Assembly (NCBI GenBank): GCA_028344335.1
Contig: JAOMAZ010000001.1
Span: forward strand, 75,468-133,750
Direction: 5' to 3'
Length of the DNA stretch: 58,283 nucleotides
Origin: Deltaproteobacteria bacterium
Lineage (GTDB): Archaea; Thermoplasmatota; Poseidoniia; Poseidoniales; Poseidoniaceae
Shown here: piece after piece, positions 1-58,283 of the stretch
How positions within the stretch are numbered: the first letter of the stretch is position 1
Layout: every line of letters starts with the position of its first letter
Program-made: the position numbers and the translations under genes
The notes under the pieces: model-generated
Seen by the model: the letters and a program-made list of their open reading frames with translations, nothing else
Told to the model about the DNA's origin: nothing
Database searches by the model: none

Positions 1-3000
1 GTAGGCGCCAGTGGCTATATGCAAACCGATTCTGACATCGGTGGTTTTGAGAGTGCAGGGGACTCACTTGACCCTGGTGAAGGTGCTACCTCAAAATACG
101 AAGATAACGATGGAGATGGCCTTGCCGACAGCATGGAATTATCAACTTATGGAACCGACCCAACCAAACGGGATACCGATGGTGATGGTTTGAATGATGG
201 TTGGGAAATAGCCAATGGCCTTAATCCACTAGATAATGGTGAAGGCGACGAAGACGAACCCGATAATGCCCAGACAACACCCGATAGTGATGGGCAAACT
301 ACCGAGGGGGAAACATGGCCAAACCCCGAAGATGGCCCTCATGGGGACCCTGATAAGGATGGCCTCACCAACACTGAGGAAGAAGCACTTGGTACAGACC
401 CAAAAAAGCCTGATACTGATGATGACGGTTTGAATGACCGCTGGGAATCCTTATACACCACCTCAATTACTTGGAATAATGAAGAAATAAACATGTTCGA
501 TCCATTGAATGCAAATTGGAATTGCTCGATGATTAGTGATGATGCTACTAGACTGCAAGTTATCAAACCAAAGTTCGATAATTCTGCTATTCGGCCTTCA
601 TTCGAAGAGATGCACGTAAATGGCTATGTTAGTTGTGATGCAGTCGATGATACTGATGATGATGGATTATTGAATTTTGAAGAGGAATTATATGGCACTA
701 ATCCTACCGTTAAGGATAGTGATGGAGACCTATTAAGTGACCCCGTTGAAATCGGCTTCAATGCTGATTCCCAAGGACGAATTAGCCTTGACATGCATTG
801 TGGAGTCGCACTCTTTGATAATATCGAGAAGAAAGCACCATTCCATGATGTCAGTGGTGCATCTGGATGGTCTTGGTTCCTTGAGGACATGGATGGTGAT
901 GGATTCAAGAATGGTCCAAGCGACTGGGATACTGATGGCGATGGAATGCCAGATGGCTTCGAGCATTGTTACGGAGATATTCTAGACCATCCAGCTGCAG
1001 GTGTAGGTGCTGACCCAAGTCATGTACTAAGTCCAGCTAATAGCAGTGATTCATATGGAGACTGGGATGAAGACGGTTTGTCAAATGTTGATGAATACAA
1101 AGTTGCAGATATGTTTGGTCCTGATAATTACACCAACCCTTGGAAAGAGGATACCGACTCAGATGGCATGCCAGATGGTTGGGAATCAACAAATGGACTA
1201 CACCCTAGGAATGGTGCCAATGCAAATGAGGACCCAGACAGAGATGGCTGGGATGCTGACGGAGATGGTTCAGTCTACTACTCTTCTCTTGAAAATACTG
1301 CAACTGTATATTCAATTAATTATGAATTGGACGATTTCGTTGAAGAAAATTATACTGTCATAACCATGAGAGTAATCTTGGCAGGAGGTACTATTCAATA
1401 CGTTCCAATTCCAGCACCTGTAGAGGGCTACATCTACGAAATCAATGTTGATGTCGGAACTAGAATCGAGTCTCGCTTGACTAGCATGATGGTCATTGTT
1501 GAACCTAATGAGCAATTCACTAACTTAATGGAGTACCTTGCCAAGGACAAAGATGGCGATGGAGTTATTGACGGTCGTTCAACTGATCCTCTAGTTGCAG
1601 ATACCGATGGTGACGGCCTAAAAGATGGGATTGAAGTCATGGGTTGGGAAATCCTCGTTGTCAACAAAGGAACTAACAGAATTATGGTAGTAAGCGACCC
1701 AGGTACATGGGATACGGATGAAGATGGATTATCTGATTTCAGAGAATTTTCCGAGGTTTGTGAGAATGGTGGAAATGCCTCAAACCCTGATACTGATGGT
1801 GATGGTCTTGGAGATTATACCGAAGCAGTTCACGGTTTCGAATGGGATGGTGAGGCATATTCCACAAGTCCATGTATGTTCGACACTGATAATGATGGAT
1901 TGGAAGATGGTGAGGAAGTAATTGAAGGAAAAGACTTCTACATAACCCACGCAAACAATTCAGATACTGATGATGATGGATTGGTTGACGGTTCTGAAGT
2001 CCTTCACATTCCAAGGCATTGGCAAAACCCTACAAATCCACTAGTCAATGACACAGACTCAGATGGTATGTTAGATGGCTGGGAAATGCAAGTTCAGTCT
2101 ATTGAAGACAATACCAATTCCCATAGCCTTTGGGTTGTAGCAGAACCTTGGCTCCCACCAAGTTGTAACTCAATGTCTCAATGTGGACAAGGCCCTGGTG
2201 GATTTATGTTCCAAAATATGAACCAAGGTTTTATTCTTGAAAAGAAATATAGCATTTCTGAAATGAACCTTTCAGGTTTTGCAATACCTGATAATGACAA
2301 ATGCAGCTGTAAAGGTAGATGGGCACTGGACCCATCTCTTGGTAGTTTGAAAGACGATACATTTGATATCGACAACGATACCCTTTCAAATTCTGCAGAA
2401 GCACCGGATAGATGGAATACAAATCCAGTCGATGATGATACTGATGGTGACAGTCTGCCAGATGGCTGGGAAGTAGAATATTCCCAGAAAGCATTGGAAG
2501 CAGGATTAGTAGATAATGCAACCTTGTCTGCAAATGGTGCCCGTGGACCAATGGACCCATCGATGCCCGATAGCGACCTTAATGGAATTAACGATGGAGA
2601 AGAAGACCCCGATGATGATGGGTTGAATAGAACCGGTCTGTACAACCGTTATTGCCCAGATTGGGATGACCCAGCAGGCTCAAACTGCCACATAGATCCA
2701 TACACACCAGATGGTTCAAAATTCTATGATAACCTCGAAAATTATACCAACTTAGAAGAATTCGAAAATGGAACAAATCCAATTTCAAATGACACTGATG
2801 GCGATTCATGGAATGATGGCCCTGAAGTCTACCACCAAGACCATGACGATGATGGTATGGCCACTGGATGGGAATATTATTTCGAGTTTGACCCGATGGA
2901 CCCTGCTGATAAATTAGCAGATTTCGATGGAGATGGAAAGCACAATTACTGTGAATATTATTGGAATACAAATCCAATCGACAGAACAAGTTTCCCCGGT

Positions 3001-3027
3001 CAAGGACAAAGTTGTAACGACCTTTAA
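1..3027 (+). CDS. Secreted TSP type-3 repeat Ca-binding protein (5'-partial)
   Basis: The reading frame is open from base 1, so the start lies outside the window; the ATG at 19 is probably internal. The 1000-odd visible residues are dominated by about 20 copies of an acidic motif of the type DTDGDGLxDGWE, separated by short spacers with N, P and Y. This is the thrombospondin type-3 / calcium-binding repeat pattern, in which Asp and Asn side chains coordinate Ca2+. An insertion around residues 420-510 has beta-rich sequence without repeats. No transmembrane segment or sorting signal is visible at the C-terminus, which ends in another repeat and GQSCNDL. The stop TAA shares one base with the ATG of the next gene (TAATG), so the pair is probably co-transcribed and coupled. 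Likely an extracellular surface or adhesion protein; the ligand is unknown. Confidence 0.85.
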   Translation, partial: VGASGYMQTDSDIGGFESAGDSLDPGEGATSKYEDNDGDGLADSMELSTYGTDPTKRDTDGDGLNDGWEIANGLNPLDNGEGDEDEPDNAQTTPDSDGQTTEGETWPNPEDGPHGDPDKDGLTNTEEEALGTDPKKPDTDDDGLNDRWESLYTTSITWNNEEINMFDPLNANWNCSMISDDATRLQVIKPKFDNSAIRPSFEEMHVNGYVSCDAVDDTDDDGLLNFEEELYGTNPTVKDSDGDLLSDPVEIGFNADSQGRISLDMHCGVALFDNIEKKAPFHDVSGASGWSWFLEDMDGDGFKNGPSDWDTDGDGMPDGFEHCYGDILDHPAAGVGADPSHVLSPANSSDSYGDWDEDGLSNVDEYKVADMFGPDNYTNPWKEDTDSDGMPDGWESTNGLHPRNGANANEDPDRDGWDADGDGSVYYSSLENTATVYSINYELDDFVEENYTVITMRVILAGGTIQYVPIPAPVEGYIYEINVDVGTRIESRLTSMMVIVEPNEQFTNLMEYLAKDKDGDGVIDGRSTDPLVADTDGDGLKDGIEVMGWEILVVNKGTNRIMVVSDPGTWDTDEDGLSDFREFSEVCENGGNASNPDTDGDGLGDYTEAVHGFEWDGEAYSTSPCMFDTDNDGLEDGEEVIEGKDFYITHANNSDTDDDGLVDGSEVLHIPRHWQNPTNPLVNDTDSDGMLDGWEMQVQSIEDNTNSHSLWVVAEPWLPPSCNSMSQCGQGPGGFMFQNMNQGFILEKKYSISEMNLSGFAIPDNDKCSCKGRWALDPSLGSLKDDTFDIDNDTLSNSAEAPDRWNTNPVDDDTDGDSLPDGWEVEYSQKALEAGLVDNATLSANGARGPMDPSMPDSDLNGINDGEEDPDDDGLNRTGLYNRYCPDWDDPAGSNCHIDPYTPDGSKFYDNLENYTNLEEFENGTNPISNDTDGDSWNDGPEVYHQDHDDDGMATGWEYYFEFDPMDPADKLADFDGDGKHNYCEYYWNTNPIDRTSFPGQGQSCNDL

Positions 3028-4736
3028 TGATACGAATGAAGGCAGTCTTCATATCACACCCTTCTGAAGCAGGCCTGCGGGGGAGAGAATTGGCCAAGTC
3101 AGAGGTTTGGATTTCTTTGATATGTCTACTTCTTAGTAGCGTATCACTTGGCTCAGCCTTTGCTGAAAAACATTACAATTCCAGCAATCAAATAACCCTC
3201 AGCGATGCCATCATCGAAGATTGGCTGGTAATTGAAACTCCAGCAGGTATTTCTTTTGAAGATGAAATAGTCGTCAGTGGGTTCACAGAAGTAGAGACTA
3301 CATTATTGAAATGGGATTTAAGAGATTCCCGACTGGATGAAGGAGATAATTCTAGAATTGAGTCCCTAGTTGAAGAAAGTGCTGGGGATCACATTGCGTT
3401 CAGTAAAGTAGCAGAAAATAGATGGAATTGGAGTATCACAATTGGAATCAATAATTCTGTATCTTGTATGTGCATTTTAGAATTGTTGGGTTTGGCTGAA
3501 GATGGCGGAGTTGCTCGAACTGGAACCACATTCATAACTGGAGATGTGAATGGTTCACAGGCACCATTTGGTATTCTGTTCAGCCCAACGATTCATACTA
3601 TTATTTCTACAGAAATAAAATTTGAAGGGATTATCACCGATGATTCTACAAACCGAAATGATGGAATGTTTGAGGCGATGCTGTGTAGAGAAAGTGATTG
3701 CCCGCTTTGGCAATCATGGAATACCAGTTCCCAGTTGATTGAAAATACAAAGTTCCCACTTGTTTTAGATGAATGGAATGACCAGGACCGTTTTTCAGCA
3801 ACTTTAGATTTGGGCTTCCCACAACTATCATCATTGGTTGATGGAGTGTGGCTTGGGTGCATTATTGCCACTGATGCAGCCATGAACGTTGGCCAACCAA
3901 TTTGGTTTAGGGTTTCAGTCAATCGCTTGTATCCTGTTGCCAATCTTTCTGGACCAAACCAAGTCAATGAAACAGAAGTAGCGCTGATTGATGGAACTGC
4001 ATCTCTTGACCCAGGGTGGGCTTGGGAAGGACTTCAATTCATTTGGATGATTCATGACTCTGATGACAACATGAGAGTCCCTCATCAGTGGGAGTGGGAA
4101 GTCGGCGCAGTTCTATCACTCGATACCAATAATAGTGGAGATTTCACGATATTATTGACAGTAGTGGATTGCGGGGGAAAAATGAACTCGACCTCGCACA
4201 ATGTGAAAATAATCAATCAAATCCCACGCCCAAAAATTGTTCTTGAAGGTGTTGAACTTAAGGATGATGAAGTGCTTAGATTGCCCAAATCAGAGTCTTG
4301 GTTTTTTGACAGTAGCCAATCAACTGATGATGAAGTAGCCAGAGGTGGTGTTGACCGAAAATGGTATCTTGATGGAGAGTTGGTGGGAAACACCGCAATC
4401 TTGGAATTGAAATTTGAGCAAATAGATGGCTTGCATGAATTGATTTTAATCTTGACAGATGATGATGGAGCAACAGACAACCTTTCCATTCAAATTGTCG
4501 TCGCTGGTGCTTCTATGGACCCATCTTCAGCTACTATTGAAGGTGAAACGGATTCATGGCGAGCCATTGCCTTCATTGTGATAAGTTCCGGAGCCCTAAT
4601 TTGGTTGCTAAAAATACAAATCCAAAGCAAGGGAAATTCTACAGACTCAAATCAGATGCCGTCATGGAAAAAAGAAAAGGGTCGGAAATTACAATCTAAA
4701 GAATCATTTTACGAAGATAAAGATGGCGACGATTGA
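3027..4736 (+). CDS. Membrane-anchored PKD-like surface protein
   Basis: 569 aa. Residues ~29-46 (VWISLICLLLSSVSLGSAFA) form a signal peptide after an unusually long n-region; a TTG near 3094 would give a more typical signal sequence. The bulk is beta-rich extracellular sequence. Two segments resemble PKD/Ig-like folds: one near residues 310-395 (LSGPNQVNETEVALIDGTASLDPG) and one near 395-490 (DDEVARGGVDRKWYLDG). A single membrane helix near residues 510-530 (AIAFIVISSGALIWLL) is followed by a short, basic, Lys-rich cytoplasmic tail. The topology is therefore type I, anchored at the C-terminus. It overlaps the TSP3 gene upstream by one base and abuts the peptidase gene downstream (ATTGA overlap with a possible TTG start). 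It may act as a membrane partner of the upstream protein. The function is not recognised. Confidence 0.75.
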   Translation: MIRMKAVFISHPSEAGLRGRELAKSEVWISLICLLLSSVSLGSAFAEKHYNSSNQITLSDAIIEDWLVIETPAGISFEDEIVVSGFTEVETTLLKWDLRDSRLDEGDNSRIESLVEESAGDHIAFSKVAENRWNWSITIGINNSVSCMCILELLGLAEDGGVARTGTTFITGDVNGSQAPFGILFSPTIHTIISTEIKFEGIITDDSTNRNDGMFEAMLCRESDCPLWQSWNTSSQLIENTKFPLVLDEWNDQDRFSATLDLGFPQLSSLVDGVWLGCIIATDAAMNVGQPIWFRVSVNRLYPVANLSGPNQVNETEVALIDGTASLDPGWAWEGLQFIWMIHDSDDNMRVPHQWEWEVGAVLSLDTNNSGDFTILLTVVDCGGKMNSTSHNVKIINQIPRPKIVLEGVELKDDEVLRLPKSESWFFDSSQSTDDEVARGGVDRKWYLDGELVGNTAILELKFEQIDGLHELILILTDDDGATDNLSIQIVVAGASMDPSSATIEGETDSWRAIAFIVISSGALIWLLKIQIQSKGNSTDSNQMPSWKKEKGRKLQSKESFYEDKDGDD

Positions 4737-4762
4737 AGAACCAGTTGCCCCTCGCGATTAAT

Positions 4763-6124
4763 ATGTTCAATGCTGATGCCTACATCGCATCACCACCCAA
4801 TGCGATAAGTGAAAGTGAATTCCGTCAGCGTCAACGTAGATTATTATCACAATTAGAAGATGATGAAATACTGATAATAACTGCTAGGAAACCATCAACT
4901 CGTAGCAATGATGTCGAGTATCCATTCAGAAATAACAGCGATATGTTGTATTTTTGTGGTTGGACCGAACCCCAAAGTATTCTTTTCGCCCACAAAAAAG
5001 AGGGTGATTGGTCGGTTGAACTTTTTGTTCAACCTCGGGACATTCTAATGGAGATTTGGCATGGAAGACGGCCAGGGCTTGAAGGGGCCCTAAATCACTG
5101 GCCGATAGATGAAGCACATAGTATCGGGGATTTTAAGGAAATCCTGAGTGAAGTTTTGGCTCAATCATCACGAGTCTACATTAGAGGAGGGCTTGATTCA
5201 ACAGTCGATACAATGGTAAAAGAAGCAATGGAGGCAAGAGACCGTCCTCGACAACAATTAGGCAATGGTCCAACAGCAATAGTGGACCCCTCAATGATGA
5301 TTGCAGAATTAAGACTACGAAAATCAGAGGCAGAAATTGAATTGATGCGACATGCCTGTAAAGTTAGTTCAGGTGCTCATATCGAGGCGATGAAGAATTC
5401 CTCTGAAGGAATTGGAGAATGGCAATTGCAGGCTATTATTGAAGGGTATTTCCGATGGAATTGCCAATCATGGGCCTATCCTAGTATAGTTGGATTTGGT
5501 GAAAATGCCACGATTCTTCACTACCATCAAAATGATTGCCGCTGTATAGGAGAGGAGATTGTTTTGATCGATGCCGGTTCTGAATTCAATGGATATGCCG
5601 CAGACATCACTCGCTCTTGGCCAACTAGTGGTTGCTTTACTGAGGCACAAAGGGAAATTTACGAATTAGTTCTCTCTGCCCAAAAGGCTGCCATTGAACA
5701 ATGCCGAGTTGGTAATCCGTTTAACGCACCTCATGAAGCTGCTAGAAATGTCTTGGCAGAGGGTTTAATCAATCTTGGAATTAGTGAACAAAGCCTTGAA
5801 GAATCATTAGCTAAGGATGGAGATTTGGGGAAATGGTATATGCATAATACCGGTCATTGGATTGGTTTAGATGTCCACGACGTAGGGATATACAGGCCGA
5901 ATGGAGAAGCACGGTTATTCGAAGAAGGAATGGTCATCACAGTTGAGCCAGGATTATATTTTGGTGCTTGGAGGGACGATGTTAATGTTCCTTCAAAATA
6001 TGCAAATATTGGGGTCAGAATTGAAGATGATGTACTAATTACCGCCAATAACCCAGATGTTCTTTCAAAGGATTGCCCTAAAGAAATCGATGAACTAGAA
6101 GCGATTATAGGCTCAAATTGTTGA
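4763..6124 (+). CDS. Xaa-Pro aminopeptidase (M24, PepP-like)
   Basis: About 453 aa from the ATG at 4763. A TTG at 4733 overlapping the upstream stop is an alternative start that adds ten residues. The N-terminal half is an aminopeptidase-P N domain (SESEFRQRQRRLLSQL, then YFCGWTEPQSI). The C-terminal half is a pita-bread metallopeptidase. All five expected metal ligands can be placed: two Asp in DAGSEFNGYAADITRSWP, His in HNTGHWIGLDVHD, Glu in VEPGLYF and Glu in GVRIEDDV. The family removes an N-terminal residue preceding proline, with two Mn or other divalent ions, usually in the cytoplasm. There is no signal peptide. The gene sits between surface-protein genes and mqnC, spaced 9 nt from mqnC, which suggests one transcript. 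Confidence 0.93.
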   Translation: MFNADAYIASPPNAISESEFRQRQRRLLSQLEDDEILIITARKPSTRSNDVEYPFRNNSDMLYFCGWTEPQSILFAHKKEGDWSVELFVQPRDILMEIWHGRRPGLEGALNHWPIDEAHSIGDFKEILSEVLAQSSRVYIRGGLDSTVDTMVKEAMEARDRPRQQLGNGPTAIVDPSMMIAELRLRKSEAEIELMRHACKVSSGAHIEAMKNSSEGIGEWQLQAIIEGYFRWNCQSWAYPSIVGFGENATILHYHQNDCRCIGEEIVLIDAGSEFNGYAADITRSWPTSGCFTEAQREIYELVLSAQKAAIEQCRVGNPFNAPHEAARNVLAEGLINLGISEQSLEESLAKDGDLGKWYMHNTGHWIGLDVHDVGIYRPNGEARLFEEGMVITVEPGLYFGAWRDDVNVPSKYANIGVRIEDDVLITANNPDVLSKDCPKEIDELEAIIGSNC

Positions 6125-6133
6125 GGTCTTAAT

Positions 6134-7318
6134 ATGTCTAATTGGAGAGAAATTCTAAATCAACTCAAGTACTGGTCAAGGGAATCAAACGGAAAATATA
6201 GGCTCGATAGAGAAAGTGCAATAACTCTTTACAGAGATGCAGATTTGCATGCATTGCGTTCTGTAGCTCACCAGCGCCGTCTTCAAATGCATCCTTCGAA
6301 AGAAACTACTTACTTAATCGATAGAAATATCAATTACACAAATATTTGTACAATTAATTGTCAATTTTGTTCTTTTTACAGACCCCCAGGTCATGAGGAA
6401 ACTTATACTCAAACATTTGAAGAAATTAGTCAGAGAATCTTAGAACTAGAGGCTCAAGGAGGGACGAGAATATTGATGCAAGGAGGAGTAAATCCCGAAC
6501 TTGATTTACAATGGTACTGCGACTTGTTATCTGCACTTAAAGAAAAACATCCAACCATTCTCCTAGATTGCTTTTCACCTATTGAAATTGATGGTATTGC
6601 TGAAGTATGTAATTTGTCAACACTTGCAGTATTAGGGCGATTGAAAGAGGCTGGTTTAGATGGTTTGCCAGGAGGAGGCGCAGAAATGCTAGTTGATTCA
6701 ATACGTAAGGATGTATCCCCAAAGAAGCATGCTGCCGGCGAATGGATGCGAGTTATGCAAGAAGCTCAATCACTTGGACTAACTACTAGCGCCACTAATG
6801 TATTTGGCTTTGGAGAAACATTTGAAGATAGAATTGACCACCTGCTTTTTGTCAGGGAATCTCAAGAACATTCCCTAGCCCAATGGGGAAATGGTTTCAC
6901 TTCCTTCATTGCATGGCCTGTTCAATTAGAGAATAATTCCTATGGCCGTAGAAATAAGGGCCGGAATAAATACGAATTGGGTGCTGGACCAAGCGAATAC
7001 CTTCGCCATATCGCTATCTCAAGGCTACTACTTGACAATGTGGAACATATTCAGGCATCTTGGCCAACCATGGGAATGGGGGTTGCACAAATGGCCTTAT
7101 TGGGTGGTGCAGATGATGCTGGCTCAACTATGATGGAAGAGAATGTGGTATCAGCATCAGGCACAGATAAGTTAGAAGCTAGTGAAGCAGAATTACAATG
7201 GGCAATAATTCGAGCAGGATTCAAACCAAGGCGTAGAAATAGCCTGTATCAATTATTAGAGACTCCTGCTTCTTCTGAAAAAATTGGGAGTTTATCGACT
7301 CCGCCACCCTCACAATAG
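6134..7318 (+). CDS. mqnC: Radical SAM dehypoxanthine futalosine cyclase MqnC
   Basis: 394 aa. The radical SAM cluster motif CxxxCxxC is in CTINCQFCSFYR (residues ~75-86), preceded by the family-typical DRNINYTN. Further MqnC/CofH-family signatures are QGGVNPELDLQWY, GLPGGGAEML and QASWPTMGMGVAQMALLGGADDAGSTMMEENVVSASGT. The GSTMMEENVVSA form is typical of MqnC and differs from the CofH equivalent. The enzyme cyclises dehypoxanthine futalosine in the futalosine route to menaquinone. No other mqn gene is in the window. The last nine bases overlap the 3' end of the convergent lipoprotein gene. A CofH-like or MqnE-like role is the main alternative, but the motif set favours MqnC. Confidence 0.9.
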   Translation: MSNWREILNQLKYWSRESNGKYRLDRESAITLYRDADLHALRSVAHQRRLQMHPSKETTYLIDRNINYTNICTINCQFCSFYRPPGHEETYTQTFEEISQRILELEAQGGTRILMQGGVNPELDLQWYCDLLSALKEKHPTILLDCFSPIEIDGIAEVCNLSTLAVLGRLKEAGLDGLPGGGAEMLVDSIRKDVSPKKHAAGEWMRVMQEAQSLGLTTSATNVFGFGETFEDRIDHLLFVRESQEHSLAQWGNGFTSFIAWPVQLENNSYGRRNKGRNKYELGAGPSEYLRHIAISRLLLDNVEHIQASWPTMGMGVAQMALLGGADDAGSTMMEENVVSASGTDKLEASEAELQWAIIRAGFKPRRRNSLYQLLETPASSEKIGSLSTPPPSQ

Positions 7319-10300
7319 TAATGATGTCATCATTCCTTGCTGTGGAGTGCTAACAATATGTTGTAGACAAGCATCTCTCATGTTGAAAGGTGTGCATTCC
7401 ATCATCAAAGGATCTGGAATAGAAGGCCCCTGCATTGAAAAAGAACCGATTGTAGAACCTGTGGAATTATAGTAGACCAGCCAGATGTGTGCTTCGATGT
7501 TCCTAGTTCCACCAGTATCGGATTGCGGAACATATTCTTGCCCTTGGAGAAGGCCACGATAAGAAAGATTGTTTTCCGCCCCAAAATTGATCCAGTTAGT
7601 GATATCATATCTCCATTGTTTGACGTCTTGACCTGCACACCAACCAGCTCTACCATATGGCCATGAACCCATTTGGTTAGCAACTACCCCTTCATCTATC
7701 AGATTCTGACAACCTTTGCTTTGGCCTACAATAAGGTGATGCTCCATAGTTGAATGACCATTCATCGAATAATGATGTTCGTGATTGCAAAACTCCGAAC
7801 AATTTGCGGCATCCGAACCAAAGCCATGACCTGTTATGGTGGCTACGATTTCCGCCCTATCTGCTCCTTCAGGAGGAGTGAATAGATGTTGACGCTTATG
7901 CTGACTTTGATTGTTATACTCTCCTTTGAATTGACCACCTGAAAATGCATATTCTGCGGCAAAGGAAGTATCATCTTCGGCCCAGTTTGAAAGTAAGACG
8001 GTCATTTCCATCCCCATTTTATTAGCTCCCGAGAATTTGAATCTGCGTTCTCCACCGTCCTGTACCATCCAAAGATATGGTGTGATATCAGTCAACCACT
8101 GACCTTCTCTGCCATAGGTAGTGATGTAGCGCACGAATTCGGTTCCACATACAGAGGAATTATCAGCATCACAGATTTTCAAATAGTGTAGGTAATCCCA
8201 TTCATGGCAACCTCCTCCAGAATAGCGATTTCTATTATCTTCACATGAATGATAGGCATAAACTTCCATTGTGTCGAATCCAGACATAGTTGCTGCATCT
8301 GGGAATGTAGCATTAGAATATGATGAATAGCTACTAGTCCAACCACCTGAATGCCACTGCTCAGAAAAGATAGGCACAGTTGTTATTCCTGGGTCAGTGG
8401 TGCGGATGCGATAGGTGTATTCACTATTCCAACTATGAGGTTCATTGGCGAATTGCGAAGGGTTAGTACAACAACTACTTCCTTGGGACCAATCATGTAG
8501 GCTGCCTGTTTCTCTAGCTTGTTGGAAGCGGTCTATGCCGTAGTAAAAAGTTCCCCAGTTTTGAATTAATGAGCCAAGACCACCGTTAATTGAGCCTCCT
8601 TGCTGGTCTATGAAATGAATTCTTGGCATCCACTTTTCTTCTTCAGAGGACGTTAACTTGGATTCGACATCAGCTTTGCGATTTACCACATCACTATGGT
8701 ATGAGGAATCAAAAGAACCGTAGAATAGATGCACATTATCTGGTAGAGCACGGATAATTGTGGCGGGATTATAAGTCCAAGTCCCCGAGTTACTATTTCC
8801 GCTTCCATCGGTATATTTGAACAAAAATAGATAGGTGTCATTTCCAGTCCATTTATTTTGGAAATTCCACGTTGTTCCAGCGAGTGTTGGAAATGAAAAA
8901 GTAGAGACTATATCCATCCTTCCATTGCCATAGGGGCCACTATTCCATGTAACTGGAAGTTGGTTAACTGTACATCCTAATTGATTGACAGTCCACTTTG
9001 TAGGCGTATCAGGGCATTGGTCAACATTAGAGAATACACCATCGCCATCAAGGTCAGCACAACCAACGTTACTCACTGCAACACCTTCTGGAGTACCAGG
9101 ACATTGGTCCTCATCGTCTAGAATACCGTCATTATCACTATCTCGTTGGTTGCCTGCACAACCGAATTCATCGACATCTATTCTATTTAATTCAGTAAAG
9201 GGGCATAAGTCCAGTTGGTATCCAGTTTCATTAAAATCGGCGACTCCATCATTATCATCATCGTAGTCTTCATCGTTATCTCGACAACCATCTTGGTCCC
9301 AATCTGAATAACTATCACGGAGCCATGCGATTGCTCCTGTTTGACAAGAATCTTCGGTATCGTTCAAACCATCATTATCATCATCATAATCTTCGTCAAC
9401 ATCTCTACATCCATCCGAATCCCAATCAGATGAAAACCCACTCAACCATGATGTTTCACCGATGGGACAAAAATCCAAAATATCGATCACACCATCATTG
9501 TCATCATCTTCATCCTCATCACTATCTCGACAGCCATCTTGGTCGTGATCAATATCAAGACTACTATTCCAACCATACTGCTGTGGACAATTATCAATAC
9601 TATCTGCTATACCATCATTATCATCATCTAAATCTTCCCAACCGTCATGGCAGCCATCTCCATCAAGGTCTGTATCAGGACTACTTGACCAACCATCTTC
9701 GTCTCCCCATCCCTCTGGGCATGAATCAAATTCATCATCGATTCCATCTCCATCCATATCGTTAATTCCACTACCAAACAATAGCGTGAAACTACGGTTC
9801 GTTGAAACTACGCTCCATGTCCCACAGGTTGCTTGGGCAAGTCCTGAACCACTTTCATTGATAATGCCGAGTTCAATAGCAAAAGAACCTGTCATTTCGT
9901 TAAAGATACCGGTATAATTTTGACTAAAGAATTGTGCTGATATGGAACAGGTCTCCATTGCTTCGTGTTCAATGCTACCTCGTAAGGTGAATTCTGCAAT
10001 TTCATCTAATTCATAGATTGCTGATAAGAGTAGGATTGGTGGGGATTCAATTGGAGTTAAAATTTCAACAAGAATATCACTATACTGCAATATTTCTCCA
10101 TCTGTGAAAGTTAATTCAAAATCAACAGTCCATATACCTGGAGTTAGAAAACCAATAATTAATTGAAAACTCCCTTCATCTGTTACACTGAAGAAAGAAC
10201 CCTCGGGTTCAGCATCAATGATTTTTTCATGTTGGGAACTAAGGTTCATTGTTACCTCATCACCTATTTTCCAGCCTCCAATTTGTCCTTTAATTATAAC

Positions 10301-10468
10301 AGGTGTTTCTATCGTTGAAAATAAAATTGGTGTTAGAACTTCTAAACTACGTTCTATCTTCTCCTCAGGCTCTTTGGTGCTTATGATTTCCACATCGTTT
10401 GAGATACAGCCCGATAGTGGAACTAATGTCATTAATATCAATACCGAGATAGCAAATCGGCACTCCAT
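7310..10468 (-). CDS. Lipoprotein with TSP3 repeats and PNGase F-like domain
   Basis: 1052 aa from the ATG at 10468. The ORF is open further upstream, but that extension overlaps the next gene and lacks a signal. The chosen start gives a signal peptide with lipobox (LVPLSGC, Cys21), so a lipid-anchored exoprotein. Residues ~30-230 are beta-rich. Residues ~235-500 hold about eight acidic TSP3-type repeats (DxDGDGCxDxxEDxDDDNDG) with paired Cys. From ~505 to the end the sequence resembles peptide-N-glycosidase F: CHEWDYLHYLKI matches the segment with the catalytic Asp, TEFVRYITTYG the following strand, NCSEFCNHEHHY the Cys-Glu-x-Cys segment with the essential Glu, and GRAGWCAGQDVKQW the RAGWCPG motif. 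PNGase F cleaves N-glycans from Asn. I infer deglycosylation of extracellular glycoproteins; the activity is not proven from sequence. Confidence 0.8.
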   Translation of the reverse strand: MECRFAISVLILMTLVPLSGCISNDVEIISTKEPEEKIERSLEVLTPILFSTIETPVIIKGQIGGWKIGDEVTMNLSSQHEKIIDAEPEGSFFSVTDEGSFQLIIGFLTPGIWTVDFELTFTDGEILQYSDILVEILTPIESPPILLLSAIYELDEIAEFTLRGSIEHEAMETCSISAQFFSQNYTGIFNEMTGSFAIELGIINESGSGLAQATCGTWSVVSTNRSFTLLFGSGINDMDGDGIDDEFDSCPEGWGDEDGWSSSPDTDLDGDGCHDGWEDLDDDNDGIADSIDNCPQQYGWNSSLDIDHDQDGCRDSDEDEDDDNDGVIDILDFCPIGETSWLSGFSSDWDSDGCRDVDEDYDDDNDGLNDTEDSCQTGAIAWLRDSYSDWDQDGCRDNDEDYDDDNDGVADFNETGYQLDLCPFTELNRIDVDEFGCAGNQRDSDNDGILDDEDQCPGTPEGVAVSNVGCADLDGDGVFSNVDQCPDTPTKWTVNQLGCTVNQLPVTWNSGPYGNGRMDIVSTFSFPTLAGTTWNFQNKWTGNDTYLFLFKYTDGSGNSNSGTWTYNPATIIRALPDNVHLFYGSFDSSYHSDVVNRKADVESKLTSSEEEKWMPRIHFIDQQGGSINGGLGSLIQNWGTFYYGIDRFQQARETGSLHDWSQGSSCCTNPSQFANEPHSWNSEYTYRIRTTDPGITTVPIFSEQWHSGGWTSSYSSYSNATFPDAATMSGFDTMEVYAYHSCEDNRNRYSGGGCHEWDYLHYLKICDADNSSVCGTEFVRYITTYGREGQWLTDITPYLWMVQDGGERRFKFSGANKMGMEMTVLLSNWAEDDTSFAAEYAFSGGQFKGEYNNQSQHKRQHLFTPPEGADRAEIVATITGHGFGSDAANCSEFCNHEHHYSMNGHSTMEHHLIVGQSKGCQNLIDEGVVANQMGSWPYGRAGWCAGQDVKQWRYDITNWINFGAENNLSYRGLLQGQEYVPQSDTGGTRNIEAHIWLVYYNSTGSTIGSFSMQGPSIPDPLMMECTPFNMRDACLQHIVSTPQQGMMTSLLL

Positions 10469-10499
10469 GGTTTGCCGACAACGACATAGAACAAGAAGT

Positions 10500-11693
10500 T
10501 CACGCAGCAATTGGATGACTATCGTCTTCAATCCTAATAGAATCCTCGATACGCCCATCATTGATGTGAAACTCTTCAATCATTGACAGCTTAGATGAAT
10601 GAGCAACCCTAATTGGGTGGACCCAAAACAAAGGACCTTGTTTTTCTCGGTCTATTCGTATTACCATCTCCCAATGAATAGCGGCTAAGCCACCATGATT
10701 ACTCCCCGGCCAGTGTGGCGTAGGTGGAGATAATTCCAATTCACCTCCACTAATTGGCAAACTACCTCTACCACCCCATGCCATCATCCTCAATGGGCGC
10801 AAGAATAAACCACCTGGGGCATCAAATTGCATCAACGGTGTCTCTTCTCCAAAACCTCCACCATCTGACAATCCTTGTTCCCAATAATGGGGTAAGGGTG
10901 TTGAAAAACCAGGTGGAGGTTGAGAATTAATTCCCTTGTATAAGATCTCCATAACCTTCTCTCTAGTTGGAGGGAGGGCGCCCACTTGCCACCAGACCTT
11001 TGCCGAAAGCCAATCATCTCTAGGTTCACTAAAATTGATTTTGCAATGTAATTTAGAATCAGCAACAACAGGGCTCAGAAAAAGAATATCAGGCTGAGCA
11101 GGTGGGTCGGAAAGAAACTCTCGTTGGTGCTTGAGGTCTCTAACATTTGCAACCAAACGAAGGAGGTATGGTACCATCATCAATGGCCCAACATATACGA
11201 CAAGGAATGGGTAATCCAATAAACCAAATCGCACTCCTCCAAATATTGTCTCGGGAAGTAGTCCTAATGCAACAAGCAATGGCTCAATAGTTTGAAACAA
11301 TAATCCAATCAACAATAGAGCAACAGCAAAGGTAACAACTTTACGAGCATGGCGATGGATAGGATTTGGCCTAAGGTACCAACCAGTACGCTGTTTTTCG
11401 ACTGCAAGCGGAGGTTCTTCTGAGTCGATTTTGAGTTTTGGTTTGGGTTTGAACGATACCTGTTTTCCATCTGGCCCTTCGATGATTATTTTTCGCTCTA
11501 CAAACCATTCATCTTTGCGGCCCACTCTAAAAGGTGGCAGTAATTGTTCGGCACACTCAATGGCCTCCTCTTCATGGGATACTTCGGCAATAACCTCTTC
11601 GTCATGAATACTTGGCAACCTTTCTGGAATCATCAAAGAAGATTCAAAAGGAGGGTAGCGTATTGAAGATTCAGCAATGATTCGATAACTCAA
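10500..11693 (-). CDS. Membrane protein of unknown function
   Basis: 397 aa from a TTG at 11693, 4 nt after the stop of the GGR gene; an ATG at 11633 would remove 20 residues. It is not recognised. An acidic N-terminal region (residues 1-115, with IHDEEVIAEVSHEEEAIECAEQ) precedes two hydrophobic segments at ~118-145 (VVTFAVALLLIGLLFQTIEPLLVALGLL) and ~160-183 (YPFLVVYVGPLMMVPYLL). A ~200-residue C-terminal domain rich in Gly, Pro and Trp follows (FSTPLPHYWEQGLSDGGGFGEETPL; WEMVIRIDREKQGPLFWVHPIRV). There is no signal peptide and no enzyme motif I can name. It is the third gene of the topB-GGR run, so possibly a membrane-lipid or envelope function. That is context only. Confidence 0.7.
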   Translation of the reverse strand: MSYRIIAESSIRYPPFESSLMIPERLPSIHDEEVIAEVSHEEEAIECAEQLLPPFRVGRKDEWFVERKIIIEGPDGKQVSFKPKPKLKIDSEEPPLAVEKQRTGWYLRPNPIHRHARKVVTFAVALLLIGLLFQTIEPLLVALGLLPETIFGGVRFGLLDYPFLVVYVGPLMMVPYLLRLVANVRDLKHQREFLSDPPAQPDILFLSPVVADSKLHCKINFSEPRDDWLSAKVWWQVGALPPTREKVMEILYKGINSQPPPGFSTPLPHYWEQGLSDGGGFGEETPLMQFDAPGGLFLRPLRMMAWGGRGSLPISGGELELSPPTPHWPGSNHGGLAAIHWEMVIRIDREKQGPLFWVHPIRVAHSSKLSMIEEFHINDGRIEDSIRIEDDSHPIAA

Positions 11694-11697
11694 AATA

Positions 11698-12978
11698 TCA
11701 CCTACTCTTTAGTATTGCAAACCCTGCTTTAAGTGCTAATGGGCGGAATTTCGGTACTTTTCTCAATAAAGTCATTCCCAATGGAACCGGTTTTTCTATA
11801 TCTCCTTCTTCATTAATTAATTTGATAACCTCAGGTCTTGAAAAGATTTCAAAATGAGTGTCCAATTCATCATCACTGCATGAAGTAACGAATAAGTCTC
11901 TCAGTGCTCTTGCTTTCTCTTGTCTTTTCCGCATACTCATTAATGGTTTGGCAATTTTTTTCATATCTTTTTCAGTTAATTTATTGCGATTTATACCACT
12001 GACCAAGCCATCAATAACAGAATCTACTGCTTCAAATCCAGGGCCAATTCCTCCCCCAGTTGTCGGCTTTGACATACCACCTGCATCACCTAAAAGAATA
12101 GAGCGGTGTGTCCATGGTTTTGGGACAAATCCACAGGGAATTGGTCCGCAAAAACGGGCTGTTTCTCTACAATTTTCAAATCTCTCACTCCACAGTGATT
12201 GTTTCATTAAATAATTAATTAATTGCTCACAACTCCTGCCATCTAGGTCCTCTGCTCTTGACCAGACACCAATGCGGTGAGTCTTTCCATTAGGAATTGC
12301 CCAAGCAAAAAGACCAGGAGCAACATCATTTCCAGTGAACATATCAAGATATCCATCGACTCCTATATAACCAGTCACCTCAACTTGATATCCGATCATG
12401 AATTCCTTTGGTTTGCCCATTTTCAATTGACGCCGCACCCAACTATGGGCGCCATCACATCCAATCAATAGCGAGGCAGTTATGCTTATTTTTTCATTTT
12501 GTTTTTGGATTGTAAGTGAAACTCTTTCCGTATTGATTGAAACATCTAGAGGTTTGGATTTCAACCATAATTCGGCACCAGCCTCCAAGCCTTTGCGAAC
12601 CACTCCTTCATCGAATAACTTCCGGCACACAACATGAGTACGAATGGTATCGGCACGACCGATTTTAACTTCAATTCCGGAAGGACTGTACATCCTTGCT
12701 CCATTTACCTGACTGAGAATAGTATGTTCCAACTCAACTTTCTTCATCGACCCTGGATTAACTAAACCTGCGCATTGAAATGGTTTGCCAATTTCAGAAT
12801 GTTCCTCTAATAATAATACGGAAATACCACTCTTTGCTAAACGAAGAGCAGCATAACCACCAACAGGCCCAGCGCCGACGATGACCACGTCCCAATGCGA
12901 TTGCTGGCGACTCACGAATAAGGCTCGATTATCGAGAAGGCATAGACCTTGTGTATTTGAAAGGTGATTGAGTATCAC
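11698..12978 (-). CDS. Geranylgeranyl reductase family FAD-dependent oxidoreductase
   Basis: 426 aa from a GTG at 12978 that overlaps the topB stop (GTGA). A GTG at 12915 would place the FAD fold closer to the N-terminus, as is usual in the family. The Rossmann motif is VVIVGAGPVGGYAALRLAKSG, followed by a Glu-rich strand end (LLLEEHSEIGKPFQCAGLV). A second FAD motif is ILLGDAGGMSKPTTGGGIGPG. The CAGLVNP and PTTGGGI segments are characteristic of digeranylgeranylglycerophospholipid reductases, which saturate the isoprenoid chains of archaeal ether lipids using FAD, or of related prenyl reductases acting on quinone side chains. Given MqnC in the window, a menaquinone-chain reductase is a reasonable alternative. 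Co-transcription with topB and the membrane protein downstream is likely. Confidence 0.88.
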   Translation of the reverse strand: MILNHLSNTQGLCLLDNRALFVSRQQSHWDVVIVGAGPVGGYAALRLAKSGISVLLLEEHSEIGKPFQCAGLVNPGSMKKVELEHTILSQVNGARMYSPSGIEVKIGRADTIRTHVVCRKLFDEGVVRKGLEAGAELWLKSKPLDVSINTERVSLTIQKQNEKISITASLLIGCDGAHSWVRRQLKMGKPKEFMIGYQVEVTGYIGVDGYLDMFTGNDVAPGLFAWAIPNGKTHRIGVWSRAEDLDGRSCEQLINYLMKQSLWSERFENCRETARFCGPIPCGFVPKPWTHRSILLGDAGGMSKPTTGGGIGPGFEAVDSVIDGLVSGINRNKLTEKDMKKIAKPLMSMRKRQEKARALRDLFVTSCSDDELDTHFEIFSRPEVIKLINEEGDIEKPVPLGMTLLRKVPKFRPLALKAGFAILKSR

Positions 12979-15710
12979 TTTTTCTTGCTTTTACGCTTAC
13001 GGGGAGCGAATTTGAATTTGATATTCTTGCGGCCATCGAGGTATAGAGTTGCAGTAAATGGTTTACCTTTTGCGGAAATGAATTCTTCAAGTGGGCCGAC
13101 TTGGTTTTTCTCCACAAGGCTAATGCATTCCTCTCTGCTAATCTGTCTATCTTTGACAGTCCTCGCGATTTCATACTCCTTGACACCATCTTGCTGCACC
13201 TGGAAATGAGTTTTGGTTTCTATTACAGATTTACCTTTACCATCATCTAACAAGGGGGTTGGGTCAACCTCATACTCCGGCAATTCCTCTTGTGCAAACT
13301 CAAAGCTAACTGCTAGGACTTCCCTTTTTGAACGACTCTTTTTCTCGAGGAATAAACAAGCACTGAATGGATTTCCGCGCTTTGAAATGAAATCAGAGAA
13401 TATGGGAGTTCTTCCTTCTTTTATCAAAATAATTACTTCTTCATTAGACAACTTTCTTCGCCCCATCATCTTTCGACCTTGTAGTAAGATGCAATCTAGA
13501 TTGCTACAGCCAAAATTTTCATCGTCAGCAAAAATACTTCCTGAATTGCATATTGCACATTCACATAATTCCTCAGAGTTATCGGCGTTAAGTTCCTTTG
13601 CAGGCTTTTCTTGGAAATTTACTTCTCCTTTTTCACCGATGGAGATGCCAGTAGAATAGGTCTCAGAGTCTGTTCGGCGAACAAAACCATGCAATTCATC
13701 AATAGAACCTTCTGCAAGCAATCTCTGCATAGTAGGACGGTCGAAATAACGGCCCATGGAACGCTTCCAATAGACTACATCACAGTTCTCAGAACTACAT
13801 GAGTAGCGTTGATCTAATTCTTCTATTACAGAACCACAATTTTTGCAACTTCCTACTGAATCCTCGTTTTTGAACAAATCCTCTTTCTTGAAATTAGAGA
13901 AACTCTCCACTAGTTCTCCAACTTTAGAGGTGATTTCCCCCATATAATCAGAACTCTTTGCATCACCCTTTTCCACTTCTGATAAGCGACTTTCCATTTC
14001 TCCGGTTAATTCAGGTGAAGTAATCCATTCCACAGGTATATGTCTGACTACATCGATTAGGCGAATCCCATCTGGAGTTGCGCGTAATGAACCATTTTTC
14101 AATCGCTGAGCAAGGCCCTTTGTAATCAGTTTCTCGATGGTTTCTGCGCGGGTGGCTGGAGTCCCAAGGCCTTTGCCTTTTAGGGCATCCTTGAATTCAT
14201 CATCCTCTATATCACGACCTGCATTTTCCATGCGCGATAATATGCCTGCATCCTTGAAACGTGATTTTGGTTTGGTCACTCCTTCTTGAACCTTGTATGT
14301 ATCAACATTTGCACTTCCTTGGGGTTTAATTTCCCCCCAACCCGATGGCATCTTAGCAGACTTAGGAACAACCTTTCTCCAACCCTCGGTCTTCAAGATA
14401 TTTGCATCTGCAAATAATGCTCCTGCGCCCAAGGTTGCCTTGCGCTTTTCATCTTCCCAAAGGGCATTTGGATGGAAGGATGCCAAGAATCTTCCAACTA
14501 TCAAATCATATACCAAACGGGTCCTTCCTTCAAGTTCTGAAGGTGGGACTTTGCCTGTAGGGATAATGGCATGGTGATCACTAACTTTTGCATCGTTGAA
14601 ATTCCTCTTTTCGTGTTGCAGGCCATCTTTGAGAAGACGCTTTGCATGTTCTGCCCAAGCCGATTGTGATTCTAATTTTCCAATAATATCCTTGGTTTCA
14701 GAAACCGAGTCTTCAGGCAAATATTTTGATTCGGTTCTTGGATAAGTAGTGACCTTGAAGCGCTCATAGAGTTGTTGAGCATGACCCCCAGTTTCTTTGG
14801 CTGACATATTCCATAATTGGTTTGCCACCTTCTGTAAAGTCGTTAGGTCGAAATTCATTGGGGAACGCTCGGTTCGTTCCTTTTGACTCATGGCAACATC
14901 TAATTTACCAGCTGTTAATTCAGCCTTTAATGAATCCAATTCACTTTGTTCTATGATGTGAGATACTGGCATTTCACCTTGTTTATTTGAACGTCGCCAT
15001 TTGGCATTCCACATTGCATCATCTTGGGATAATTCTGCATCAAGTTCCCAAAATGGAGAAGGAACGTGGGATAGAACCTCTAGTTCCTTGTCGACGAGCA
15101 TAGCCAAGGTAGGAGTTTGAACACGACCTAGGCTGATTGAACCCTTTTGACCGCGACTACGTAGACGCAAAGTGGCAGCACGTGAGCCATTCATGCCGAT
15201 CAACCAATCTGCTTCGGCTCTACTACGAGCCGCATCACCAAGTGGTTCATATTCCGCATCAGGCTTTCTATCATCCCAAGCAGATTGTAAGGCAGAATCA
15301 GTCATTGAACGCATCCACATTCGGCTAACTTTTACTTTTACCTTGGAATGCTCTTGAATTCGGCGGAAAATTAGTTCTCCTTCTCTAGCAGCATCGCAAG
15401 CATTGACTAATTCATCTACATCATCACGCTTGAATAAAGCGACAATTGCTCTTAATTGGGCCGCTTCATTTCGGCTTCCTCTGGCTTTTGTTTTGAATTG
15501 TTCCGGAATAATTGGCAAATTATCCATTTTCCAAGTTTTGTATTTTTTATCATATGACTCTGGAGATTTCAACTCAAGAAGATGCCCCACTGCCCAAGTA
15601 ATCAAAAGTCCACTGCCCTCATAATGTGAGTCCTTCTTGGATGAAGCACCTAAAACTCTGGCAAGGTCGCTGGCTACACTTGGTTTCTCAGCGAGGATGA
15701 CGGCCACCAT
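12975..15710 (-). CDS. topB: Type IA DNA topoisomerase (TopB/topo III-like)
   Basis: 911 aa. The N-terminal Toprim domain starts ILAEKPSVASDLARVLG and contains NACDAAREGELIFRRI near residues 105-120. The catalytic Tyr lies in TTYPRTESKYL near residue 322. SISLGRVQTPTLAMLVDKE is the typical topo III segment, and GLGTPATRAETIEKLI the motif before the C-terminal region. Two four-Cys zinc ribbons follow (CKNCG...CSSENC near 620-640; CAICNSG...CSNLDC near 715-735). At least three copies of a ~40-residue module of the type EECISLVEKxxxxPLEEFISAKGKPFTATLYLD come after them, and the end is Lys-rich. The enzyme relaxes or decatenates DNA by single-strand passage. The second Asp of the usual DxD pair is Ala here, as in the ATDAGREGE-type TopB branch known from bacteria. 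First gene of a four-base-overlap operon with GGR. Confidence 0.92.
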   Translation of the reverse strand: MVAVILAEKPSVASDLARVLGASSKKDSHYEGSGLLITWAVGHLLELKSPESYDKKYKTWKMDNLPIIPEQFKTKARGSRNEAAQLRAIVALFKRDDVDELVNACDAAREGELIFRRIQEHSKVKVKVSRMWMRSMTDSALQSAWDDRKPDAEYEPLGDAARSRAEADWLIGMNGSRAATLRLRSRGQKGSISLGRVQTPTLAMLVDKELEVLSHVPSPFWELDAELSQDDAMWNAKWRRSNKQGEMPVSHIIEQSELDSLKAELTAGKLDVAMSQKERTERSPMNFDLTTLQKVANQLWNMSAKETGGHAQQLYERFKVTTYPRTESKYLPEDSVSETKDIIGKLESQSAWAEHAKRLLKDGLQHEKRNFNDAKVSDHHAIIPTGKVPPSELEGRTRLVYDLIVGRFLASFHPNALWEDEKRKATLGAGALFADANILKTEGWRKVVPKSAKMPSGWGEIKPQGSANVDTYKVQEGVTKPKSRFKDAGILSRMENAGRDIEDDEFKDALKGKGLGTPATRAETIEKLITKGLAQRLKNGSLRATPDGIRLIDVVRHIPVEWITSPELTGEMESRLSEVEKGDAKSSDYMGEITSKVGELVESFSNFKKEDLFKNEDSVGSCKNCGSVIEELDQRYSCSSENCDVVYWKRSMGRYFDRPTMQRLLAEGSIDELHGFVRRTDSETYSTGISIGEKGEVNFQEKPAKELNADNSEELCECAICNSGSIFADDENFGCSNLDCILLQGRKMMGRRKLSNEEVIILIKEGRTPIFSDFISKRGNPFSACLFLEKKSRSKREVLAVSFEFAQEELPEYEVDPTPLLDDGKGKSVIETKTHFQVQQDGVKEYEIARTVKDRQISREECISLVEKNQVGPLEEFISAKGKPFTATLYLDGRKNIKFKFAPRKRKSKKK

Positions 15711-15766
15711 AGAATTGAGTCGCCACAGCCACGATACTTAATGCCTCACTTTAGATGGATTTCTTA

Positions 15767-15824
15767 CAGGTACTAGTATAGTACCTGCTGGATATGCGAA
15801 TAAAATTTGGTTGGTTTTTATATC
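15767..15824 (-). promoter_or_regulatory. topB promoter: TATA box and 8-5-8 dyad
   Basis: Reading toward topB, GATATAAAAA (15815-15824) is a good archaeal TATA box directly after the stop of the upstream gene. About 25 nt downstream, where transcription should start, lies a perfect inverted repeat CAGGTACT-AGTAT-AGTACCTG (15767-15787). Its position over or just after the predicted start fits a repressor operator; a transcript-end hairpin for the upstream gene is the alternative. Confidence 0.55.
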
Positions 15825-16214
15825 TCAGCGAAAACGACTTTCATCCCATGGTTCAGTTGCTGCCGGACCAAGACAATCTCGACATCCTGGATATCCTGCG
15901 CTAAGGAATTCTTCTACTAACTCCATCACTCTGTGAACAAGGTGTTTTATTTCACCCTCAATCCAAACTATTTCCAAAGGTGGTTCCATTCCCCCTAAAC
16001 GGCCGATTTCTTTTTTTCCATGTACTAGACTAACATAATCAAAAGGATGAGAGTTGATATCAGGGAGTAATAACCTTGCAGGAATATGTTGAGAAACCAT
16101 TCCAACTATCGGTTCGGCAATTTCAACAATTGATGAAGGTAGTAGTAGTTCAATGCCTTCTTCTCGAAGAAGTCGGCGGGTGAATTCACCAAGACTAGAC
16201 CTATTTACATCCAT
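15825..16214 (-). CDS. Small conserved-looking protein of unknown function
   Basis: 129 aa from the ATG at 16214. The ORF track extends it to 16463, but that extension lies wholly across the start of the divergent pyrD and is low-complexity in character, so I reject it. The protein begins MDVNRSSLGEFTRRLLREEGIELLLPSSI, has a helical region near 85-110 (HLVHRVMELVEEFLSAG) and ends with a CxxC pair in GYPGCRDCLGP. No membrane segment or known motif is seen. It is transcribed divergently from pyrD across a 53-bp gap and ends against the topB TATA box. The function is unknown. A Cys pair near a helical hairpin could bind metal, but that is a guess. Confidence 0.6.
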   Translation of the reverse strand: MDVNRSSLGEFTRRLLREEGIELLLPSSIVEIAEPIVGMVSQHIPARLLLPDINSHPFDYVSLVHGKKEIGRLGGMEPPLEIVWIEGEIKHLVHRVMELVEEFLSAGYPGCRDCLGPAATEPWDESRFR

Positions 16215-16267
16215 GCGCTCACCATGGCGAAGCGCCGCAACGCTTGAAGGGTGTCGGCTGAGCGAGT

Positions 16268-17395
16268 ATGATGATGGCGTTGCTTTGGACCTTGTTTGGT
16301 AGGCCGCTTGTGGCCATCCAAGATTCCGAAAAGGCGCATAGCAGATCATTGAGGTGGATGCGGATTTGCAACAAAATCCCCCCAATTCGCATGCTGATGA
16401 AAGTTTCTTTGCATCCCCGTACCCTAAAAACAAAATTGCTAGATTGGGATCTACGTGGACCAATTGGATTAGCAGCAGGGATGGATAAGAAAGCAGAAAA
16501 TGTTGCTGCTTGGCATAATATGGGGTTTGGGTTCATCGAGGTAGGCGGTTTCACTGCTCATCCCCAAGAAGGAAATCCAAAACCTCGAATGTTTCGTAGC
16601 GGCACGCATAGGGCACTAATCAATCGAATGGGATTCAATAATCCAGGCGCAGAAAAGGGGGCGCAAACCTTGGCAAAGGTTCCAGCAAAAGTAAGACAAG
16701 GAATGCCAGTTTTTGCCAATCTAGGTCGCTCCAAAATTACCTCAAATGAAGATGCACCTGAAGATTATTCCACTAGCCTTGCATCCCTATGGCCAGTCGT
16801 TGAGGGTTTTGTTGTCAATGTATCTTCACCAAATACCCCTGGGTTAAGAGATTTACAAAAGGGCGATGCTTTGAAATCACTACTCGAGGCATGCATCTCG
16901 ATGGAAGAAAAATGCGGGGGTGGCAAACCAATATTTGTGAAAATAGCCCCAGACCTAAGTAATGAAGGGTTGGATCACATTATCGATGTATCTCGTCAAT
17001 GTGGATGTGCTGGAATAGTTGCCACAAATACAACTCTTGAAAGGCCCCAAGCCATCAATGCAAAATCAGAGGCCTTCGTTAAGCAAGAAGGTGGACTTTC
17101 GGGCAAACCACTCAATCAACGTTCCACAGAAGTCATCCACTACATCTATGCAAAAACCAAGGGTGAATGGCCAATTATTGGAGTAGGTGGGATATCTAGC
17201 ACTGAGGATGCTTGGCAAAAAATAATCAATGGTGCAAGTGCAATTCAAATCTATTCGGCTTTGGTATTCAAAGGCCCAAGTATTTTGAAGGAAATCCAAA
17301 AAGGATTAGGGGGCAAGTTGAAGCAACATGGCCTTTCATCCTTGAGTGAAGCTGTAGGTCTATCTCACCGAGGTAATGAAAATGAATCTGGGTAG
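16268..17395 (+). CDS. pyrD: Dihydroorotate dehydrogenase, class 2 (quinone-dependent)
   Basis: 375 aa from the first of three in-frame ATGs (16268, 16271, 16274). The N-terminal ~50 residues (LLWTLFGRPLVAIQDSEKAHSRSLRWM) match the membrane-associating helical extension that defines class 2 enzymes. FMN-barrel motifs follow: PIGLAAGMDKKAE, EVGGFTAHPQEGNPKPR, the active-site Ser segment VVNVSSPNTPGLRDLQ, FVKIAPDLSNE, ATNTTLERP and IIGVGGISSTEDAWQKI. The enzyme oxidises dihydroorotate to orotate in pyrimidine synthesis and passes electrons to a quinone at the membrane. Many archaea use NAD-linked class 1 enzymes, so this form is notable and fits the quinone theme with mqnC. It overlaps ccmE downstream by 20 nt. 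Confidence 0.94.
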   Translation: MMMALLWTLFGRPLVAIQDSEKAHSRSLRWMRICNKIPPIRMLMKVSLHPRTLKTKLLDWDLRGPIGLAAGMDKKAENVAAWHNMGFGFIEVGGFTAHPQEGNPKPRMFRSGTHRALINRMGFNNPGAEKGAQTLAKVPAKVRQGMPVFANLGRSKITSNEDAPEDYSTSLASLWPVVEGFVVNVSSPNTPGLRDLQKGDALKSLLEACISMEEKCGGGKPIFVKIAPDLSNEGLDHIIDVSRQCGCAGIVATNTTLERPQAINAKSEAFVKQEGGLSGKPLNQRSTEVIHYIYAKTKGEWPIIGVGGISSTEDAWQKIINGASAIQIYSALVFKGPSILKEIQKGLGGKLKQHGLSSLSEAVGLSHRGNENESG

Positions 17396-17762
17396 AAGAG
17401 GTAGATTACTGGGGGCTGGCTGTATCGCTTTGTTGGCTTTATCTGCCACTTTATTCCTATCAGAGCCAATTCCATCAATGGCTGTAGATGAATTGATGAA
17501 ATCGCCAAGCAAATATGAAGGCGACGAACTAAGTATTCGAGGAGTTGTTGTCAACGGTTCTTATGATTCGCAAAACCTTCTTTTCTCACTTGAAGGAGCG
17601 GATTACAACCTGAGTATTGATGCAAACAAGGCTGCAATTCCTCAAGCCTTTGGGGAAGGTCTTACCATTCTCGTAGATGGCACATTGGTAAAGAAAGGAG
17701 GATTGTGGGTGCTTGAAGCAGAGTTACTCACAGTCGGCTGCCCGAGTAAGTACGAAGAATAA
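17376..17762 (+). CDS. ccmE: CcmE-like heme chaperone with CxxxY motif
   Basis: 128 aa. A basic N-terminus and one membrane helix (residues ~10-30, LLGAGCIALLALSATLFL) are followed by an OB-fold domain. Its opening is SPSKYEGDELSIRGVVVNGS and its later strand LTILVDGTLVKKGGLWVLEAELL. It ends VGCPSKYEE. CPSKY is the CxxxY form of the heme-binding motif known in a branch of CcmE proteins from archaea and some sulfate reducers, in place of HxxxY. CcmE carries heme on the outer face of the membrane to the cytochrome c assembly complex. No other ccm gene is visible here. The start overlaps the end of pyrD by 20 bases, and SRP RNA follows within about 40 bases. Confidence 0.85.
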   Translation: MKMNLGRRGRLLGAGCIALLALSATLFLSEPIPSMAVDELMKSPSKYEGDELSIRGVVVNGSYDSQNLLFSLEGADYNLSIDANKAAIPQAFGEGLTILVDGTLVKKGGLWVLEAELLTVGCPSKYEE

Positions 17763-17799
17763 TTGTCGTAGACTTGAAATGGGGGCTCCATCCCCCAAT

Positions 17800-18106
17800 G
17801 GCTGGGATAGGAGGGGTGTTGACGTGCCCTGTACCGCAAATCGTGACTGGCGGTCCGAACGCCTTTGGGCGGCGCAATCGAGCTCGGAGTTTCCCTCGCA
17901 TGGACGTCGATGTCTCGCCCTTGAGTGACTCGGGTTGTCGTGAACTGTACCCGGAAGGGGACGGGAATCGCATAACTGGGGAATCAGGTCAGGCCGGGAA
18001 CGGAGCAGCCCTACTCAGGGCCATGGGTGCCTCAGGGATGCGGGGCGGAGGAAGTGCGAGGGTCTGGCTCTGAGAGGCGAGCGTCCACCGAGGGCCCTCC
18101 CACTCA
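17800..18106 (+). ncRNA. ffs: Signal recognition particle 7S RNA
   Basis: GC-rich, non-coding and about 300 nt. The S-domain core AGGTCAGGCCGGGAACGGAG followed by CAGCC matches the conserved helix 8 asymmetric loop of SRP RNA, which binds SRP54. The 5' part GGGGTGTTGACG...CCCTGTACCGCAAAT fits the archaeal Alu domain. TGGGATAGG (17803-17811) can pair with CCCTCCCA (18096-18103) as helix 1, which sets the approximate ends. With SRP19 and SRP54 it targets secreted and membrane proteins. Exact ends are uncertain by about 10-20 nt. A hairpin GGGGG-CTCCAT-CCCCC lies just upstream at 17781-17796. Reading frames across this stretch in the ORF track are spurious. Confidence 0.93.
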
Positions 18107-18132
18107 TTTCAAAATAATTCACACTTTGTAAT

Positions 18133-18588
18133 TCAAATATCGAAAACAACATCACCAATCCAGCCAGGCCCAATAATATCTGGAACTTCTGGATAAGGTG
18201 ATGAAACCTGTTCCGCAGCACCTAATTCTCGGACCTGTAAATCATGCCTTGTAATCGCCTTGATTTCAACTTCTCTCTCAACTTCGCTTGCATCTACCCA
18301 AGCAACTTGGCAATGCAATTGCTGACCTAGCATGAATGAGATATCAACCACCCATTCATTGTGAATTTCTGCTCGATAAAGGGTTTCTTCCAATACTTTA
18401 ACCAGCATTCTATCCCAATCATCTTTCCCTATATTCCACTGAGAATGATGCCACGGGAGGTTAAACTCGGTGGCAGAGAGTAAGATGCTTTGCATCCCAA
18501 GAACTGCCTCTTTTAGTACTCCTTCTGGAGAACTTGAGAAGGCCCGCAATCCAATATCGGCGGTAGTGCCGAATGGCCATGAACTCAT
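18133..18588 (-). CDS. Archease (RtcB/tRNA splicing cofactor)
   Basis: 151 aa from the ATG at 18588, 4 nt after the kinase stop; the track's longer version overlaps the kinase gene in another frame. The N-terminus PFGTTADIGLRAFSSSPEGVLKEAVLGM matches the archease signature DHTADIGLRAxG, with Thr in place of the His. HCQVAWVDASEVEREVEIKAITRHDLQV is the second conserved block, and the C-terminus PGWIGDVVFDI carries the conserved DVVFDI end. Archease speeds guanylylation of RtcB and lets it turn over during tRNA ligation. RtcB itself lies about 21 kb away at 39.1 kb. The substituted His is a small oddity; the Asp of TADIG and the terminal Asp are retained. Confidence 0.9.
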   Translation of the reverse strand: MSSWPFGTTADIGLRAFSSSPEGVLKEAVLGMQSILLSATEFNLPWHHSQWNIGKDDWDRMLVKVLEETLYRAEIHNEWVVDISFMLGQQLHCQVAWVDASEVEREVEIKAITRHDLQVRELGAAEQVSSPYPEVPDIIGPGWIGDVVFDI

Positions 18589-18592
18589 GATT

Positions 18593-19648
18593 TCACCTTT
18601 GGGATATTTGCATCGACCAGGCGACTTCATCCAATCTTGTACATAGGGTCTTGCGGTCGATTGCAAAGTGTGCCGCATCTTCTGCTTGTAGAATACATTC
18701 ACAGGCAGCATTAGCCAAGTGAGCCATGTCAAGGTCAGAAAGCGAAAGCGCACGGGCTGCTACGACTGCAACTACTGCTGCATCAATCAACCCGATTTGT
18801 TGGCGAGGCTCAGGTAATGTGCAGGACACATGAATGTGTTCTTGATCAGATTTGTAAAGATCGACTCCATTTTGGCCACCTAGTACCAAGAGGGAATCCC
18901 AACCATGTTCTTCTACTAATTCCCAAGCAGCCTCTTCCTCAGTTGATTTTGAGAGACGTCTGCGCATTAATTCTAATCCTCTTGATTCGAAGATAACCAC
19001 GTCTGCACCTTTGGTGCGGTGCAAACCTGTCAATTTAGGGTCGCAAATAACTGGGACTCCGGCTGTCTTTGCATGTCGAATGAGAGATTCTGCAGTTTCG
19101 TCATTAACAACTCCTTTTCCGTAATCGGAGATAACTAAGGCACCGGCTTTTGGTATTAATTCCGATGCTTGATTGGCCAATAATTCTGCAACTTCGCTTG
19201 ACACGTCATCGAGTGCTTCTTCATCGACTCGTAGCATCATTTGCTTATTGGCAATCAGGCTTTCTCTACTGGCAATAAATCGGGTCTTTACCGTGGTTCT
19301 CCAACTCTCAAGAACTGCAACACCGTCAGACTTGATTCCTGCTTTTTCGAGTGCATCGATAACATCAGACCCTGCTTCATCATCACCAACTACACCAAAA
19401 ATGGAAACTTTGTGTTGCAGAGATGTTAGCCCCCTAGCCACATGGGCTGCTGCTCCTGCTCCTTGTTCACGCTGAGTTTCCTTGAGAACTGGCACCGGTG
19501 CTCTTGGGTTGAGGTTATTTGCATAGCCATAAATGAAGCGGTCTAGCATAACGTCTCCAACAAGGACGACCAAACTTGGAGCCATATTCTCGACACGTCG
19601 TCGAGTATTCTGTAAGCCGTCATGGATGCCCCAATCGCCCTCGTCCAT
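18593..19648 (-). CDS. PfkB-family kinase, HldE/RfaE-like, altered GAGD loop
   Basis: 351 aa from the ATG at 19648; the ATG at 19585 is an alternative. The N-terminus VLVGDVMLDRFIYGYANNLNPRAPVPVLKE is very close to the heptose-phosphate kinase domain of HldE, followed by GAGAAAHVARGLTSL and VVGDDEAGSDV. The mid-region SDYGKGVVNDE is the conserved PfkB segment. The catalytic loop, normally DVTGAGD with the base Asp, reads QQIGLIDAAVV: the Asp can be aligned but the glycine anion hole is lost. A sugar or nucleoside kinase activity is therefore in doubt; a substrate-binding or regulatory role is possible. It lies 4 nt before archease and 31 nt after the winged-helix gene, in one operon. Confidence 0.82.
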   Translation of the reverse strand: MDEGDWGIHDGLQNTRRRVENMAPSLVVLVGDVMLDRFIYGYANNLNPRAPVPVLKETQREQGAGAAAHVARGLTSLQHKVSIFGVVGDDEAGSDVIDALEKAGIKSDGVAVLESWRTTVKTRFIASRESLIANKQMMLRVDEEALDDVSSEVAELLANQASELIPKAGALVISDYGKGVVNDETAESLIRHAKTAGVPVICDPKLTGLHRTKGADVVIFESRGLELMRRRLSKSTEEEAAWELVEEHGWDSLLVLGGQNGVDLYKSDQEHIHVSCTLPEPRQQIGLIDAAVVAVVAARALSLSDLDMAHLANAACECILQAEDAAHFAIDRKTLCTRLDEVAWSMQISQR

Positions 19649-19679
19649 ATGCTTCCCTCACCCTATCGAAAAGGAGGAG

Positions 19680-20657
19680 TCATTTCATGTTGTCCCGAAT
19701 ACTGGTGGCGATTGCAACATGAACCTCGGTTGGGATGGACAGGCTGCGGCGCAGGCTTGATAGAATTGCATCTTCATCCAAACTGATAACTCCATCCTCC
19801 AAAGCAGTTCGAACCGCATCAACGTAAGGATGTATGTTAGATTCTAAGCCATCAAGTAATTCAGCATGTGCAATAACTTGTCCAACTAGCCTTCCATGCA
19901 CTTCTAAACTAATATCTAGAGTTTTGCGTAGGGTTTCTAACATCACTTGTTCTTCTTCTATTATTTCTCCATCCTCAAGTGCCTGTTCCAATAAGTCTCG
20001 GTAGATATTTTCTCGGTCAGGACCTTTGCTTTCAGTGAGGGTATTGAGGGCTTCTTGTTCAATTCTTGTAACTCTTTCAGGACTCATTCCAATGAAGGTT
20101 ACAATTTCTTCAACAATCCCTCTTTCTGCTTCTGAAAGACTTCCATCTCTCCAAGCCCTCTCGAAAACTGCCTTTACCAAAGCCTCACTGATTTTACCTT
20201 CCATTCCAAGACTGCCTTTTGCTTCAGAAATTGGCACAACTAGTGGTTCTTGATGCCAATTTAAATTCTCATCAACATGTGATAATAAGGTGAGTAAATC
20301 TTCGTTATCCTCAAACTCACTGAGAGGTGAAGGATTGCCATCTGTGATGACCTCTAGATTGAGAACTCTCCTGCGTATTTCCTGACTTCGCTCTTTACCC
20401 TTAGCAGTCAGCATGTAGACTCGACGACGTTGCTTCGCACCATCGACGTGGCGATTCTCCTGTTCTATGTCTTCTGATTCAATCATCCTCTTCAAAGTCC
20501 TTGGTAAGTGCTTTCTTTGGATGAATACAGCACTCGATATACCGGCTTGAGTATTTTCTGGTGGAGCCTCCCACCCTCCGACTTTCAGGAGCTTATCGGA
20601 AAGGTGAATCAAGACCCTCTCTTCAACTGTCAAGACACCGAGTTGGCCACTAACCAT
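19680..20657 (-). CDS. Winged-helix DNA-binding protein with three TerB-like repeats
   Basis: About 325 aa from the ATG at 20657 (20684 also possible). The track's extension to 21200 is rejected because it covers the start of endA. Residues ~1-110 look like a MarR-type winged helix: LTVEERVLIHLSDKLL, then GISSAVFIQRKHLPRTLKRMIESEDIEQENRHVDGAKQRRRVYMLTAKGKERS, with the recognition helix and basic wing. The C-terminal half contains three ~50-residue helical repeats, each with an acidic loop: RDGSLSEAERGIVEEIVTFIGMS, EDGEIIEEEQVMLETLRKTLDIS and EDGVISLDEDAILSSLRRSLSIP. Their form is like the TerB fold. It is probably a transcription regulator whose C-terminal domain senses a metal or stress signal (inference). 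Transcribed divergently from endA. Confidence 0.75.
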   Translation of the reverse strand: MVSGQLGVLTVEERVLIHLSDKLLKVGGWEAPPENTQAGISSAVFIQRKHLPRTLKRMIESEDIEQENRHVDGAKQRRRVYMLTAKGKERSQEIRRRVLNLEVITDGNPSPLSEFEDNEDLLTLLSHVDENLNWHQEPLVVPISEAKGSLGMEGKISEALVKAVFERAWRDGSLSEAERGIVEEIVTFIGMSPERVTRIEQEALNTLTESKGPDRENIYRDLLEQALEDGEIIEEEQVMLETLRKTLDISLEVHGRLVGQVIAHAELLDGLESNIHPYVDAVRTALEDGVISLDEDAILSSLRRSLSIPTEVHVAIATSIRDNMK

Positions 20658-20745
20658 GCTTCCACCATTATGGCCACAAAGCATCGAGCACTTCAGAGAT
20701 GCGGTTGCGTGGGATTGATGGTGAGTTACCTTTCGCACCCAATTA

Positions 20746-21795
20746 ATGGCAACAGAAAAGGGCCGCGACCTGAAACCACGCCAACGTGGAAATCGGCCTA
20801 TTTTAGAAAATGAAGAATTACGAGATGTCCTAATTGCAGAAGGGAGTGGTTGGAGGGTCGAGCCTCCAATCTCAAGCCGCCTTTGGCAAAAATCAGCCCT
20901 TGGAAAAACCATCAAAGGAGGATCTGTGCTGCTTTCACCTGCTGAAGCCCTGTTTTGCCATTGGCACAGAAACTTGGCACTTCCAAAGAACTTCATGACA
21001 GAAATGCTTGCTTCAAACCCAAGATTCTTACATGAGGCGGTGGCTATTGAGGCGGTTCGTTCTGGTGGAGAAATATTGTCAATTTGTACTGAAAATTTAC
21101 ACCATGGGAACCTTCGATGTGAAAACACATGGGGTATGAGATGGGAGAGAACCTCCCACCCCTCAAAAGATCCACCTGTTTCGCAAGTACGATGGTTCAT
21201 CTCCTCTGACGATTTGGATTTGGCTGACCTACAATTATGGGTTATGAAAGTAGAAAAAGTGGGCCAAACACCAGAAGTTGTTGTTGTCGATTCTGAATAT
21301 GGTTCTACAATCTATCGCCTATCATCACCAGACCCTCGCGGCAAATTAAGGCCTCCTTCTGAAATACAAATACCTGACTTGGGCGGAGAGCAGAGCGGCT
21401 TCATCCAATATGTAAATTGGCCATTACCAAATATTGGAGTACCTCAAGCCGGAGGGATTAGTCTGGATAATACCGAGAAAGAATGGTTGGAGAATTACCT
21501 CCAAGGAACCGAACATATTGGTGATGCATATCTCCTAAATGAATTATTAGAGCGTGGACTTATTGCAAGACCTGGTTTCAAATATGGTTGCAAATGGAGA
21601 GTATATGATGATGATATCTCAAAAGTCCATGCACCTTGGTTGATGTCAACTGAATCCGAAATGCCTCGCTCTTGGGAAGAAGCCTGCTTACGGGCTCGCT
21701 TATCAGCAGGCGTCAACAAAAAGTGGGTTTGCATTCAACAAAGCTCTGATGGTGCTTCATTCCTGTCTATTGAAAGGGTCTTCTTGGGGCGCTGA
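20746..21795 (+). CDS. endA: tRNA-splicing endonuclease EndA
   Basis: 349 aa. The C-terminal catalytic block is clear: LNELLERGLIARPGFKYGCKWRVYDDDISKVHAPWLM with Tyr280 and His295, and the Lys in VNKKWVCI (325/326). These three form the RNase triad of archaeal and eukaryotic splicing endonucleases. The N-terminal half (SGGSVLLSPAEALF-like segment at ~60-75, then MTEMLASNPRFLHEAVAIEAV) looks like a degenerate copy of the same fold. The length fits the two-repeat homodimeric type. The enzyme cuts bulge-helix-bulge motifs in intron-containing tRNAs to leave ends that RtcB joins. It diverges from the winged-helix gene across about 90 bp, and its last 39 bases overlap the convergent M6 protease gene. 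Confidence 0.9.
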   Translation: MATEKGRDLKPRQRGNRPILENEELRDVLIAEGSGWRVEPPISSRLWQKSALGKTIKGGSVLLSPAEALFCHWHRNLALPKNFMTEMLASNPRFLHEAVAIEAVRSGGEILSICTENLHHGNLRCENTWGMRWERTSHPSKDPPVSQVRWFISSDDLDLADLQLWVMKVEKVGQTPEVVVVDSEYGSTIYRLSSPDPRGKLRPPSEIQIPDLGGEQSGFIQYVNWPLPNIGVPQAGGISLDNTEKEWLENYLQGTEHIGDAYLLNELLERGLIARPGFKYGCKWRVYDDDISKVHAPWLMSTESEMPRSWEEACLRARLSAGVNKKWVCIQQSSDGASFLSIERVFLGR

Positions 21796-23883
21796 GAATA
21801 AGGCATTTGTTGGGTTTAGAAAATCATCAACACTCGAAACTGCCACAGGCTGTGGAGGGATGATTTTCTGTTTCTTCTCGATTCCAAGAACCACCCAAAG
21901 AGCCGCTAATAAACAAACGATTAGAGTTAAACTGGCTGGGTCACGGAAAGTTCTGATTACATCTGCTGTTCCAGCAATCGCTTCTCCAGTAACTTCAACT
22001 TCAACTCTCTCTACCTTACCCAAGTCATCAACAATGATGACTTCTCCCCTTGCCAGCATTCCAGGTGTTAGAAGACCATTTGGTTCCACCGTTAGGGTGA
22101 TTGATGAGCCTTCTTGTATGACTACGCTTTCTTGAATAGTCGCCACTCTTGAGAGAGGGCCTTCGACAAATAAGTCCACAGTTCTACTACCATCACCTTC
22201 GATCTCTAATTCTATAAAAATCTCGGTAGATATACTGGTTGAAACGTCAGCTTGTGTCAGGCTTGGCAATACTCTATTGAAATGAGTTGACCAAGGGATT
22301 GCAATATCCCAAGTTGTATTTCCGCAACTAATGAAGCCAGTTAGTAGACCATAGTTACCTGCAGAGACTTGACTATCGAATGATAATTCAACTTGCTTCC
22401 ACGACTCCTCCTTGACTACCGTGGTCGAGTCAATGATAGCTATACTTCGACCGTCATTACTGTTCATGGAAACTTGAGGTTGGCATTCTTGAGTTGATTT
22501 CATGGCAAAGAAAAAAGATTCCCCTGGTAGGGTAGTTAATCCACCAGAAGGTGGCAATACCTCAAATTCTTCTTCACAGGTAGGCATTGTCAAGTTAAGC
22601 CCCCATAATTCACCTTGCATTTGGAAAACCACTGCGGTCCATTGGACTAAGCGACCATGTGAATCCCTAACTTGAATGCCACTTGCGCCAAATGTATCAC
22701 CTAATTGGAAAGTGTCACCTTCGCTACCTTTGTCTGCTGCTCGCATCAATTCATCTCCACCATCGGCCTCTATGATTCGCAGCCAAGGAGAATCTGGGTC
22801 ATGATTGACTACATTGTTTTCGATGTCGCCGGTTGCTAAATTTTGGGCGCTAACTAAGAGGCCTGAGCCTGGGAGTCTAGCATCGAAATTATCTTTAGTA
22901 CGGTGTTCTATCCAAAGCCATTCGTTTTCTGCTAACGGAATACGGAGTGCTGAACCTGAATTTGACATCGGTGCCAAAGATTTCATCGCTGCTTTACATT
23001 CGCCACCTTGTGAATTCCAAGAAGAAATTTCGTGGTTTCTTTCAAGACCTAGCAATTCCATTGTCGCAGCCATTGGCAGAGCAGGTATTGCTCCATTTCC
23101 ATTCCAATTACCACTAGCCATGATATCCCAGTCTCCTACTCCATACCAGTTTTTTGAAACCGTTTCATCATGCACAGCATAAAGGTCTAAGGCACCAATC
23201 TGATGAAGCATTTCGTGAATAATTGTACCCCTATAGTTTGAAGAGCGCAAAGATGCCATGGTATAGTGGTGAGCCACAAGTCCATCCTTCAGATCTATCG
23301 CCTCTTGAAGTGGCCCAAAGTGGCTCCAAATTCTGGAAGTAGCACCTGAACCATCTTCTTGTGGCCTTGCGGTGTGTAAGATTAGCAACCGGTCAACATT
23401 ACCGTCCTTATCCAAATCAAATGCAGACCAATCTATATTTGAGGCTAATTGAGTAATTACTTCTGCTGCTAAGGCGGCAGGTCCTCCTTCGACACTACCT
23501 ACATCACGGGTGTTTTCAGTATCGTAGCCATATGAACTAGAAGGAAGAGAAGCACGAATTATTTCAGAATGGTAGGTTAAGTTGAGTGTGCTTTCCCCCC
23601 CACTCATCGCTTCGATATATCCTACAGCGCCATTATTACCGTCAAGAAGGCCCTTAGCCTGAATAATATCACGGCCATTTCCACTCGCCTCATCGCTAAA
23701 GTCAACGACTACAACAAGCCAATTTTCTTGTTCTTGAATTCCAACGATAGGAGGTTCTAATTCTGAATTAGCATTTTCCCGAACTTCCTCAAACCAAGTT
23801 TGAACGACTTCTGGGTTCGACCATCCGACAAGACCTAGGATGATGAAACCCAAGGCGATTGGGAGGGCGATTTTTGCCTTCAT
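21757..23883 (-). CDS. Secreted, membrane-anchored M6-family metalloprotease
   Basis: 708 aa from the ATG at 23883 (MKAKIALPIALGFIILGLVGWS); the upstream ATG at 23910 would put nine extra residues before the signal segment. An N-terminal hydrophobic signal is followed by the peptidase domain, with WLVVVVDFSD and, near residues 218-236, HEMLHQIGALDLY. That is the HExxHxxGxxD zinc motif of immune inhibitor A-type peptidases. A Ca-type loop DLDKDGNVDRLL precedes it. WYGVGDWDIMASGNWNG is the met-turn-like family motif. Beta-rich C-terminal domains and one membrane helix at ~655-675 (SLTLIVCLLAALWVVLGI) end in a short tail with KKQK. It should hydrolyse extracellular protein while held at the cell surface. 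Cotranscription with tatC upstream is likely (42 bp gap). Confidence 0.9.
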   Translation of the reverse strand: MKAKIALPIALGFIILGLVGWSNPEVVQTWFEEVRENANSELEPPIVGIQEQENWLVVVVDFSDEASGNGRDIIQAKGLLDGNNGAVGYIEAMSGGESTLNLTYHSEIIRASLPSSSYGYDTENTRDVGSVEGGPAALAAEVITQLASNIDWSAFDLDKDGNVDRLLILHTARPQEDGSGATSRIWSHFGPLQEAIDLKDGLVAHHYTMASLRSSNYRGTIIHEMLHQIGALDLYAVHDETVSKNWYGVGDWDIMASGNWNGNGAIPALPMAATMELLGLERNHEISSWNSQGGECKAAMKSLAPMSNSGSALRIPLAENEWLWIEHRTKDNFDARLPGSGLLVSAQNLATGDIENNVVNHDPDSPWLRIIEADGGDELMRAADKGSEGDTFQLGDTFGASGIQVRDSHGRLVQWTAVVFQMQGELWGLNLTMPTCEEEFEVLPPSGGLTTLPGESFFFAMKSTQECQPQVSMNSNDGRSIAIIDSTTVVKEESWKQVELSFDSQVSAGNYGLLTGFISCGNTTWDIAIPWSTHFNRVLPSLTQADVSTSISTEIFIELEIEGDGSRTVDLFVEGPLSRVATIQESVVIQEGSSITLTVEPNGLLTPGMLARGEVIIVDDLGKVERVEVEVTGEAIAGTADVIRTFRDPASLTLIVCLLAALWVVLGIEKKQKIIPPQPVAVSSVDDFLNPTNALFSAPQEDPFNRQE

Positions 23884-23925
23884 GATATTATCGGCTGAAG
23901 GGCCAACCAATAGAAGGGTTCTGCT

Positions 23926-25188
23926 TTATTGTTGGTTTATGTAAGCAAATGCATCGTTGGGATGTAAAACCAAGCCCCATGGAAATTTATCTGAAAGGGT
24001 CAGGTTTCCATCGAATCCAACCTCCATAATACGTTCTTTTTGTCCTGATTTGGGCCATGGGTCTACCATTGATGCCAAAGCCAACTGAAAATCAATCTCC
24101 CTCAATTCACCATCAGGCCTTGCAGCTGCTATATTCAAAAGAGATAATCCACGTAATTCGATGCTCAAGGAATCTAAACTTTGCTTCATATGTTCAGGTA
24201 GTGGACTACCATCACATCCCGTAATAATTAGATCTGTCAAGCGTTGTATTTTCGCTGATGCTAAAAGGTCATTTCTTTCATGGGGGTTTAGACAAAGAGC
24301 ATTTGCACTACTAGTAGCCATCAAATTTGGTGTACTTGAGGAGAAATCTTTGGCGCAAGCACCGGCACAAGCACAGGATACTACTGCGATTCTTCTCAGG
24401 GAGCCTTCAGAATCCATTATACCCTCACCATGTGGAATGTTTTTTGATGACATATTTCGATCTTTAAATGGAGATATACAACTCTCAACGAGAAGCCAGC
24501 AAGACATTATCGAGAGAAGGCGGATTCCTGTTAAGTGAGATGGAATGGACAACCACACCAAAGCCAATGAAAAACCATGTATGCGAATGCGGAACCATGT
24601 TAGAGAATTGGCATCCAATAATCCAACCACACCAGCCATCAGTGCAGACATCATCGCCAATAATACAATTAATTCAATTGATAATACCGCAAAGGAAATC
24701 CTCAAGATTTCCACCGCATCATATGTTGCAACAACTCCTGATTCACTACTCCCTCGGTGAGCCCAAAGCATAACCGTTGGAATTAGGTATAGCATTGTCA
24801 ATAAAAGAATGCTAATGCTAACAATACCTCCTATTAGGATAGTGCTACCCAACCAATGCCTCTCTTGAGGCAGCATTCCTGGACGTGTGAAATTTATCGC
24901 TTGCCAACAAACTAATGGGATGATGGTTATCAAACCAAGAAGCAATGCTGACATCCAACGTAGAGAAACCCATTCTGCGGGAGCAAATACGGAGAGGCAT
25001 TCTGATACTTGGCAAGGCGATATCCGGATTAAGTACCATGCAAGAACTGAGTCGATGAAAAACATCCAGATGACCGACGACACAGTCAAGGCAAATAGTA
25101 ACAAACCAAGTCTGTTCAATAATTCATCTAAGTGGCTGCTAATTGGACGAACTAAATCTCCCGCTAAGGATAAACCGTCAGCCATCAC
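23926..25188 (-). CDS. tatC: TatC translocase with cysteine-rich C-terminal extension
   Basis: 420 aa, against about 250 for a normal TatC. Residues 1-250 are TatC: SSHLDELLNRLGLLLFAL is the N-terminal hallmark. SVFAPAEWVSLRWMSALLLG and INFTRPGMLPQERHWL carry the conserved F.PxE and FxxPGLxxxER segments, and about six membrane helices can be counted. From ~258 a ~160-residue soluble domain begins RRIAVVSCACAGACAKD, with later Cys in NALCLNPHERNDLL and LIITGCDGSPLPEHM. The order (strand, C-x-C, ~30 residues, LC/MC-x-P, helix, strand, C-x-x-P) resembles the N-terminal domain of HdrA. TatC binds twin-arginine signals of folded, often cofactor-bearing, exported proteins. The fused domain is unexpected, and its role as a redox or Fe-S module is inference. 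Confidence 0.85.
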   Translation of the reverse strand: MMADGLSLAGDLVRPISSHLDELLNRLGLLLFALTVSSVIWMFFIDSVLAWYLIRISPCQVSECLSVFAPAEWVSLRWMSALLLGLITIIPLVCWQAINFTRPGMLPQERHWLGSTILIGGIVSISILLLTMLYLIPTVMLWAHRGSSESGVVATYDAVEILRISFAVLSIELIVLLAMMSALMAGVVGLLDANSLTWFRIRIHGFSLALVWLSIPSHLTGIRLLSIMSCWLLVESCISPFKDRNMSSKNIPHGEGIMDSEGSLRRIAVVSCACAGACAKDFSSSTPNLMATSSANALCLNPHERNDLLASAKIQRLTDLIITGCDGSPLPEHMKQSLDSLSIELRGLSLLNIAAARPDGELREIDFQLALASMVDPWPKSGQKERIMEVGFDGNLTLSDKFPWGLVLHPNDAFAYINQQ

Positions 25189-25224
25189 ATAGTGCCAAAG
25201 GTGCTTTGCTCATGACCACTGCGG

Positions 25225-26190
25225 TTAGAGCATTTGTTCAACCTTTAGTGGAGCCTTGGCTTGTGCATAGGTGCGATACAATCCATAACCTGCCCAAAGT
25301 GCTAACATTCCAACCAGTAAGTTCCAACCCCAAGGTTTGGACGTTTCCAATGTCCAGAAGAAGAAGTAGGAAAGAGCTGCAAAGAGTATGCCGCGGCGAA
25401 TTGCTTGAGGAACTGCCAAACGCATATCTAGGTTATCTGGTCCTCCAGCAAACTTTTTTTGGTAGAATTCCCCCTGGAATACTGCGGCAATCAACAAGAT
25501 AGAGAGGGTTGTCCAATAGTAGAGATTTCCTTGAGCAAAGAAATTGTCAGCTAGTTCTTTTTGCTCTGCAGCCTTAACTGCCTCAGGGTCAACTTCTTGC
25601 TTGAATAATTCATCATAATCTCCAACTGAAATTGTGCGCAGAGATAACTCCTCGCCCTCCGAAACCATTGCACCATCAGGGGCTGCGATGCTGAATGTCA
25701 AGATATTCCAGTGGTCGCCCTCGTCAAAAGTACCATCCCCGTTAACCGCATTTCCTACTAATGAAAAGTAGATTGCACCTACATCTGAAGATGGCGCAGT
25801 CCATGGAACTAGCCAATCATTTCCTGGTTTTGATTGAGAAATCCCATCGGGATTATCCTCTGCTTCCCTTGTACCTTGTTCGTCCAATGGAGTGAATGAA
25901 CCAACTCCAAAATCAGTCATCAAGAAACCGCCCTCGGAGTTTGATTGGTGCTGTAATGAAATTGTGAAATTGTAAGTATCTCCAACAGTATAGGCCTGGG
26001 GAACTCCGCTAATGGAGACAATAACTGCAACAGAGGGCGTTCCACCACCATGGCAAGTACAGCCAAACTCCACCGTAGGATCAGCACCATTGCTGACAGG
26101 TGGGCCACCGCTAGAGCCAAATGCAGGGATTGCCAAGAGGGCAACACAAGCCAATGCCATGATGATACGAGGAACTGTTAGGCGCATCAA
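25225..26190 (-). CDS. Membrane protein with extracellular CTCH-containing domain
   Basis: 321 aa. Signal peptide (residues 1-25, RIIMALACVALLAIPAFG), then FGCTCHGGGTPSVAVIVSISGVPQAYTVGDTYNFTISLQH. This layout, a Cys-rich CHGG motif followed by a beta domain with GxxYNFTI, resembles the Reeler-like / choice-of-anchor V exodomains often seen with CxxCH motifs. Here the spacing is CxCH, so a standard covalent c-type heme site is not present. Three membrane helices end the protein: YYWTTLSILLIAAVFQ, GILFAALSYFFFWTL and WNLLVGMLALWAGYGLY. It sits upstream of tatC and the M6 protease on the same strand. Transfer of electrons or metal binding at the CTCH site is a guess. Not otherwise recognised. 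Confidence 0.7.
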   Translation of the reverse strand: MMRLTVPRIIMALACVALLAIPAFGSSGGPPVSNGADPTVEFGCTCHGGGTPSVAVIVSISGVPQAYTVGDTYNFTISLQHQSNSEGGFLMTDFGVGSFTPLDEQGTREAEDNPDGISQSKPGNDWLVPWTAPSSDVGAIYFSLVGNAVNGDGTFDEGDHWNILTFSIAAPDGAMVSEGEELSLRTISVGDYDELFKQEVDPEAVKAAEQKELADNFFAQGNLYYWTTLSILLIAAVFQGEFYQKKFAGGPDNLDMRLAVPQAIRRGILFAALSYFFFWTLETSKPWGWNLLVGMLALWAGYGLYRTYAQAKAPLKVEQML

Positions 26191-26235
26191 CTCAACCTCA
26201 TTTCCTGTGCACCGATGGGCCGCCCTTGAAGGTTA

Positions 26236-26253
26236 CCACTTGGCATTAAGTGG
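26236..26253. promoter_or_regulatory. Dyad in a divergent intergenic region
   Basis: CCACTT-GGCATT-AAGTGG is a perfect 6-6-6 inverted repeat 46 bp upstream of the CTCH protein gene and 79 bp before the TupA-like gene. It may be an operator shared by both promoters. No convincing TATA box could be paired with it. Confidence 0.3.
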
Positions 26254-26331
26254 GAGGGCACCTAAGCGAGGAAGCATTGGTTAGGGAATTATTGAAACAG
26301 GATAACGTTGACCATTAACTGAGGAAGTAGC

Positions 26332-27231
26332 ATGTGGCCGTTTCCAAAAAAGGAAAAAATGGAGTGGTTAAGGCTCGACGATAGCCGCAAGGACCAATAT
26401 TCTCAAAAATTATATCGCCGTATGCTGTATGATAGAGAACCAATTTTGATAACCATGGAAGACAAATACAAAGCACGGGAATTAGTCGCCTCAAAAGGAG
26501 TTTGCAAACTTCCCGAACTTCTTTGGTGGTCTTGCCAAACACCAGTGAAAATACCATGGGATGAATTACCTGATAGATTTGTGATCAAAACCAACCATTG
26601 GTCTGGAGATGGCATCTATTTCATCAATAACTCAAATGAAAAATTGAAGCAAATTGCTGTTGACATGACGATTGGTGAATTATACCGAGTTATTGAAAAC
26701 GGTATAGACCACAGAGGAAAGAAAGTCAGTCATGCTTGGATGGAGAAAAAGTTAACTCGCCTTCTAAAGAAAAAATACGCAAAAGCGCTTGAATGGGGAA
26801 CCCAAGAAATCAAACCCGCAGGGGTAATGATAGAAAAAATGCTGATGGTTGATGGTGCCTTACCTGATGATGTGAAGTTTCATGTATTCCATGGCAAAGT
26901 CGGATGGATACAAATCGATGTTGGAAGGTTCACCGAACATCGCCAATCGATATACAATGTCGACGGTAGTAGGATTGAGCAATCTAATCCTAAATTCCCT
27001 GGTATTGAGGAATTAAAGCACCTCCATGAAAGGTTTTCACCACAATATGTGGAAGAGATGGTGCGGGTTGCAGAGAAACTATGTGAAGATATAGATTATA
27101 CTCGTTTAGATCTATTTGATATCGATGGGGAATTATATTTTGGAGAGTATACTTGCTACCATAATGCAGCCCATCCACAATCGGATGAATGGGAAGAACT
27201 GGGGGGGAGACTTTGGAAGACAGATTACTAG
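26332..27231 (+). CDS. TupA-like ATP-grasp protein
   Basis: 299 aa. The sequence follows the ATP-grasp TupA family: LITMEDKYKARELVASKGV, then LPDRFVIKTNHWSGDGIYF for the nucleotide-binding loop. VMIEKMLMVDGALPDDVKFHVFHGKVGWIQIDVGRFTEHR is the central acid-and-Lys strand, and DYTRLDLFDIDGELYFGEYTCYHNAA the C-terminal Mg-binding segment. Members ligate carboxylates to amines, in bacteria during teichuronopeptide or exopolysaccharide synthesis. The cytoplasmic form has no signal. Its last 43 bases overlap the hydrolase gene, so the two are probably translated together. A role in surface polysaccharide modification is likely but unproven; the DegT aminotransferase just beyond strengthens this reading. 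Confidence 0.85.
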   Translation: MWPFPKKEKMEWLRLDDSRKDQYSQKLYRRMLYDREPILITMEDKYKARELVASKGVCKLPELLWWSCQTPVKIPWDELPDRFVIKTNHWSGDGIYFINNSNEKLKQIAVDMTIGELYRVIENGIDHRGKKVSHAWMEKKLTRLLKKKYAKALEWGTQEIKPAGVMIEKMLMVDGALPDDVKFHVFHGKVGWIQIDVGRFTEHRQSIYNVDGSRIEQSNPKFPGIEELKHLHERFSPQYVEEMVRVAEKLCEDIDYTRLDLFDIDGELYFGEYTCYHNAAHPQSDEWEELGGRLWKTDY

Positions 27232-28124
27232 AACGCCAAGAACTGTTCTCTTTACTAGGAGATTTGCCAGATTTTTCAGTGCCCATAAAATCTAAGCTTC
27301 AAAGTGAAGAAAGTCATGCAGGCTTGAGATGCCAACGTTGGCAAATTGAATTTGAAGGTATTGAAGCGGTGCCGATATTAGTGACCTTACCAGAAGGTGA
27401 TGGGCCCTTTCCAGTGGTACTATACAACCATGCACATGGAGGTAATTATGCACATGGAAAGGAAGAACTACTAACGGGGAGGGCGGCGATTCTCAACCCT
27501 CCGTACGGACAAGTTCTGGCCGATTTAGGAATCGCGGCTGTAGCAATCGATACTTTCGTATTTGGTGAAAGGAATCATGATAATGAGGCTGCTACTTTCA
27601 AACGCATGTTATGGAATGGTCAAGTCATGTGGGGAATGATGCTTTTTGATAACTTAAGGGCGCTGGATTTTATCGATGAACACCCTCTTCTAGACCATGA
27701 TAGAATCGCCACATTGGGTTTATCGATGGGTAGTACCATGGCTTGGTGGTGTGCAGCACTTGATGATAGAATCAAAGTCTGCATTGACCTATGTTGCCTA
27801 ACAGATTTCCACGACCTGCAGGAGACAGATGGACTGAATGGTCATGGAGTTTATTATTACATTCCAAATCTTTTGAAGGAAGGTTGGAGTACTTCACGAA
27901 TCAATGCAATGATTGCCCCGCGAGCGCGTCTGGCATTGGCGGGAGACCTTGACCCTTTGACTCCTACAGTTGGACTTGAGAGAATAGATAAGCATCTCAA
28001 AGAGGTTTATGCGGCACATGGAAAATCAGAGTGCTGGAAGATGCTCCGCTATGCTGACATCGGGCATATTGAAACTTCAGAGATGAGAAGTGAAGTGCTT
28101 GCTTTTTTAGAAAAGTTTCTCTGA
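27189..28124 (+). CDS. Alpha/beta hydrolase (dienelactone hydrolase-like)
   Basis: 311 aa from the ATG at 27189, overlapping the ATP-grasp gene by 43 nt; a TTG at 27213 would cut the overlap. The fold markers are PFPVVLYNHAHGGNY (oxyanion strand), the nucleophile elbow GLSMGST (Ser near 177), an acid in LALAGDLDPLTP and His in DIGHIETSE. A long N-terminal segment is Glu-rich. No signal peptide is seen, so it is cytoplasmic. The family includes carboxylesterases, peptidases and acetyl xylan esterase-like enzymes; the substrate cannot be read from sequence. Pairing with a TupA-like ligase suggests action on a surface glycan or an acyl intermediate (inference). Confidence 0.87.
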   Translation: MGRTGGETLEDRLLERQELFSLLGDLPDFSVPIKSKLQSEESHAGLRCQRWQIEFEGIEAVPILVTLPEGDGPFPVVLYNHAHGGNYAHGKEELLTGRAAILNPPYGQVLADLGIAAVAIDTFVFGERNHDNEAATFKRMLWNGQVMWGMMLFDNLRALDFIDEHPLLDHDRIATLGLSMGSTMAWWCAALDDRIKVCIDLCCLTDFHDLQETDGLNGHGVYYYIPNLLKEGWSTSRINAMIAPRARLALAGDLDPLTPTVGLERIDKHLKEVYAAHGKSECWKMLRYADIGHIETSEMRSEVLAFLEKFL

Positions 28125-28151
28125 AAGCCTAAGAAAATAATCAATTCAGTG

Positions 28152-29384
28152 TCAATCCTTGATAATAAAAGCCAGAACCTCGTATATCACCTGTGCAATA
28201 ATATCCATGTGAGAAGTGTTCAAATGCGGTTGTAAAGATAAATCGCAAGCAAATTCAATCGCTTCAACTGTTGCTGGCAATTCCACTGCCTCAATATCTT
28301 TGAGGAATTGCCATTCTCTGAAATCACGAGCATTGCGCTGAACCCCAAATATCTGCATATCAATTCCTTCCAAGGACATTACTTCGATGAAGTAATCGGC
28401 TTGTTTTCTTGTTAGTCCTCGCAAGTGGAATTGCATGGTATCACAAAACATCTCTACTTCAGGGAAGGGTTTTGGAATCTCAATATTTGGATGATTTTCT
28501 AAAAGTCCTTCTAGATAGTGATAGTTTTGCCTGTGGATTTTATTAATTTCTATCAGCCTTGGTATTTGAGGGCGCAACAAAGCGGCACACACTTCAGTCA
28601 TCCGCATCGAATATCCCGGAATATGGTTTTGTAGAGTATCCATCAAATCCTCATCAATTCCAAAATGCCGGTTCCATCGTTCCTCATATGAGCCAGCATA
28701 GAGTAATGCCTTACCTGCAATTTCAATATCATCGGTTGTAAGAATACCTCCCTCTCCAGATGAAAGACCCTTGCTAGATTGTGTTGAAAAACAAGCAATA
28801 CGGCCGAAATTACCAAGTTTTACCCCATTCCAGAAGGTCATATATGCATGCGCACAATCTTCAATGAGATATAGGTCATGACGCTTAACCACTGCCATTA
28901 TCGCATCCATGTTTGGTACATGCCCTCGCATGTAAGAGAGAAGCAAAACCTTAGCCCCTGATTCCTTGACCTTATTTTCAAGGTCCTCTGCATCCAATCC
29001 CCATTCCAAATTAGATTCAACAAAAACTGGTTCGGCTCTTGCATGATGAATCGCCGAAGGTACAGCGGTAAAGGTGAAACCATTGGATAACACCTTGTCG
29101 CCGGGCTTGACTCCTGCAATATTTAGGGCGATGAACATAGCAGCCCCACAAGAATTTACTCCTAATGCAAAGTTACTGCCGAGGTGGGTAGCGAATTCCT
29201 TTTCAAACAAAGACACATGCGAATCTTCTGCCTTTTTGGGTTGATAACGATACATCATCCCTGCACGCATCGTGGCTACAGCATCTTCAATTCCAGATTC
29301 AGGAACCGCTTTGAAAGCCTTAGAATTAAAATCAACGATTGATTCGCCGCCTTCAATTACCAATCTTCTATCGGAATCAGACAT
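28152..29384 (-). CDS. DegT/DnrJ/EryC1/StrS family aminotransferase
   Basis: 410 aa. Typical of PLP sugar aminotransferases: HLGSNFALGVNSCGAAMFIALNIAGVKPGDKVLSNGFTFTAVPSAI, then YLIEDCAHAY with the Asp that binds the pyridine nitrogen. The Lys for the Schiff base is in STQSSKGLSSGEGG, and YSMRMTEVCAALLRPQ is the conserved C-terminal block. The family transfers an amino group from Glu or Gln to a keto-sugar nucleotide for glycans. The gene is convergent with the hydrolase (27 bp between stops) and upstream of pntB by strand, with a 54-bp gap to it. With the TupA-like gene it suggests an aminosugar or surface-glycan pathway, though other enzymes of such a pathway are absent here. Confidence 0.9.
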   Translation of the reverse strand: MSDSDRRLVIEGGESIVDFNSKAFKAVPESGIEDAVATMRAGMMYRYQPKKAEDSHVSLFEKEFATHLGSNFALGVNSCGAAMFIALNIAGVKPGDKVLSNGFTFTAVPSAIHHARAEPVFVESNLEWGLDAEDLENKVKESGAKVLLLSYMRGHVPNMDAIMAVVKRHDLYLIEDCAHAYMTFWNGVKLGNFGRIACFSTQSSKGLSSGEGGILTTDDIEIAGKALLYAGSYEERWNRHFGIDEDLMDTLQNHIPGYSMRMTEVCAALLRPQIPRLIEINKIHRQNYHYLEGLLENHPNIEIPKPFPEVEMFCDTMQFHLRGLTRKQADYFIEVMSLEGIDMQIFGVQRNARDFREWQFLKDIEAVELPATVEAIEFACDLSLQPHLNTSHMDIIAQVIYEVLAFIIKD

Positions 29385-29438
29385 AAACTAACACAACCTT
29401 TTGACCCTGAAAACGTCACTATTCAATGGTTTCCAACC

Positions 29439-30866
29439 TCAGTACTCCTTGATTGCAGTATTGAGGGCCGACATCATTGCTTTTCCGTCTCCAAACAGCA
29501 TCATCGTCTTATCCATGAAGAATAAGTCATTATCGACACCAGCATAACCTACGGATAAACTGCGCTTGATGATAACTATTGAGCGTGCTTTGTCGACATC
29601 CAAGATTGGCATTCCACCCAATGGTCCTTCGCCGCTGCGGGCTGCAGGATTGGTGGTATCGTTAGCACCGATGACAACTGCTAAGTCACACTCTGCAAAC
29701 TCGGAGTTTATTTCATCCATCTCGATTAACTGCTCGTATGGTACATTGGCCTCAGCGAGTAGCACATTCATGTGACCAGGCATGCGCCCTGCAACTGGGT
29801 GAATTGCATACTTCACTTCAACATCTCTTTCTTCCATTAAATCGGCGAATTCCTTCACCGCATGCTGGCATTGAGAAACCGCCATTCCATATCCAGGGAT
29901 GATAATGCATGTGCTGATTCCATCGCACATCATTGCAACTTCCTCTGGGTCACTGCCAACCTTTGTGCGGGTAACAGTTTCCTTGTCTGAGCCACCAAAT
30001 GACTTGAACAGGACATCGATCAACTGACGGTTCATCGCCTTACACATGATGAAGGTAAGAACTAATCCTGCTGCTCCAACCATCGAACCAGCAATAATCA
30101 AAACATTGTTGTTGATGACGAATCCTGTAAAGGCTGCTGCTACTCCAGAAAGTGAGTTTAGTAGGCTGACTACTACTGGCATATCTGCGCCGCCGATTGG
30201 CAGCACGAAGAGGACTCCCAGTAAGCAACTTGAGCCAACCAGTGCCCAGACCCAAAGTGCGTTTTCTGGTTCTCTAACAGTCATTACAACGAAAGCGAAT
30301 GAGGCAATTAACAGACCCACCTTGACGAAGTTTAGCCATGGAGGACCCCAAGTCGGGAAACGGACCCATTTCTTGGTTAGAGGAATTGTGAAACCACCCT
30401 TCAACTTGAACATAGCAACTAAAGAACCTGTGAGGGTAATCCATCCCACTAAACCAGAAAGTCCGATGGCAATCCAAATAGCCCACAGGTTGAGCATATC
30501 GGTCGGTACTTCGCCAGTCTTGATTCTGGCTAAGACTTCAGATAGTGCTACCAATGCACTGGCTGCTCCACCAAAACCATTGAACAGAGCAACTAATTCC
30601 GGCATACCTGTCATCTCAACCTTAACAGCCAACCAAGCTCCAATTACAGAGCCAAGAACTAGACCACCGACCAATAACTCCCAGCCGATAATGCCGTTTC
30701 CGACTTGCATTTTAACGAGGGTTGTTATGACTGCTAAGAGCATTCCAGCAGAACCAAGTTGATTGCCATAAGGAGCGGTTCTTGGAGAACCTAATTTCTT
30801 AATACCTGTAATGAATAATGCTGCTGAGAGCAGGTATCCAATATCAAAAATAATTGGGTCTACCAT
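29439..30866 (-). CDS. pntB: NAD(P) transhydrogenase, beta subunit
   Basis: 475 aa. The N-terminal half contains about eight or nine membrane helices (YLLSAALFITGIKKL; GIIGWELLVGGLVLGSVIGAWLAV; MPELVALFNGFGGAASALVAL). The C-terminal NADP-binding domain has IIPGYGMAVSQCQHAVKEFADLMEERDVEVKYAIHPVAGRMPGHMNVLLAEANVPY and VVIGANDTTNPAA, characteristic of PntB. KRSLSVGYAGVDNDLFF is the conserved loop near the end. With the alpha subunits it uses the proton motive force to reduce NADP+ with NADH. Its start is immediately adjacent to the stop of the small alpha subunit. No other energy-linked NADPH source is visible in the window. Confidence 0.97.
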   Translation of the reverse strand: MVDPIIFDIGYLLSAALFITGIKKLGSPRTAPYGNQLGSAGMLLAVITTLVKMQVGNGIIGWELLVGGLVLGSVIGAWLAVKVEMTGMPELVALFNGFGGAASALVALSEVLARIKTGEVPTDMLNLWAIWIAIGLSGLVGWITLTGSLVAMFKLKGGFTIPLTKKWVRFPTWGPPWLNFVKVGLLIASFAFVVMTVREPENALWVWALVGSSCLLGVLFVLPIGGADMPVVVSLLNSLSGVAAAFTGFVINNNVLIIAGSMVGAAGLVLTFIMCKAMNRQLIDVLFKSFGGSDKETVTRTKVGSDPEEVAMMCDGISTCIIIPGYGMAVSQCQHAVKEFADLMEERDVEVKYAIHPVAGRMPGHMNVLLAEANVPYEQLIEMDEINSEFAECDLAVVIGANDTTNPAARSGEGPLGGMPILDVDKARSIVIIKRSLSVGYAGVDNDLFFMDKTMMLFGDGKAMMSALNTAIKEY

Positions 30867-31190
30867 TTAGGACACCTCCTTCTTGCGCCTCTTGCCAGCA
30901 ATCATTTCGAGCATCCTATTAGTGACCATGAAACCACCAACACAATTTATGGTTGCAAGAACTAGAGCGGTGAATCCAAGCCATGCAGCAATACCTGGTG
31001 AGCCGCTGTTAAAGGCCACATTACTGGCCAATAAAGCACCGACTACGGTGATTCCTGAAATCGCATTTGCTCCAGACATCAAAGGAGTGTGCAAGGTCGC
31101 GGGAACCTTGGAAATCAATTCAAAACCAAGATAAATTGCCAAGACGAAAATGGTTATGCTACCGATTAATGCTGCAATAGTTAGGCTCAT
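30867..31190 (-). CDS. pntAB: NAD(P) transhydrogenase, small alpha subunit (membrane)
   Basis: 107 aa. Three hydrophobic helices (LTIAALIGSITIFVLAIYLGFELI; NAISGITVVGALLAS; AAWLGFTALVLATINCVGGFMVTNRML) and TPLMSGANAISGI match the membrane part of PntA. This part is a separate gene in the three-gene form known from Rhodospirillum. VTNRMLEMIAGKRRKKE is the basic end. It forms part of the proton channel with PntB. The start overlaps the end of the large alpha subunit by 4 nt (ATGA), and the stop abuts pntB, so the three subunits are translationally coupled. Confidence 0.95.
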   Translation of the reverse strand: MSLTIAALIGSITIFVLAIYLGFELISKVPATLHTPLMSGANAISGITVVGALLASNVAFNSGSPGIAAWLGFTALVLATINCVGGFMVTNRMLEMIAGKRRKKEVS

Positions 31191-32347
31191 TCAACCACCC
31201 CCGCCAAGCGAGATTGTTTAGGATGGATTTCTCCATCTGTGCAAATTAGAACCCCTCCCATTCCAGCGACGTGGAAATCGCTTCCTTCCGGAGAGCCGAC
31301 CAAAATATCATCTTCAAGGTCCAATACTAATTCTCCTTCTTTGACTAAACTGGAGACAAAGGTAGTCATATTGTTTGAGAATAACATACTTGCAGAGTTT
31401 GCAACTGTCCCAGGTAGGTTTGGGACTCCAATGATTGTGACTCCATGCTTTTCGATTATCTCTCCACATTCGGTCAATTCGCAATTTCCGCCGACGTCAG
31501 CGTTCATATCTACAACAACTGCGCCGTTTTTGAAGGATTCAATCGCAGAAGCAGGTACGGTTATTGGAGCAGGGCGACCAAATATTCGGGCAGTTGTTAT
31601 GATGACATCTGCATCCTTTGCTACTTCACAAACTGTATTATTGACCTTTTGGATGAATTCCATAGTCAATGGTTTGGCATAACCTGATTCATCTTCAAAG
31701 TCATCCATTCCTTCAACCTCGATGAAGCGTCCGCCAACCGATTCTATTTGTTCGGCTGCTGAACGTCGCACATCAGATGCATAGACGATGGCACCAAGGC
31801 GCTTGGCAGTGGCAATGGCTTGTAAGCCAGCAACCCCACTACCCATAATGACAAACTTGGCTGGACGAATGGTACCAGCGCTAGTGGTCATCATTGGAAT
31901 CCCCTTTGGCACATGAGCAGCGCCCATGAGCACTGCTTTGTAGCCAGCCAAGTTATCTTGACTCGAGTTTACATCCATCGCTTGAGCACGAGAGAGTCTG
32001 CGAGGAATCATGTCCATACTGAATAGTGTGATCTTTGCATCCATGGCCTTCTTCACATTTTCAGGGTTGCGAAATGGGTCAGATACACAGGCCAACATTT
32101 TTCCTTCTTTGATTAAAGAAACATCGGGCATATTGATGCAGACTACGATGTCACAAGCCATTGCATCTTCTCTACTTCCTACATTTGCACCCAAATCTGA
32201 ATATTCTGAATCATTGTGATTTGACCTCAATCCAGCTCCTGATTCAACTACCACTTCAAAGCCATTTTTAGCTAATTTTTTAATAGAGTTAGGGACAATC
32301 GCTACGCGGTTTTCTCCTTCAGTCTCGCATATAACGCCCAAGCGCAT
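31187..32347 (-). CDS. pntAA: NAD(P) transhydrogenase, large alpha subunit (NAD-binding)
   Basis: 386 aa from the ATG at 32347. The track's extension to 32452 crosses the pnt/mdh promoter and is rejected. MRLGVICETEGENRVAIVPNSIKKLAKNGFEVVVESGAG is the alanine dehydrogenase/PNT N-domain start. The NAD-binding Rossmann motif is VIMGSGVAGLQAIATAKRLGAIVYASDVR, and SAGTIRPAKFVIMG and GRPAPITVP follow the family. RSNHNDSEYSDLGANVGSRE resembles the mobile segment before domain dI. The protein is cytoplasmic and binds NADH at the membrane-bound enzyme. The gene starts the pntAA-AB-B operon, divergent from mdh. Confidence 0.95.
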   Translation of the reverse strand: MRLGVICETEGENRVAIVPNSIKKLAKNGFEVVVESGAGLRSNHNDSEYSDLGANVGSREDAMACDIVVCINMPDVSLIKEGKMLACVSDPFRNPENVKKAMDAKITLFSMDMIPRRLSRAQAMDVNSSQDNLAGYKAVLMGAAHVPKGIPMMTTSAGTIRPAKFVIMGSGVAGLQAIATAKRLGAIVYASDVRRSAAEQIESVGGRFIEVEGMDDFEDESGYAKPLTMEFIQKVNNTVCEVAKDADVIITTARIFGRPAPITVPASAIESFKNGAVVVDMNADVGGNCELTECGEIIEKHGVTIIGVPNLPGTVANSASMLFSNNMTTFVSSLVKEGELVLDLEDDILVGSPEGSDFHVAGMGGVLICTDGEIHPKQSRLAGVVE

Positions 32348-32366
32348 CTTCTCATCTCCTTCATCT

Positions 32367-32388
32367 TCGACAACGAGAAGGTTGTCGA
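32367..32388. promoter_or_regulatory. 8-6-8 dyad in the pnt / mdh divergent promoter
   Basis: TCGACAAC-GAGAAG-GTTGTCGA is a perfect inverted repeat with eight-base arms, 20 bp upstream of the pntAA ATG and about 95 bp upstream of the mdh ATG. It could be an operator for the transhydrogenase operon or for both units, or a hairpin in the pnt leader RNA. Confidence 0.45.
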
Positions 32389-32483
32389 CGAAGCGGGCGA
32401 CCCGTATTCGACTCTTCAATGCTCGCTTGGAAAGAAATGGTTTGCCAACCACTGCCCTTATGGGCTCTATTCAGGTCGCCGGT

Positions 32484-33437
32484 ATGAGCGTGAACAGCAT
32501 GGTCAAGCAACGCAACAAGATAGCAGTTATTGGAGCAGGAAATGTAGGGGCAACTTGTGCCTTTGTTTTAGCACAGAAAAAACTCGGAGATATCGTTCTA
32601 CTAGACATCTTTGAGGGCTTCGCAAAAGGAAAGGCATTGGATATGAGCCAAGATGGTCAAGTCCTCAATTATGATGGAAATATAACAGGCACAGCGAATT
32701 ACGAAGATATCGCTGGTTCTGACGTTGTAGTAGTAACAAGTGGATTTCCACGCCAACCAGGCATGAGCAGAGAGGACCTAATTGGCAAGAACGCCGATAT
32801 CATTTCCCAAGTTGGTGCAGGAATCAAAGAACATGCTCCAGATTCAATCATCGTCATGGTAACAAATCCACTTGACTTGATGACTTACCATATGAGAGAG
32901 GTCACCGGATTTCCCTCCCACCGCGTCGTCGGCCAAGCTGGAATCCTTGATAGTGCCCGAATGACTCACTTCATCGCCAAGGCAGTAGGATGCAGCGAAG
33001 AAGATGTTCAAGCAATGGTACTTGGTGGTCATGGAGACACAATGGTTCCTCTCCCTCGATACACAACTGTTGGTGGGATTTCAGTCGACCAATTACTCGA
33101 TGATGAAACAATTGCAGCCATCTGTGAAAGGACTGCCAAGGGTGGTGGAGAAATCGTCAAACTCCTTGAGAAAGGAAGCGCCTTCTATGCACCAGGCTCA
33201 GCAGCAGCAATCATGGCAGAAGCCATCGTTATGGATAGAAAGCGGCTAATTCCGGCAAGTGCTCACCTGAAGGGCGAATATGGCCTTGACGATGTTTACA
33301 TCGGCGTACCAATTATCCTTGGTGCGAATGGTGTCGAACGGATTATGGAATTAGAATTAACAGATGGAGAACTTGAGAGCCTTCAAGGCTCTGCTAATTT
33401 CTACAAACAACAATTGAAAGAATTACTCGGCTACTAA
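32484..33437 (+). CDS. mdh: Malate dehydrogenase
   Basis: 317 aa from the ATG at 32484 (the ATG at 32499 is also possible). The track start at 32382 overlaps the promoter dyad and adds a non-family leader. KIAVIGAGNVGATCAFVLAQK is the NAD-binding motif. GFPRQPGMSREDL has Arg at the position that selects malate over lactate, and VTNPLDLMTYHM and GQAGILDSARM follow the family. VLGGHGDTMVPLPRYTTV carries the catalytic His. A weak TATA-like CTTATGG near 32455 is consistent with leaderless initiation at 32484. The enzyme interconverts malate and oxaloacetate with NAD(H) in the citric acid cycle. It is divergent from the transhydrogenase genes, so the NADH and NADPH pools may be co-regulated (inference). 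Confidence 0.95.
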   Translation: MSVNSMVKQRNKIAVIGAGNVGATCAFVLAQKKLGDIVLLDIFEGFAKGKALDMSQDGQVLNYDGNITGTANYEDIAGSDVVVVTSGFPRQPGMSREDLIGKNADIISQVGAGIKEHAPDSIIVMVTNPLDLMTYHMREVTGFPSHRVVGQAGILDSARMTHFIAKAVGCSEEDVQAMVLGGHGDTMVPLPRYTTVGGISVDQLLDDETIAAICERTAKGGGEIVKLLEKGSAFYAPGSAAAIMAEAIVMDRKRLIPASAHLKGEYGLDDVYIGVPIILGANGVERIMELELTDGELESLQGSANFYKQQLKELLGY

Positions 33438-34123
33438 GGAACTTCACCCGAAAGGTTTGCTGGTAAGGCAACTCCAATCGCTGAAACAGAGCCAAGGCGT
33501 TCCCATTCTGATTCCTGCCAAGACTTGTATTCCTCAAATGAGGACATTTGAAGCACCGGATTATGTTCTCTATTCCACAAAAGAGTCTGAGGTTCTGTAC
33601 CTGGTGCTTCATGACCAGACATTACCACTGTATTTTCTTTTATTGACTGTAAAACCGCCAAGGCTTTCCAATGTACCTCAAGACTCCCTCCGGGTAAATC
33701 ATCTCGACCAGTGCCTCCATTACCATTGAACAGAAAATCTCCGGTGAACAAGAAACCTGGAATATCAATGCACATACTATCAGGTGTATGTCCTGGGCTA
33801 GCATAAAAGTTGAATTCAACTTCACCCATCCACAAGGAAGAACCACTGGCAACTGTTCTTGACACTCCATGAGTCAATGCACCTTCAAGCATTAAGAAAT
33901 CACAACCAGCCTTCTCTGCTAACTCCCATCCACCACTTATATGGTCAGCATGAGTATGGGTGCCGATGACGTATTTTAGAGTCAAAGCTCTTTCTTCAAT
34001 CAAAGCCAAATCACGCTCAATATTTGCATGAATTGGATCAATTAAGGCCGCCAGAGAATTATGAGTGCAGGTGACCAAATAAGTGCGAGCCCAGCCTTCA
34101 GAATTGATTTGTTCAACCAGCAT
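33434..34123 (-). CDS. MBL-fold hydrolase, persulfide dioxygenase-like
   Basis: 229 aa from the ATG at 34123; the track's 57-residue leader extends across the divergent promoter and is rejected. Metal-binding motif GTHTHADHISGGWE (HxHxDH), then SPGHTPDSMCIDIPG with the third His, TGDFLFNGNGGTGRDDL with the bridging Asp, and MSGHE with the last His. The TGD.L...GTGRxDxxGG pattern is close to ETHE1-like persulfide dioxygenases and glyoxalase II-like proteins. ETHE1 oxidises glutathione persulfide to sulfite. Sulfur oxidation or thioester hydrolysis cannot be separated from sequence alone. It overlaps the mdh stop by 4 nt on the opposite strand. Confidence 0.88.
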   Translation of the reverse strand: MLVEQINSEGWARTYLVTCTHNSLAALIDPIHANIERDLALIEERALTLKYVIGTHTHADHISGGWELAEKAGCDFLMLEGALTHGVSRTVASGSSLWMGEVEFNFYASPGHTPDSMCIDIPGFLFTGDFLFNGNGGTGRDDLPGGSLEVHWKALAVLQSIKENTVVMSGHEAPGTEPQTLLWNREHNPVLQMSSFEEYKSWQESEWERLGSVSAIGVALPANLSGEVP

Positions 34124-34157
34124 GGCTATCCCATGAGGTCGCCGTTTGTGTTCTTTT

Positions 34158-34178
34158 CCCCGTATAGTTGATATGGGG
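34158..34178. promoter_or_regulatory. Near-perfect dyad between MBL hydrolase and rmuC
   Basis: CCCCGTAT-AGTTG-ATATGGGG is an inverted repeat with one mismatch in eight pairs. It sits 35 bp upstream of the MBL hydrolase ATG and 34 bp upstream of the rmuC ATG, almost centred in the divergent gap. GATATGG within it could also serve as a weak TATA element for rmuC. Confidence 0.35.
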
Positions 34179-34211
34179 TCGGCATGAGTTTGGTATTTGA
34201 TAGGAGTGAGG

Positions 34212-35462
34212 ATGATGCTTGAACCACTTGAAATTGGAATGGCCCTCGTTGGCCTCGGTATGGCTTTTGCACTTGGTTGGGTGATATCAAGCAATAAAAC
34301 CAGAGTTATATTAGCAACTTCCGAAGCCCGCGTGGAAGCCCAAAAAAATGCACTGAATCAGGCAACTGAAGCAATGCAAAATGAATTCAAGGCTATTGCC
34401 TCAGATGCTCTTCAAGGAAACAGCGAACAGTTCCTACAAGTTGCAGAGGAAAAATTGAAAGTACACACTAAAGAAGGTGAAAAGGTACTTGGGGAACAAA
34501 AAGTGGCCATGGAAAACCTTGTTGTACCAATTAGAGAATCCCTTGCTAAATTAGAAGTGAATTCCCATGCAATGGAAGAAAAGCGAGAAGGTGCTTACCA
34601 AGGGATGAAAAGGCAAGTCGAGGAATTACAAAAAGCGACGACAGGGCTTAGAGATAGTTCTGTACAACTATCTACAGCACTCAGAGGTTCAATCAAGGAC
34701 CGTGGGAATTGGGGGCAGGTTTCTCTCAAAAACGTCGCAGAGGCGGCAGGAATGCTTGAACACTGTGATTTTGATATTGAATATACCTTGAAAAGCGGGA
34801 AAGGTGGAGCGCGAGTTGACATGCTGGCCAAAATACCTGGTGGTGAAGGAATTCCAATAGATGCAAAAGTTCCATTGGCAAATTATTGGGATGCACTTGA
34901 AACAGATGACCAAGAACGTAAAGGAGAACTAATGCTCAAACATTGCAAGGATGTGAAAAAACATATTGATGATTTGGCAGATAGAGATTATAGCGGAATC
35001 TTAGGGTCAAATGGTGCAGATTTCACGGTTATGTATATTCCAGCAGAACCGATTCTAGCAGCTGCATACGAGCATCAACCGGATTTACAAGAGTACGCAT
35101 TTAAAGAGCGGATTTTGATTGTAACTCCAGTAACCCTGATCGCGCTATTGAGAACTGTTGGAGTTTATTGGCAACAACAAAGCATCGCTGAAAATGCCCA
35201 AGAGATCTTACAACATGCCCAAGAATTCTACCAACGCTCAGCGAAATTTTCAGGAGACTTAGCCAAAATGGGAAGAGGATTAAACACAGCATTGAATGCC
35301 TATAATGACGCAGCCACGTCATTTGCAACCAGATTGATGCCATCAGGAAGAAGACTTGAAGGATTTAAGGTCTCTGATGGCTTAGCCAAGAAGGTTGAAG
35401 AAATGAAGTTGATCGATGGTTCTGCAACCATCATTGAATCGGCTCTATTGCAAGAAGAATGA
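34212..35462 (+). CDS. rmuC: DNA recombination protein RmuC
   Basis: 416 aa from the ATG at 34212, preceded by a Shine-Dalgarno-like GGAGTGAGG; the track start is a TTG at 34197. An N-terminal membrane helix (IGMALVGLGMAFALGWVIS) is followed by a long coiled coil (residues ~30-150, Glu/Lys/Gln-rich). The RmuC domain then reads SIKDRGNWGQVSLKNVAEAAGMLEHCDFDIEYTL, ARVDMLAKIPGGEGIPIDAKVPL, FTVMYIPAEPILAAAYEHQPDLQEYAFKERILIVTPVTLIALLRTV. RmuC proteins have a nuclease-like core and limit DNA rearrangements in bacteria; their biochemical action is not established. The protein is anchored at the membrane with a cytoplasmic coil. In archaea it is a likely acquisition from bacteria (inference). Confidence 0.92.
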   Translation: MMLEPLEIGMALVGLGMAFALGWVISSNKTRVILATSEARVEAQKNALNQATEAMQNEFKAIASDALQGNSEQFLQVAEEKLKVHTKEGEKVLGEQKVAMENLVVPIRESLAKLEVNSHAMEEKREGAYQGMKRQVEELQKATTGLRDSSVQLSTALRGSIKDRGNWGQVSLKNVAEAAGMLEHCDFDIEYTLKSGKGGARVDMLAKIPGGEGIPIDAKVPLANYWDALETDDQERKGELMLKHCKDVKKHIDDLADRDYSGILGSNGADFTVMYIPAEPILAAAYEHQPDLQEYAFKERILIVTPVTLIALLRTVGVYWQQQSIAENAQEILQHAQEFYQRSAKFSGDLAKMGRGLNTALNAYNDAATSFATRLMPSGRRLEGFKVSDGLAKKVEEMKLIDGSATIIESALLQEE

Positions 35463-35497
35463 CGGTGGGATTGATTGAGTAAAACCACCTCGGCGGA

Positions 35498-36205
35498 ATG
35501 ATGGAGTACCTACACTTGGAGCATGATGGCAAATTATTGCTAGTAGATGCAAATGGCGAAGGACCCCAAATCCCAATACCTGGGCGAGAAAAATCCAATG
35601 CTTGGTTGATGCGCTTACCCACTGCTGCAGAAGTATCATTTGAATGGACTGAAAAAAGGCGTAATAAGTTAGACTGGGGACAAAATAGCGCTACCATCAT
35701 CCATGCATTTCCTCACATCGATTGGCCAGAGCATTGGGCGTGGAAGGACAATGTTATCGGCGATTCAGCAGTTCACCCAGCAGCCAGAGAATCGGTCTAT
35801 CGGACTATTCATCGACTAGTCTCTAAAGTCATCATTCAGGATTGCGAAGGTCGAGTAGTCATGGCCAAGGTCAAGAGAGGGCATTTCGTTGGCGCATGGA
35901 CACTTCCTGGCGGATATTTGGATTATTCAGAACACCCAGAAGTAGGAGCGGTTCGAGAAACTATGGAGGAATTAGGGATTTCTATCGATTTGCTAAATGA
36001 ATCTCCAATTATCAGTGAGAATATATTCAGTAATGAAGGAATCAACTTTGTTTCATTCACATATCGTGCACTTGTTGATGCAGCGGATATAGAATTCAAA
36101 CCAAAAGCCGATGAGATAGCAGATGTTACTTGGTTAGCGAAAGAAGAAGCCTTGAATAGAGCTGTTTCTTGGTTTGATATTCAAGCCTTGAAAAGCCTCA
36201 ATTGA
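35498..36205 (+). CDS. Nudix hydrolase
   Basis: 235 aa. The complete Nudix box is GGYLDYSEHPEVGAVRETMEELGI, fitting GX5EX7REUXEEXGU, with the Glu pair that binds Mg2+. It is preceded by the strand VVMAKVKRGHFVGAWTLPG. The first ~110 residues are an N-terminal extension with several Trp and no zinc-binding Cys, so it is not the NudC type. Substrates of the family are nucleoside diphosphates linked to another group; the substrate here cannot be read. It lies 35 bp after rmuC. Its 3' end overlaps the convergent alaS by 8 bases. Confidence 0.9.
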   Translation: MMEYLHLEHDGKLLLVDANGEGPQIPIPGREKSNAWLMRLPTAAEVSFEWTEKRRNKLDWGQNSATIIHAFPHIDWPEHWAWKDNVIGDSAVHPAARESVYRTIHRLVSKVIIQDCEGRVVMAKVKRGHFVGAWTLPGGYLDYSEHPEVGAVRETMEELGISIDLLNESPIISENIFSNEGINFVSFTYRALVDAADIEFKPKADEIADVTWLAKEEALNRAVSWFDIQALKSLN

Positions 36206-38996
36206 GTAAATCTTGACGAGCCTGCTCTAATGCTGCCTCAATGCCATCAGGCTTACTACCTCCACCTTGGGCAAAGGTTGGCCTACCTCCGCCGCCGCCC
36301 TGAATATGGTGTGAAATCGCCTTGAGGATGGCATTTGCATCATGCTTTTGGGAGGCAATGGAATTCTCGGTTATTGCAACTAGGAGTTTTCCTCCTCCTT
36401 CTCTGCTTCCAATAACTGCAACCGTCGGCTTGTCGCTATCTCTGGTCAATTCACCAACCATTGCCACCATTTGCTTATTATCACCATCAACTTCTAAGAA
36501 AACATAACGAATTCCATCTACTTCAGTAGCAGAATCACTGCCTCCTTCGGTCTTCAAGCGAGTGACTTCAGCCTCCAAAGACTCGATTCGCTTGCGCTGT
36601 GTTTTCCACTCCTCAAAGAATCTTGAGGCGGTGCGGGGTAAATCATTCTCATCGATGCCAAATACTTCGCTTGCTTCGCTCAATAACTCTGCTTGACGAC
36701 GTGAGTGTTCTAATGCCGCTGCACCAGCAACGATAGTTAATCTCTCAACTCCATCTTGTACAGCACTCGATCGGATGATTCTAATTGAGCCAATCTTTGC
36801 CGGCTCATCATGGTGTGTGCCACCGCAAGCCTGCACATCATGTTCGCCAATCTTGAGAATTCTAACATCTCCACCTTTTGGCGCCCCACCTTGGTAGAGG
36901 TCGAAGCCGAATTCCTTGTCGGCTTGGGCGCGAGGTAATTCCATTTTTTCGGTTGTCTGAGTTTGTTGTAATACTTGATTGGATAACTTCTCAATTTCAT
37001 TAAGGTCATCTCTACTCAAGCGACTGTGATGGGTAATATCCAGTCTTGCTGAATCTGTATTCTTGTTAGCACCTGCTTGATAGACGTGAGGACCAAGCAA
37101 GGTTCTAGCTGCACCTCCAACGATATGAACGGCGGTGTGGTGGTCCATCAGTTGTCTTCTTCTTGAAATATCCAATTCCACTTCAACATTACCTGACACT
37201 TTGGATGTGATAGTGTGAATGATGATGTCATTTTCAATTTGAACATCCTTGACTTCAATGCCATCAATTGTCCCTAAATCAAAGGCTTGACCCCCGCCTT
37301 CAGGATAGAGGCAAGTTTGGTTGAGAACAACTATCCAGTCATCTCCTTCTTGACTGCAATGCAAAACTTCAGCATTGTGATTGGTCATCCAAACATCATC
37401 ATAGTAGAGTTTCTTTGTTGTAGGGAGTTGGGGAAGAACACGCCCCTTTGCAGTTGATTTTGCTGCTTGCTTTGCTTGGCTGGCGTGACGCTGTGCTAAC
37501 TCTGCGGTAAATCCACCGCGTAGGGAAACCTCTGACCAACCGCTTGACTTGGCAATTCCAATCACCAAAGCAGGAGCCATGCCATGAGTGTCATTGAGGG
37601 TGAAAAGTATTTCATCGGGAATTTCAACTGCATCGATGGGTAAGGATTTGAGCATGCCTTTTACTACATTCTCACCCTTACGCAGCATAACTGAATAACG
37701 CTCTTCCTCGAGTTGCAGAATTTGCAGGAAACCCGCACGGGTTTGTTTCATTCTTGATTCATCATAGTTGAACTCAAGATGGTGTTCTGCCAATTCGCAT
37801 ATACTGACCTGTAAACCCAGTTCATCCCGCATCCGTAACACTCTGCGAATCAACATTCTTGCTAAGTAACCAGCCTTTGCATTTGATGGCACTAAACCAT
37901 CACCCAACATATTGCATAGAGCGTGCATATGGTCCGGAATTGCATATATTCGAGAAAGTGGCTGTGAAACTGAAAGCAAGGTTTGCTCATCGATTTCAAC
38001 ACCTCTTTCTGCTAAACGTGCAATCAAAACCTTGCGAAGTGATGATTCATCAGAACCGATTTCAATATTCATTATACCAAGGAGACGAGACATTTGCCCC
38101 AATAATTCATCTAAGTTAATGTTAGTACTCTCAAGAATCTGCGAGAATCCTGTTAATTCTTTCAGCCATGATACACTTTCAGGATAGATGGCTTCGTAAA
38201 TCGTTGGTGTTCCTGCCGCTGCCCAGCAAAAGCGTTCTAGACCATAGCCAGTATCGATTATTTGCAAATCCATCTCTGAATATTTGATGCCCTTTATTTC
38301 GACACCTCCATCTTCATCCTCTTGTAGATTCATGAAAACTAAAGTTGCTAATTCCAATCCTCCAACGATAACCTCGACTGCAGCACCAGCATTTCCACCC
38401 CCTGACCATGGATTCTCAACATAGGTTATCTCGTTTGCATCAATTCCCAAGGCATCAACAAAGAGGTGGTCGCAAAACTCTACACATTCATTCATCCAAT
38501 AGTAAACCTCGCCATCTTTTGGTCGATTGAATACATGGTGTGCCATCATTTCAAAAGTGGTTAAATGGCGTCCAGATGCACCAACAGCATCAACATCGGT
38601 GAGCCTAATACATGGTTGAGAAATAGTTAGAGGGTTGGCTGGTGGAGGTACAGTCCCACTAGTCACATGAGGTTGAAATACTGCGATAGAGGCAATAGTT
38701 AGGTGAATATCATCCCTCCACCTTGCTAATATGGAGTAAGGTTCTACTCGTGTATGGTCTTGTTGTTCAAAGAAATTCAGGAAAGTTTCGCGCATCTTAT
38801 CTTTTAATGCAGAACCTGTTTCTGGAAAACCAGAAATCAATGGATTACCGATAAAGGTATATTCATCTTCTTGACTATCTCCACAAGTTTTCCTTGCTAC
38901 GTCGCGGGACCAAAACCAAAGTCCTGTAGCACTACATTGAGCACGCCTGAAACCATTCTCTGAAAAGTATGGTAAGTCGACTGCACCAAGGCTCAT
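36198..38996 (-). CDS. alaS: Alanyl-tRNA synthetase, archaeal type
   Basis: 932 aa. The catalytic core includes LKDKMRETFLNFFEQQDHTRVEPYSILARWRDDIHLTIASIAVFQPHV and LTISQPCIRLTDVDAVGASGRHLTTFEMMAHH, typical of archaeal AlaRS. The editing domain has HHTAVHIVGGAARTLLG (HxxxH) and QACGGTHHDE (CxxxH), the four zinc ligands that clear mischarged Ser- or Gly-tRNA. The C-terminal region ends in a Gly-rich stretch (GGGGGRPTFAQGGG) as in the C-Ala domain. It charges tRNA-Ala. The gene diverges from rtcB across a short gap and its stop overlaps the Nudix gene on the other strand. Confidence 0.97.
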   Translation of the reverse strand: MSLGAVDLPYFSENGFRRAQCSATGLWFWSRDVARKTCGDSQEDEYTFIGNPLISGFPETGSALKDKMRETFLNFFEQQDHTRVEPYSILARWRDDIHLTIASIAVFQPHVTSGTVPPPANPLTISQPCIRLTDVDAVGASGRHLTTFEMMAHHVFNRPKDGEVYYWMNECVEFCDHLFVDALGIDANEITYVENPWSGGGNAGAAVEVIVGGLELATLVFMNLQEDEDGGVEIKGIKYSEMDLQIIDTGYGLERFCWAAAGTPTIYEAIYPESVSWLKELTGFSQILESTNINLDELLGQMSRLLGIMNIEIGSDESSLRKVLIARLAERGVEIDEQTLLSVSQPLSRIYAIPDHMHALCNMLGDGLVPSNAKAGYLARMLIRRVLRMRDELGLQVSICELAEHHLEFNYDESRMKQTRAGFLQILQLEEERYSVMLRKGENVVKGMLKSLPIDAVEIPDEILFTLNDTHGMAPALVIGIAKSSGWSEVSLRGGFTAELAQRHASQAKQAAKSTAKGRVLPQLPTTKKLYYDDVWMTNHNAEVLHCSQEGDDWIVVLNQTCLYPEGGGQAFDLGTIDGIEVKDVQIENDIIIHTITSKVSGNVEVELDISRRRQLMDHHTAVHIVGGAARTLLGPHVYQAGANKNTDSARLDITHHSRLSRDDLNEIEKLSNQVLQQTQTTEKMELPRAQADKEFGFDLYQGGAPKGGDVRILKIGEHDVQACGGTHHDEPAKIGSIRIIRSSAVQDGVERLTIVAGAAALEHSRRQAELLSEASEVFGIDENDLPRTASRFFEEWKTQRKRIESLEAEVTRLKTEGGSDSATEVDGIRYVFLEVDGDNKQMVAMVGELTRDSDKPTVAVIGSREGGGKLLVAITENSIASQKHDANAILKAISHHIQGGGGGRPTFAQGGGSKPDGIEAALEQARQDLLN

Positions 38997-39064
38997 GCTA
39001 CTCCTCCAAGACGGGGCGGTTGAGTCAATGCCTTCAATGAAACGGCTGTTGAGCCACGCATGTG

Positions 39065-39072
39065 CTTATATC
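39065..39072 (+). promoter_or_regulatory. rtcB TATA box
   Basis: CTTATATC lies about 27 bp upstream of the ATG at 39096. At the usual archaeal spacing, transcription would begin at or just before that ATG, so the mRNA is probably leaderless. This rules out the track start at 39060, which lies upstream of the box. Confidence 0.55.
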
Positions 39073-39095
39073 TCGATGTTGGCAGGTTAGCCGTG

Positions 39096-40577
39096 ATGAA
39101 GGGTTCTGCAACGTGGATGGAACACCTGACAAGGGTTGATCAACACACCTTGAAAATAGAAAAACATGGAAAAATGAATGTTGATGCGATGCTTGTTTGT
39201 GATGAAAATCATTGGAATAGACAATCTGATGATAGAAGTCCAGCCCAACTTGTCAATTCGGCCTGCTTGCCAGGAGCAGTAGGAGAAGCATGGGGAATGG
39301 CGGATTGGCATTTCGGCTATGGCTTTCCAATCGGTGGAGTTGTTGGTACTGATGTTGAATACGGTCAACAAGGAGGAGCTATTTCCCCTGGTGGAGTTGG
39401 TTTCGATATCAATTGCGGAGTACGATTATTGACCTTGGATATCGGAATAGATGACATTCCAAATATCAAGAAACTAGCAAGCAACCTTGCTGGGGTCATC
39501 CCCGCAGGAGCAAGTGGCAAAGGAGGAGTCCCACTCACAGAGTCAGAATTGGACGGCATTCTGAATGAAGGAGCTAAGGCAGCAGTGGAATTGGGCTGGG
39601 GTCATGATGAGGATCTAGCCTGCATCGAAAGTGAGGGGCAATTAGAACACGACGGCAATGCCCTCAGTTCAAGAGCAATGCAACGCGGCTTGAAAGCACT
39701 CGGCACCCTTGGTAGTGGCAACCATTTCTTAGAATTACAATGTGTTGACAAAACTGTGGATGAAGAAGCAGCAGCTCTCTATGGCCTTAGACCAGGCCAA
39801 ATCTGTTTGATGATTCATTCGGGCTCACGTGGGCTTGGTCACCAAGTTTGCTCAGAACATGTAGATATAATTGAGAGAAAATATTCCCCAAAAGGTGACG
39901 AATGGTATAGTGAAGAATGGGATTGGAGTTTACCTGACCGTCAACTGGCTGCAGCACCTATTTACTCAAAACAAGGACAATCATATCTCGAAGCGATGAA
40001 TGCTGCTGGTAACTTTGCTTTTGCTAATCGCTCAGCCTTGGCTCAACGTGCTCGTAAAGTTTTGAATAAACACTTAGGCGTAAATGGAGAAGCCACATTA
40101 CTGTACGATGTTTCACACAATATTGCAAAGATTGAGAATCATAGTATTGACGGCAGGAATTGCTCTTGTTGCGTTCATAGAAAAGGCGCTACTAGGGCTT
40201 TCTCAGGGGATTCAGATGATATCTCTTCGAGGTTCTTAGAAGTCGGTCAGCCCGTACTAGTTCCAGGGGATATGGGCACAGCCTCGTGGATTTTATCTGG
40301 GCCTAAGGTCGGAAACAATCGAGCCTTTGGAAGTTCATGTCATGGGGCTGGCAGAGCCCTATCCCGTACTGCTGCAAGGAAGTTGATTGATTCTGATGCT
40401 TTGGCTGAGGATTTAGAAGCGCGAGGTATTATTATTCATGCTAAGACAGGGAACATACTGAGTGAAGAAGCACCTGCTGCTTACAAAGATGTAGATGAGG
40501 TCATTGCTTTGACAGAAGGTGCTGAATTGGCAAGGGCTGTTGCAAGGTTGCGGCCGGTGGCAGTGATTAAAGGATGA
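39096..40577 (+). CDS. rtcB: RNA-splicing ligase RtcB
   Basis: 493 aa from the ATG at 39096, chosen because the only good TATA box sits about 27 bp upstream. LVNSACLPGAVGEAWGMADWHFGYGFPIGG, GGVGFDINCGVRLL with the metal Cys, GTLGSGNHFLELQ, IHSGSRGLGHQV and LYDVSHNIAKIENH are diagnostic. The GMP-accepting His is in SCHGAGRALSRTAARK near the C-terminus. No intein is present. RtcB joins 2',3'-cyclic phosphate to 5'-OH RNA ends with GTP and Mn2+, as after EndA cutting of tRNA introns. Its cofactor archease is at 18.1 kb and EndA at 20.7 kb. Confidence 0.96.
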   Translation: MKGSATWMEHLTRVDQHTLKIEKHGKMNVDAMLVCDENHWNRQSDDRSPAQLVNSACLPGAVGEAWGMADWHFGYGFPIGGVVGTDVEYGQQGGAISPGGVGFDINCGVRLLTLDIGIDDIPNIKKLASNLAGVIPAGASGKGGVPLTESELDGILNEGAKAAVELGWGHDEDLACIESEGQLEHDGNALSSRAMQRGLKALGTLGSGNHFLELQCVDKTVDEEAAALYGLRPGQICLMIHSGSRGLGHQVCSEHVDIIERKYSPKGDEWYSEEWDWSLPDRQLAAAPIYSKQGQSYLEAMNAAGNFAFANRSALAQRARKVLNKHLGVNGEATLLYDVSHNIAKIENHSIDGRNCSCCVHRKGATRAFSGDSDDISSRFLEVGQPVLVPGDMGTASWILSGPKVGNNRAFGSSCHGAGRALSRTAARKLIDSDALAEDLEARGIIIHAKTGNILSEEAPAAYKDVDEVIALTEGAELARAVARLRPVAVIKG

Positions 40578-40594
40578 TACGTGTGACATATTGA

Positions 40595-40732
40595 AAATAA
40601 CGCTTTATGCTGTTGAGACGTTATTTCCAAACCACCGCCTGCGCGGCTGTATTGCTTATCGGTGTTCAGCGCACGCTAGATGATGCGTTTCACGCATCGT
40701 TGTTTGATGCTTTTGTGTGCGTAAACGCATCA
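40595..40732. repeat. Cluster of inverted repeats after rtcB
   Basis: Between the rtcB stop and the convergent 62-aa gene lie several perfect hairpins. They are AAATAACG/CGTTATTT (40595-40602 and 40619-40626), CCGC-CTGC-GCGG (40635-40646) and GATGCG-TTTCA-CGCATC (40682-40698). A 52-bp element at 40681-40732 is bounded by TGATGCGTTT and AAACGCATCA, and it includes the stop of the small gene. The two ends of that element remain similar for ~16 nt with one indel. Bidirectional termination or a structured RNA are the likely explanations; a tiny mobile palindrome is also possible. Confidence 0.5.
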
Positions 40733-40918
40733 CATACAAAGTCCAATCTTAGAGGCCCCTGGAGGCACAGGGGCAGCACCTGAATGAACACCATCTGGTT
40801 CTTCGCAGATAACGTTCAATAGAGTATGAACTAATTTGCGTAACTCGTCAACTTGCTCTTTCAATGCTTCAACGCTTGGCAAGTCTTCCCTTGCTACGCT
40901 TGTTTGTGTCATTTCCAT
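40730..40918 (-). CDS. Small coiled-coil protein, unknown
   Basis: 62 aa. It is not recognised. Residues ~15-40 (SVEALKEQVDELRKLVHTLLNVI) form a heptad pattern with Leu/Val at a and d positions. The tail is Gly/Pro-rich and ends IGLCM. The TATA-like ACATATAAGA at 40971-40980 (reading toward the gene) is about 55 bp upstream of the ATG, which supports real transcription. It could be an oligomerising accessory or regulatory peptide. The stop codon falls inside the palindromic element of the spacer. Confidence is limited by the short length. Confidence 0.55.
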   Translation of the reverse strand: MEMTQTSVAREDLPSVEALKEQVDELRKLVHTLLNVICEEPDGVHSGAAPVPPGASKIGLCM

Positions 40919-40970
40919 CCCATCCAGAAGAAACTAGGTCTCTTCTATTTGGCAAATCAACCAAATCGAC

Positions 40971-40980
40971 TCTTATATGT
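40971..40980 (-). promoter_or_regulatory. TATA box of the 62-aa gene
   Basis: ACATATAAGA on the minus strand is a good archaeal TATA element. It predicts a start site near 40950 and a leader of about 30 nt before the ATG at 40918. Confidence 0.45.
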
Positions 40981-41035
40981 AACGATTGACAAACATAGTT
41001 CAAGGGCTTTTTGGGACCTTTCTATTTCTGCCGCA

Positions 41036-44000
41036 TCACTGGTTTTTCTCTAACCATTGCTCACCGTAGTGAACCCATTGTTCATCCGACCAACCTTCCG
41101 GCAAACCACTTTCTGGAAGTGGAGGCCCTGCGTTAATTGGAGTCACTTCGTTGTCTTTAGGTAGTTGTGCCAATACTTTTGCTTCTTCTGCTGCATGAGG
41201 AGCATCATAGGTTATGGTCTCTGCGACATAATCTGATACATCTTCCCATTCTTCATCATCATAAATTGAAGTGCCTTGTTTCTTCATAACCACAACAACG
41301 AGTAATACAATAACAAAAATGAGTACGAACAGTGCTGTTATTGTCAGCATATCTAATCCCTCACCGTCCGATAAATCTCTTGAAAGAACTGCTGGCATAT
41401 CTTGCTCAAGGCTCAAATCGCAAGTAATCACTCGTTGCCTCATGATGCAACCCGGTGGAGATGAACTTGCATCCCAATCATCGAAATCTCCTGTGATGTT
41501 GATATGGAGGGATTGACCACCACTTGTATGAGTCTCAAAGATGAAGGGTTCGAGTGTTCTCAATTGACCTTCCATGATGTCGACGGTCCTGAATCCTTGA
41601 GAGAGCCATGCATTCCCTTGACCTATCTCTTGGAATAATTCAACTCTCAGATGGCCGGTCTTGGCCCCAAGGTTTCGAATTGAAACTGAAATACCCAATT
41701 CATCCCCTTCCAATACCTCTCCTCCCCTCGGAGTTGTGCCATCTGCCAGTGCGATGTTCAATGAAGGCAAGGAGAATACGAATTGCCTCACATTAAGGTG
41801 AGGAGATACTTTGTCATCTTCAGTTCCTACACCTAAAGCCTGATTTCCTGCTTGATCATAAGCTTCTACCCAAATGAAGATTAAATCACCAGGCAGAAGG
41901 CCGAGAATACTTCCGTTCGTCAGATCAACGTTTGCACTATACTTCCAGAAATCACCTGAGGATTCACTCAATATTAATGGTGAATGGAAAGGCACTGGTA
42001 GGAGTGAACTAGAGTCTCCACCGATACTTGGTCTTCTAAACTCCCACCACAATGTCAAATCTTCTCCCGACATCCCTCCATCATCATTGACAGATACAAT
42101 GAATGATTGGTCCAGCAGATAAGTGCTGTCAAGAGTTGTTGGAAGGCCTTCGAAAAGTAGGCTTGGCGCAGTACTATCGATAATGACATGAACTATTTCA
42201 TCGGTTAGGTCAAAGGATTGTCCAGGTAAGCCATGAAGTGCTAATGCCATTGACAGCCGTGGATCATCTACACGCCGATTATCGAGTACAAATGCAGTTG
42301 ACCAAAGTCCTTCTGTTGAAACTTCAGTTGTAACCACTCGTGGTTGAAGGCCGTGTTCATATTCTATGGTCAAGGAGACATCCTGAGGTAATTTACTCGC
42401 AACCTCTCCACTCTTTACGTGAACAACATTTCCACTCAGTTTGACCTCATCGCCAAGGCCGACGTAGAGTTCATCTTCTGAAGAAGGACTAATCGGAGGA
42501 GTCAAGTCTTCCATAAGGGTGGTTTCAGCCATCAAACCTGAATCTAATTGCCAACGTAATTGGCCCAAGTTTGGAACGGTAATTACAGGATTTACTAAAT
42601 CATCATCGAATACCATAACAGAAGGCAATGACCAATCAGGGAGATAATCAGGAGATAGTTCCCACGATAATATGAAGGATACTTGGATAAGATAAACTCC
42701 TTCTCCAACATCTGTGGTAGTGATATTTCCAACTTCTAGCAAAGAATCAGCAGGTGTTGAAAGAATATTTGAGCGTGGGTCGATTCTAACTACTGCCAAT
42801 GTTTCTTCCTCAGAACCTGCTAATCTTAATTCGATGAGGTCTAGGGTGTGAAGGCCATTTGGCTCGTTAATTTGCATTGAGAAGGTGTGTTCTCTACCTG
42901 GAAGTAAATATTCATCAAATCGGTCTAGGGTTAGCAAAGTTGTGTCTAATTGTGGGTCGACATTTGTTGCCACGACAAGTGTTGCTGCATCTCTTTCCAT
43001 TCCAGTGTCCCCTGCTCCTGCAAGTGGGTTTCCGGCCCAATCATGGCCACTCAAATAGAGTGAAACATTCCCATTTGTTGGTACTTGAGAGAGGTCTATA
43101 TTGTCGAAAGAAACTGCCCACTCACCTTTTGATAAGCCTGGCATTGAGGCATCGATGCTTTGGTAGACACCTGGTAAATCCATTCCTTCTCTCCAGTAGT
43201 GCAAGGTCATCGAATCCGAATAAGCGATGCTTTCGTTAAATGCTGCCCAGACTTTGAGTTGTTGAGATGGGTCCCAAGTGAAACCGTCAGCGATTTTCAG
43301 ACCATTGTCTGTGTCGACTTTGAGGCTGGTCAATATAGGAGCCTGTGAATCAATGATTACTGAATATGGCGAAACTAAGGATGCATCTTGGGCTCCTGCT
43401 GCTCCTACAATTGGCCCAACCCTGACAATTTGAGGAATGATGTTAGCCATTTCTCCCAAAGAGGGCACTTGGATTTGTCCTGACCATATTCCAGTAGCCG
43501 TGCTATTCATGACGATGTCATTTCCTGAAACATTGACACTAACGATGAAGTCATCGACTTGAGGCCTTGTTTCAATGGTATTTTGGAATCTAACTGTTCC
43601 ACTGACGTTCAACATCGAAGTTGCCATCGCAGGGAATGGATATGAAGGGTCAAATGCATTGGATAGTTCATTGCCAAATTGGTCTAAAATCGACCATGTG
43701 TCGATTTCTAAATCATTTTCACTTGCTTGAGAACCACTGCCACCACTTATTGCAATAGCAGGTGCCAATCCTTCTCCTGTGTGATTAAAAGCTTGGGCAG
43801 ACCATTCGACTTTAGCCTCATCGTCCCAATCCCATAAAATATCAAATTGCCAATCAACTTGCCAACTTCCTGATATCAAGGAGACTGAGGATGCAGTAGT
43901 GTTGAGTTGCATCATATCTGAGCCCGATGTTTGAGTAAATATCCCTCCATTTCCAAGACTATTGGCAGTACAAGAGATTTGATCGCCAGCAGAAGTAGTT

Positions 44001-47000
44001 CCAATTAACTTGACTTCAGCGATTTGAGTTTGGTCATAGAGGTGATGATGGCCGCTTGTGAAGCCCTGCAAAATACCATCTGGATGGAAGGTACTTGGAA
44101 CACTAAATGGCTCATTTGTTATCATCAATTCATGATAAACTCCACCATCGATTGTAATCCCTCCTGCTCCAGAGGTGAAAACCAAGGGGACTTCAACGAT
44201 ATCCTTTGAACCACCATCATTATTTGCTTCATGATAAGTCTTGACTGCAGGAGCAAGACCGGATATATTTTCGAATAAACGATATCCGATAATGACCGAT
44301 GGGATTGTTAAATCTTGAGAAGTACCGCTAAAGTCGATTTCTACCTCAACCCAATCTCGGCCATTTGAATCAGTATGAGAAGATGTGAGTGAATGAATTG
44401 CATTTCTTATTGCCGAATCAAAGACAAGTGATTGAGCCTGCCAACCACTGCTCAATGACTGCAAAAGTGAGCCTGCAACCTCAATCGATACACTATCTCC
44501 TGTTGAGCCATCAGGTGCGACTGAAATTAGACCTGTAGTGATGATTGCATCAGCAGGTAAGGCGATACTCGTGCTGCTTCCTGTTGCTACTGTGATGCTT
44601 TCTGCATGGACTGCCATCGCATTATTCAAGCCGGAACCTGCAATTCTATTCTGCCAACCCATGCTCCCATAGAATGGAGAAGAAGGGAATTTCCAATCGA
44701 TGGTTCCATCCATTGCAATATCAATTGCAGGGTCAAGAGCGGGTGTTACCATTTGTCCTGTCAGAGAAAGAGAGTTAATCCAACCACCTGGAGAAACTAG
44801 AATTTTCACCCCAAACCCAGGATGTGCGTCGTTCATTGCCGCAGTAGCAGTCGGTGCACTCATCATTCCATATCCAACACCGTCAATATCAATCACTGAA
44901 ACCGTAATTCCACTAGCCTCAGCTGTAAGAGCATATCCATCTAATGGTTGACTGCTGATTACGAAGTCTGAGGTTATTGTCTGTGTCCCCCCACCTGTGT
45001 TAACCAATACACCAGTACCGTTAACGGTCATTCCAGAGGGAATTGTCCAACCATTTTCTTGTGCCCCTATCCCATTCATCATTCGCTTTGAACCAATGTG
45101 AACTGAGGAAACTAAAGGAGTTAGGATTGGATTATTAGTCCCCATATTGAGCCTGAAACTAACCCCCGCAGCATGGGCATCAATATCGAGTTCTGACAAA
45201 CTCATTGGGAAGGTATTGTTTTCAAAACCTGCAATTACATTACCCATCGCATCGACTAAACTTCCTGAAATCCAAGTGCCATTTGGCATTTTAGCATCAA
45301 CGTCAATAAAACCCAGTCCTAGTTCACCTGGAGGCATTAGTGGGCTAAGCCATTCTCCACTGGTATCAAACCAATCGACTTCTAAGCCAACGTCATCAAC
45401 ATACCAGCCATCATATTGCACCGCTGTATCAGCGGTGAATGAAAACCGGAATGCTACGTTATTACCAGAATAATTTGACAAGTCTCCCTTTGTAGTCCTC
45501 CAACCAAGGCTAGTTTGAGTGCAACTGGTACTAGAACCAGTATTTCCATCAAAGACCCCAAGGCCATTTAGCGGGCTATTACTGTTGAATTGAATCGTAG
45601 TATCATACCAATTATTGTTAGTTGTTGAGGGGTCGAAATGATTCCATGAACCATTGTTGACCGAGATGTAGATCCCACCGCCATCCCAGCCGTATTCTGA
45701 ACAAATCCATTGGTCAAAGACAAATCTTGAACTTGCTCCTGCTGGAATAGTATAAGTTGGTGTGTAGAAATGATTCCAAGAACCTGGGTCATAAGCACCA
45801 TTGAGTACTGTTCCAAAACCGGTATTTGGGGAGGGCCATGATGATGGACCTGTGCCGCTTAATGCTCCGAATTCCCAACCTGTTTGGCCCTGCGTATTGA
45901 CAACTTGCCAACCGCCAGGGGGTAATGCTGGTGCATCTTCAAAGCCATATTGGAAAGTAATTCCTCCCATTCCAAGCAACAAATATTGCCAATCATCTGC
46001 AAGGTTATTCAAACCGCTATGAGTTACAGTGAATGAAGAATTGAATGATTCCCAAAAGTAAAATGTCGAATTTGATTCATGTATTCGTATGTCATCTAAG
46101 GTTAATCCTTCACGTGAATCTGGACTATTTCCATAGGTTACGGTGAAATCAGTTTCGACCCGATATCTAATCCACGTTGTTGCATCGCCGATGAAACTTG
46201 CTGGCAAGTCAAGATTCATGTTGACCCAACCTCCTGAATCATCATTGTAAGTTGTGCCGCCAATAATGACGCCATCTGTTGGCACTCCATCGGGTGTATT
46301 CCAACCTGTCGTGACGTATTGGAGGTTTGAGGTGGTTACATCTATCCAAGTGCTGTTATCAGTACTGGCCTCCAGCCACCAATTGTCATATGATGCTCCT
46401 TCAATATCCCAATCGGCTCTAAAACTAACAGTTAGTGTATTACTTGCAGAAGAAAGGTCTATGACTGGAAATTCAAGAATCCCATTTGCATCATTTGAGT
46501 AGCCACAAGTTTGGCCGTTTGAATTGTAGCAGCCATTATGCCAAACGCCAGTGGAATTTCCAATGTTTGTAAAATCAATATCGTCAATAAACCAGCCGGG
46601 ACGCTGAATGCCAGATGCTTGCGTCCATACTCTAAAACGGAAATAAATCTGATTGGCTGAAGAAATTCCGGAAATATTGTCTAATGTAAAATTAGCAAAA
46701 TCCCAACCACTTGCATTAAGCGAGGCATAGACGGGGAATCCATGACTGCCATTTTGAACAGCCCCTGTTGGTACTGGAGCCGAACTGGAAATAGTGTTTG
46801 GATAACCACCTTGGGGCTCAATCCAAGTCCAATTACCATTGTCTAATTTATATTCCATCCACGCACCATCACCGTCGCCATTAGTGTTTGAAGAGGTATT
46901 GAGGTGATACCAATGTTGGAAACTGAAACTGAAATTTGAAATCGGGGCGGGTAATGTGCTTCCAGGTGTTTCAAGGGAGGAATCAGTATTTGCAGGCAGA

Positions 47001-47536
47001 CCAGAACCAGCCATTGTAGCAGCAGAAAGACTACCGGAATATGGTTGGGCAGGAATTTGACCATAAGGTACAGTTCGCGTAGGTCCACTAACTGAACCTG
47101 TGATGTTGGTTAATGGATCAATTCCCCAAACTCCAGTATTATCAGTCCAGCCAAATGGAAGTTGGAATGAAGCACCACCGAATTGCTCGATTTGGCTAAC
47201 GCTTTGGTTAGGCTCAAGAGATAGATAATTGCTAAAGTGGTCCATTGTTGTTCCAGTTGATTGGCCGGATGTGAAATTTCCAGGCATATCCATGCCATGC
47301 CAACCACTGCCATTGCCATATCCGGTCATCCCATCCTCGTTGATATTCAACCAAGCATCGAGAACTGTTGCATTTCCAGGAATCTCCCAAATAGTCGAAA
47401 TATTTTGATTTTGGCCACTAAGAGTTGTTGGCCCAACCCAAACAGAGAGGCCTGCTGAGGCAGTCGATGTCAACATCAACAGCACAAGAAACAACGGCAG
47501 TAGAAGTTTGCCGCGGGGAGAGTCAGTGTAAGTCAC
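41036..47536 (-). CDS. Giant membrane-anchored extracellular adhesin-like protein
   Basis: 2166 aa. Signal peptide KLLLPLFLVLLMLTSTASAG at residues ~10-29. Residues ~130-730 contain at least three lectin/MAM-like beta sandwiches, each ending in a motif such as RPGWFIDDIDFTN, REGLTLDDIRIHE or YDGWYVDDVGLEV. The last is preceded by ICSEYGWDGGGIYISVNNGSW, as in immune inhibitor A accessory domains. The rest to ~2050 is Ser/Thr/Asn-rich Ig-like beta sequence with many N-x-S/T sites. A single helix (LDMLTITALFVLIFVIVLLVVVVMKKQ) leads to a ~80-residue acidic cytoplasmic tail ending LPEGWSDEQWVHYGEQWLEKNQ. No catalytic motif is seen. It probably binds particles or glycans and is a likely target of N-glycosylation. 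Transcribed in the same direction as glnA, 74 bp downstream. Confidence 0.85.
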   Translation of the reverse strand: MTYTDSPRGKLLLPLFLVLLMLTSTASAGLSVWVGPTTLSGQNQNISTIWEIPGNATVLDAWLNINEDGMTGYGNGSGWHGMDMPGNFTSGQSTGTTMDHFSNYLSLEPNQSVSQIEQFGGASFQLPFGWTDNTGVWGIDPLTNITGSVSGPTRTVPYGQIPAQPYSGSLSAATMAGSGLPANTDSSLETPGSTLPAPISNFSFSFQHWYHLNTSSNTNGDGDGAWMEYKLDNGNWTWIEPQGGYPNTISSSAPVPTGAVQNGSHGFPVYASLNASGWDFANFTLDNISGISSANQIYFRFRVWTQASGIQRPGWFIDDIDFTNIGNSTGVWHNGCYNSNGQTCGYSNDANGILEFPVIDLSSASNTLTVSFRADWDIEGASYDNWWLEASTDNSTWIDVTTSNLQYVTTGWNTPDGVPTDGVIIGGTTYNDDSGGWVNMNLDLPASFIGDATTWIRYRVETDFTVTYGNSPDSREGLTLDDIRIHESNSTFYFWESFNSSFTVTHSGLNNLADDWQYLLLGMGGITFQYGFEDAPALPPGGWQVVNTQGQTGWEFGALSGTGPSSWPSPNTGFGTVLNGAYDPGSWNHFYTPTYTIPAGASSRFVFDQWICSEYGWDGGGIYISVNNGSWNHFDPSTTNNNWYDTTIQFNSNSPLNGLGVFDGNTGSSTSCTQTSLGWRTTKGDLSNYSGNNVAFRFSFTADTAVQYDGWYVDDVGLEVDWFDTSGEWLSPLMPPGELGLGFIDVDAKMPNGTWISGSLVDAMGNVIAGFENNTFPMSLSELDIDAHAAGVSFRLNMGTNNPILTPLVSSVHIGSKRMMNGIGAQENGWTIPSGMTVNGTGVLVNTGGGTQTITSDFVISSQPLDGYALTAEASGITVSVIDIDGVGYGMMSAPTATAAMNDAHPGFGVKILVSPGGWINSLSLTGQMVTPALDPAIDIAMDGTIDWKFPSSPFYGSMGWQNRIAGSGLNNAMAVHAESITVATGSSTSIALPADAIITTGLISVAPDGSTGDSVSIEVAGSLLQSLSSGWQAQSLVFDSAIRNAIHSLTSSHTDSNGRDWVEVEIDFSGTSQDLTIPSVIIGYRLFENISGLAPAVKTYHEANNDGGSKDIVEVPLVFTSGAGGITIDGGVYHELMITNEPFSVPSTFHPDGILQGFTSGHHHLYDQTQIAEVKLIGTTSAGDQISCTANSLGNGGIFTQTSGSDMMQLNTTASSVSLISGSWQVDWQFDILWDWDDEAKVEWSAQAFNHTGEGLAPAIAISGGSGSQASENDLEIDTWSILDQFGNELSNAFDPSYPFPAMATSMLNVSGTVRFQNTIETRPQVDDFIVSVNVSGNDIVMNSTATGIWSGQIQVPSLGEMANIIPQIVRVGPIVGAAGAQDASLVSPYSVIIDSQAPILTSLKVDTDNGLKIADGFTWDPSQQLKVWAAFNESIAYSDSMTLHYWREGMDLPGVYQSIDASMPGLSKGEWAVSFDNIDLSQVPTNGNVSLYLSGHDWAGNPLAGAGDTGMERDAATLVVATNVDPQLDTTLLTLDRFDEYLLPGREHTFSMQINEPNGLHTLDLIELRLAGSEEETLAVVRIDPRSNILSTPADSLLEVGNITTTDVGEGVYLIQVSFILSWELSPDYLPDWSLPSVMVFDDDLVNPVITVPNLGQLRWQLDSGLMAETTLMEDLTPPISPSSEDELYVGLGDEVKLSGNVVHVKSGEVASKLPQDVSLTIEYEHGLQPRVVTTEVSTEGLWSTAFVLDNRRVDDPRLSMALALHGLPGQSFDLTDEIVHVIIDSTAPSLLFEGLPTTLDSTYLLDQSFIVSVNDDGGMSGEDLTLWWEFRRPSIGGDSSSLLPVPFHSPLILSESSGDFWKYSANVDLTNGSILGLLPGDLIFIWVEAYDQAGNQALGVGTEDDKVSPHLNVRQFVFSLPSLNIALADGTTPRGGEVLEGDELGISVSIRNLGAKTGHLRVELFQEIGQGNAWLSQGFRTVDIMEGQLRTLEPFIFETHTSGGQSLHINITGDFDDWDASSSPPGCIMRQRVITCDLSLEQDMPAVLSRDLSDGEGLDMLTITALFVLIFVIVLLVVVVMKKQGTSIYDDEEWEDVSDYVAETITYDAPHAAEEAKVLAQLPKDNEVTPINAGPPLPESGLPEGWSDEQWVHYGEQWLEKNQ

Positions 47537-47610
47537 GTGGCCACCTATGCCCGAAGGGCATCACGGCGGGATATCAATGCTATGATGAACGAACACCCTA
47601 ATGTTCTAAC

Positions 47611-48630
47611 TCAAAGGTCGCAAATTGACTCTATCATCAGTTTACAAATTACGTATGGATCAGCATTTGCATTAGGGCGTCTATCCTCAAGGTATCCTTT
47701 TTTATCGACTGCCACATTCCATGGAATTCGAATAGATGCGCCACGGTCGCTAACTCCCCAAGAATACTCGTCCCAGCGTTGAGTTTCGTGAGCCCCTGTT
47801 AAGCGAGATTCAATATCAGCACCGTAGTTTTTGACGTGGATTAAAGCACGCTTTCCTAGTTTTTCACAGGCTTCTTCGATAACCGCTAGGCCTCCATCTT
47901 CGCGCATTGCTTTTGTTGAGAAATTAGTGTGAGCCCCTGCGCCATTCCAATCACCCTTGATTGGCTTTGCATCGAGTGTTGCACTAACTCCATAGTCCTC
48001 AGCGATTCGGTATAATAGCCAGCGAGCAATCCATAATTCATCACCAGCAGCTGGTGCACCGACAGGACCAATTTGGAACTCCCATTGTCCTGGCATGACT
48101 TCAGCATTTATTCCCGAGAAAGTTAGACCTGCTTCGAGGCAGGCATCCATATGGTCCTCGACAATTTCACGTCCATAAACTTCGTCTGCTCCTACTCCAC
48201 AATAGTAGCCACCTTGCGGAGCAGGGAATCCATTATCTGGCCATCCCAAGGGTTTGATTCCATCGAAGAAAGTATATTCTTGTTCAATTCCGAACCAGCA
48301 CTCCTCAGAGGCATGCTTGTCTGCCATGTCAACACAGGAGGCACGAGTGTTGGAGGCGTGGGGTTCCATCGTTAGTGGATCACATACTTCGGTCATTACC
48401 AGTACATGTGGGTAGCCACGAATTGGGTCAACAAAGTAATTTACTGGCTTTAGTGCACAATCTGAAGCGTGTCCTTCTGCTTGCTCTGTGGACGAACCAT
48501 CGAAACCCCAAACTGGAAGTTCTGAAAGTTCCACTACTTCCTCCAAGTTGGGAAGAACTTTTGTTTTACAACGAAGTTTTTGCGTTGGCTTTGCGCCGTC
48601 GATCCAAATGTATTCTGCCTTTACTACCAT
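47611..48630 (-). CDS. glnA: Glutamine synthetase, type II (eukaryote-like)
   Basis: 339 aa from the ATG at 48630 (MVVKAEYIWIDG, matching the family start); an ATG at 48651 adds seven residues. The short length alone separates it from type I (about 440-470 aa) and type III. ELPVWGFDGSSTEQAEGHASDCALKPV, WFGIEQEYTFFD, GGYYCGVGADEVYGREIVEDHM, INAEVMPGQWEFQIGP and SDRGASIRIP are type II signatures holding the metal-binding Glu and His and the ammonia site. The enzyme makes glutamine from glutamate, ammonia and ATP. Type II enzymes are mainly eukaryotic and bacterial, so this points to gene transfer into the lineage. It has its own promoter with an operator-like dyad. Confidence 0.95.
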   Translation of the reverse strand: MVVKAEYIWIDGAKPTQKLRCKTKVLPNLEEVVELSELPVWGFDGSSTEQAEGHASDCALKPVNYFVDPIRGYPHVLVMTEVCDPLTMEPHASNTRASCVDMADKHASEECWFGIEQEYTFFDGIKPLGWPDNGFPAPQGGYYCGVGADEVYGREIVEDHMDACLEAGLTFSGINAEVMPGQWEFQIGPVGAPAAGDELWIARWLLYRIAEDYGVSATLDAKPIKGDWNGAGAHTNFSTKAMREDGGLAVIEEACEKLGKRALIHVKNYGADIESRLTGAHETQRWDEYSWGVSDRGASIRIPWNVAVDKKGYLEDRRPNANADPYVICKLMIESICDL

Positions 48631-48664
48631 GCTTATCGGGGGGACTGCCATAGAAGACGGTATA

Positions 48665-48726
48665 TGAACAATGTGTTCACTTTTTTACTGTTAAATCATA
48701 TCAATCGTTCAATATATATACGCTTT
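48665..48726 (-). promoter_or_regulatory. glnA promoter: BRE, TATA and 6-3-6 dyad
   Basis: Toward glnA the order is AAAGCG (BRE-like, 48721-48726), TATATATATT (48711-48720), a predicted start near 48690, then TGAACA-ATG-TGTTCA (48665-48679), a perfect inverted repeat. The dyad would sit in the first 25 nt of the transcript, a typical site for a repressor in archaea. It does not match the NrpR operator form (GGAA-N8-TTCC). Confidence 0.6.
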
Positions 48727-48876
48727 ACTAGGTGATATGTTCGGTAATGAGGATGAATATTGAAAAATATGAATGCGAACGTCCAATTAAATCTCTAACA
48801 ATTTGTCAATTGTACAAATCATTGCCTTGAATTTTCAGGCAGACTGAACCATGGCCCGAGACGCTCATATCGAGAT

Positions 48877-51800
48877 TTATTGCCAAGTCATCCATTGCCC
48901 AGTATTTTGATCACGGTAAAACCAGTTATTACTGCCTGCTGGATACTCTAAAGTCTCAAACCCCTCGCCATTGAATTCACCACGTATATTGGCATTTGGC
49001 GTTGCTACACTGGGTGCTTGCATAGGTGGATATTGTGGAGGAGGACGGGCGGCATTATTTGGTGGATGTTGAGTCATTACAGGAGCGTTATTCATTGGCA
49101 TATTGTAATCATGATGCTGACTTGAAGAGGGGGCCAATCTGTTTCTTGCCGAATTTATCTTAATACTCAATGTACTGTATTGGTCATCTGATATCTTACG
49201 TTTATTCAATGCATCTTCAACTTCTTCCATCATTTCATCTAAGTCTTCTTCATAGTCAGAATTGGTTATTTCATCACTTAATCTCTTGACCAGTTTCTCT
49301 TTGCTACGCCTTGAACGTAACTTAACTACAGCAATTCCTATTGTTCCACCAAAGGCCAGTATCGAACCTAATGTTCCAAGTAATTGTTCAGAAGATACCG
49401 CAACTTCCCCCATTACAGGAACATCAAGAGTGAACAATACATCTCCGCTTGATGGTTGGACTTTGACTTCAATAGTGAAGATATTAGATTCCACTGTACT
49501 TCCCTTTCCGTCTGTGGCGGATATTGTTATGTTCTCAAGTATGTTATCAGAAGCAGTAGGCACCCATTCTGCAGTCAGTTCTTGTGTGTTGATACTGATT
49601 TTATTCGTGGATGGAGTGAAAGTCATGTTTCCACAGTCTGTCTCCTCATCAGTAAAGTAAACACATAGGTCAATCTTCCAACTATCCCCATAATCGATAT
49701 TCTGAGCAGTTAGTCCGCCGTTATACTCTGGGGGCTGATTTATCGTTGGAGTTACATATTCTGGACCTTTCACAAACTTGTTGTTGTTGATATCTGAAAT
49801 TGTAATACATACTGTATGCTCAGCATCGTTGGTCAAATTACCTATGAGCAAGGAAGTTGGAGGCTCTGATTGTGAATCTAATTTTATTTCAAGTACCATT
49901 TGGAGTATACTGCAATCATCCCATCTTTCAGCAGAGGCAAATATCTGTAGAGTATCTGGTGTATTAGCTTCTGTAAGTCCGGACCAATCAGAATTGCTCC
50001 ATGTAATTTGGACTGATATATTTCCACCTTGGTCATCTTCATCTGAAACTTGCCAGTTGAAACCAACAGTAGGAGGCGTTGTATCAACATGCGATTGGGG
50101 GTCATCAGGCTCCTGATCAGCGCCATCCTCGGATGTCCAATCCTCATCCGGATCAGACCATCCATCGTCGTCCCTATCAGGACAACCATTCCTATCTTCA
50201 TCAGAAGTACCACTTACAGAGGGGCAATTATCAGGTTGATTTCCTTGCGCACTATCTCCGAAGCCATCTCCATCCATATCGGACCATTGCGTGATATCGG
50301 ATACAAAGGCATCACAATCATCACCAAATCCGTCACTATCTGAATCCAATTGGCTTGGGTTCACTATTTCGGGACAATTGTCCAGATATTTGCTGATTGT
50401 ATCATCATCATCATCAATTCCGATTTTAGCAATTCCACCAGTATCTCCTGACCCTACATCGACGAAAGGCCACCAAAACTCGCCACTGCCTGCGGCATGA
50501 ATCGCGCTGGCGCCATGGCGTGCCTGCTGGTCGAGTACTCTGTCACCGACTTCCCACAAGTGGTTGATTTCGCCATTTGAATCATTTAGCAATAGTATGA
50601 AACCTTCTCCTACTCCTTCAACTTCTTGATTACCCCAATTAACAGAGTTTGTATATCTGCCAATCATCGCAATATCGCCATAACCGTTGGAAGCTAATCG
50701 GAATGGATAAACTGTTCCTGATGCGGAGCAACTTCCCCAATTGACATTGAAATTTGAATCAAAAGAAACTACAAATCCCATTTTATTGCCATCGATACCG
50801 GTTCCCGACATATGTGAACATCTAAGTTCAGTTTCAGCAGCATAGTTTTCACTTGTATGTGTTGTTTCCTCCATCGTTCCACTTATGTAATAATTGTAGT
50901 TAGTATCGCTTGTTATTTCAGAGATATTGAAATTGGTCATGTAATTCCCGAAGGACCAAACCGACTCTATAATCATCGAGTTTGAAATTGAAAAAATGCT
51001 AGTTTCATCCCACCCTTCGCCCCAAACCGTATCTCCTTCCATAACCGAAGTAAATACACAACTTGTACCCCTGCAATCCAGAGAATTAATATCACTAATA
51101 TTCTTCTCAGCCATCGGCAGAATCTCCTGTCCGAGGCCATTGCCCCATCCATATTCTGGTTGTTCGTCAATTTCCATCCATCGAATCTTATTACCATAAG
51201 TGAGGATGATTCGATCATCACCAAAGAAACTCAAATGCGAGGACACCTCCTCATCACCCCAATAGGCGTAGTGAACAAAATAGGGATCTCCTACATCGTT
51301 GGCATCATGGTTATCCTCCATTCCATCTACCCCCCAGATTTTATAACTTTCACCAGATGGGACCCAAAGAAATGACTGACATTCAAATTCAGATATGTCA
51401 TAATAAATATTCTCGTAATAGTAGTCATGGCAGTCAGTACTGCCATTACCATAATCAATAAACTCAAATCCACACTCAGGCTCAGAAATATTTGTTGCAT
51501 ATTCTTGTAATACTGGATTGTAACATTTTTCATTTGGGAGTCCAGGCATGTATACGGTGCCCATGTCAAATGACCCTGATAGTTCATCATAATATCCTGA
51601 AACCAATTGATATCCATCATTTAGTCCATCATACCAATCAAATGTATCGATAAATGAAATTCCTATTAATCCATCAGACCTTACGTTCATCGCAATAGGT
51701 TCTGGGGTGTCGCGACAAGGTGCACTATGCATGGACCATTCAAAACCCGGCGTTGGCAAATTAGACAAATTCAATTCCCTCATTTGGTATGCTTCTCCAT

Positions 51801-52191
51801 TATTATTCATCCATAATAGAATTAAAGATCCTGTTCCGCCTTCCCAGAATCCGCCCCCCCAACCATATGTGCTACATAGTTCACCTTCTGGAAAGTTGGT
51901 TCCCTCAAGAGACGATGATTGTATTTCTAAATCTCCAAAAGTATAACTTTCGAGGCCGTCATGTCCCCCCACTCCCAACAGAGCAACTATTCCGCCATCC
52001 GGTGTTGGTGCCGTCAATTCTGGGCTGAAATCTAAATCCTGAGTATTAAGGTTCAATTGATCCAAAACCATACCATTTACTTGCGGAAATTCAATCGGAT
52101 CTGTATCCCCTCTACCACCAGATTCAGCAGATACAGGGGCAAGATGGGCGATTAGTAGGAAAACAAATGCAGCAGAAGTAATCTTACCCAT
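48877..52191 (-). CDS. Membrane-anchored secreted protein with TSP3 repeats
   Basis: 1104 aa. Signal peptide ITSAAFVFLLIAHLAPVSAE. Residues ~30-590 are beta-rich with acidic, Trp and Tyr-rich repeats (GNGSTDCHDYYYENIYYD; a propeller-like series of WG and FG strands) and scattered Cys. Residues ~590-700 hold five or six TSP3-type loops (LDSDSDGFGDDCDAF; DMDGDGFGDS; DRDDDGWSDPDEDW). Residues ~700-930 look like cadherin/Ig-like strands (AQNIDYGDSWKIDLCVYFTDEE). A membrane helix near 950-970 (LLGTLGSILAFGGTIGIAVVKL) is followed by a basic and coiled-coil stretch, then a Pro/Gln-rich tail that ends in an aromatic motif, YPAGSNNWFYRDQNTGQWMTWQ. Expected to bind Ca2+ outside the cell and interact through its tail inside. 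The function is unknown. Confidence 0.85.
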   Translation of the reverse strand: MGKITSAAFVFLLIAHLAPVSAESGGRGDTDPIEFPQVNGMVLDQLNLNTQDLDFSPELTAPTPDGGIVALLGVGGHDGLESYTFGDLEIQSSSLEGTNFPEGELCSTYGWGGGFWEGGTGSLILLWMNNNGEAYQMRELNLSNLPTPGFEWSMHSAPCRDTPEPIAMNVRSDGLIGISFIDTFDWYDGLNDGYQLVSGYYDELSGSFDMGTVYMPGLPNEKCYNPVLQEYATNISEPECGFEFIDYGNGSTDCHDYYYENIYYDISEFECQSFLWVPSGESYKIWGVDGMEDNHDANDVGDPYFVHYAYWGDEEVSSHLSFFGDDRIILTYGNKIRWMEIDEQPEYGWGNGLGQEILPMAEKNISDINSLDCRGTSCVFTSVMEGDTVWGEGWDETSIFSISNSMIIESVWSFGNYMTNFNISEITSDTNYNYYISGTMEETTHTSENYAAETELRCSHMSGTGIDGNKMGFVVSFDSNFNVNWGSCSASGTVYPFRLASNGYGDIAMIGRYTNSVNWGNQEVEGVGEGFILLLNDSNGEINHLWEVGDRVLDQQARHGASAIHAAGSGEFWWPFVDVGSGDTGGIAKIGIDDDDDTISKYLDNCPEIVNPSQLDSDSDGFGDDCDAFVSDITQWSDMDGDGFGDSAQGNQPDNCPSVSGTSDEDRNGCPDRDDDGWSDPDEDWTSEDGADQEPDDPQSHVDTTPPTVGFNWQVSDEDDQGGNISVQITWSNSDWSGLTEANTPDTLQIFASAERWDDCSILQMVLEIKLDSQSEPPTSLLIGNLTNDAEHTVCITISDINNNKFVKGPEYVTPTINQPPEYNGGLTAQNIDYGDSWKIDLCVYFTDEETDCGNMTFTPSTNKISINTQELTAEWVPTASDNILENITISATDGKGSTVESNIFTIEVKVQPSSGDVLFTLDVPVMGEVAVSSEQLLGTLGSILAFGGTIGIAVVKLRSRRSKEKLVKRLSDEITNSDYEEDLDEMMEEVEDALNKRKISDDQYSTLSIKINSARNRLAPSSSQHHDYNMPMNNAPVMTQHPPNNAARPPPQYPPMQAPSVATPNANIRGEFNGEGFETLEYPAGSNNWFYRDQNTGQWMTWQ

Positions 52192-52229
52192 ATTGGTGCG
52201 AAGTTTGAAGAAGATTTAGTATTATTCTA

Positions 52230-52245
52230 CTATGGTACACCATAG
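52230..52245. promoter_or_regulatory. 7-2-7 palindrome upstream of the TSP3 membrane protein
   Basis: CTATGGT-AC-ACCATAG is a near-complete 16-bp palindrome 39-54 bp upstream of the ATG at 52191 and about 55 bp beyond the 3' end of tRNA-Ser. It fits a dimeric regulator site for the surface protein; an A/T-rich AGAATAATACTAAA follows it toward the gene. Confidence 0.4.
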
Positions 52246-52298
52246 GTGTTTGTGCATGAGCAAGTTTCTCCGTGCTTTCTTGAGCAGGCGTTGTTGAG

Positions 52299-52381
52299 CG
52301 CCGAGAGGGAGATTTGAACTCCCGCGGGACGGACCCACGTGATTTCCAGTCACGCGCGATACCAGGCTATGCGATCTCGGC
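52299..52381 (-). tRNA. tRNA-Ser(GGA)
   Basis: Read on the minus strand: acceptor GCCGAGA pairs with TCTCGGC, discriminator G. The anticodon arm GTGACTGGAAATCAC carries GGA for serine, the variable arm is long (class II, GTGGGTCCGTCCCGC) and the T arm is GGGAGTTCAAATCTCCC. No intron and no encoded CCA are present. Confidence 0.97.
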
Positions 52382-52440
52382 AGCGAGCCGTCCACCTGCT
52401 CGCTCGGTTTAGCCATATCGGACCTCAATCCAGTGAGGTC
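52382..52440. repeat. Two hairpins between divergent tRNA genes
   Basis: AGCGAGC/GCTCGCT (starting at 52382, adjacent to the tRNA-Ser 5' end) and GACCTCA-ATCCAG-TGAGGTC (52421-52440) are perfect seven-base stems in the 104-bp gap between the two tRNAs. They lie where both tRNA promoters should be. Whether they act as DNA sites or as a small RNA is not clear. Confidence 0.35.
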
Positions 52441-52485
52441 GCGGGCGAAGCGGTTATGATTGAAAGGCAGGTCGGCGCAAATACT

Positions 52486-52557
52486 GCCACTGTGGCTTAG
52501 AGGTATAGCGACGCATTGGTAATGCGTAGGTCGTGAGTTCAATTCTCACCAGTGGCT
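52486..52557 (+). tRNA. tRNA-Thr(GGT)
   Basis: Acceptor GCCACTG pairs with CAGTGGC, discriminator T. D arm GCTTAGAGGTATAGC, anticodon loop TTGGTAA with GGT for threonine, T arm GTGAGTTCAATTCTCAC. It is 72 nt with no intron and no encoded CCA. Confidence 0.97.
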
Positions 52558-52725
52558 CTCTAGATACTACGATTGTTTAGGCTGTTGTTGTATATGGAGA
52601 TGGATTTTAATTGAATTAATACAATTGATTGAAGTCCTTCCTGAGGTTTAGTTTGTTGAAAAAGCATAGTTGTCCTGCGCTTGTTTGCGAACTCTTCATG
52701 TCTAACTTATCCCAGCGAAGCCCCG

Positions 52726-53892
52726 ATGAGCGAGGTCTCCACCCCCAGTGAGGAAGCGCCTCCACTTGTTGATGAGGTTGTAAATCGCCTTGGATTGATT
52801 CGCCTTTCTGATGTTGAACCACGTTTTCGCACCAGCGATCTACACCCAAGTATGAATGCAGTAGATAATTTACAACAGGAATTGATTTTCCATTTCCGCC
52901 TAGCTCGAATGACTTGGAGCATCGCTCACCTACGTGCTTTGGTAATTGGCCTAGCCGCTTTTTTCCTAGGCTCCATATCGCCAGAAACATGGGGTGGTGG
53001 AAACACCATGATTGGAGGATTGCAGGGGATAAAAGAAATCGATGGTTCAGGCTTTTTCTTATTGGTTTCTTCAGTTGGTTTGTGGCTTTGGTTTTTGTTC
53101 GAAATATGGAATTTGTTTCCAATTATGAAAGGGCATTCTGTCAGTTTGATTTTTGCTTGGATATCCATTATGATGAGTATGGTTCTGTTTCATACATCAT
53201 CTCCAAACTTCCCCTTCGAAATTGATGATGGAAATATGCTAGGTGGAGTAGTCACTATCTTTGTCATGGTCTTTATTGTCTACATCTTTTGGAAGGCTGT
53301 TCAAGAAACTCGAGACCAACATGTGCAAGAAGTGCACTACGACCCCGACCCCCGGAAAGTGGAAGAGGCAATGAAGGAGCATAGTCTTGGAGGATGGACT
53401 TTCATTCTAGCCCTCTGGTCACTTACAGTGTTCATCTGCTCTTGGGCAGGAGTTCATTACGTGGCTGACCGGCAATTGTCAATGCCATTCCTTTTGGTCT
53501 TGCATATTACCACAGGTGTTGTTGGTGTCTATGGCTTAATGCATCTTTTATGGTTCCCGCAATTGATGTTAGGCGTTGGCACAACCAAGGTCCTTTCTCG
53601 ACGTGCTCGCGAGGCTATTGCTGACTTAGAGGCGCAGGTTTCTGACGGGATTGAATCAGTGGTTATCCACAATGATGGCACCTGCCCTGAATGTGGGGAG
53701 GGAGTTGGAATCAATCGCTCTCCGGAAGGTGATGCCGTTGCTAATTGTCCTAAAGTTGGTTGCACTGGTAGTGCTGTTGTTAATTCTGATTGTGATATTT
53801 GTAAGACTAAGATTCCTTCACGGTTTACTTGTTCTGCCTGTGGAATTAATGCTCCAGTTATGGATTTCTTGAGTGATTCGGAGGCATGGTAG
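52726..53892 (+). CDS. Polytopic membrane protein with C-terminal zinc ribbon
   Basis: 388 aa from the ATG at 52726; the track start at 52681 is a TTG. It is not a family I recognise. A hydrophilic N-terminal ~75 residues is followed by roughly six membrane helices (ALVIGLAAFFLGSI; GFFLLVSSVGLWLWFLFEIW; SVSLIFAWISIMMSMVLF; GGVVTIFVMVFIVYIFW; WTFILALWSLTVFICSWAGV; FLLVLHITTGVVGVYGLMHLLWF). The cytoplasmic end has three Cys pairs (CPECGEG, CDICKTK, CSACGIN) plus NCPKVGC, so one or two zinc ribbons. The stop overlaps the start of the cysteine desulfurase by 7 nt, so the two are coupled. Confidence 0.78.
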   Translation: MSEVSTPSEEAPPLVDEVVNRLGLIRLSDVEPRFRTSDLHPSMNAVDNLQQELIFHFRLARMTWSIAHLRALVIGLAAFFLGSISPETWGGGNTMIGGLQGIKEIDGSGFFLLVSSVGLWLWFLFEIWNLFPIMKGHSVSLIFAWISIMMSMVLFHTSSPNFPFEIDDGNMLGGVVTIFVMVFIVYIFWKAVQETRDQHVQEVHYDPDPRKVEEAMKEHSLGGWTFILALWSLTVFICSWAGVHYVADRQLSMPFLLVLHITTGVVGVYGLMHLLWFPQLMLGVGTTKVLSRRAREAIADLEAQVSDGIESVVIHNDGTCPECGEGVGINRSPEGDAVANCPKVGCTGSAVVNSDCDICKTKIPSRFTCSACGINAPVMDFLSDSEAW

Positions 53893-55115
53893 TGTCAGAT
53901 TTCATAGCTAGACGTGATGATTTTCCCACTTTACGTGGGAATGATGCTCCTCTTTACTTTGATAATGCCTGTATGACTTTGAAACCTCAATCAGTTATTG
54001 ATGAGATTCAAAATTATTACACATCACACCCTAGTTGTGGTGGACGTAGTGTGCACCGATATGCAAATCAAGTTAGTCAAAAAATGGTTATTTCTCGACG
54101 TCGCCTTTCATCATTCATCAATTCTCCCAATACTGAACAAGTTGTGTTTACTAAAAATGCAACCAATTCCCTTAACCAAATTGCTAAGGGTTTGTCTTGG
54201 CAAGAGGGAGACATTGTTTTGACCTCTGACCGTGAACACAATAGCAATTTGGTTCCGTGGCTGCAATTAGAGCAAGAGCAGAGGGTTGACCACCGCATAA
54301 TCCCAAGCCTAGAAGACAATTCCTTTGACATGGAAACATTTGAACTGATGTGTGCTGATGCCGGTTCTAAATTGAAGGTAGTTTCATTGCCTCAAGTAGG
54401 AAACTTGGATGGAGTTGAGTTTCCAGTCAAGGCTGCTGCAAAAATAGCACATGATCATGGCGGACTGATGGTAGTAGATGCTGCTCAATCAGCACCACAC
54501 ATGCCAATTGATGTACAAGATTTGGATGCTGATTTTATTGCTTTTAGCCTACATAAAATGCTGGGTCCCTCAGGGATGGGTGCTATGTGGGGTAAAGCTG
54601 AGTTACTAGATGGACTTCGCACCCTTTCTGCTGGAGGCGAGACGGTGATTTCATCTGATTACGATGGCATGAAGTGGGCTAATAGCCCTCATCGCTTTGA
54701 AGGTGGTTTGGATAATTATGCAGGTATTTTAGGAACGGGTGCTGCCATTGAATACCTCTCTGGAATGAAAATGAATGCTATTTATGAGCATGAAATTAAG
54801 TTGAATTCAATCCTAACTGAAGGCGTAAAAGACTTGCATGGAATTTCAATTATCGGTCCCCAATCTGCATCTGAAAGAGGTGGTATCTGTTCGATGATGA
54901 TTGAAGGTTTCGATGCCCATGAATTAGCGGTTCTACTCGATGAAACTGCCGGTATAATGGTCCGCAGCGGCATGCATTGTGTGCATTCTTGGTTTAGGAG
55001 TCGTGGCTATGACAACGGCAGTCTAAGGGCTTCTTTTTACTTCTATAATACTGAAGAAGAAGTTCGTAATTTCGTTGACATATTCGGTGAAATCCACACC
55101 GCATTATTCGGATAG
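53886..55115 (+). CDS. Cysteine desulfurase (SufS/Csd-like)
   Basis: 409 aa. PLP type I fold: YFDNACMTLKPQSVIDEIQNYY, GGRSVHRYANQVSQK, VVFTKNATNSLNQIAKGL, and DREHNSNLVPWLQL with the His that stacks on PLP. MVVDAAQSAPHMPIDVQ carries the PLP-binding Asp. The Schiff-base Lys is in AFSLHKMLGPSGMG (~224) and the catalytic Cys in RSGMHCVHSW (~365). It takes sulfur from cysteine for Fe-S clusters or thio-modification. Group II (SufS) features such as RSGxHC are visible. There is no SufBCD scaffold gene nearby. It is sandwiched between the zinc-ribbon membrane protein and the subtilase, with 9 nt to the latter. Confidence 0.93.
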   Translation: MVVSDFIARRDDFPTLRGNDAPLYFDNACMTLKPQSVIDEIQNYYTSHPSCGGRSVHRYANQVSQKMVISRRRLSSFINSPNTEQVVFTKNATNSLNQIAKGLSWQEGDIVLTSDREHNSNLVPWLQLEQEQRVDHRIIPSLEDNSFDMETFELMCADAGSKLKVVSLPQVGNLDGVEFPVKAAAKIAHDHGGLMVVDAAQSAPHMPIDVQDLDADFIAFSLHKMLGPSGMGAMWGKAELLDGLRTLSAGGETVISSDYDGMKWANSPHRFEGGLDNYAGILGTGAAIEYLSGMKMNAIYEHEIKLNSILTEGVKDLHGISIIGPQSASERGGICSMMIEGFDAHELAVLLDETAGIMVRSGMHCVHSWFRSRGYDNGSLRASFYFYNTEEEVRNFVDIFGEIHTALFG

Positions 55116-55124
55116 GGTGAAGTT

Positions 55125-56267
55125 ATGGATACTAATGATCTAGTTGATGAATCTCTCCCTCCTGTTGTTGACTCACGACAATTAGAAGATGATCTGGATA
55201 GCCTGCGAATGTTATTCACTTGGTTGATAGGAATAACCATCATTGTAGCTGCTGGTATCGGCTATGTTGTCATTAAGAATTGGCTTCAAGATAGTATGGT
55301 CTCTGGACCGCCTGCGGAACTATTAGCTAATCAAGCAGCATTCAATCAGTTAATCCAACTTGATGAAGTAGATGGCTTGACTGGTCAAGGAGTTACTATG
55401 TGTATTGTAGATTCTGGAATTGACATGAGTCACGAGGCATTGAAGAATGTCAATCTGGCAGGCTGGAAAGATTTCATTGGCAATGAGACTGAAGCCTATG
55501 ATGACCAAGGACACGGAACAATGATGGCTGGAATTATTGTTGCAGGTGATGGTATGAAAAGCGTTGCTCCAAATGTCGAATTATATGTTGCAAAGGCACT
55601 GGCCAAAAATGGTTCAGGTAGCGATGCTGGAGTTAGCGATGCAATAGATTGGTGTGTTGACCAAGGTGCTGATATCATTTCTTTATCATTGGGCGGAGCG
55701 CCTGGGATAATCCCCTCTGCCTTTGAAGGAAGTTCATCTTCATCGGCTGCTAGAGATGCTATCGATGCTGGAATATTGGTAGTTGCGGCTGCTGGGAATG
55801 ATGGGGATGAGCCATCCGACGACAATGTAGATTCCCCTGGTGGAGAAGAAGATGTCATTTGTGTTGGAGCAGTTGACAGACATGGAAACTTATGGGCTAA
55901 ATCATCTAAGGGAGATAATAACGGCAATATTTGGCCGGTTCTGCTACCTAGAAATGATCCCGATAAAAAACCCGAATTGGTAGCCCCTGGGATGGATATC
56001 CCAGTCATACTCCCAGACAACCGCTATGGGTATAGCAGTGGAACAAGTGCTTCTACGGCTTTTGTTTCGGGTGCTTTGTCTCTGTTGCTAGAAGATAGGC
56101 CAGACTTGCAACATGATGGCTCGGCAGGTGGAGGAGAGACTGTTGAAAATATCAAACAATGGCTGATGGATAGCGTTCATCCTAAATCTGGGCAAACTGA
56201 CCATGATGACCATTATGGCTATGGGATGCTGCAAATCCTTGCTCTTTTGGATGCTGCAAATAATTGA
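55125..56267 (+). CDS. Membrane-anchored subtilisin-like serine protease (S8)
   Basis: 380 aa. An acidic N-terminus and one helix (LFTWLIGITIIVAAGIGYVVI, ~30-50) make it a type II signal anchor with the peptidase outside. The triad is Asp in TMCIVDSGIDMSHEAL (~97), His in YDDQGHGTMMAGII (~130) and Ser in YGYSSGTSASTAFVSGALSLL (~308). VVAAAGNDGD holds the oxyanion Asn. The pro-domain is short or missing: the sequence runs from the helix to the catalytic Asp in about 45 residues. SD-like GGGTGAAG precedes the ATG. A cell-surface endopeptidase for proteins or peptides is the likely role. The stop is 1 nt from the end of the convergent methyltransferase. Confidence 0.93.
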   Translation: MDTNDLVDESLPPVVDSRQLEDDLDSLRMLFTWLIGITIIVAAGIGYVVIKNWLQDSMVSGPPAELLANQAAFNQLIQLDEVDGLTGQGVTMCIVDSGIDMSHEALKNVNLAGWKDFIGNETEAYDDQGHGTMMAGIIVAGDGMKSVAPNVELYVAKALAKNGSGSDAGVSDAIDWCVDQGADIISLSLGGAPGIIPSAFEGSSSSSAARDAIDAGILVVAAAGNDGDEPSDDNVDSPGGEEDVICVGAVDRHGNLWAKSSKGDNNGNIWPVLLPRNDPDKKPELVAPGMDIPVILPDNRYGYSSGTSASTAFVSGALSLLLEDRPDLQHDGSAGGGETVENIKQWLMDSVHPKSGQTDHDDHYGYGMLQILALLDAANN

Positions 56268-56268
56268 T

Positions 56269-57015
56269 TCACTTCTTTATTATCGCTACTAATGTGCCAC
56301 CAGTTATTGGTTGGAATGCTAAATGATGAGTGGTTGATAATTCTTTGATTAAATCCATCCACCCTTGGAAGGCGGAAATTCTTGCTTGGCCAAATTCATC
56401 ATCTTCTGCAGGGTCATCGGTTGGTACTTCAGGTTCTGCAGTAAGAATTATTCCTCCCCCCGATAGTAATGGCAAGGCTTGTCGGATACACTCGCTTTTC
56501 TCCTCTCCCACGTCGACAATAATGAGGTCCGCTGGGTAATTGAGTGGGCAATCCCCCATACTTCCCTGTGCCGCAGCATTGGCACTACTGGCTGCTGCTA
56601 ATTTCCAGGCCTTTGCTTCTGCACAAATAGTGCCAAATTTAGCAACCCTAGTCCTGGCCCAATCATCAGCGTCATAGCGCTTGATTAAACGATTGATAAT
56701 GATGCCAAACTTTGGACCTGCTTCAACTAATTCATAGGCCTCAGGTTGTTCACTCTCTCTTTGCCATAAGTCGAATAGCCAAGCAGAAAGATTACCAATT
56801 CCAGCTCCTATTTCAATCACGACTTTAGGTTTTATTCGGTGGACTATATCACGAATTCTTCGTATCATTGAAAGTGGTAGAGCAGATAATTCCATGTGCT
56901 TTAGTTGGGTACTAATATTGGCAGCTATTTCGGGTTCTTTGCGAGGTTGACTTGGATCTTTAGCCAATAGAGAAGCGAGAGCCTCATCGAGTTGGAGAAC
57001 CTTGCCGTCGCCCAT
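56269..57015 (-). CDS. SAM-dependent methyltransferase (class I)
   Basis: 248 aa. Residues ~60-85 give the SAM-binding motif VVIEIGAGIGNLSAWLFDLW. A later acidic strand (LIIVDVGEEKSECIRQALPLLSGGGIILTAEPEVP) is a motif of O-methyltransferase type folds like the catechol/caffeoyl-CoA group. The N-terminal ~55 residues are helical (LQLDEALASLLAKD; EPEIAANISTQLKHMEL). There is no signal or membrane helix. The substrate is unknown; a small-molecule or protein O- or N-methyltransferase is compatible. It is divergent from the HVO_0476-like gene across about 100 bp. Confidence 0.83.
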   Translation of the reverse strand: MGDGKVLQLDEALASLLAKDPSQPRKEPEIAANISTQLKHMELSALPLSMIRRIRDIVHRIKPKVVIEIGAGIGNLSAWLFDLWQRESEQPEAYELVEAGPKFGIIINRLIKRYDADDWARTRVAKFGTICAEAKAWKLAAASSANAAAQGSMGDCPLNYPADLIIVDVGEEKSECIRQALPLLSGGGIILTAEPEVPTDDPAEDDEFGQARISAFQGWMDLIKELSTTHHLAFQPITGGTLVAIIKK

Positions 57016-57118
57016 GCCTTGACCCTAAGTCTACTCGCTTTCAACTCATTGTTTGGATTGCCTGCATCCATCGCCTTGAAAAAGGACCGTTCAGGCCCCA
57101 GTGCTGAGGTTGTAGGCC

Positions 57119-57847
57119 ATGAATGACGAAGAGGTAGAGGAAGGCATTATGGAAAATGCCACCAAGTGCCCTGGTTGTGGAGGAATGACCGGTCATGAAG
57201 TTCTACGAGAACGGCAGCGTGGAACGGGTGTTGATTTCCTCTTGAAGTGTGAAGAGTGCGACAAAGTGCACACCATTGAATTCCGCACTCCACCTCCAAA
57301 GATTATTCCTTTCATGCTGACTGACGGTCCAGAAAGTTTTGTTGTGAAACTCGAATTAGATCTTGATGAAATCATTACCGAGGGTGATGTCTTTGAACAT
57401 GATGAAATGCAATGGATGGTTACTCGTATCGAAGACTTAGAAGACAAGCCACGCCGCAAGCGCGGAGTTGATAGGATCAATAGGATAATAGCTATTCGAA
57501 GCGATTTAGTCAGGGTTAAGATAACCATGACAATTGGTGAGGATTCAGAAGCAAGTCTCATGTTAGTACCTGGAGACAAGGAGTTTGTTGCTGGAGGAAT
57601 TATCAAACACGAAGGGGAAAAGTGGCGCATACGTGCCCTTCATTCAGGCACAGGTAGAACACTATCTGGAAAGATGATGGCAAGGGAAATCAAACGGATG
57701 TACCTGCACGAGCCACCTTCAGAAGTAGAATTTGAGCCGCGCACCGAACAAGAAAGGCGGCGAGCATGGCAAGAAGGGCGACTTGGTCACAATCCAAATC
57801 CGGTTAAACCACCTAATGAAAGAGGCGGCGAAAAGAAGAGGCGTTGA
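57119..57847 (+). CDS. HVO_0476-like zinc finger protein
   Basis: 242 aa. An N-terminal treble-clef type pair CPGCGGMTGHEVLRERQRGTGVDFLLKCEECDKVHTIEF (CxxC-x~28-CxxC) is followed by a ~130-residue beta-rich region (GPESFVVKLELDLDEIITEGDVFEHDEMQWMVTRIEDLEDKPRRK). A basic, Pro-rich C-terminus ends GGEKKRR. This matches the archaeal conserved family represented by HVO_0476. The zinc ribbon and basic tail suggest RNA or ribosome association, but the function is not established. Spacing from the divergent methyltransferase is about 100 bp. Confidence 0.72.
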   Translation: MNDEEVEEGIMENATKCPGCGGMTGHEVLRERQRGTGVDFLLKCEECDKVHTIEFRTPPPKIIPFMLTDGPESFVVKLELDLDEIITEGDVFEHDEMQWMVTRIEDLEDKPRRKRGVDRINRIIAIRSDLVRVKITMTIGEDSEASLMLVPGDKEFVAGGIIKHEGEKWRIRALHSGTGRTLSGKMMAREIKRMYLHEPPSEVEFEPRTEQERRRAWQEGRLGHNPNPVKPPNERGGEKKRR

Positions 57848-57849
57848 AT

Positions 57850-58283
57850 TTAGGTTTTGAAGTTTGACCACTTTCCAGTATTGTCTAAAACTACCCATTT
57901 TTCATTATGAAGCATGGTATGGATACCGAGTTCTGCTCTGTCGCTTCTCTGTAATCCTGATGAACTCCACAATAGATCTTCACGCCAACCACAAAGCCTC
58001 CAAGCGTCATCAGACTCATCCCAAGTAGCGAAATTAACGGGACCTCCCACATCGATAACAATGGTCTCATCACCCAATTCATCAAAGCGAATAATGTGCC
58101 CATTAGTAGAACACAATAACCATCCTCCCTTTGGAGAGTGATAAATTCCAGAAAGTGCTGCTGGCACCTCAATGGCTCCCTGTGATTTTAATTCTCCATC
58201 TTCAGAATCCAACACTGCCCACCCCCCGCCTCTTGTCCAGACAATTATTTCCTCTCCGGTTGATTTCAATGCAATCAACTCCT
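57850..58283 (-). CDS. Beta-propeller-like protein, C-terminal fragment (cut by window edge)
   Basis: About 144 codons are visible; the frame stays open to the right edge, so the N-terminus is missing. Short repeats of the form GGGWAVLDSEDGELKSQG, PKGGWLLCSTNGHIIRFDELG and WRLCGWREDLLWSSSGLQ suggest propeller blades. It ends HNEKWVVLDNTGKWSNFKT. No catalytic motif can be seen. The stop lies 2 nt from the stop of the convergent HVO_0476-like gene. Probably a WD40/PQQ-like repeat protein; not identified. Confidence 0.6.
   Translation of the reverse strand, partial: ELIALKSTGEEIIVWTRGGGWAVLDSEDGELKSQGAIEVPAALSGIYHSPKGGWLLCSTNGHIIRFDELGDETIVIDVGGPVNFATWDESDDAWRLCGWREDLLWSSSGLQRSDRAELGIHTMLHNEKWVVLDNTGKWSNFKT

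Follow-up and report, generated by a model that had tools for sequence, protein, structure and literature searches.

A PfkB-fold protein of Poseidoniales derived from heptose-7-phosphate kinases carries a rebuilt donor site and is encoded beside archease and EndA

What function remains in a protein with the fold of a sugar kinase when its phosphate-donor site has been replaced, and what does it mean that its gene lies next to genes for RNA splicing? These questions are raised by a gene at positions 18593 to 19648, on the reverse strand of the window (the whole stretch of 58,283 nucleotides that was analyzed). The gene is an intact open reading frame that begins with ATG, contains zero internal stops, and encodes a protein of 351 amino acids, hereafter the kinase-like protein. 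The protein is matched by Pfam PfkB (PF00294; E value, 1e-23), and its top curated model is TIGR02198 (rfaE_dom_I; E value, 6.8e-55), although the score of 186.4 bits lies well below the cut-off of 345 for membership in HldA/HldE. An AlphaFold2 model built from 37 orthologues (pLDDT, 88.7) had as its top structural match the HldA protein of Burkholderia cenocepacia (4e84; E value, 2.4e-27; 27% identity), with a TM score of 0.88 by target length, and also matched ribokinase, which places the protein in the PfkB/ribokinase fold. HldA 4e84 was also the sole PDB sequence match at 1e-10. A single-sequence AlphaFold2 model of a second family member reached a pLDDT of 38 and was uninformative. The kinase-like protein is thus nearest to the heptose-7-phosphate kinase HldA/HldE, but unlike HldE it has no adenylyltransferase domain. 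A fused HldE-like protein, with the adenylyltransferase first and a kinase domain in which GAGD is intact, was found in one Poseidoniales assembly (L212, 625 to 2139; G012:C2), and may reflect horizontal transfer or a foreign contig.

Residue conservation was examined in 112 homologous locus records, some of which are duplicates of one genome, aligned against E. coli HldE. The loop of the protein in the window reads QQIGLIDAAVV where E. coli HldE has YDVTGAGDTVIG, with G261, A262, G263, and D264 of HldE corresponding to G286, L287, I288, and D289, respectively. The codons for I285-G-L-I-D289, which stand in place of T-G-A-G-D, are located at 18782 to 18796 on the reverse strand, as calculated from residue numbers. 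In all 112 records the GAGD site reads [IVL]G[LIM][IHL]DA[AV], and GxGD is absent from the loop position in every one of them, while the first Gly of the loop and the catalytic Asp (D289) are always kept. The Thr directly before GAGD in HldE is likewise replaced, so that T-G-A-G-D becomes I-G-(L/I/M)-(I/H/L)-D, and the Asp located three residues ahead of GAGD has become Gln or Gly. A second donor-side motif is also lost. At the NxxE position, whose codons in the window (E221-S-R-G224, reverse strand) map to 18977 to 18988 by the same calculation, the Glu is replaced by Gly in 112 of 112 records and the Asn position is occupied by Gln, Glu, Lys, or Gly, giving forms such as QxRG and ExRG. In kinases of the ribokinase fold, the phosphates of the donor are held by the two Gly residues of GXGD, the Asp acts as the catalytic base, and NXXE binds Mg (PMC5931981, PMC2651755, PMC10339645). 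The other PfkB proteins that were checked in the same genomes retain GxGD, indicating that the loop change is specific to this protein, and an order-wide loss of the motif from every PfkB protein was rejected on these grounds and because the fused HldE-like protein has GAGD. A GSGD pattern match in one record (L105) lies at residue 233, outside the loop.

A sequence-only reading of this DNA had described the N-terminal part of the protein as HldE-like, in agreement with the rfaE_dom_I and HldA matches, and had reported the altered loop correctly; GLID at the GAGD site proves to be a form of a family-wide feature, and the comparison of close homologues that it had proposed revealed no relative with an intact GAGD among the 112 records. 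Its description of a protein "without GAGD" holds for the motif but not for the first Gly and D289, which are present. Its proposal of either a pseudokinase or an enzyme with an altered site is supported. It had missed the loss of the NxxE Mg motif.

The acceptor half is largely that of HldA/HldE. The fold and the catalytic Asp are common to the kinase-like protein and the HldA/HldE N-terminal domain (B. cenocepacia 4E84 and E. coli HldE), as are the acceptor-side motifs GDxMLDR, a GGAAN-like motif, TxxKxR, SDY(A/G)KG, and DPK, in which most positions are retained. Residues G31, D32, D36, G65, K121, R123, Q136, S174-D175-Y176, G179, and D203-P204-K205 are invariant in the 112 records. The invariant catalytic Asp and the intact acceptor pocket would suggest that some chemistry has been retained. 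Besides the changes of GAGD to GLxD and NxxE to xxxG, the protein differs from HldA/HldE in the change of GGAAN to GAAAH, in a 7-residue insertion with an invariant Arg, and in an invariant Trp and an SxR C terminus. Invariant residues that are new to the family include A66 and H69, whose HldE counterparts are Gly and Asn, as well as G224, L227, R231, A290, W344, S349, and R351; R128, within the insertion, and L131, in or beside it, are also invariant. Every record terminates with [IV]SxR (I348-S-Q-R351 in the window, with codons at 18596 to 18607 on the reverse strand), and the use of six different codons for the last Arg indicates that this residue is held at the level of the protein. In the window, the AGG codon of R351 and the stop codon TGA double as the Shine-Dalgarno sequence of archease, and such overlap of the stop with the archease Shine-Dalgarno sequence is frequent, as in AGGTGAAATCATG from the genus of the window. 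Conservation of the C-terminal Arg merely for the sake of AGG TGA was nevertheless rejected, as six codons are in use and archease-less loci of derived members of family f2 also end in SxR.

The kinase-like gene is present in 54 of 59 relatives. Four of the relatives without it (G011, G046, G047, and G048) also gave no EndA in a similar search, and the locus is probably missing from their assemblies; the fifth (G018) has EndA, but its contig ends short of the gene. Among 293 genomes drawn from across the phylum, the one non-Poseidoniales match below 1e-20 was a distant protein with an intact GAGD (G196). Among the 80 loci listed in a scan of genome contigs, almost all were labeled as Euryarchaeota/Poseidoniales. 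The family is thus restricted to Poseidoniales (Marine Group II) and near-universal there, a core gene of one order. One of the listed loci (L106; NZFX01000060.1), labeled as a Phycisphaerae bacterium, carries the kinase-like gene together with the winged-helix/TerB gene described below and archease, and is probably a misbinned Poseidoniales contig. Pairwise dN/dS values, determined within the genus, where synonymous sites are unsaturated, were 0.05 to 0.08, indicating that the protein is under functional constraint.

The gene for archease, the RtcB-activating factor, is found at 18133 to 18588 on the same strand (Pfam Archease; E value, 1.1e-14). Archease is the usual partner of the RNA ligase RtcB, and in splicing EndA cuts the RNA and RtcB joins it together with archease. 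The 4-nt spacing to archease that the sequence-only reading had given is correct, with AATC separating the TGA of the kinase-like gene from the archease ATG, but the pairing that it had emphasized is conserved only in part of the order. Archease is immediately downstream in 97 of 112 records, including every examined f1 record and those of the basal f2 genera g17 and g19, and all 15 exceptions belong to f2; the pairing is broken in most of this family. In derived f2, archease has been relocated to the vicinity of rtcB (about 9 kb off in G036, for example), and the kinase-like gene stays beside EndA. In three fairly complete g15 genomes (G038, G042, and G054), archease was not detected, while the kinase-like gene and RtcB are present, possibly reflecting an RtcB that is independent of archease.

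EndA, the tRNA-intron endonuclease, went unmentioned in the sequence-only reading and is a more constant neighbor than archease. In the window it lies at 20746 to 21795 on the forward strand. It is divergent and upstream in 99 of the 101 records that have at least 3 kb of upstream sequence, and in both exceptions, from genus g5, inserted genes displace it to about 6.5 kb, making EndA the most constant splicing-related neighbor of the kinase-like gene. Directly upstream of the kinase-like gene and on the same strand is an open frame for a winged-helix and TerB-like protein (19680 to 20600), which is present in f1, basal f2, and g15, with no close match in derived f2. RtcB is encoded by an open frame at 39024 to 40577 on the forward strand, about 20 kb away. 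The arrangement resembles an archease-RtcB tRNA splicing operon in that archease is codirectional with a tightly spaced gene and RtcB is present in the genome, but differs from it in that archease adjoins the kinase-like gene, near EndA and about 20 kb from RtcB. Gene order from TatC, an M6-type peptidase, and EndA through to CcmE and PyrD is syntenic across much of Poseidoniales, so that neighbors within this block need not be functional partners and adjacency alone is weak evidence; the tight, codirectional spacing with archease suggests somewhat more than adjacency does. Between archease and ccmE, an archaeal signal recognition particle RNA (RF01857; 109.8 bits) is encoded at 17800 to 18105 on the forward strand, accounting for the spurious open reading frames in that region.

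The explanation that we favor, and to which we give about an even chance, is that the kinase-like protein is a ligand-binding pseudokinase serving as an accessory factor or sensor in tRNA splicing. The protein would have descended from a heptose-7-phosphate kinase ancestor into a form specific to Poseidoniales, in which the ATP-Mg donor site (NxxE, GAGD, and the preceding Asp and Thr) appears to have been dismantled and the sugar-binding acceptor half and the catalytic Asp have been kept. We think that phosphate transfer from ATP has most likely been lost, and that the protein probably binds a sugar-phosphate or a nucleotide-like ligand. An intact acceptor pocket and base, a dismantled donor site, strong selection, and a new invariant C terminus fit a protein that is no longer an ATP-dependent kinase and still binds a small ligand, while a role in splicing is proposed because the neighboring genes point to RNA splicing. 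The protein, presumably cotranslated with archease, would act on the pathway in which EndA cuts and RtcB joins with archease, and its contacts with these three proteins would be putative. The protein is acidic (pI of about 5), which does not suggest that it binds RNA directly. A more specific and, in our view, rather unlikely version is that of a metabolite-sensing subunit, in which a sugar-phosphate or nucleotide would occupy the old acceptor pocket and the invariant C terminus would set the activity of archease-RtcB or of EndA. The syntenic block, the relocation of archease in f2, and the retention of the gene in g15 genomes with no detectable archease all count against an accessory or sensor role. 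Plant FRUCTOKINASE-LIKE 1 and 2 (FLN1 and FLN2), for which no substrate has been found, are PfkB proteins that belong to the plastid RNA polymerase complex (PMC3409070). They resemble the kinase-like protein in being PfkB-type proteins without a demonstrated substrate and associated with an RNA machine (PMC3409070), and they illustrate that recruitment of PfkB proteins to RNA machines does happen. They differ in belonging to the plant fructokinase branch and in that their membership in the complex was established experimentally, whereas we infer association from gene order.

A plausible, if less probable, alternative is that the protein is an active small-molecule enzyme, a sugar-phosphate kinase that uses an unusual donor or metal with D289 as its base, and that its gene lies near those for EndA and archease solely through ancestral synteny. 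Such an enzyme would account for the invariance of D289 and of the HldE acceptor pocket, for the extension of synteny across the order beyond the splicing genes, and for the persistence of the gene where archease has been lost or relocated. A change of donor also has a precedent in the ribokinase family in TM0415 (PMC5931981), and TM0415-type PPi-dependent kinases resemble the kinase-like family in that their GXGD loop contains a large residue. Against this, all 112 records lack both the second Gly, which holds donor phosphates, and the Glu that binds Mg. The known PPi signature is also absent: PPi-dependent members of the ribokinase family carry RXGRGD (PMC5931981), and TM0415-type kinases keep this motif and both Gly residues, whereas the kinase-like family does neither. 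A PPi-dependent kinase was consequently rejected, the window reading RQQIGLID, with Leu, Ile, or Met at the position of the motif Arg and no second Gly.

An ordinary heptose-7-phosphate kinase (HldA) that tolerates the loop change would agree with rfaE_dom_I as the top curated model and with HldA as the nearest solved structure, but we consider it improbable: with 186 bits the protein falls well short of the 345 required, every member lacks the two motifs GAGD and NxxE, and the family has gained invariant residues of its own. Although the genomes are mostly metagenome assemblies, we found no support for a sequencing or assembly error as the cause of GLID, or for a decaying pseudogene, and we reject both with near certainty, as 112 records from many separate assemblies agree, dN/dS is low, and the frames are intact without internal stops.

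No published account of the kinase-like protein or of a link between PfkB proteins and archease was found in the literature searched. Marine Group II is described as outnumbering all other planktonic archaea in the surface waters of the ocean (PMC6461757). The kinase-like protein belongs to the core gene set of this group, and its best existing label is a misleading match to a sugar kinase. Should it prove to be a pseudokinase, the recruitment of PfkB proteins to RNA machines would have a second example, one not related to FLN1 and FLN2 of plants, and archaeal RNA ligation would gain a possible metabolic input. Activity, on the other hand, would break with the rule that phosphoryl transfer in the PfkB fold needs GXGD and NXXE. 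Elsewhere in the window, at 52298 to 52558, divergent genes for tRNA-Ser(GGA) and tRNA-Thr(GGT) are found.

Follow-up and report, generated by a model that had tools for sequence, protein, structure and literature searches.

A second TatC protein of Poseidoniales archaea bears a C-terminal HdrA_N-like domain with four conserved cysteines

Background

Proteins exported by the Tat system are already folded, and many contain redox cofactors. How their export is matched to the state of the cofactor or of the cell's redox balance is an old question, to which separate proofreading chaperones have so far been the answer. The present locus raises the question of whether a translocase subunit could carry such a module within its own chain. 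In the window, by which we mean the whole 58,283-nucleotide stretch of DNA that was analysed, a gene at 23926-25188 on the minus strand encodes a TatC, here called TatC2, that is prolonged at its C-terminus by a domain containing four conserved cysteines. A first-pass annotation, made from the letters and their translated frames, had proposed that this extension resembles the N-terminal domain of HdrA (HdrA_N), that it is a redox- or Fe-S-linked module through which export could be coupled to the state of the cargo's cofactor, and that no TatC of this kind had been described. We examined these proposals with profile and structure comparisons, surveys of related genomes, phylogeny, and gene neighbourhoods.

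Results

The reading frame and the TatC domain

TatC2 is 420 aa long and begins with a GTG that is directly followed by an ATG; the plus strand across 23926-25188 contains many stops, and the minus-strand ORF is a single intact frame in which an extension of ~170 aa continues from the TatC part. The motifs that the first-pass annotation had picked out (HLDELLNRL, FTRPGMLPQER, VVSCACAGACAKD, LCLNPHERNDLL, and LIITGCDGSP) are all present in the translation. Residues 18-197 (24598-25137, minus strand) match the Pfam family PF00902 with an E-value of 1.5e-12 and a score of 48.2 bits against a curated cut-off of 25.1, and the six-helix region runs on past this match to about residue 240; all of the aligned members (31/31) likewise match PF00902. 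Outside residues 18-197, no Pfam family matches the protein. The scores lie far under the NCBIfam TatC equivalog cut-offs (40.8 against 132.7 bits for TIGR00945 and 23.8 against 192.6 for TIGR01912), which marks TatC2 as a divergent TatC.

Signal peptides are recognized in Escherichia coli TatC by H12, E15, F94, Y100, and E103 (PMC13323110). We aligned 110 TatC2 homologues, 90 from the family to which this genome belongs (family 1) and 20 sampled from the second family of the order (family 2), which we infer to be Thalassarchaeaceae. H19-E22 of TatC2 (25123-25134, minus strand) correspond to H12/E15 of E. coli, and F100-E109 (24862-24891, minus strand) to F94...E103. H19 and F100 are each kept in 109 of the 110 homologues, the remaining one having an ambiguous letter in either case, E109 is kept in 110/110 and E22 in 88/110, and the equivalent of E. 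coli Y100 is a leucine in the TatC2 of the window. Given the near-invariance of H19, F100, and E109 and the frequent retention of E22, TatC2 is probably still a receptor for RR-peptides. The homologue alignment also revealed two cysteines of the first extracytoplasmic loop, C59 and C64, in C-x4-C spacing (24997-25014, minus strand); the pair occurs in 88 of the 90 family 1 sequences, is absent from family 2, and might form a disulfide on the outer face.

Distribution and descent of the extended TatC

Relatives of TatC2 were found in 150 of 171 genomes of the family, most of them with the extension and most of them 410-490 aa long without internal stops, and the closest belong to Candidatus Poseidoniales/Poseidoniaceae. 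In a phylum-wide sample, matches do not extend beyond the class. The extended form is found in both families of the order, and the TatCs of a third family in the class are all ~235 aa long. Most genomes encode two TatCs, one ordinary (250-310 aa, TatC1) and one of the TatC2 type. The first-pass annotation had named a frameshift joining two genes as a way in which its reading could fail. The idea that an assembly or annotation error of this sort, or a chimera, united two genes has next to no probability and was rejected, since full-length homologues without internal stops recur in many independent assemblies, including the single-contig genome G035, with identical gene order, and nothing was found in its favour.

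In the tree, TatC2 forms a clade (100/99) apart from TatC1, and between the two falls the second TatC of the third family, which has no extension; if the rooting is right, this suggests that the duplication of TatC is older than the fusion. Some genera of family 2 have a TatC2 that lacks the extension and keeps the same gene neighbours, so these are orthologues from which the extension was lost. One family 1 genome (L072 in G042) has a TatC2 of 256 aa, the whole extension having been lost and the operon kept. An order-wide profile search with the extension matched only frames attached to TatC and returned no convincing stand-alone copy, and the viral contigs searched contained no relative. Elsewhere in the Thermoplasmatota, three TatC genes (L249, L250, and L255) are preceded in frame by ~130-210 residues of open sequence that have no Pfam match and may be N-terminal extensions or merely open sequence.

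Homology of the extension to HdrA_N

The extension consists of a core domain of ~105 residues (258-362; 24103-24417, minus strand) and a variable C-terminal accessory segment (residues 363-420; 23929-24102, minus strand). Scans of Pfam and NCBIfam, both with the single sequence and member by member, yielded nothing significant, and neither did searching PDB sequences with a profile of the extension. The first-pass annotation had counted the lack of an HMM match as refuting its reading, and taken literally the single-sequence library scans give that outcome, but such scans are insensitive here. A match to EspK (E = 0.004) was dismissed as spurious on its score relative to the cut-off of that family, and PF02662 (FlpD/MvhD) matched one member of 55 at an E-value of 0.04.

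Profile comparisons gave a different outcome from the library scans. When 27 HdrA N-terminal domains, taken from HdrA loci of the same phylum, were compared with the core of 93 extension sequences in hhalign, the probability was 82% and the score 33.0, and the CxC and the two single cysteines were in register; scores reached at most 17.6 among 34 decoy families and at most 20.0 among 200 column shuffles. The ranking was reciprocal, in that the HdrA_N profile run over 1912 neighbourhood ORFs placed TatC2 proteins at ranks 1-7, and HdrA took ranks 1-5 when 901 ORFs from the HdrA/FlpD loci were searched with the extension profile. FlpD was rejected as the nearest relative of the extension, with an hhalign probability of 3.4% against 82% for HdrA_N. 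Least open to bias was a scan with the core profile in which 145 genomes were translated in all six frames; there, the best matches outside the order had E-values of 3e-6 to ~0.005 and the 12 of these that were inspected were all HdrA_N domains (12/12). In the joint alignment of the extension and HdrA_N, the four cysteines are the sole invariant columns. By these profile comparisons, homology of the extension core to HdrA_N is established, so that the resemblance originally proposed from the letters stands as a divergent homology, recovered by profile tests and missed by library scans. The sampled Poseidoniales genomes yielded no clear copy of HdrA itself.

Structure prediction is in line with this homology without proving it. 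AlphaFold2, run on residues 254-420 with 20 sequences, returned a model with a pLDDT of 84.5 and a pTM of 0.80 (pLDDT 32 without an alignment), in which the predicted fold is alpha/beta and the CxC, LC, and GC motifs each directly follow a beta strand. A Foldseek search of the PDB with this model gave no match with E <0.001; the HdrA chains 7bkd, 7bkb, and 8rvy were among the top 40, beside generic alpha/beta folds, with query TM-scores of 0.39-0.41 that are the top of the range listed (for 7bkd_A, probability 0.95, TM 0.41, and E 0.028).

Conservation and loss of the four cysteines

The cysteines of the extension are C272 and C274 of the CxC motif (24367-24375), invariant with HdrA_N; C299 of an LC (24292-24294), aligning with the MC of HdrA_N; and C325 of a GC (24214-24216), aligning with its SC/AC/GC, all on the minus strand. 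Conservation in relatives, on which the first reading depended, is borne out: all four are present in 73 of the 90 family 1 sequences and in every sampled family 2 sequence (20/20). Across the 110 sequences, 93 have four cysteines, none has three, four have two, five have one, and seven have none, with the extension absent from the one remaining. Mapped on a phylogeny of the TatC part, the disappearance of the extension or of the four cysteines as a set takes nine changes, and well-supported branches force at least seven of these. Being kept four at a time or mostly lost, never as three, and having been lost repeatedly and independently, the cysteines show a pattern that fits a site working as a unit.

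The accessory segment is missing in most family 2 forms, and all forms that have lost cysteines lack most of it. Several family 1 lineages keep the domain without the cysteines; with others lacking the domain altogether, it is not essential to every TatC2, and its function is dispensable in places. One sub-lineage (L067, L068, L071, and L073-L077) has proteins of 330-356 aa that keep the four cysteines and stop ~10-25 residues beyond the final conserved cysteine region, a near-minimal form of the domain in which the usual CxCxG is altered to CGC/CNC.

Gene neighbourhood

TatC2 lies between a choice-of-anchor V protein upstream (25225-26190, minus strand), with a signal peptide, a GCTCHG motif, and C-terminal helices, and an M6-type metalloprotease downstream (21757-23910, minus strand), with an HExxH motif and an uncertain start codon. 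This order, on one strand and with short gaps, is strictly conserved: the upstream gene is co-directional with tatC2 at 98/98 of the loci where it was found, and the protease gene at 97/97. Twin-arginine signals were sought on both operon partners and no clear or consistent ones were found; the two proteins are thus linked to TatC2 by gene order and are not proven cargo. The GCTCHG of the choice-of-anchor V protein is invariant and, as a CxCH, might bind heme or a metal, with a spacing unusual for such a site; the C-terminal helices of this protein are membrane helices. The pntA-pntB genes lie upstream in most genomes, and pntB, encoding NAD(P) transhydrogenase beta, adjoins the operon in most relatives; here pntB (29439-30866, minus strand) is three genes away. 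In this genus, a TupA-like ATP-grasp protein, an alpha/beta hydrolase, and a DegT aminotransferase (26332-29384) are encoded between pntB and the operon. TatA matches were either on different contigs or distant from the tatC2 operon.

Discussion

Because TatC has its C-terminus on the cytoplasmic side of the membrane, the extension should be cytoplasmic too, and homology to HdrA_N together with conservation of the cysteines points to a putative Fe-S cluster within it. The extension is most likely a cytoplasmic module for an Fe-S cluster or other metal, with a role in regulating or docking cargo at a specialized translocase; the fuller proposal, that TatC2 is a specialized second TatC whose cytoplasmic cluster or metal would control the docking or release of cargo, is the reading we favour at somewhat better than even confidence. 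According to this proposal, an HdrA_N-derived domain would have been gained at the cytoplasmic C-terminus of TatC2 on the stem of the Poseidoniales, its four cysteines would hold an Fe-S cluster (or other metal) just under the membrane beside the twin-arginine signal-peptide site, and the state of the cluster would govern docking or release of a dedicated cargo, such that export through TatC2, unlike that through TatC1, would follow the redox or Fe-S status of the cell. HdrA_N binds its cluster with one ligand from the other protomer (PMC9012536) and TatC works as an oligomer (PMC5102672), so one may speculate that assembly of the TatC2 oligomer itself could depend on the cluster. A stricter version, a translocase gated by the cluster, possibly one shared between protomers, so that cargo leaves only when it is in the right state, we consider possible and rather doubtful. 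Counting against cluster function are the absence of the extension from genera of family 2 and from one family 1 genome, the lack of cysteines in several family 1 lineages, and operon partners that yield no cargo; in addition, one of the cluster ligands of HdrA_N comes from a reductase domain, and TatC2 has no such domain.

The same cysteines could instead serve a structural or docking module, with zinc or disulfides, that holds a partner such as TatA, a chaperone, or a ribosome near TatC2 and performs no redox chemistry. The CxC...C...C arrangement is able to bind zinc, the variable accessory segment and the retention of the domain without cysteines in several lineages would suit a scaffold, and yet the four positions coincide with those of an Fe-S-binding domain and the cysteines disappear as a set, together with the accessory segment; we judge this account unlikely. 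The repeated loss of the cysteines and of the whole extension might also be read as the decay of a fusion relic of little function, kept by inertia. This is quite improbable, in that 93 of the 110 sequences, drawn from two families and elsewhere ~20-40% identical, have kept all four cysteines unchanged, a degree of retention that needs purifying selection. Finally, TatC2 could relay electrons from a cytoplasmic cluster to the outer face, where C59/C64 or the operon-encoded CTCH protein would be reduced, a scheme to which the extracytoplasmic pair in 88/90 of family 1 and the adjoining genes for the CTCH protein and the transhydrogenase lend some colour. We regard it as very improbable: family 2 lacks the pair yet keeps the four cytoplasmic cysteines, TatC has no transmembrane cofactor, and the transhydrogenase is merely a neighbour.

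If the favoured reading of a metal- or cluster-dependent second TatC is right, a core subunit of the translocase with a built-in Fe-S-type domain would be a direct answer, in one lineage, to the question of how export is matched to cofactor state. The locus also shows a methanogen-type HdrA_N domain reused in surface-ocean archaea without a clear HdrA in the sampled genomes. The fusion suggests that folded-protein export in the abundant Poseidoniales of the ocean may be tied to redox or iron-sulfur state. The claim that no such TatC had been described agrees with the literature searched, in that the main texts, including those of a survey of bacterial TatC diversity (PMC3827258) and of archaeal fusions (PMC11237513), describe none; since the search covered main texts and few subscription papers, a TatC with an HdrA_N-like domain is likely, short of certainly, new.

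Among known systems, the extension shares with HdrA_N (e.g., chain A of PDB 7BKD, 7BKB, and 8RVY) the succession strand-CxC, strand-(L/M)C, strand-(G/S)C with four cysteines in register, and differs in being only ~14-21% identical, in having a shorter segment after the CxC, and in being attached to a membrane translocase; the whole HdrA enzyme has FAD/thioredoxin-reductase and ferredoxin domains, and TatC2 has none of these. FlpD/MvhD (PF02662) has a similar cysteine layout and is itself a distant relative of HdrA_N (hhalign 81%). Paralogous TatCs with separate roles in one cell have precedents in the haloarchaeal TatCo/TatCt and the Bacillus TatCd/TatCy, for which we know of no Fe-S-type domain. 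Compared with TatC of PF00902 in general, TatC2 keeps the six-helix fold and H19, F100, and E109 of the signal-peptide site, and is set apart by its divergence, by its cytoplasmic extension, and by its place as a second copy beside an ordinary TatC.
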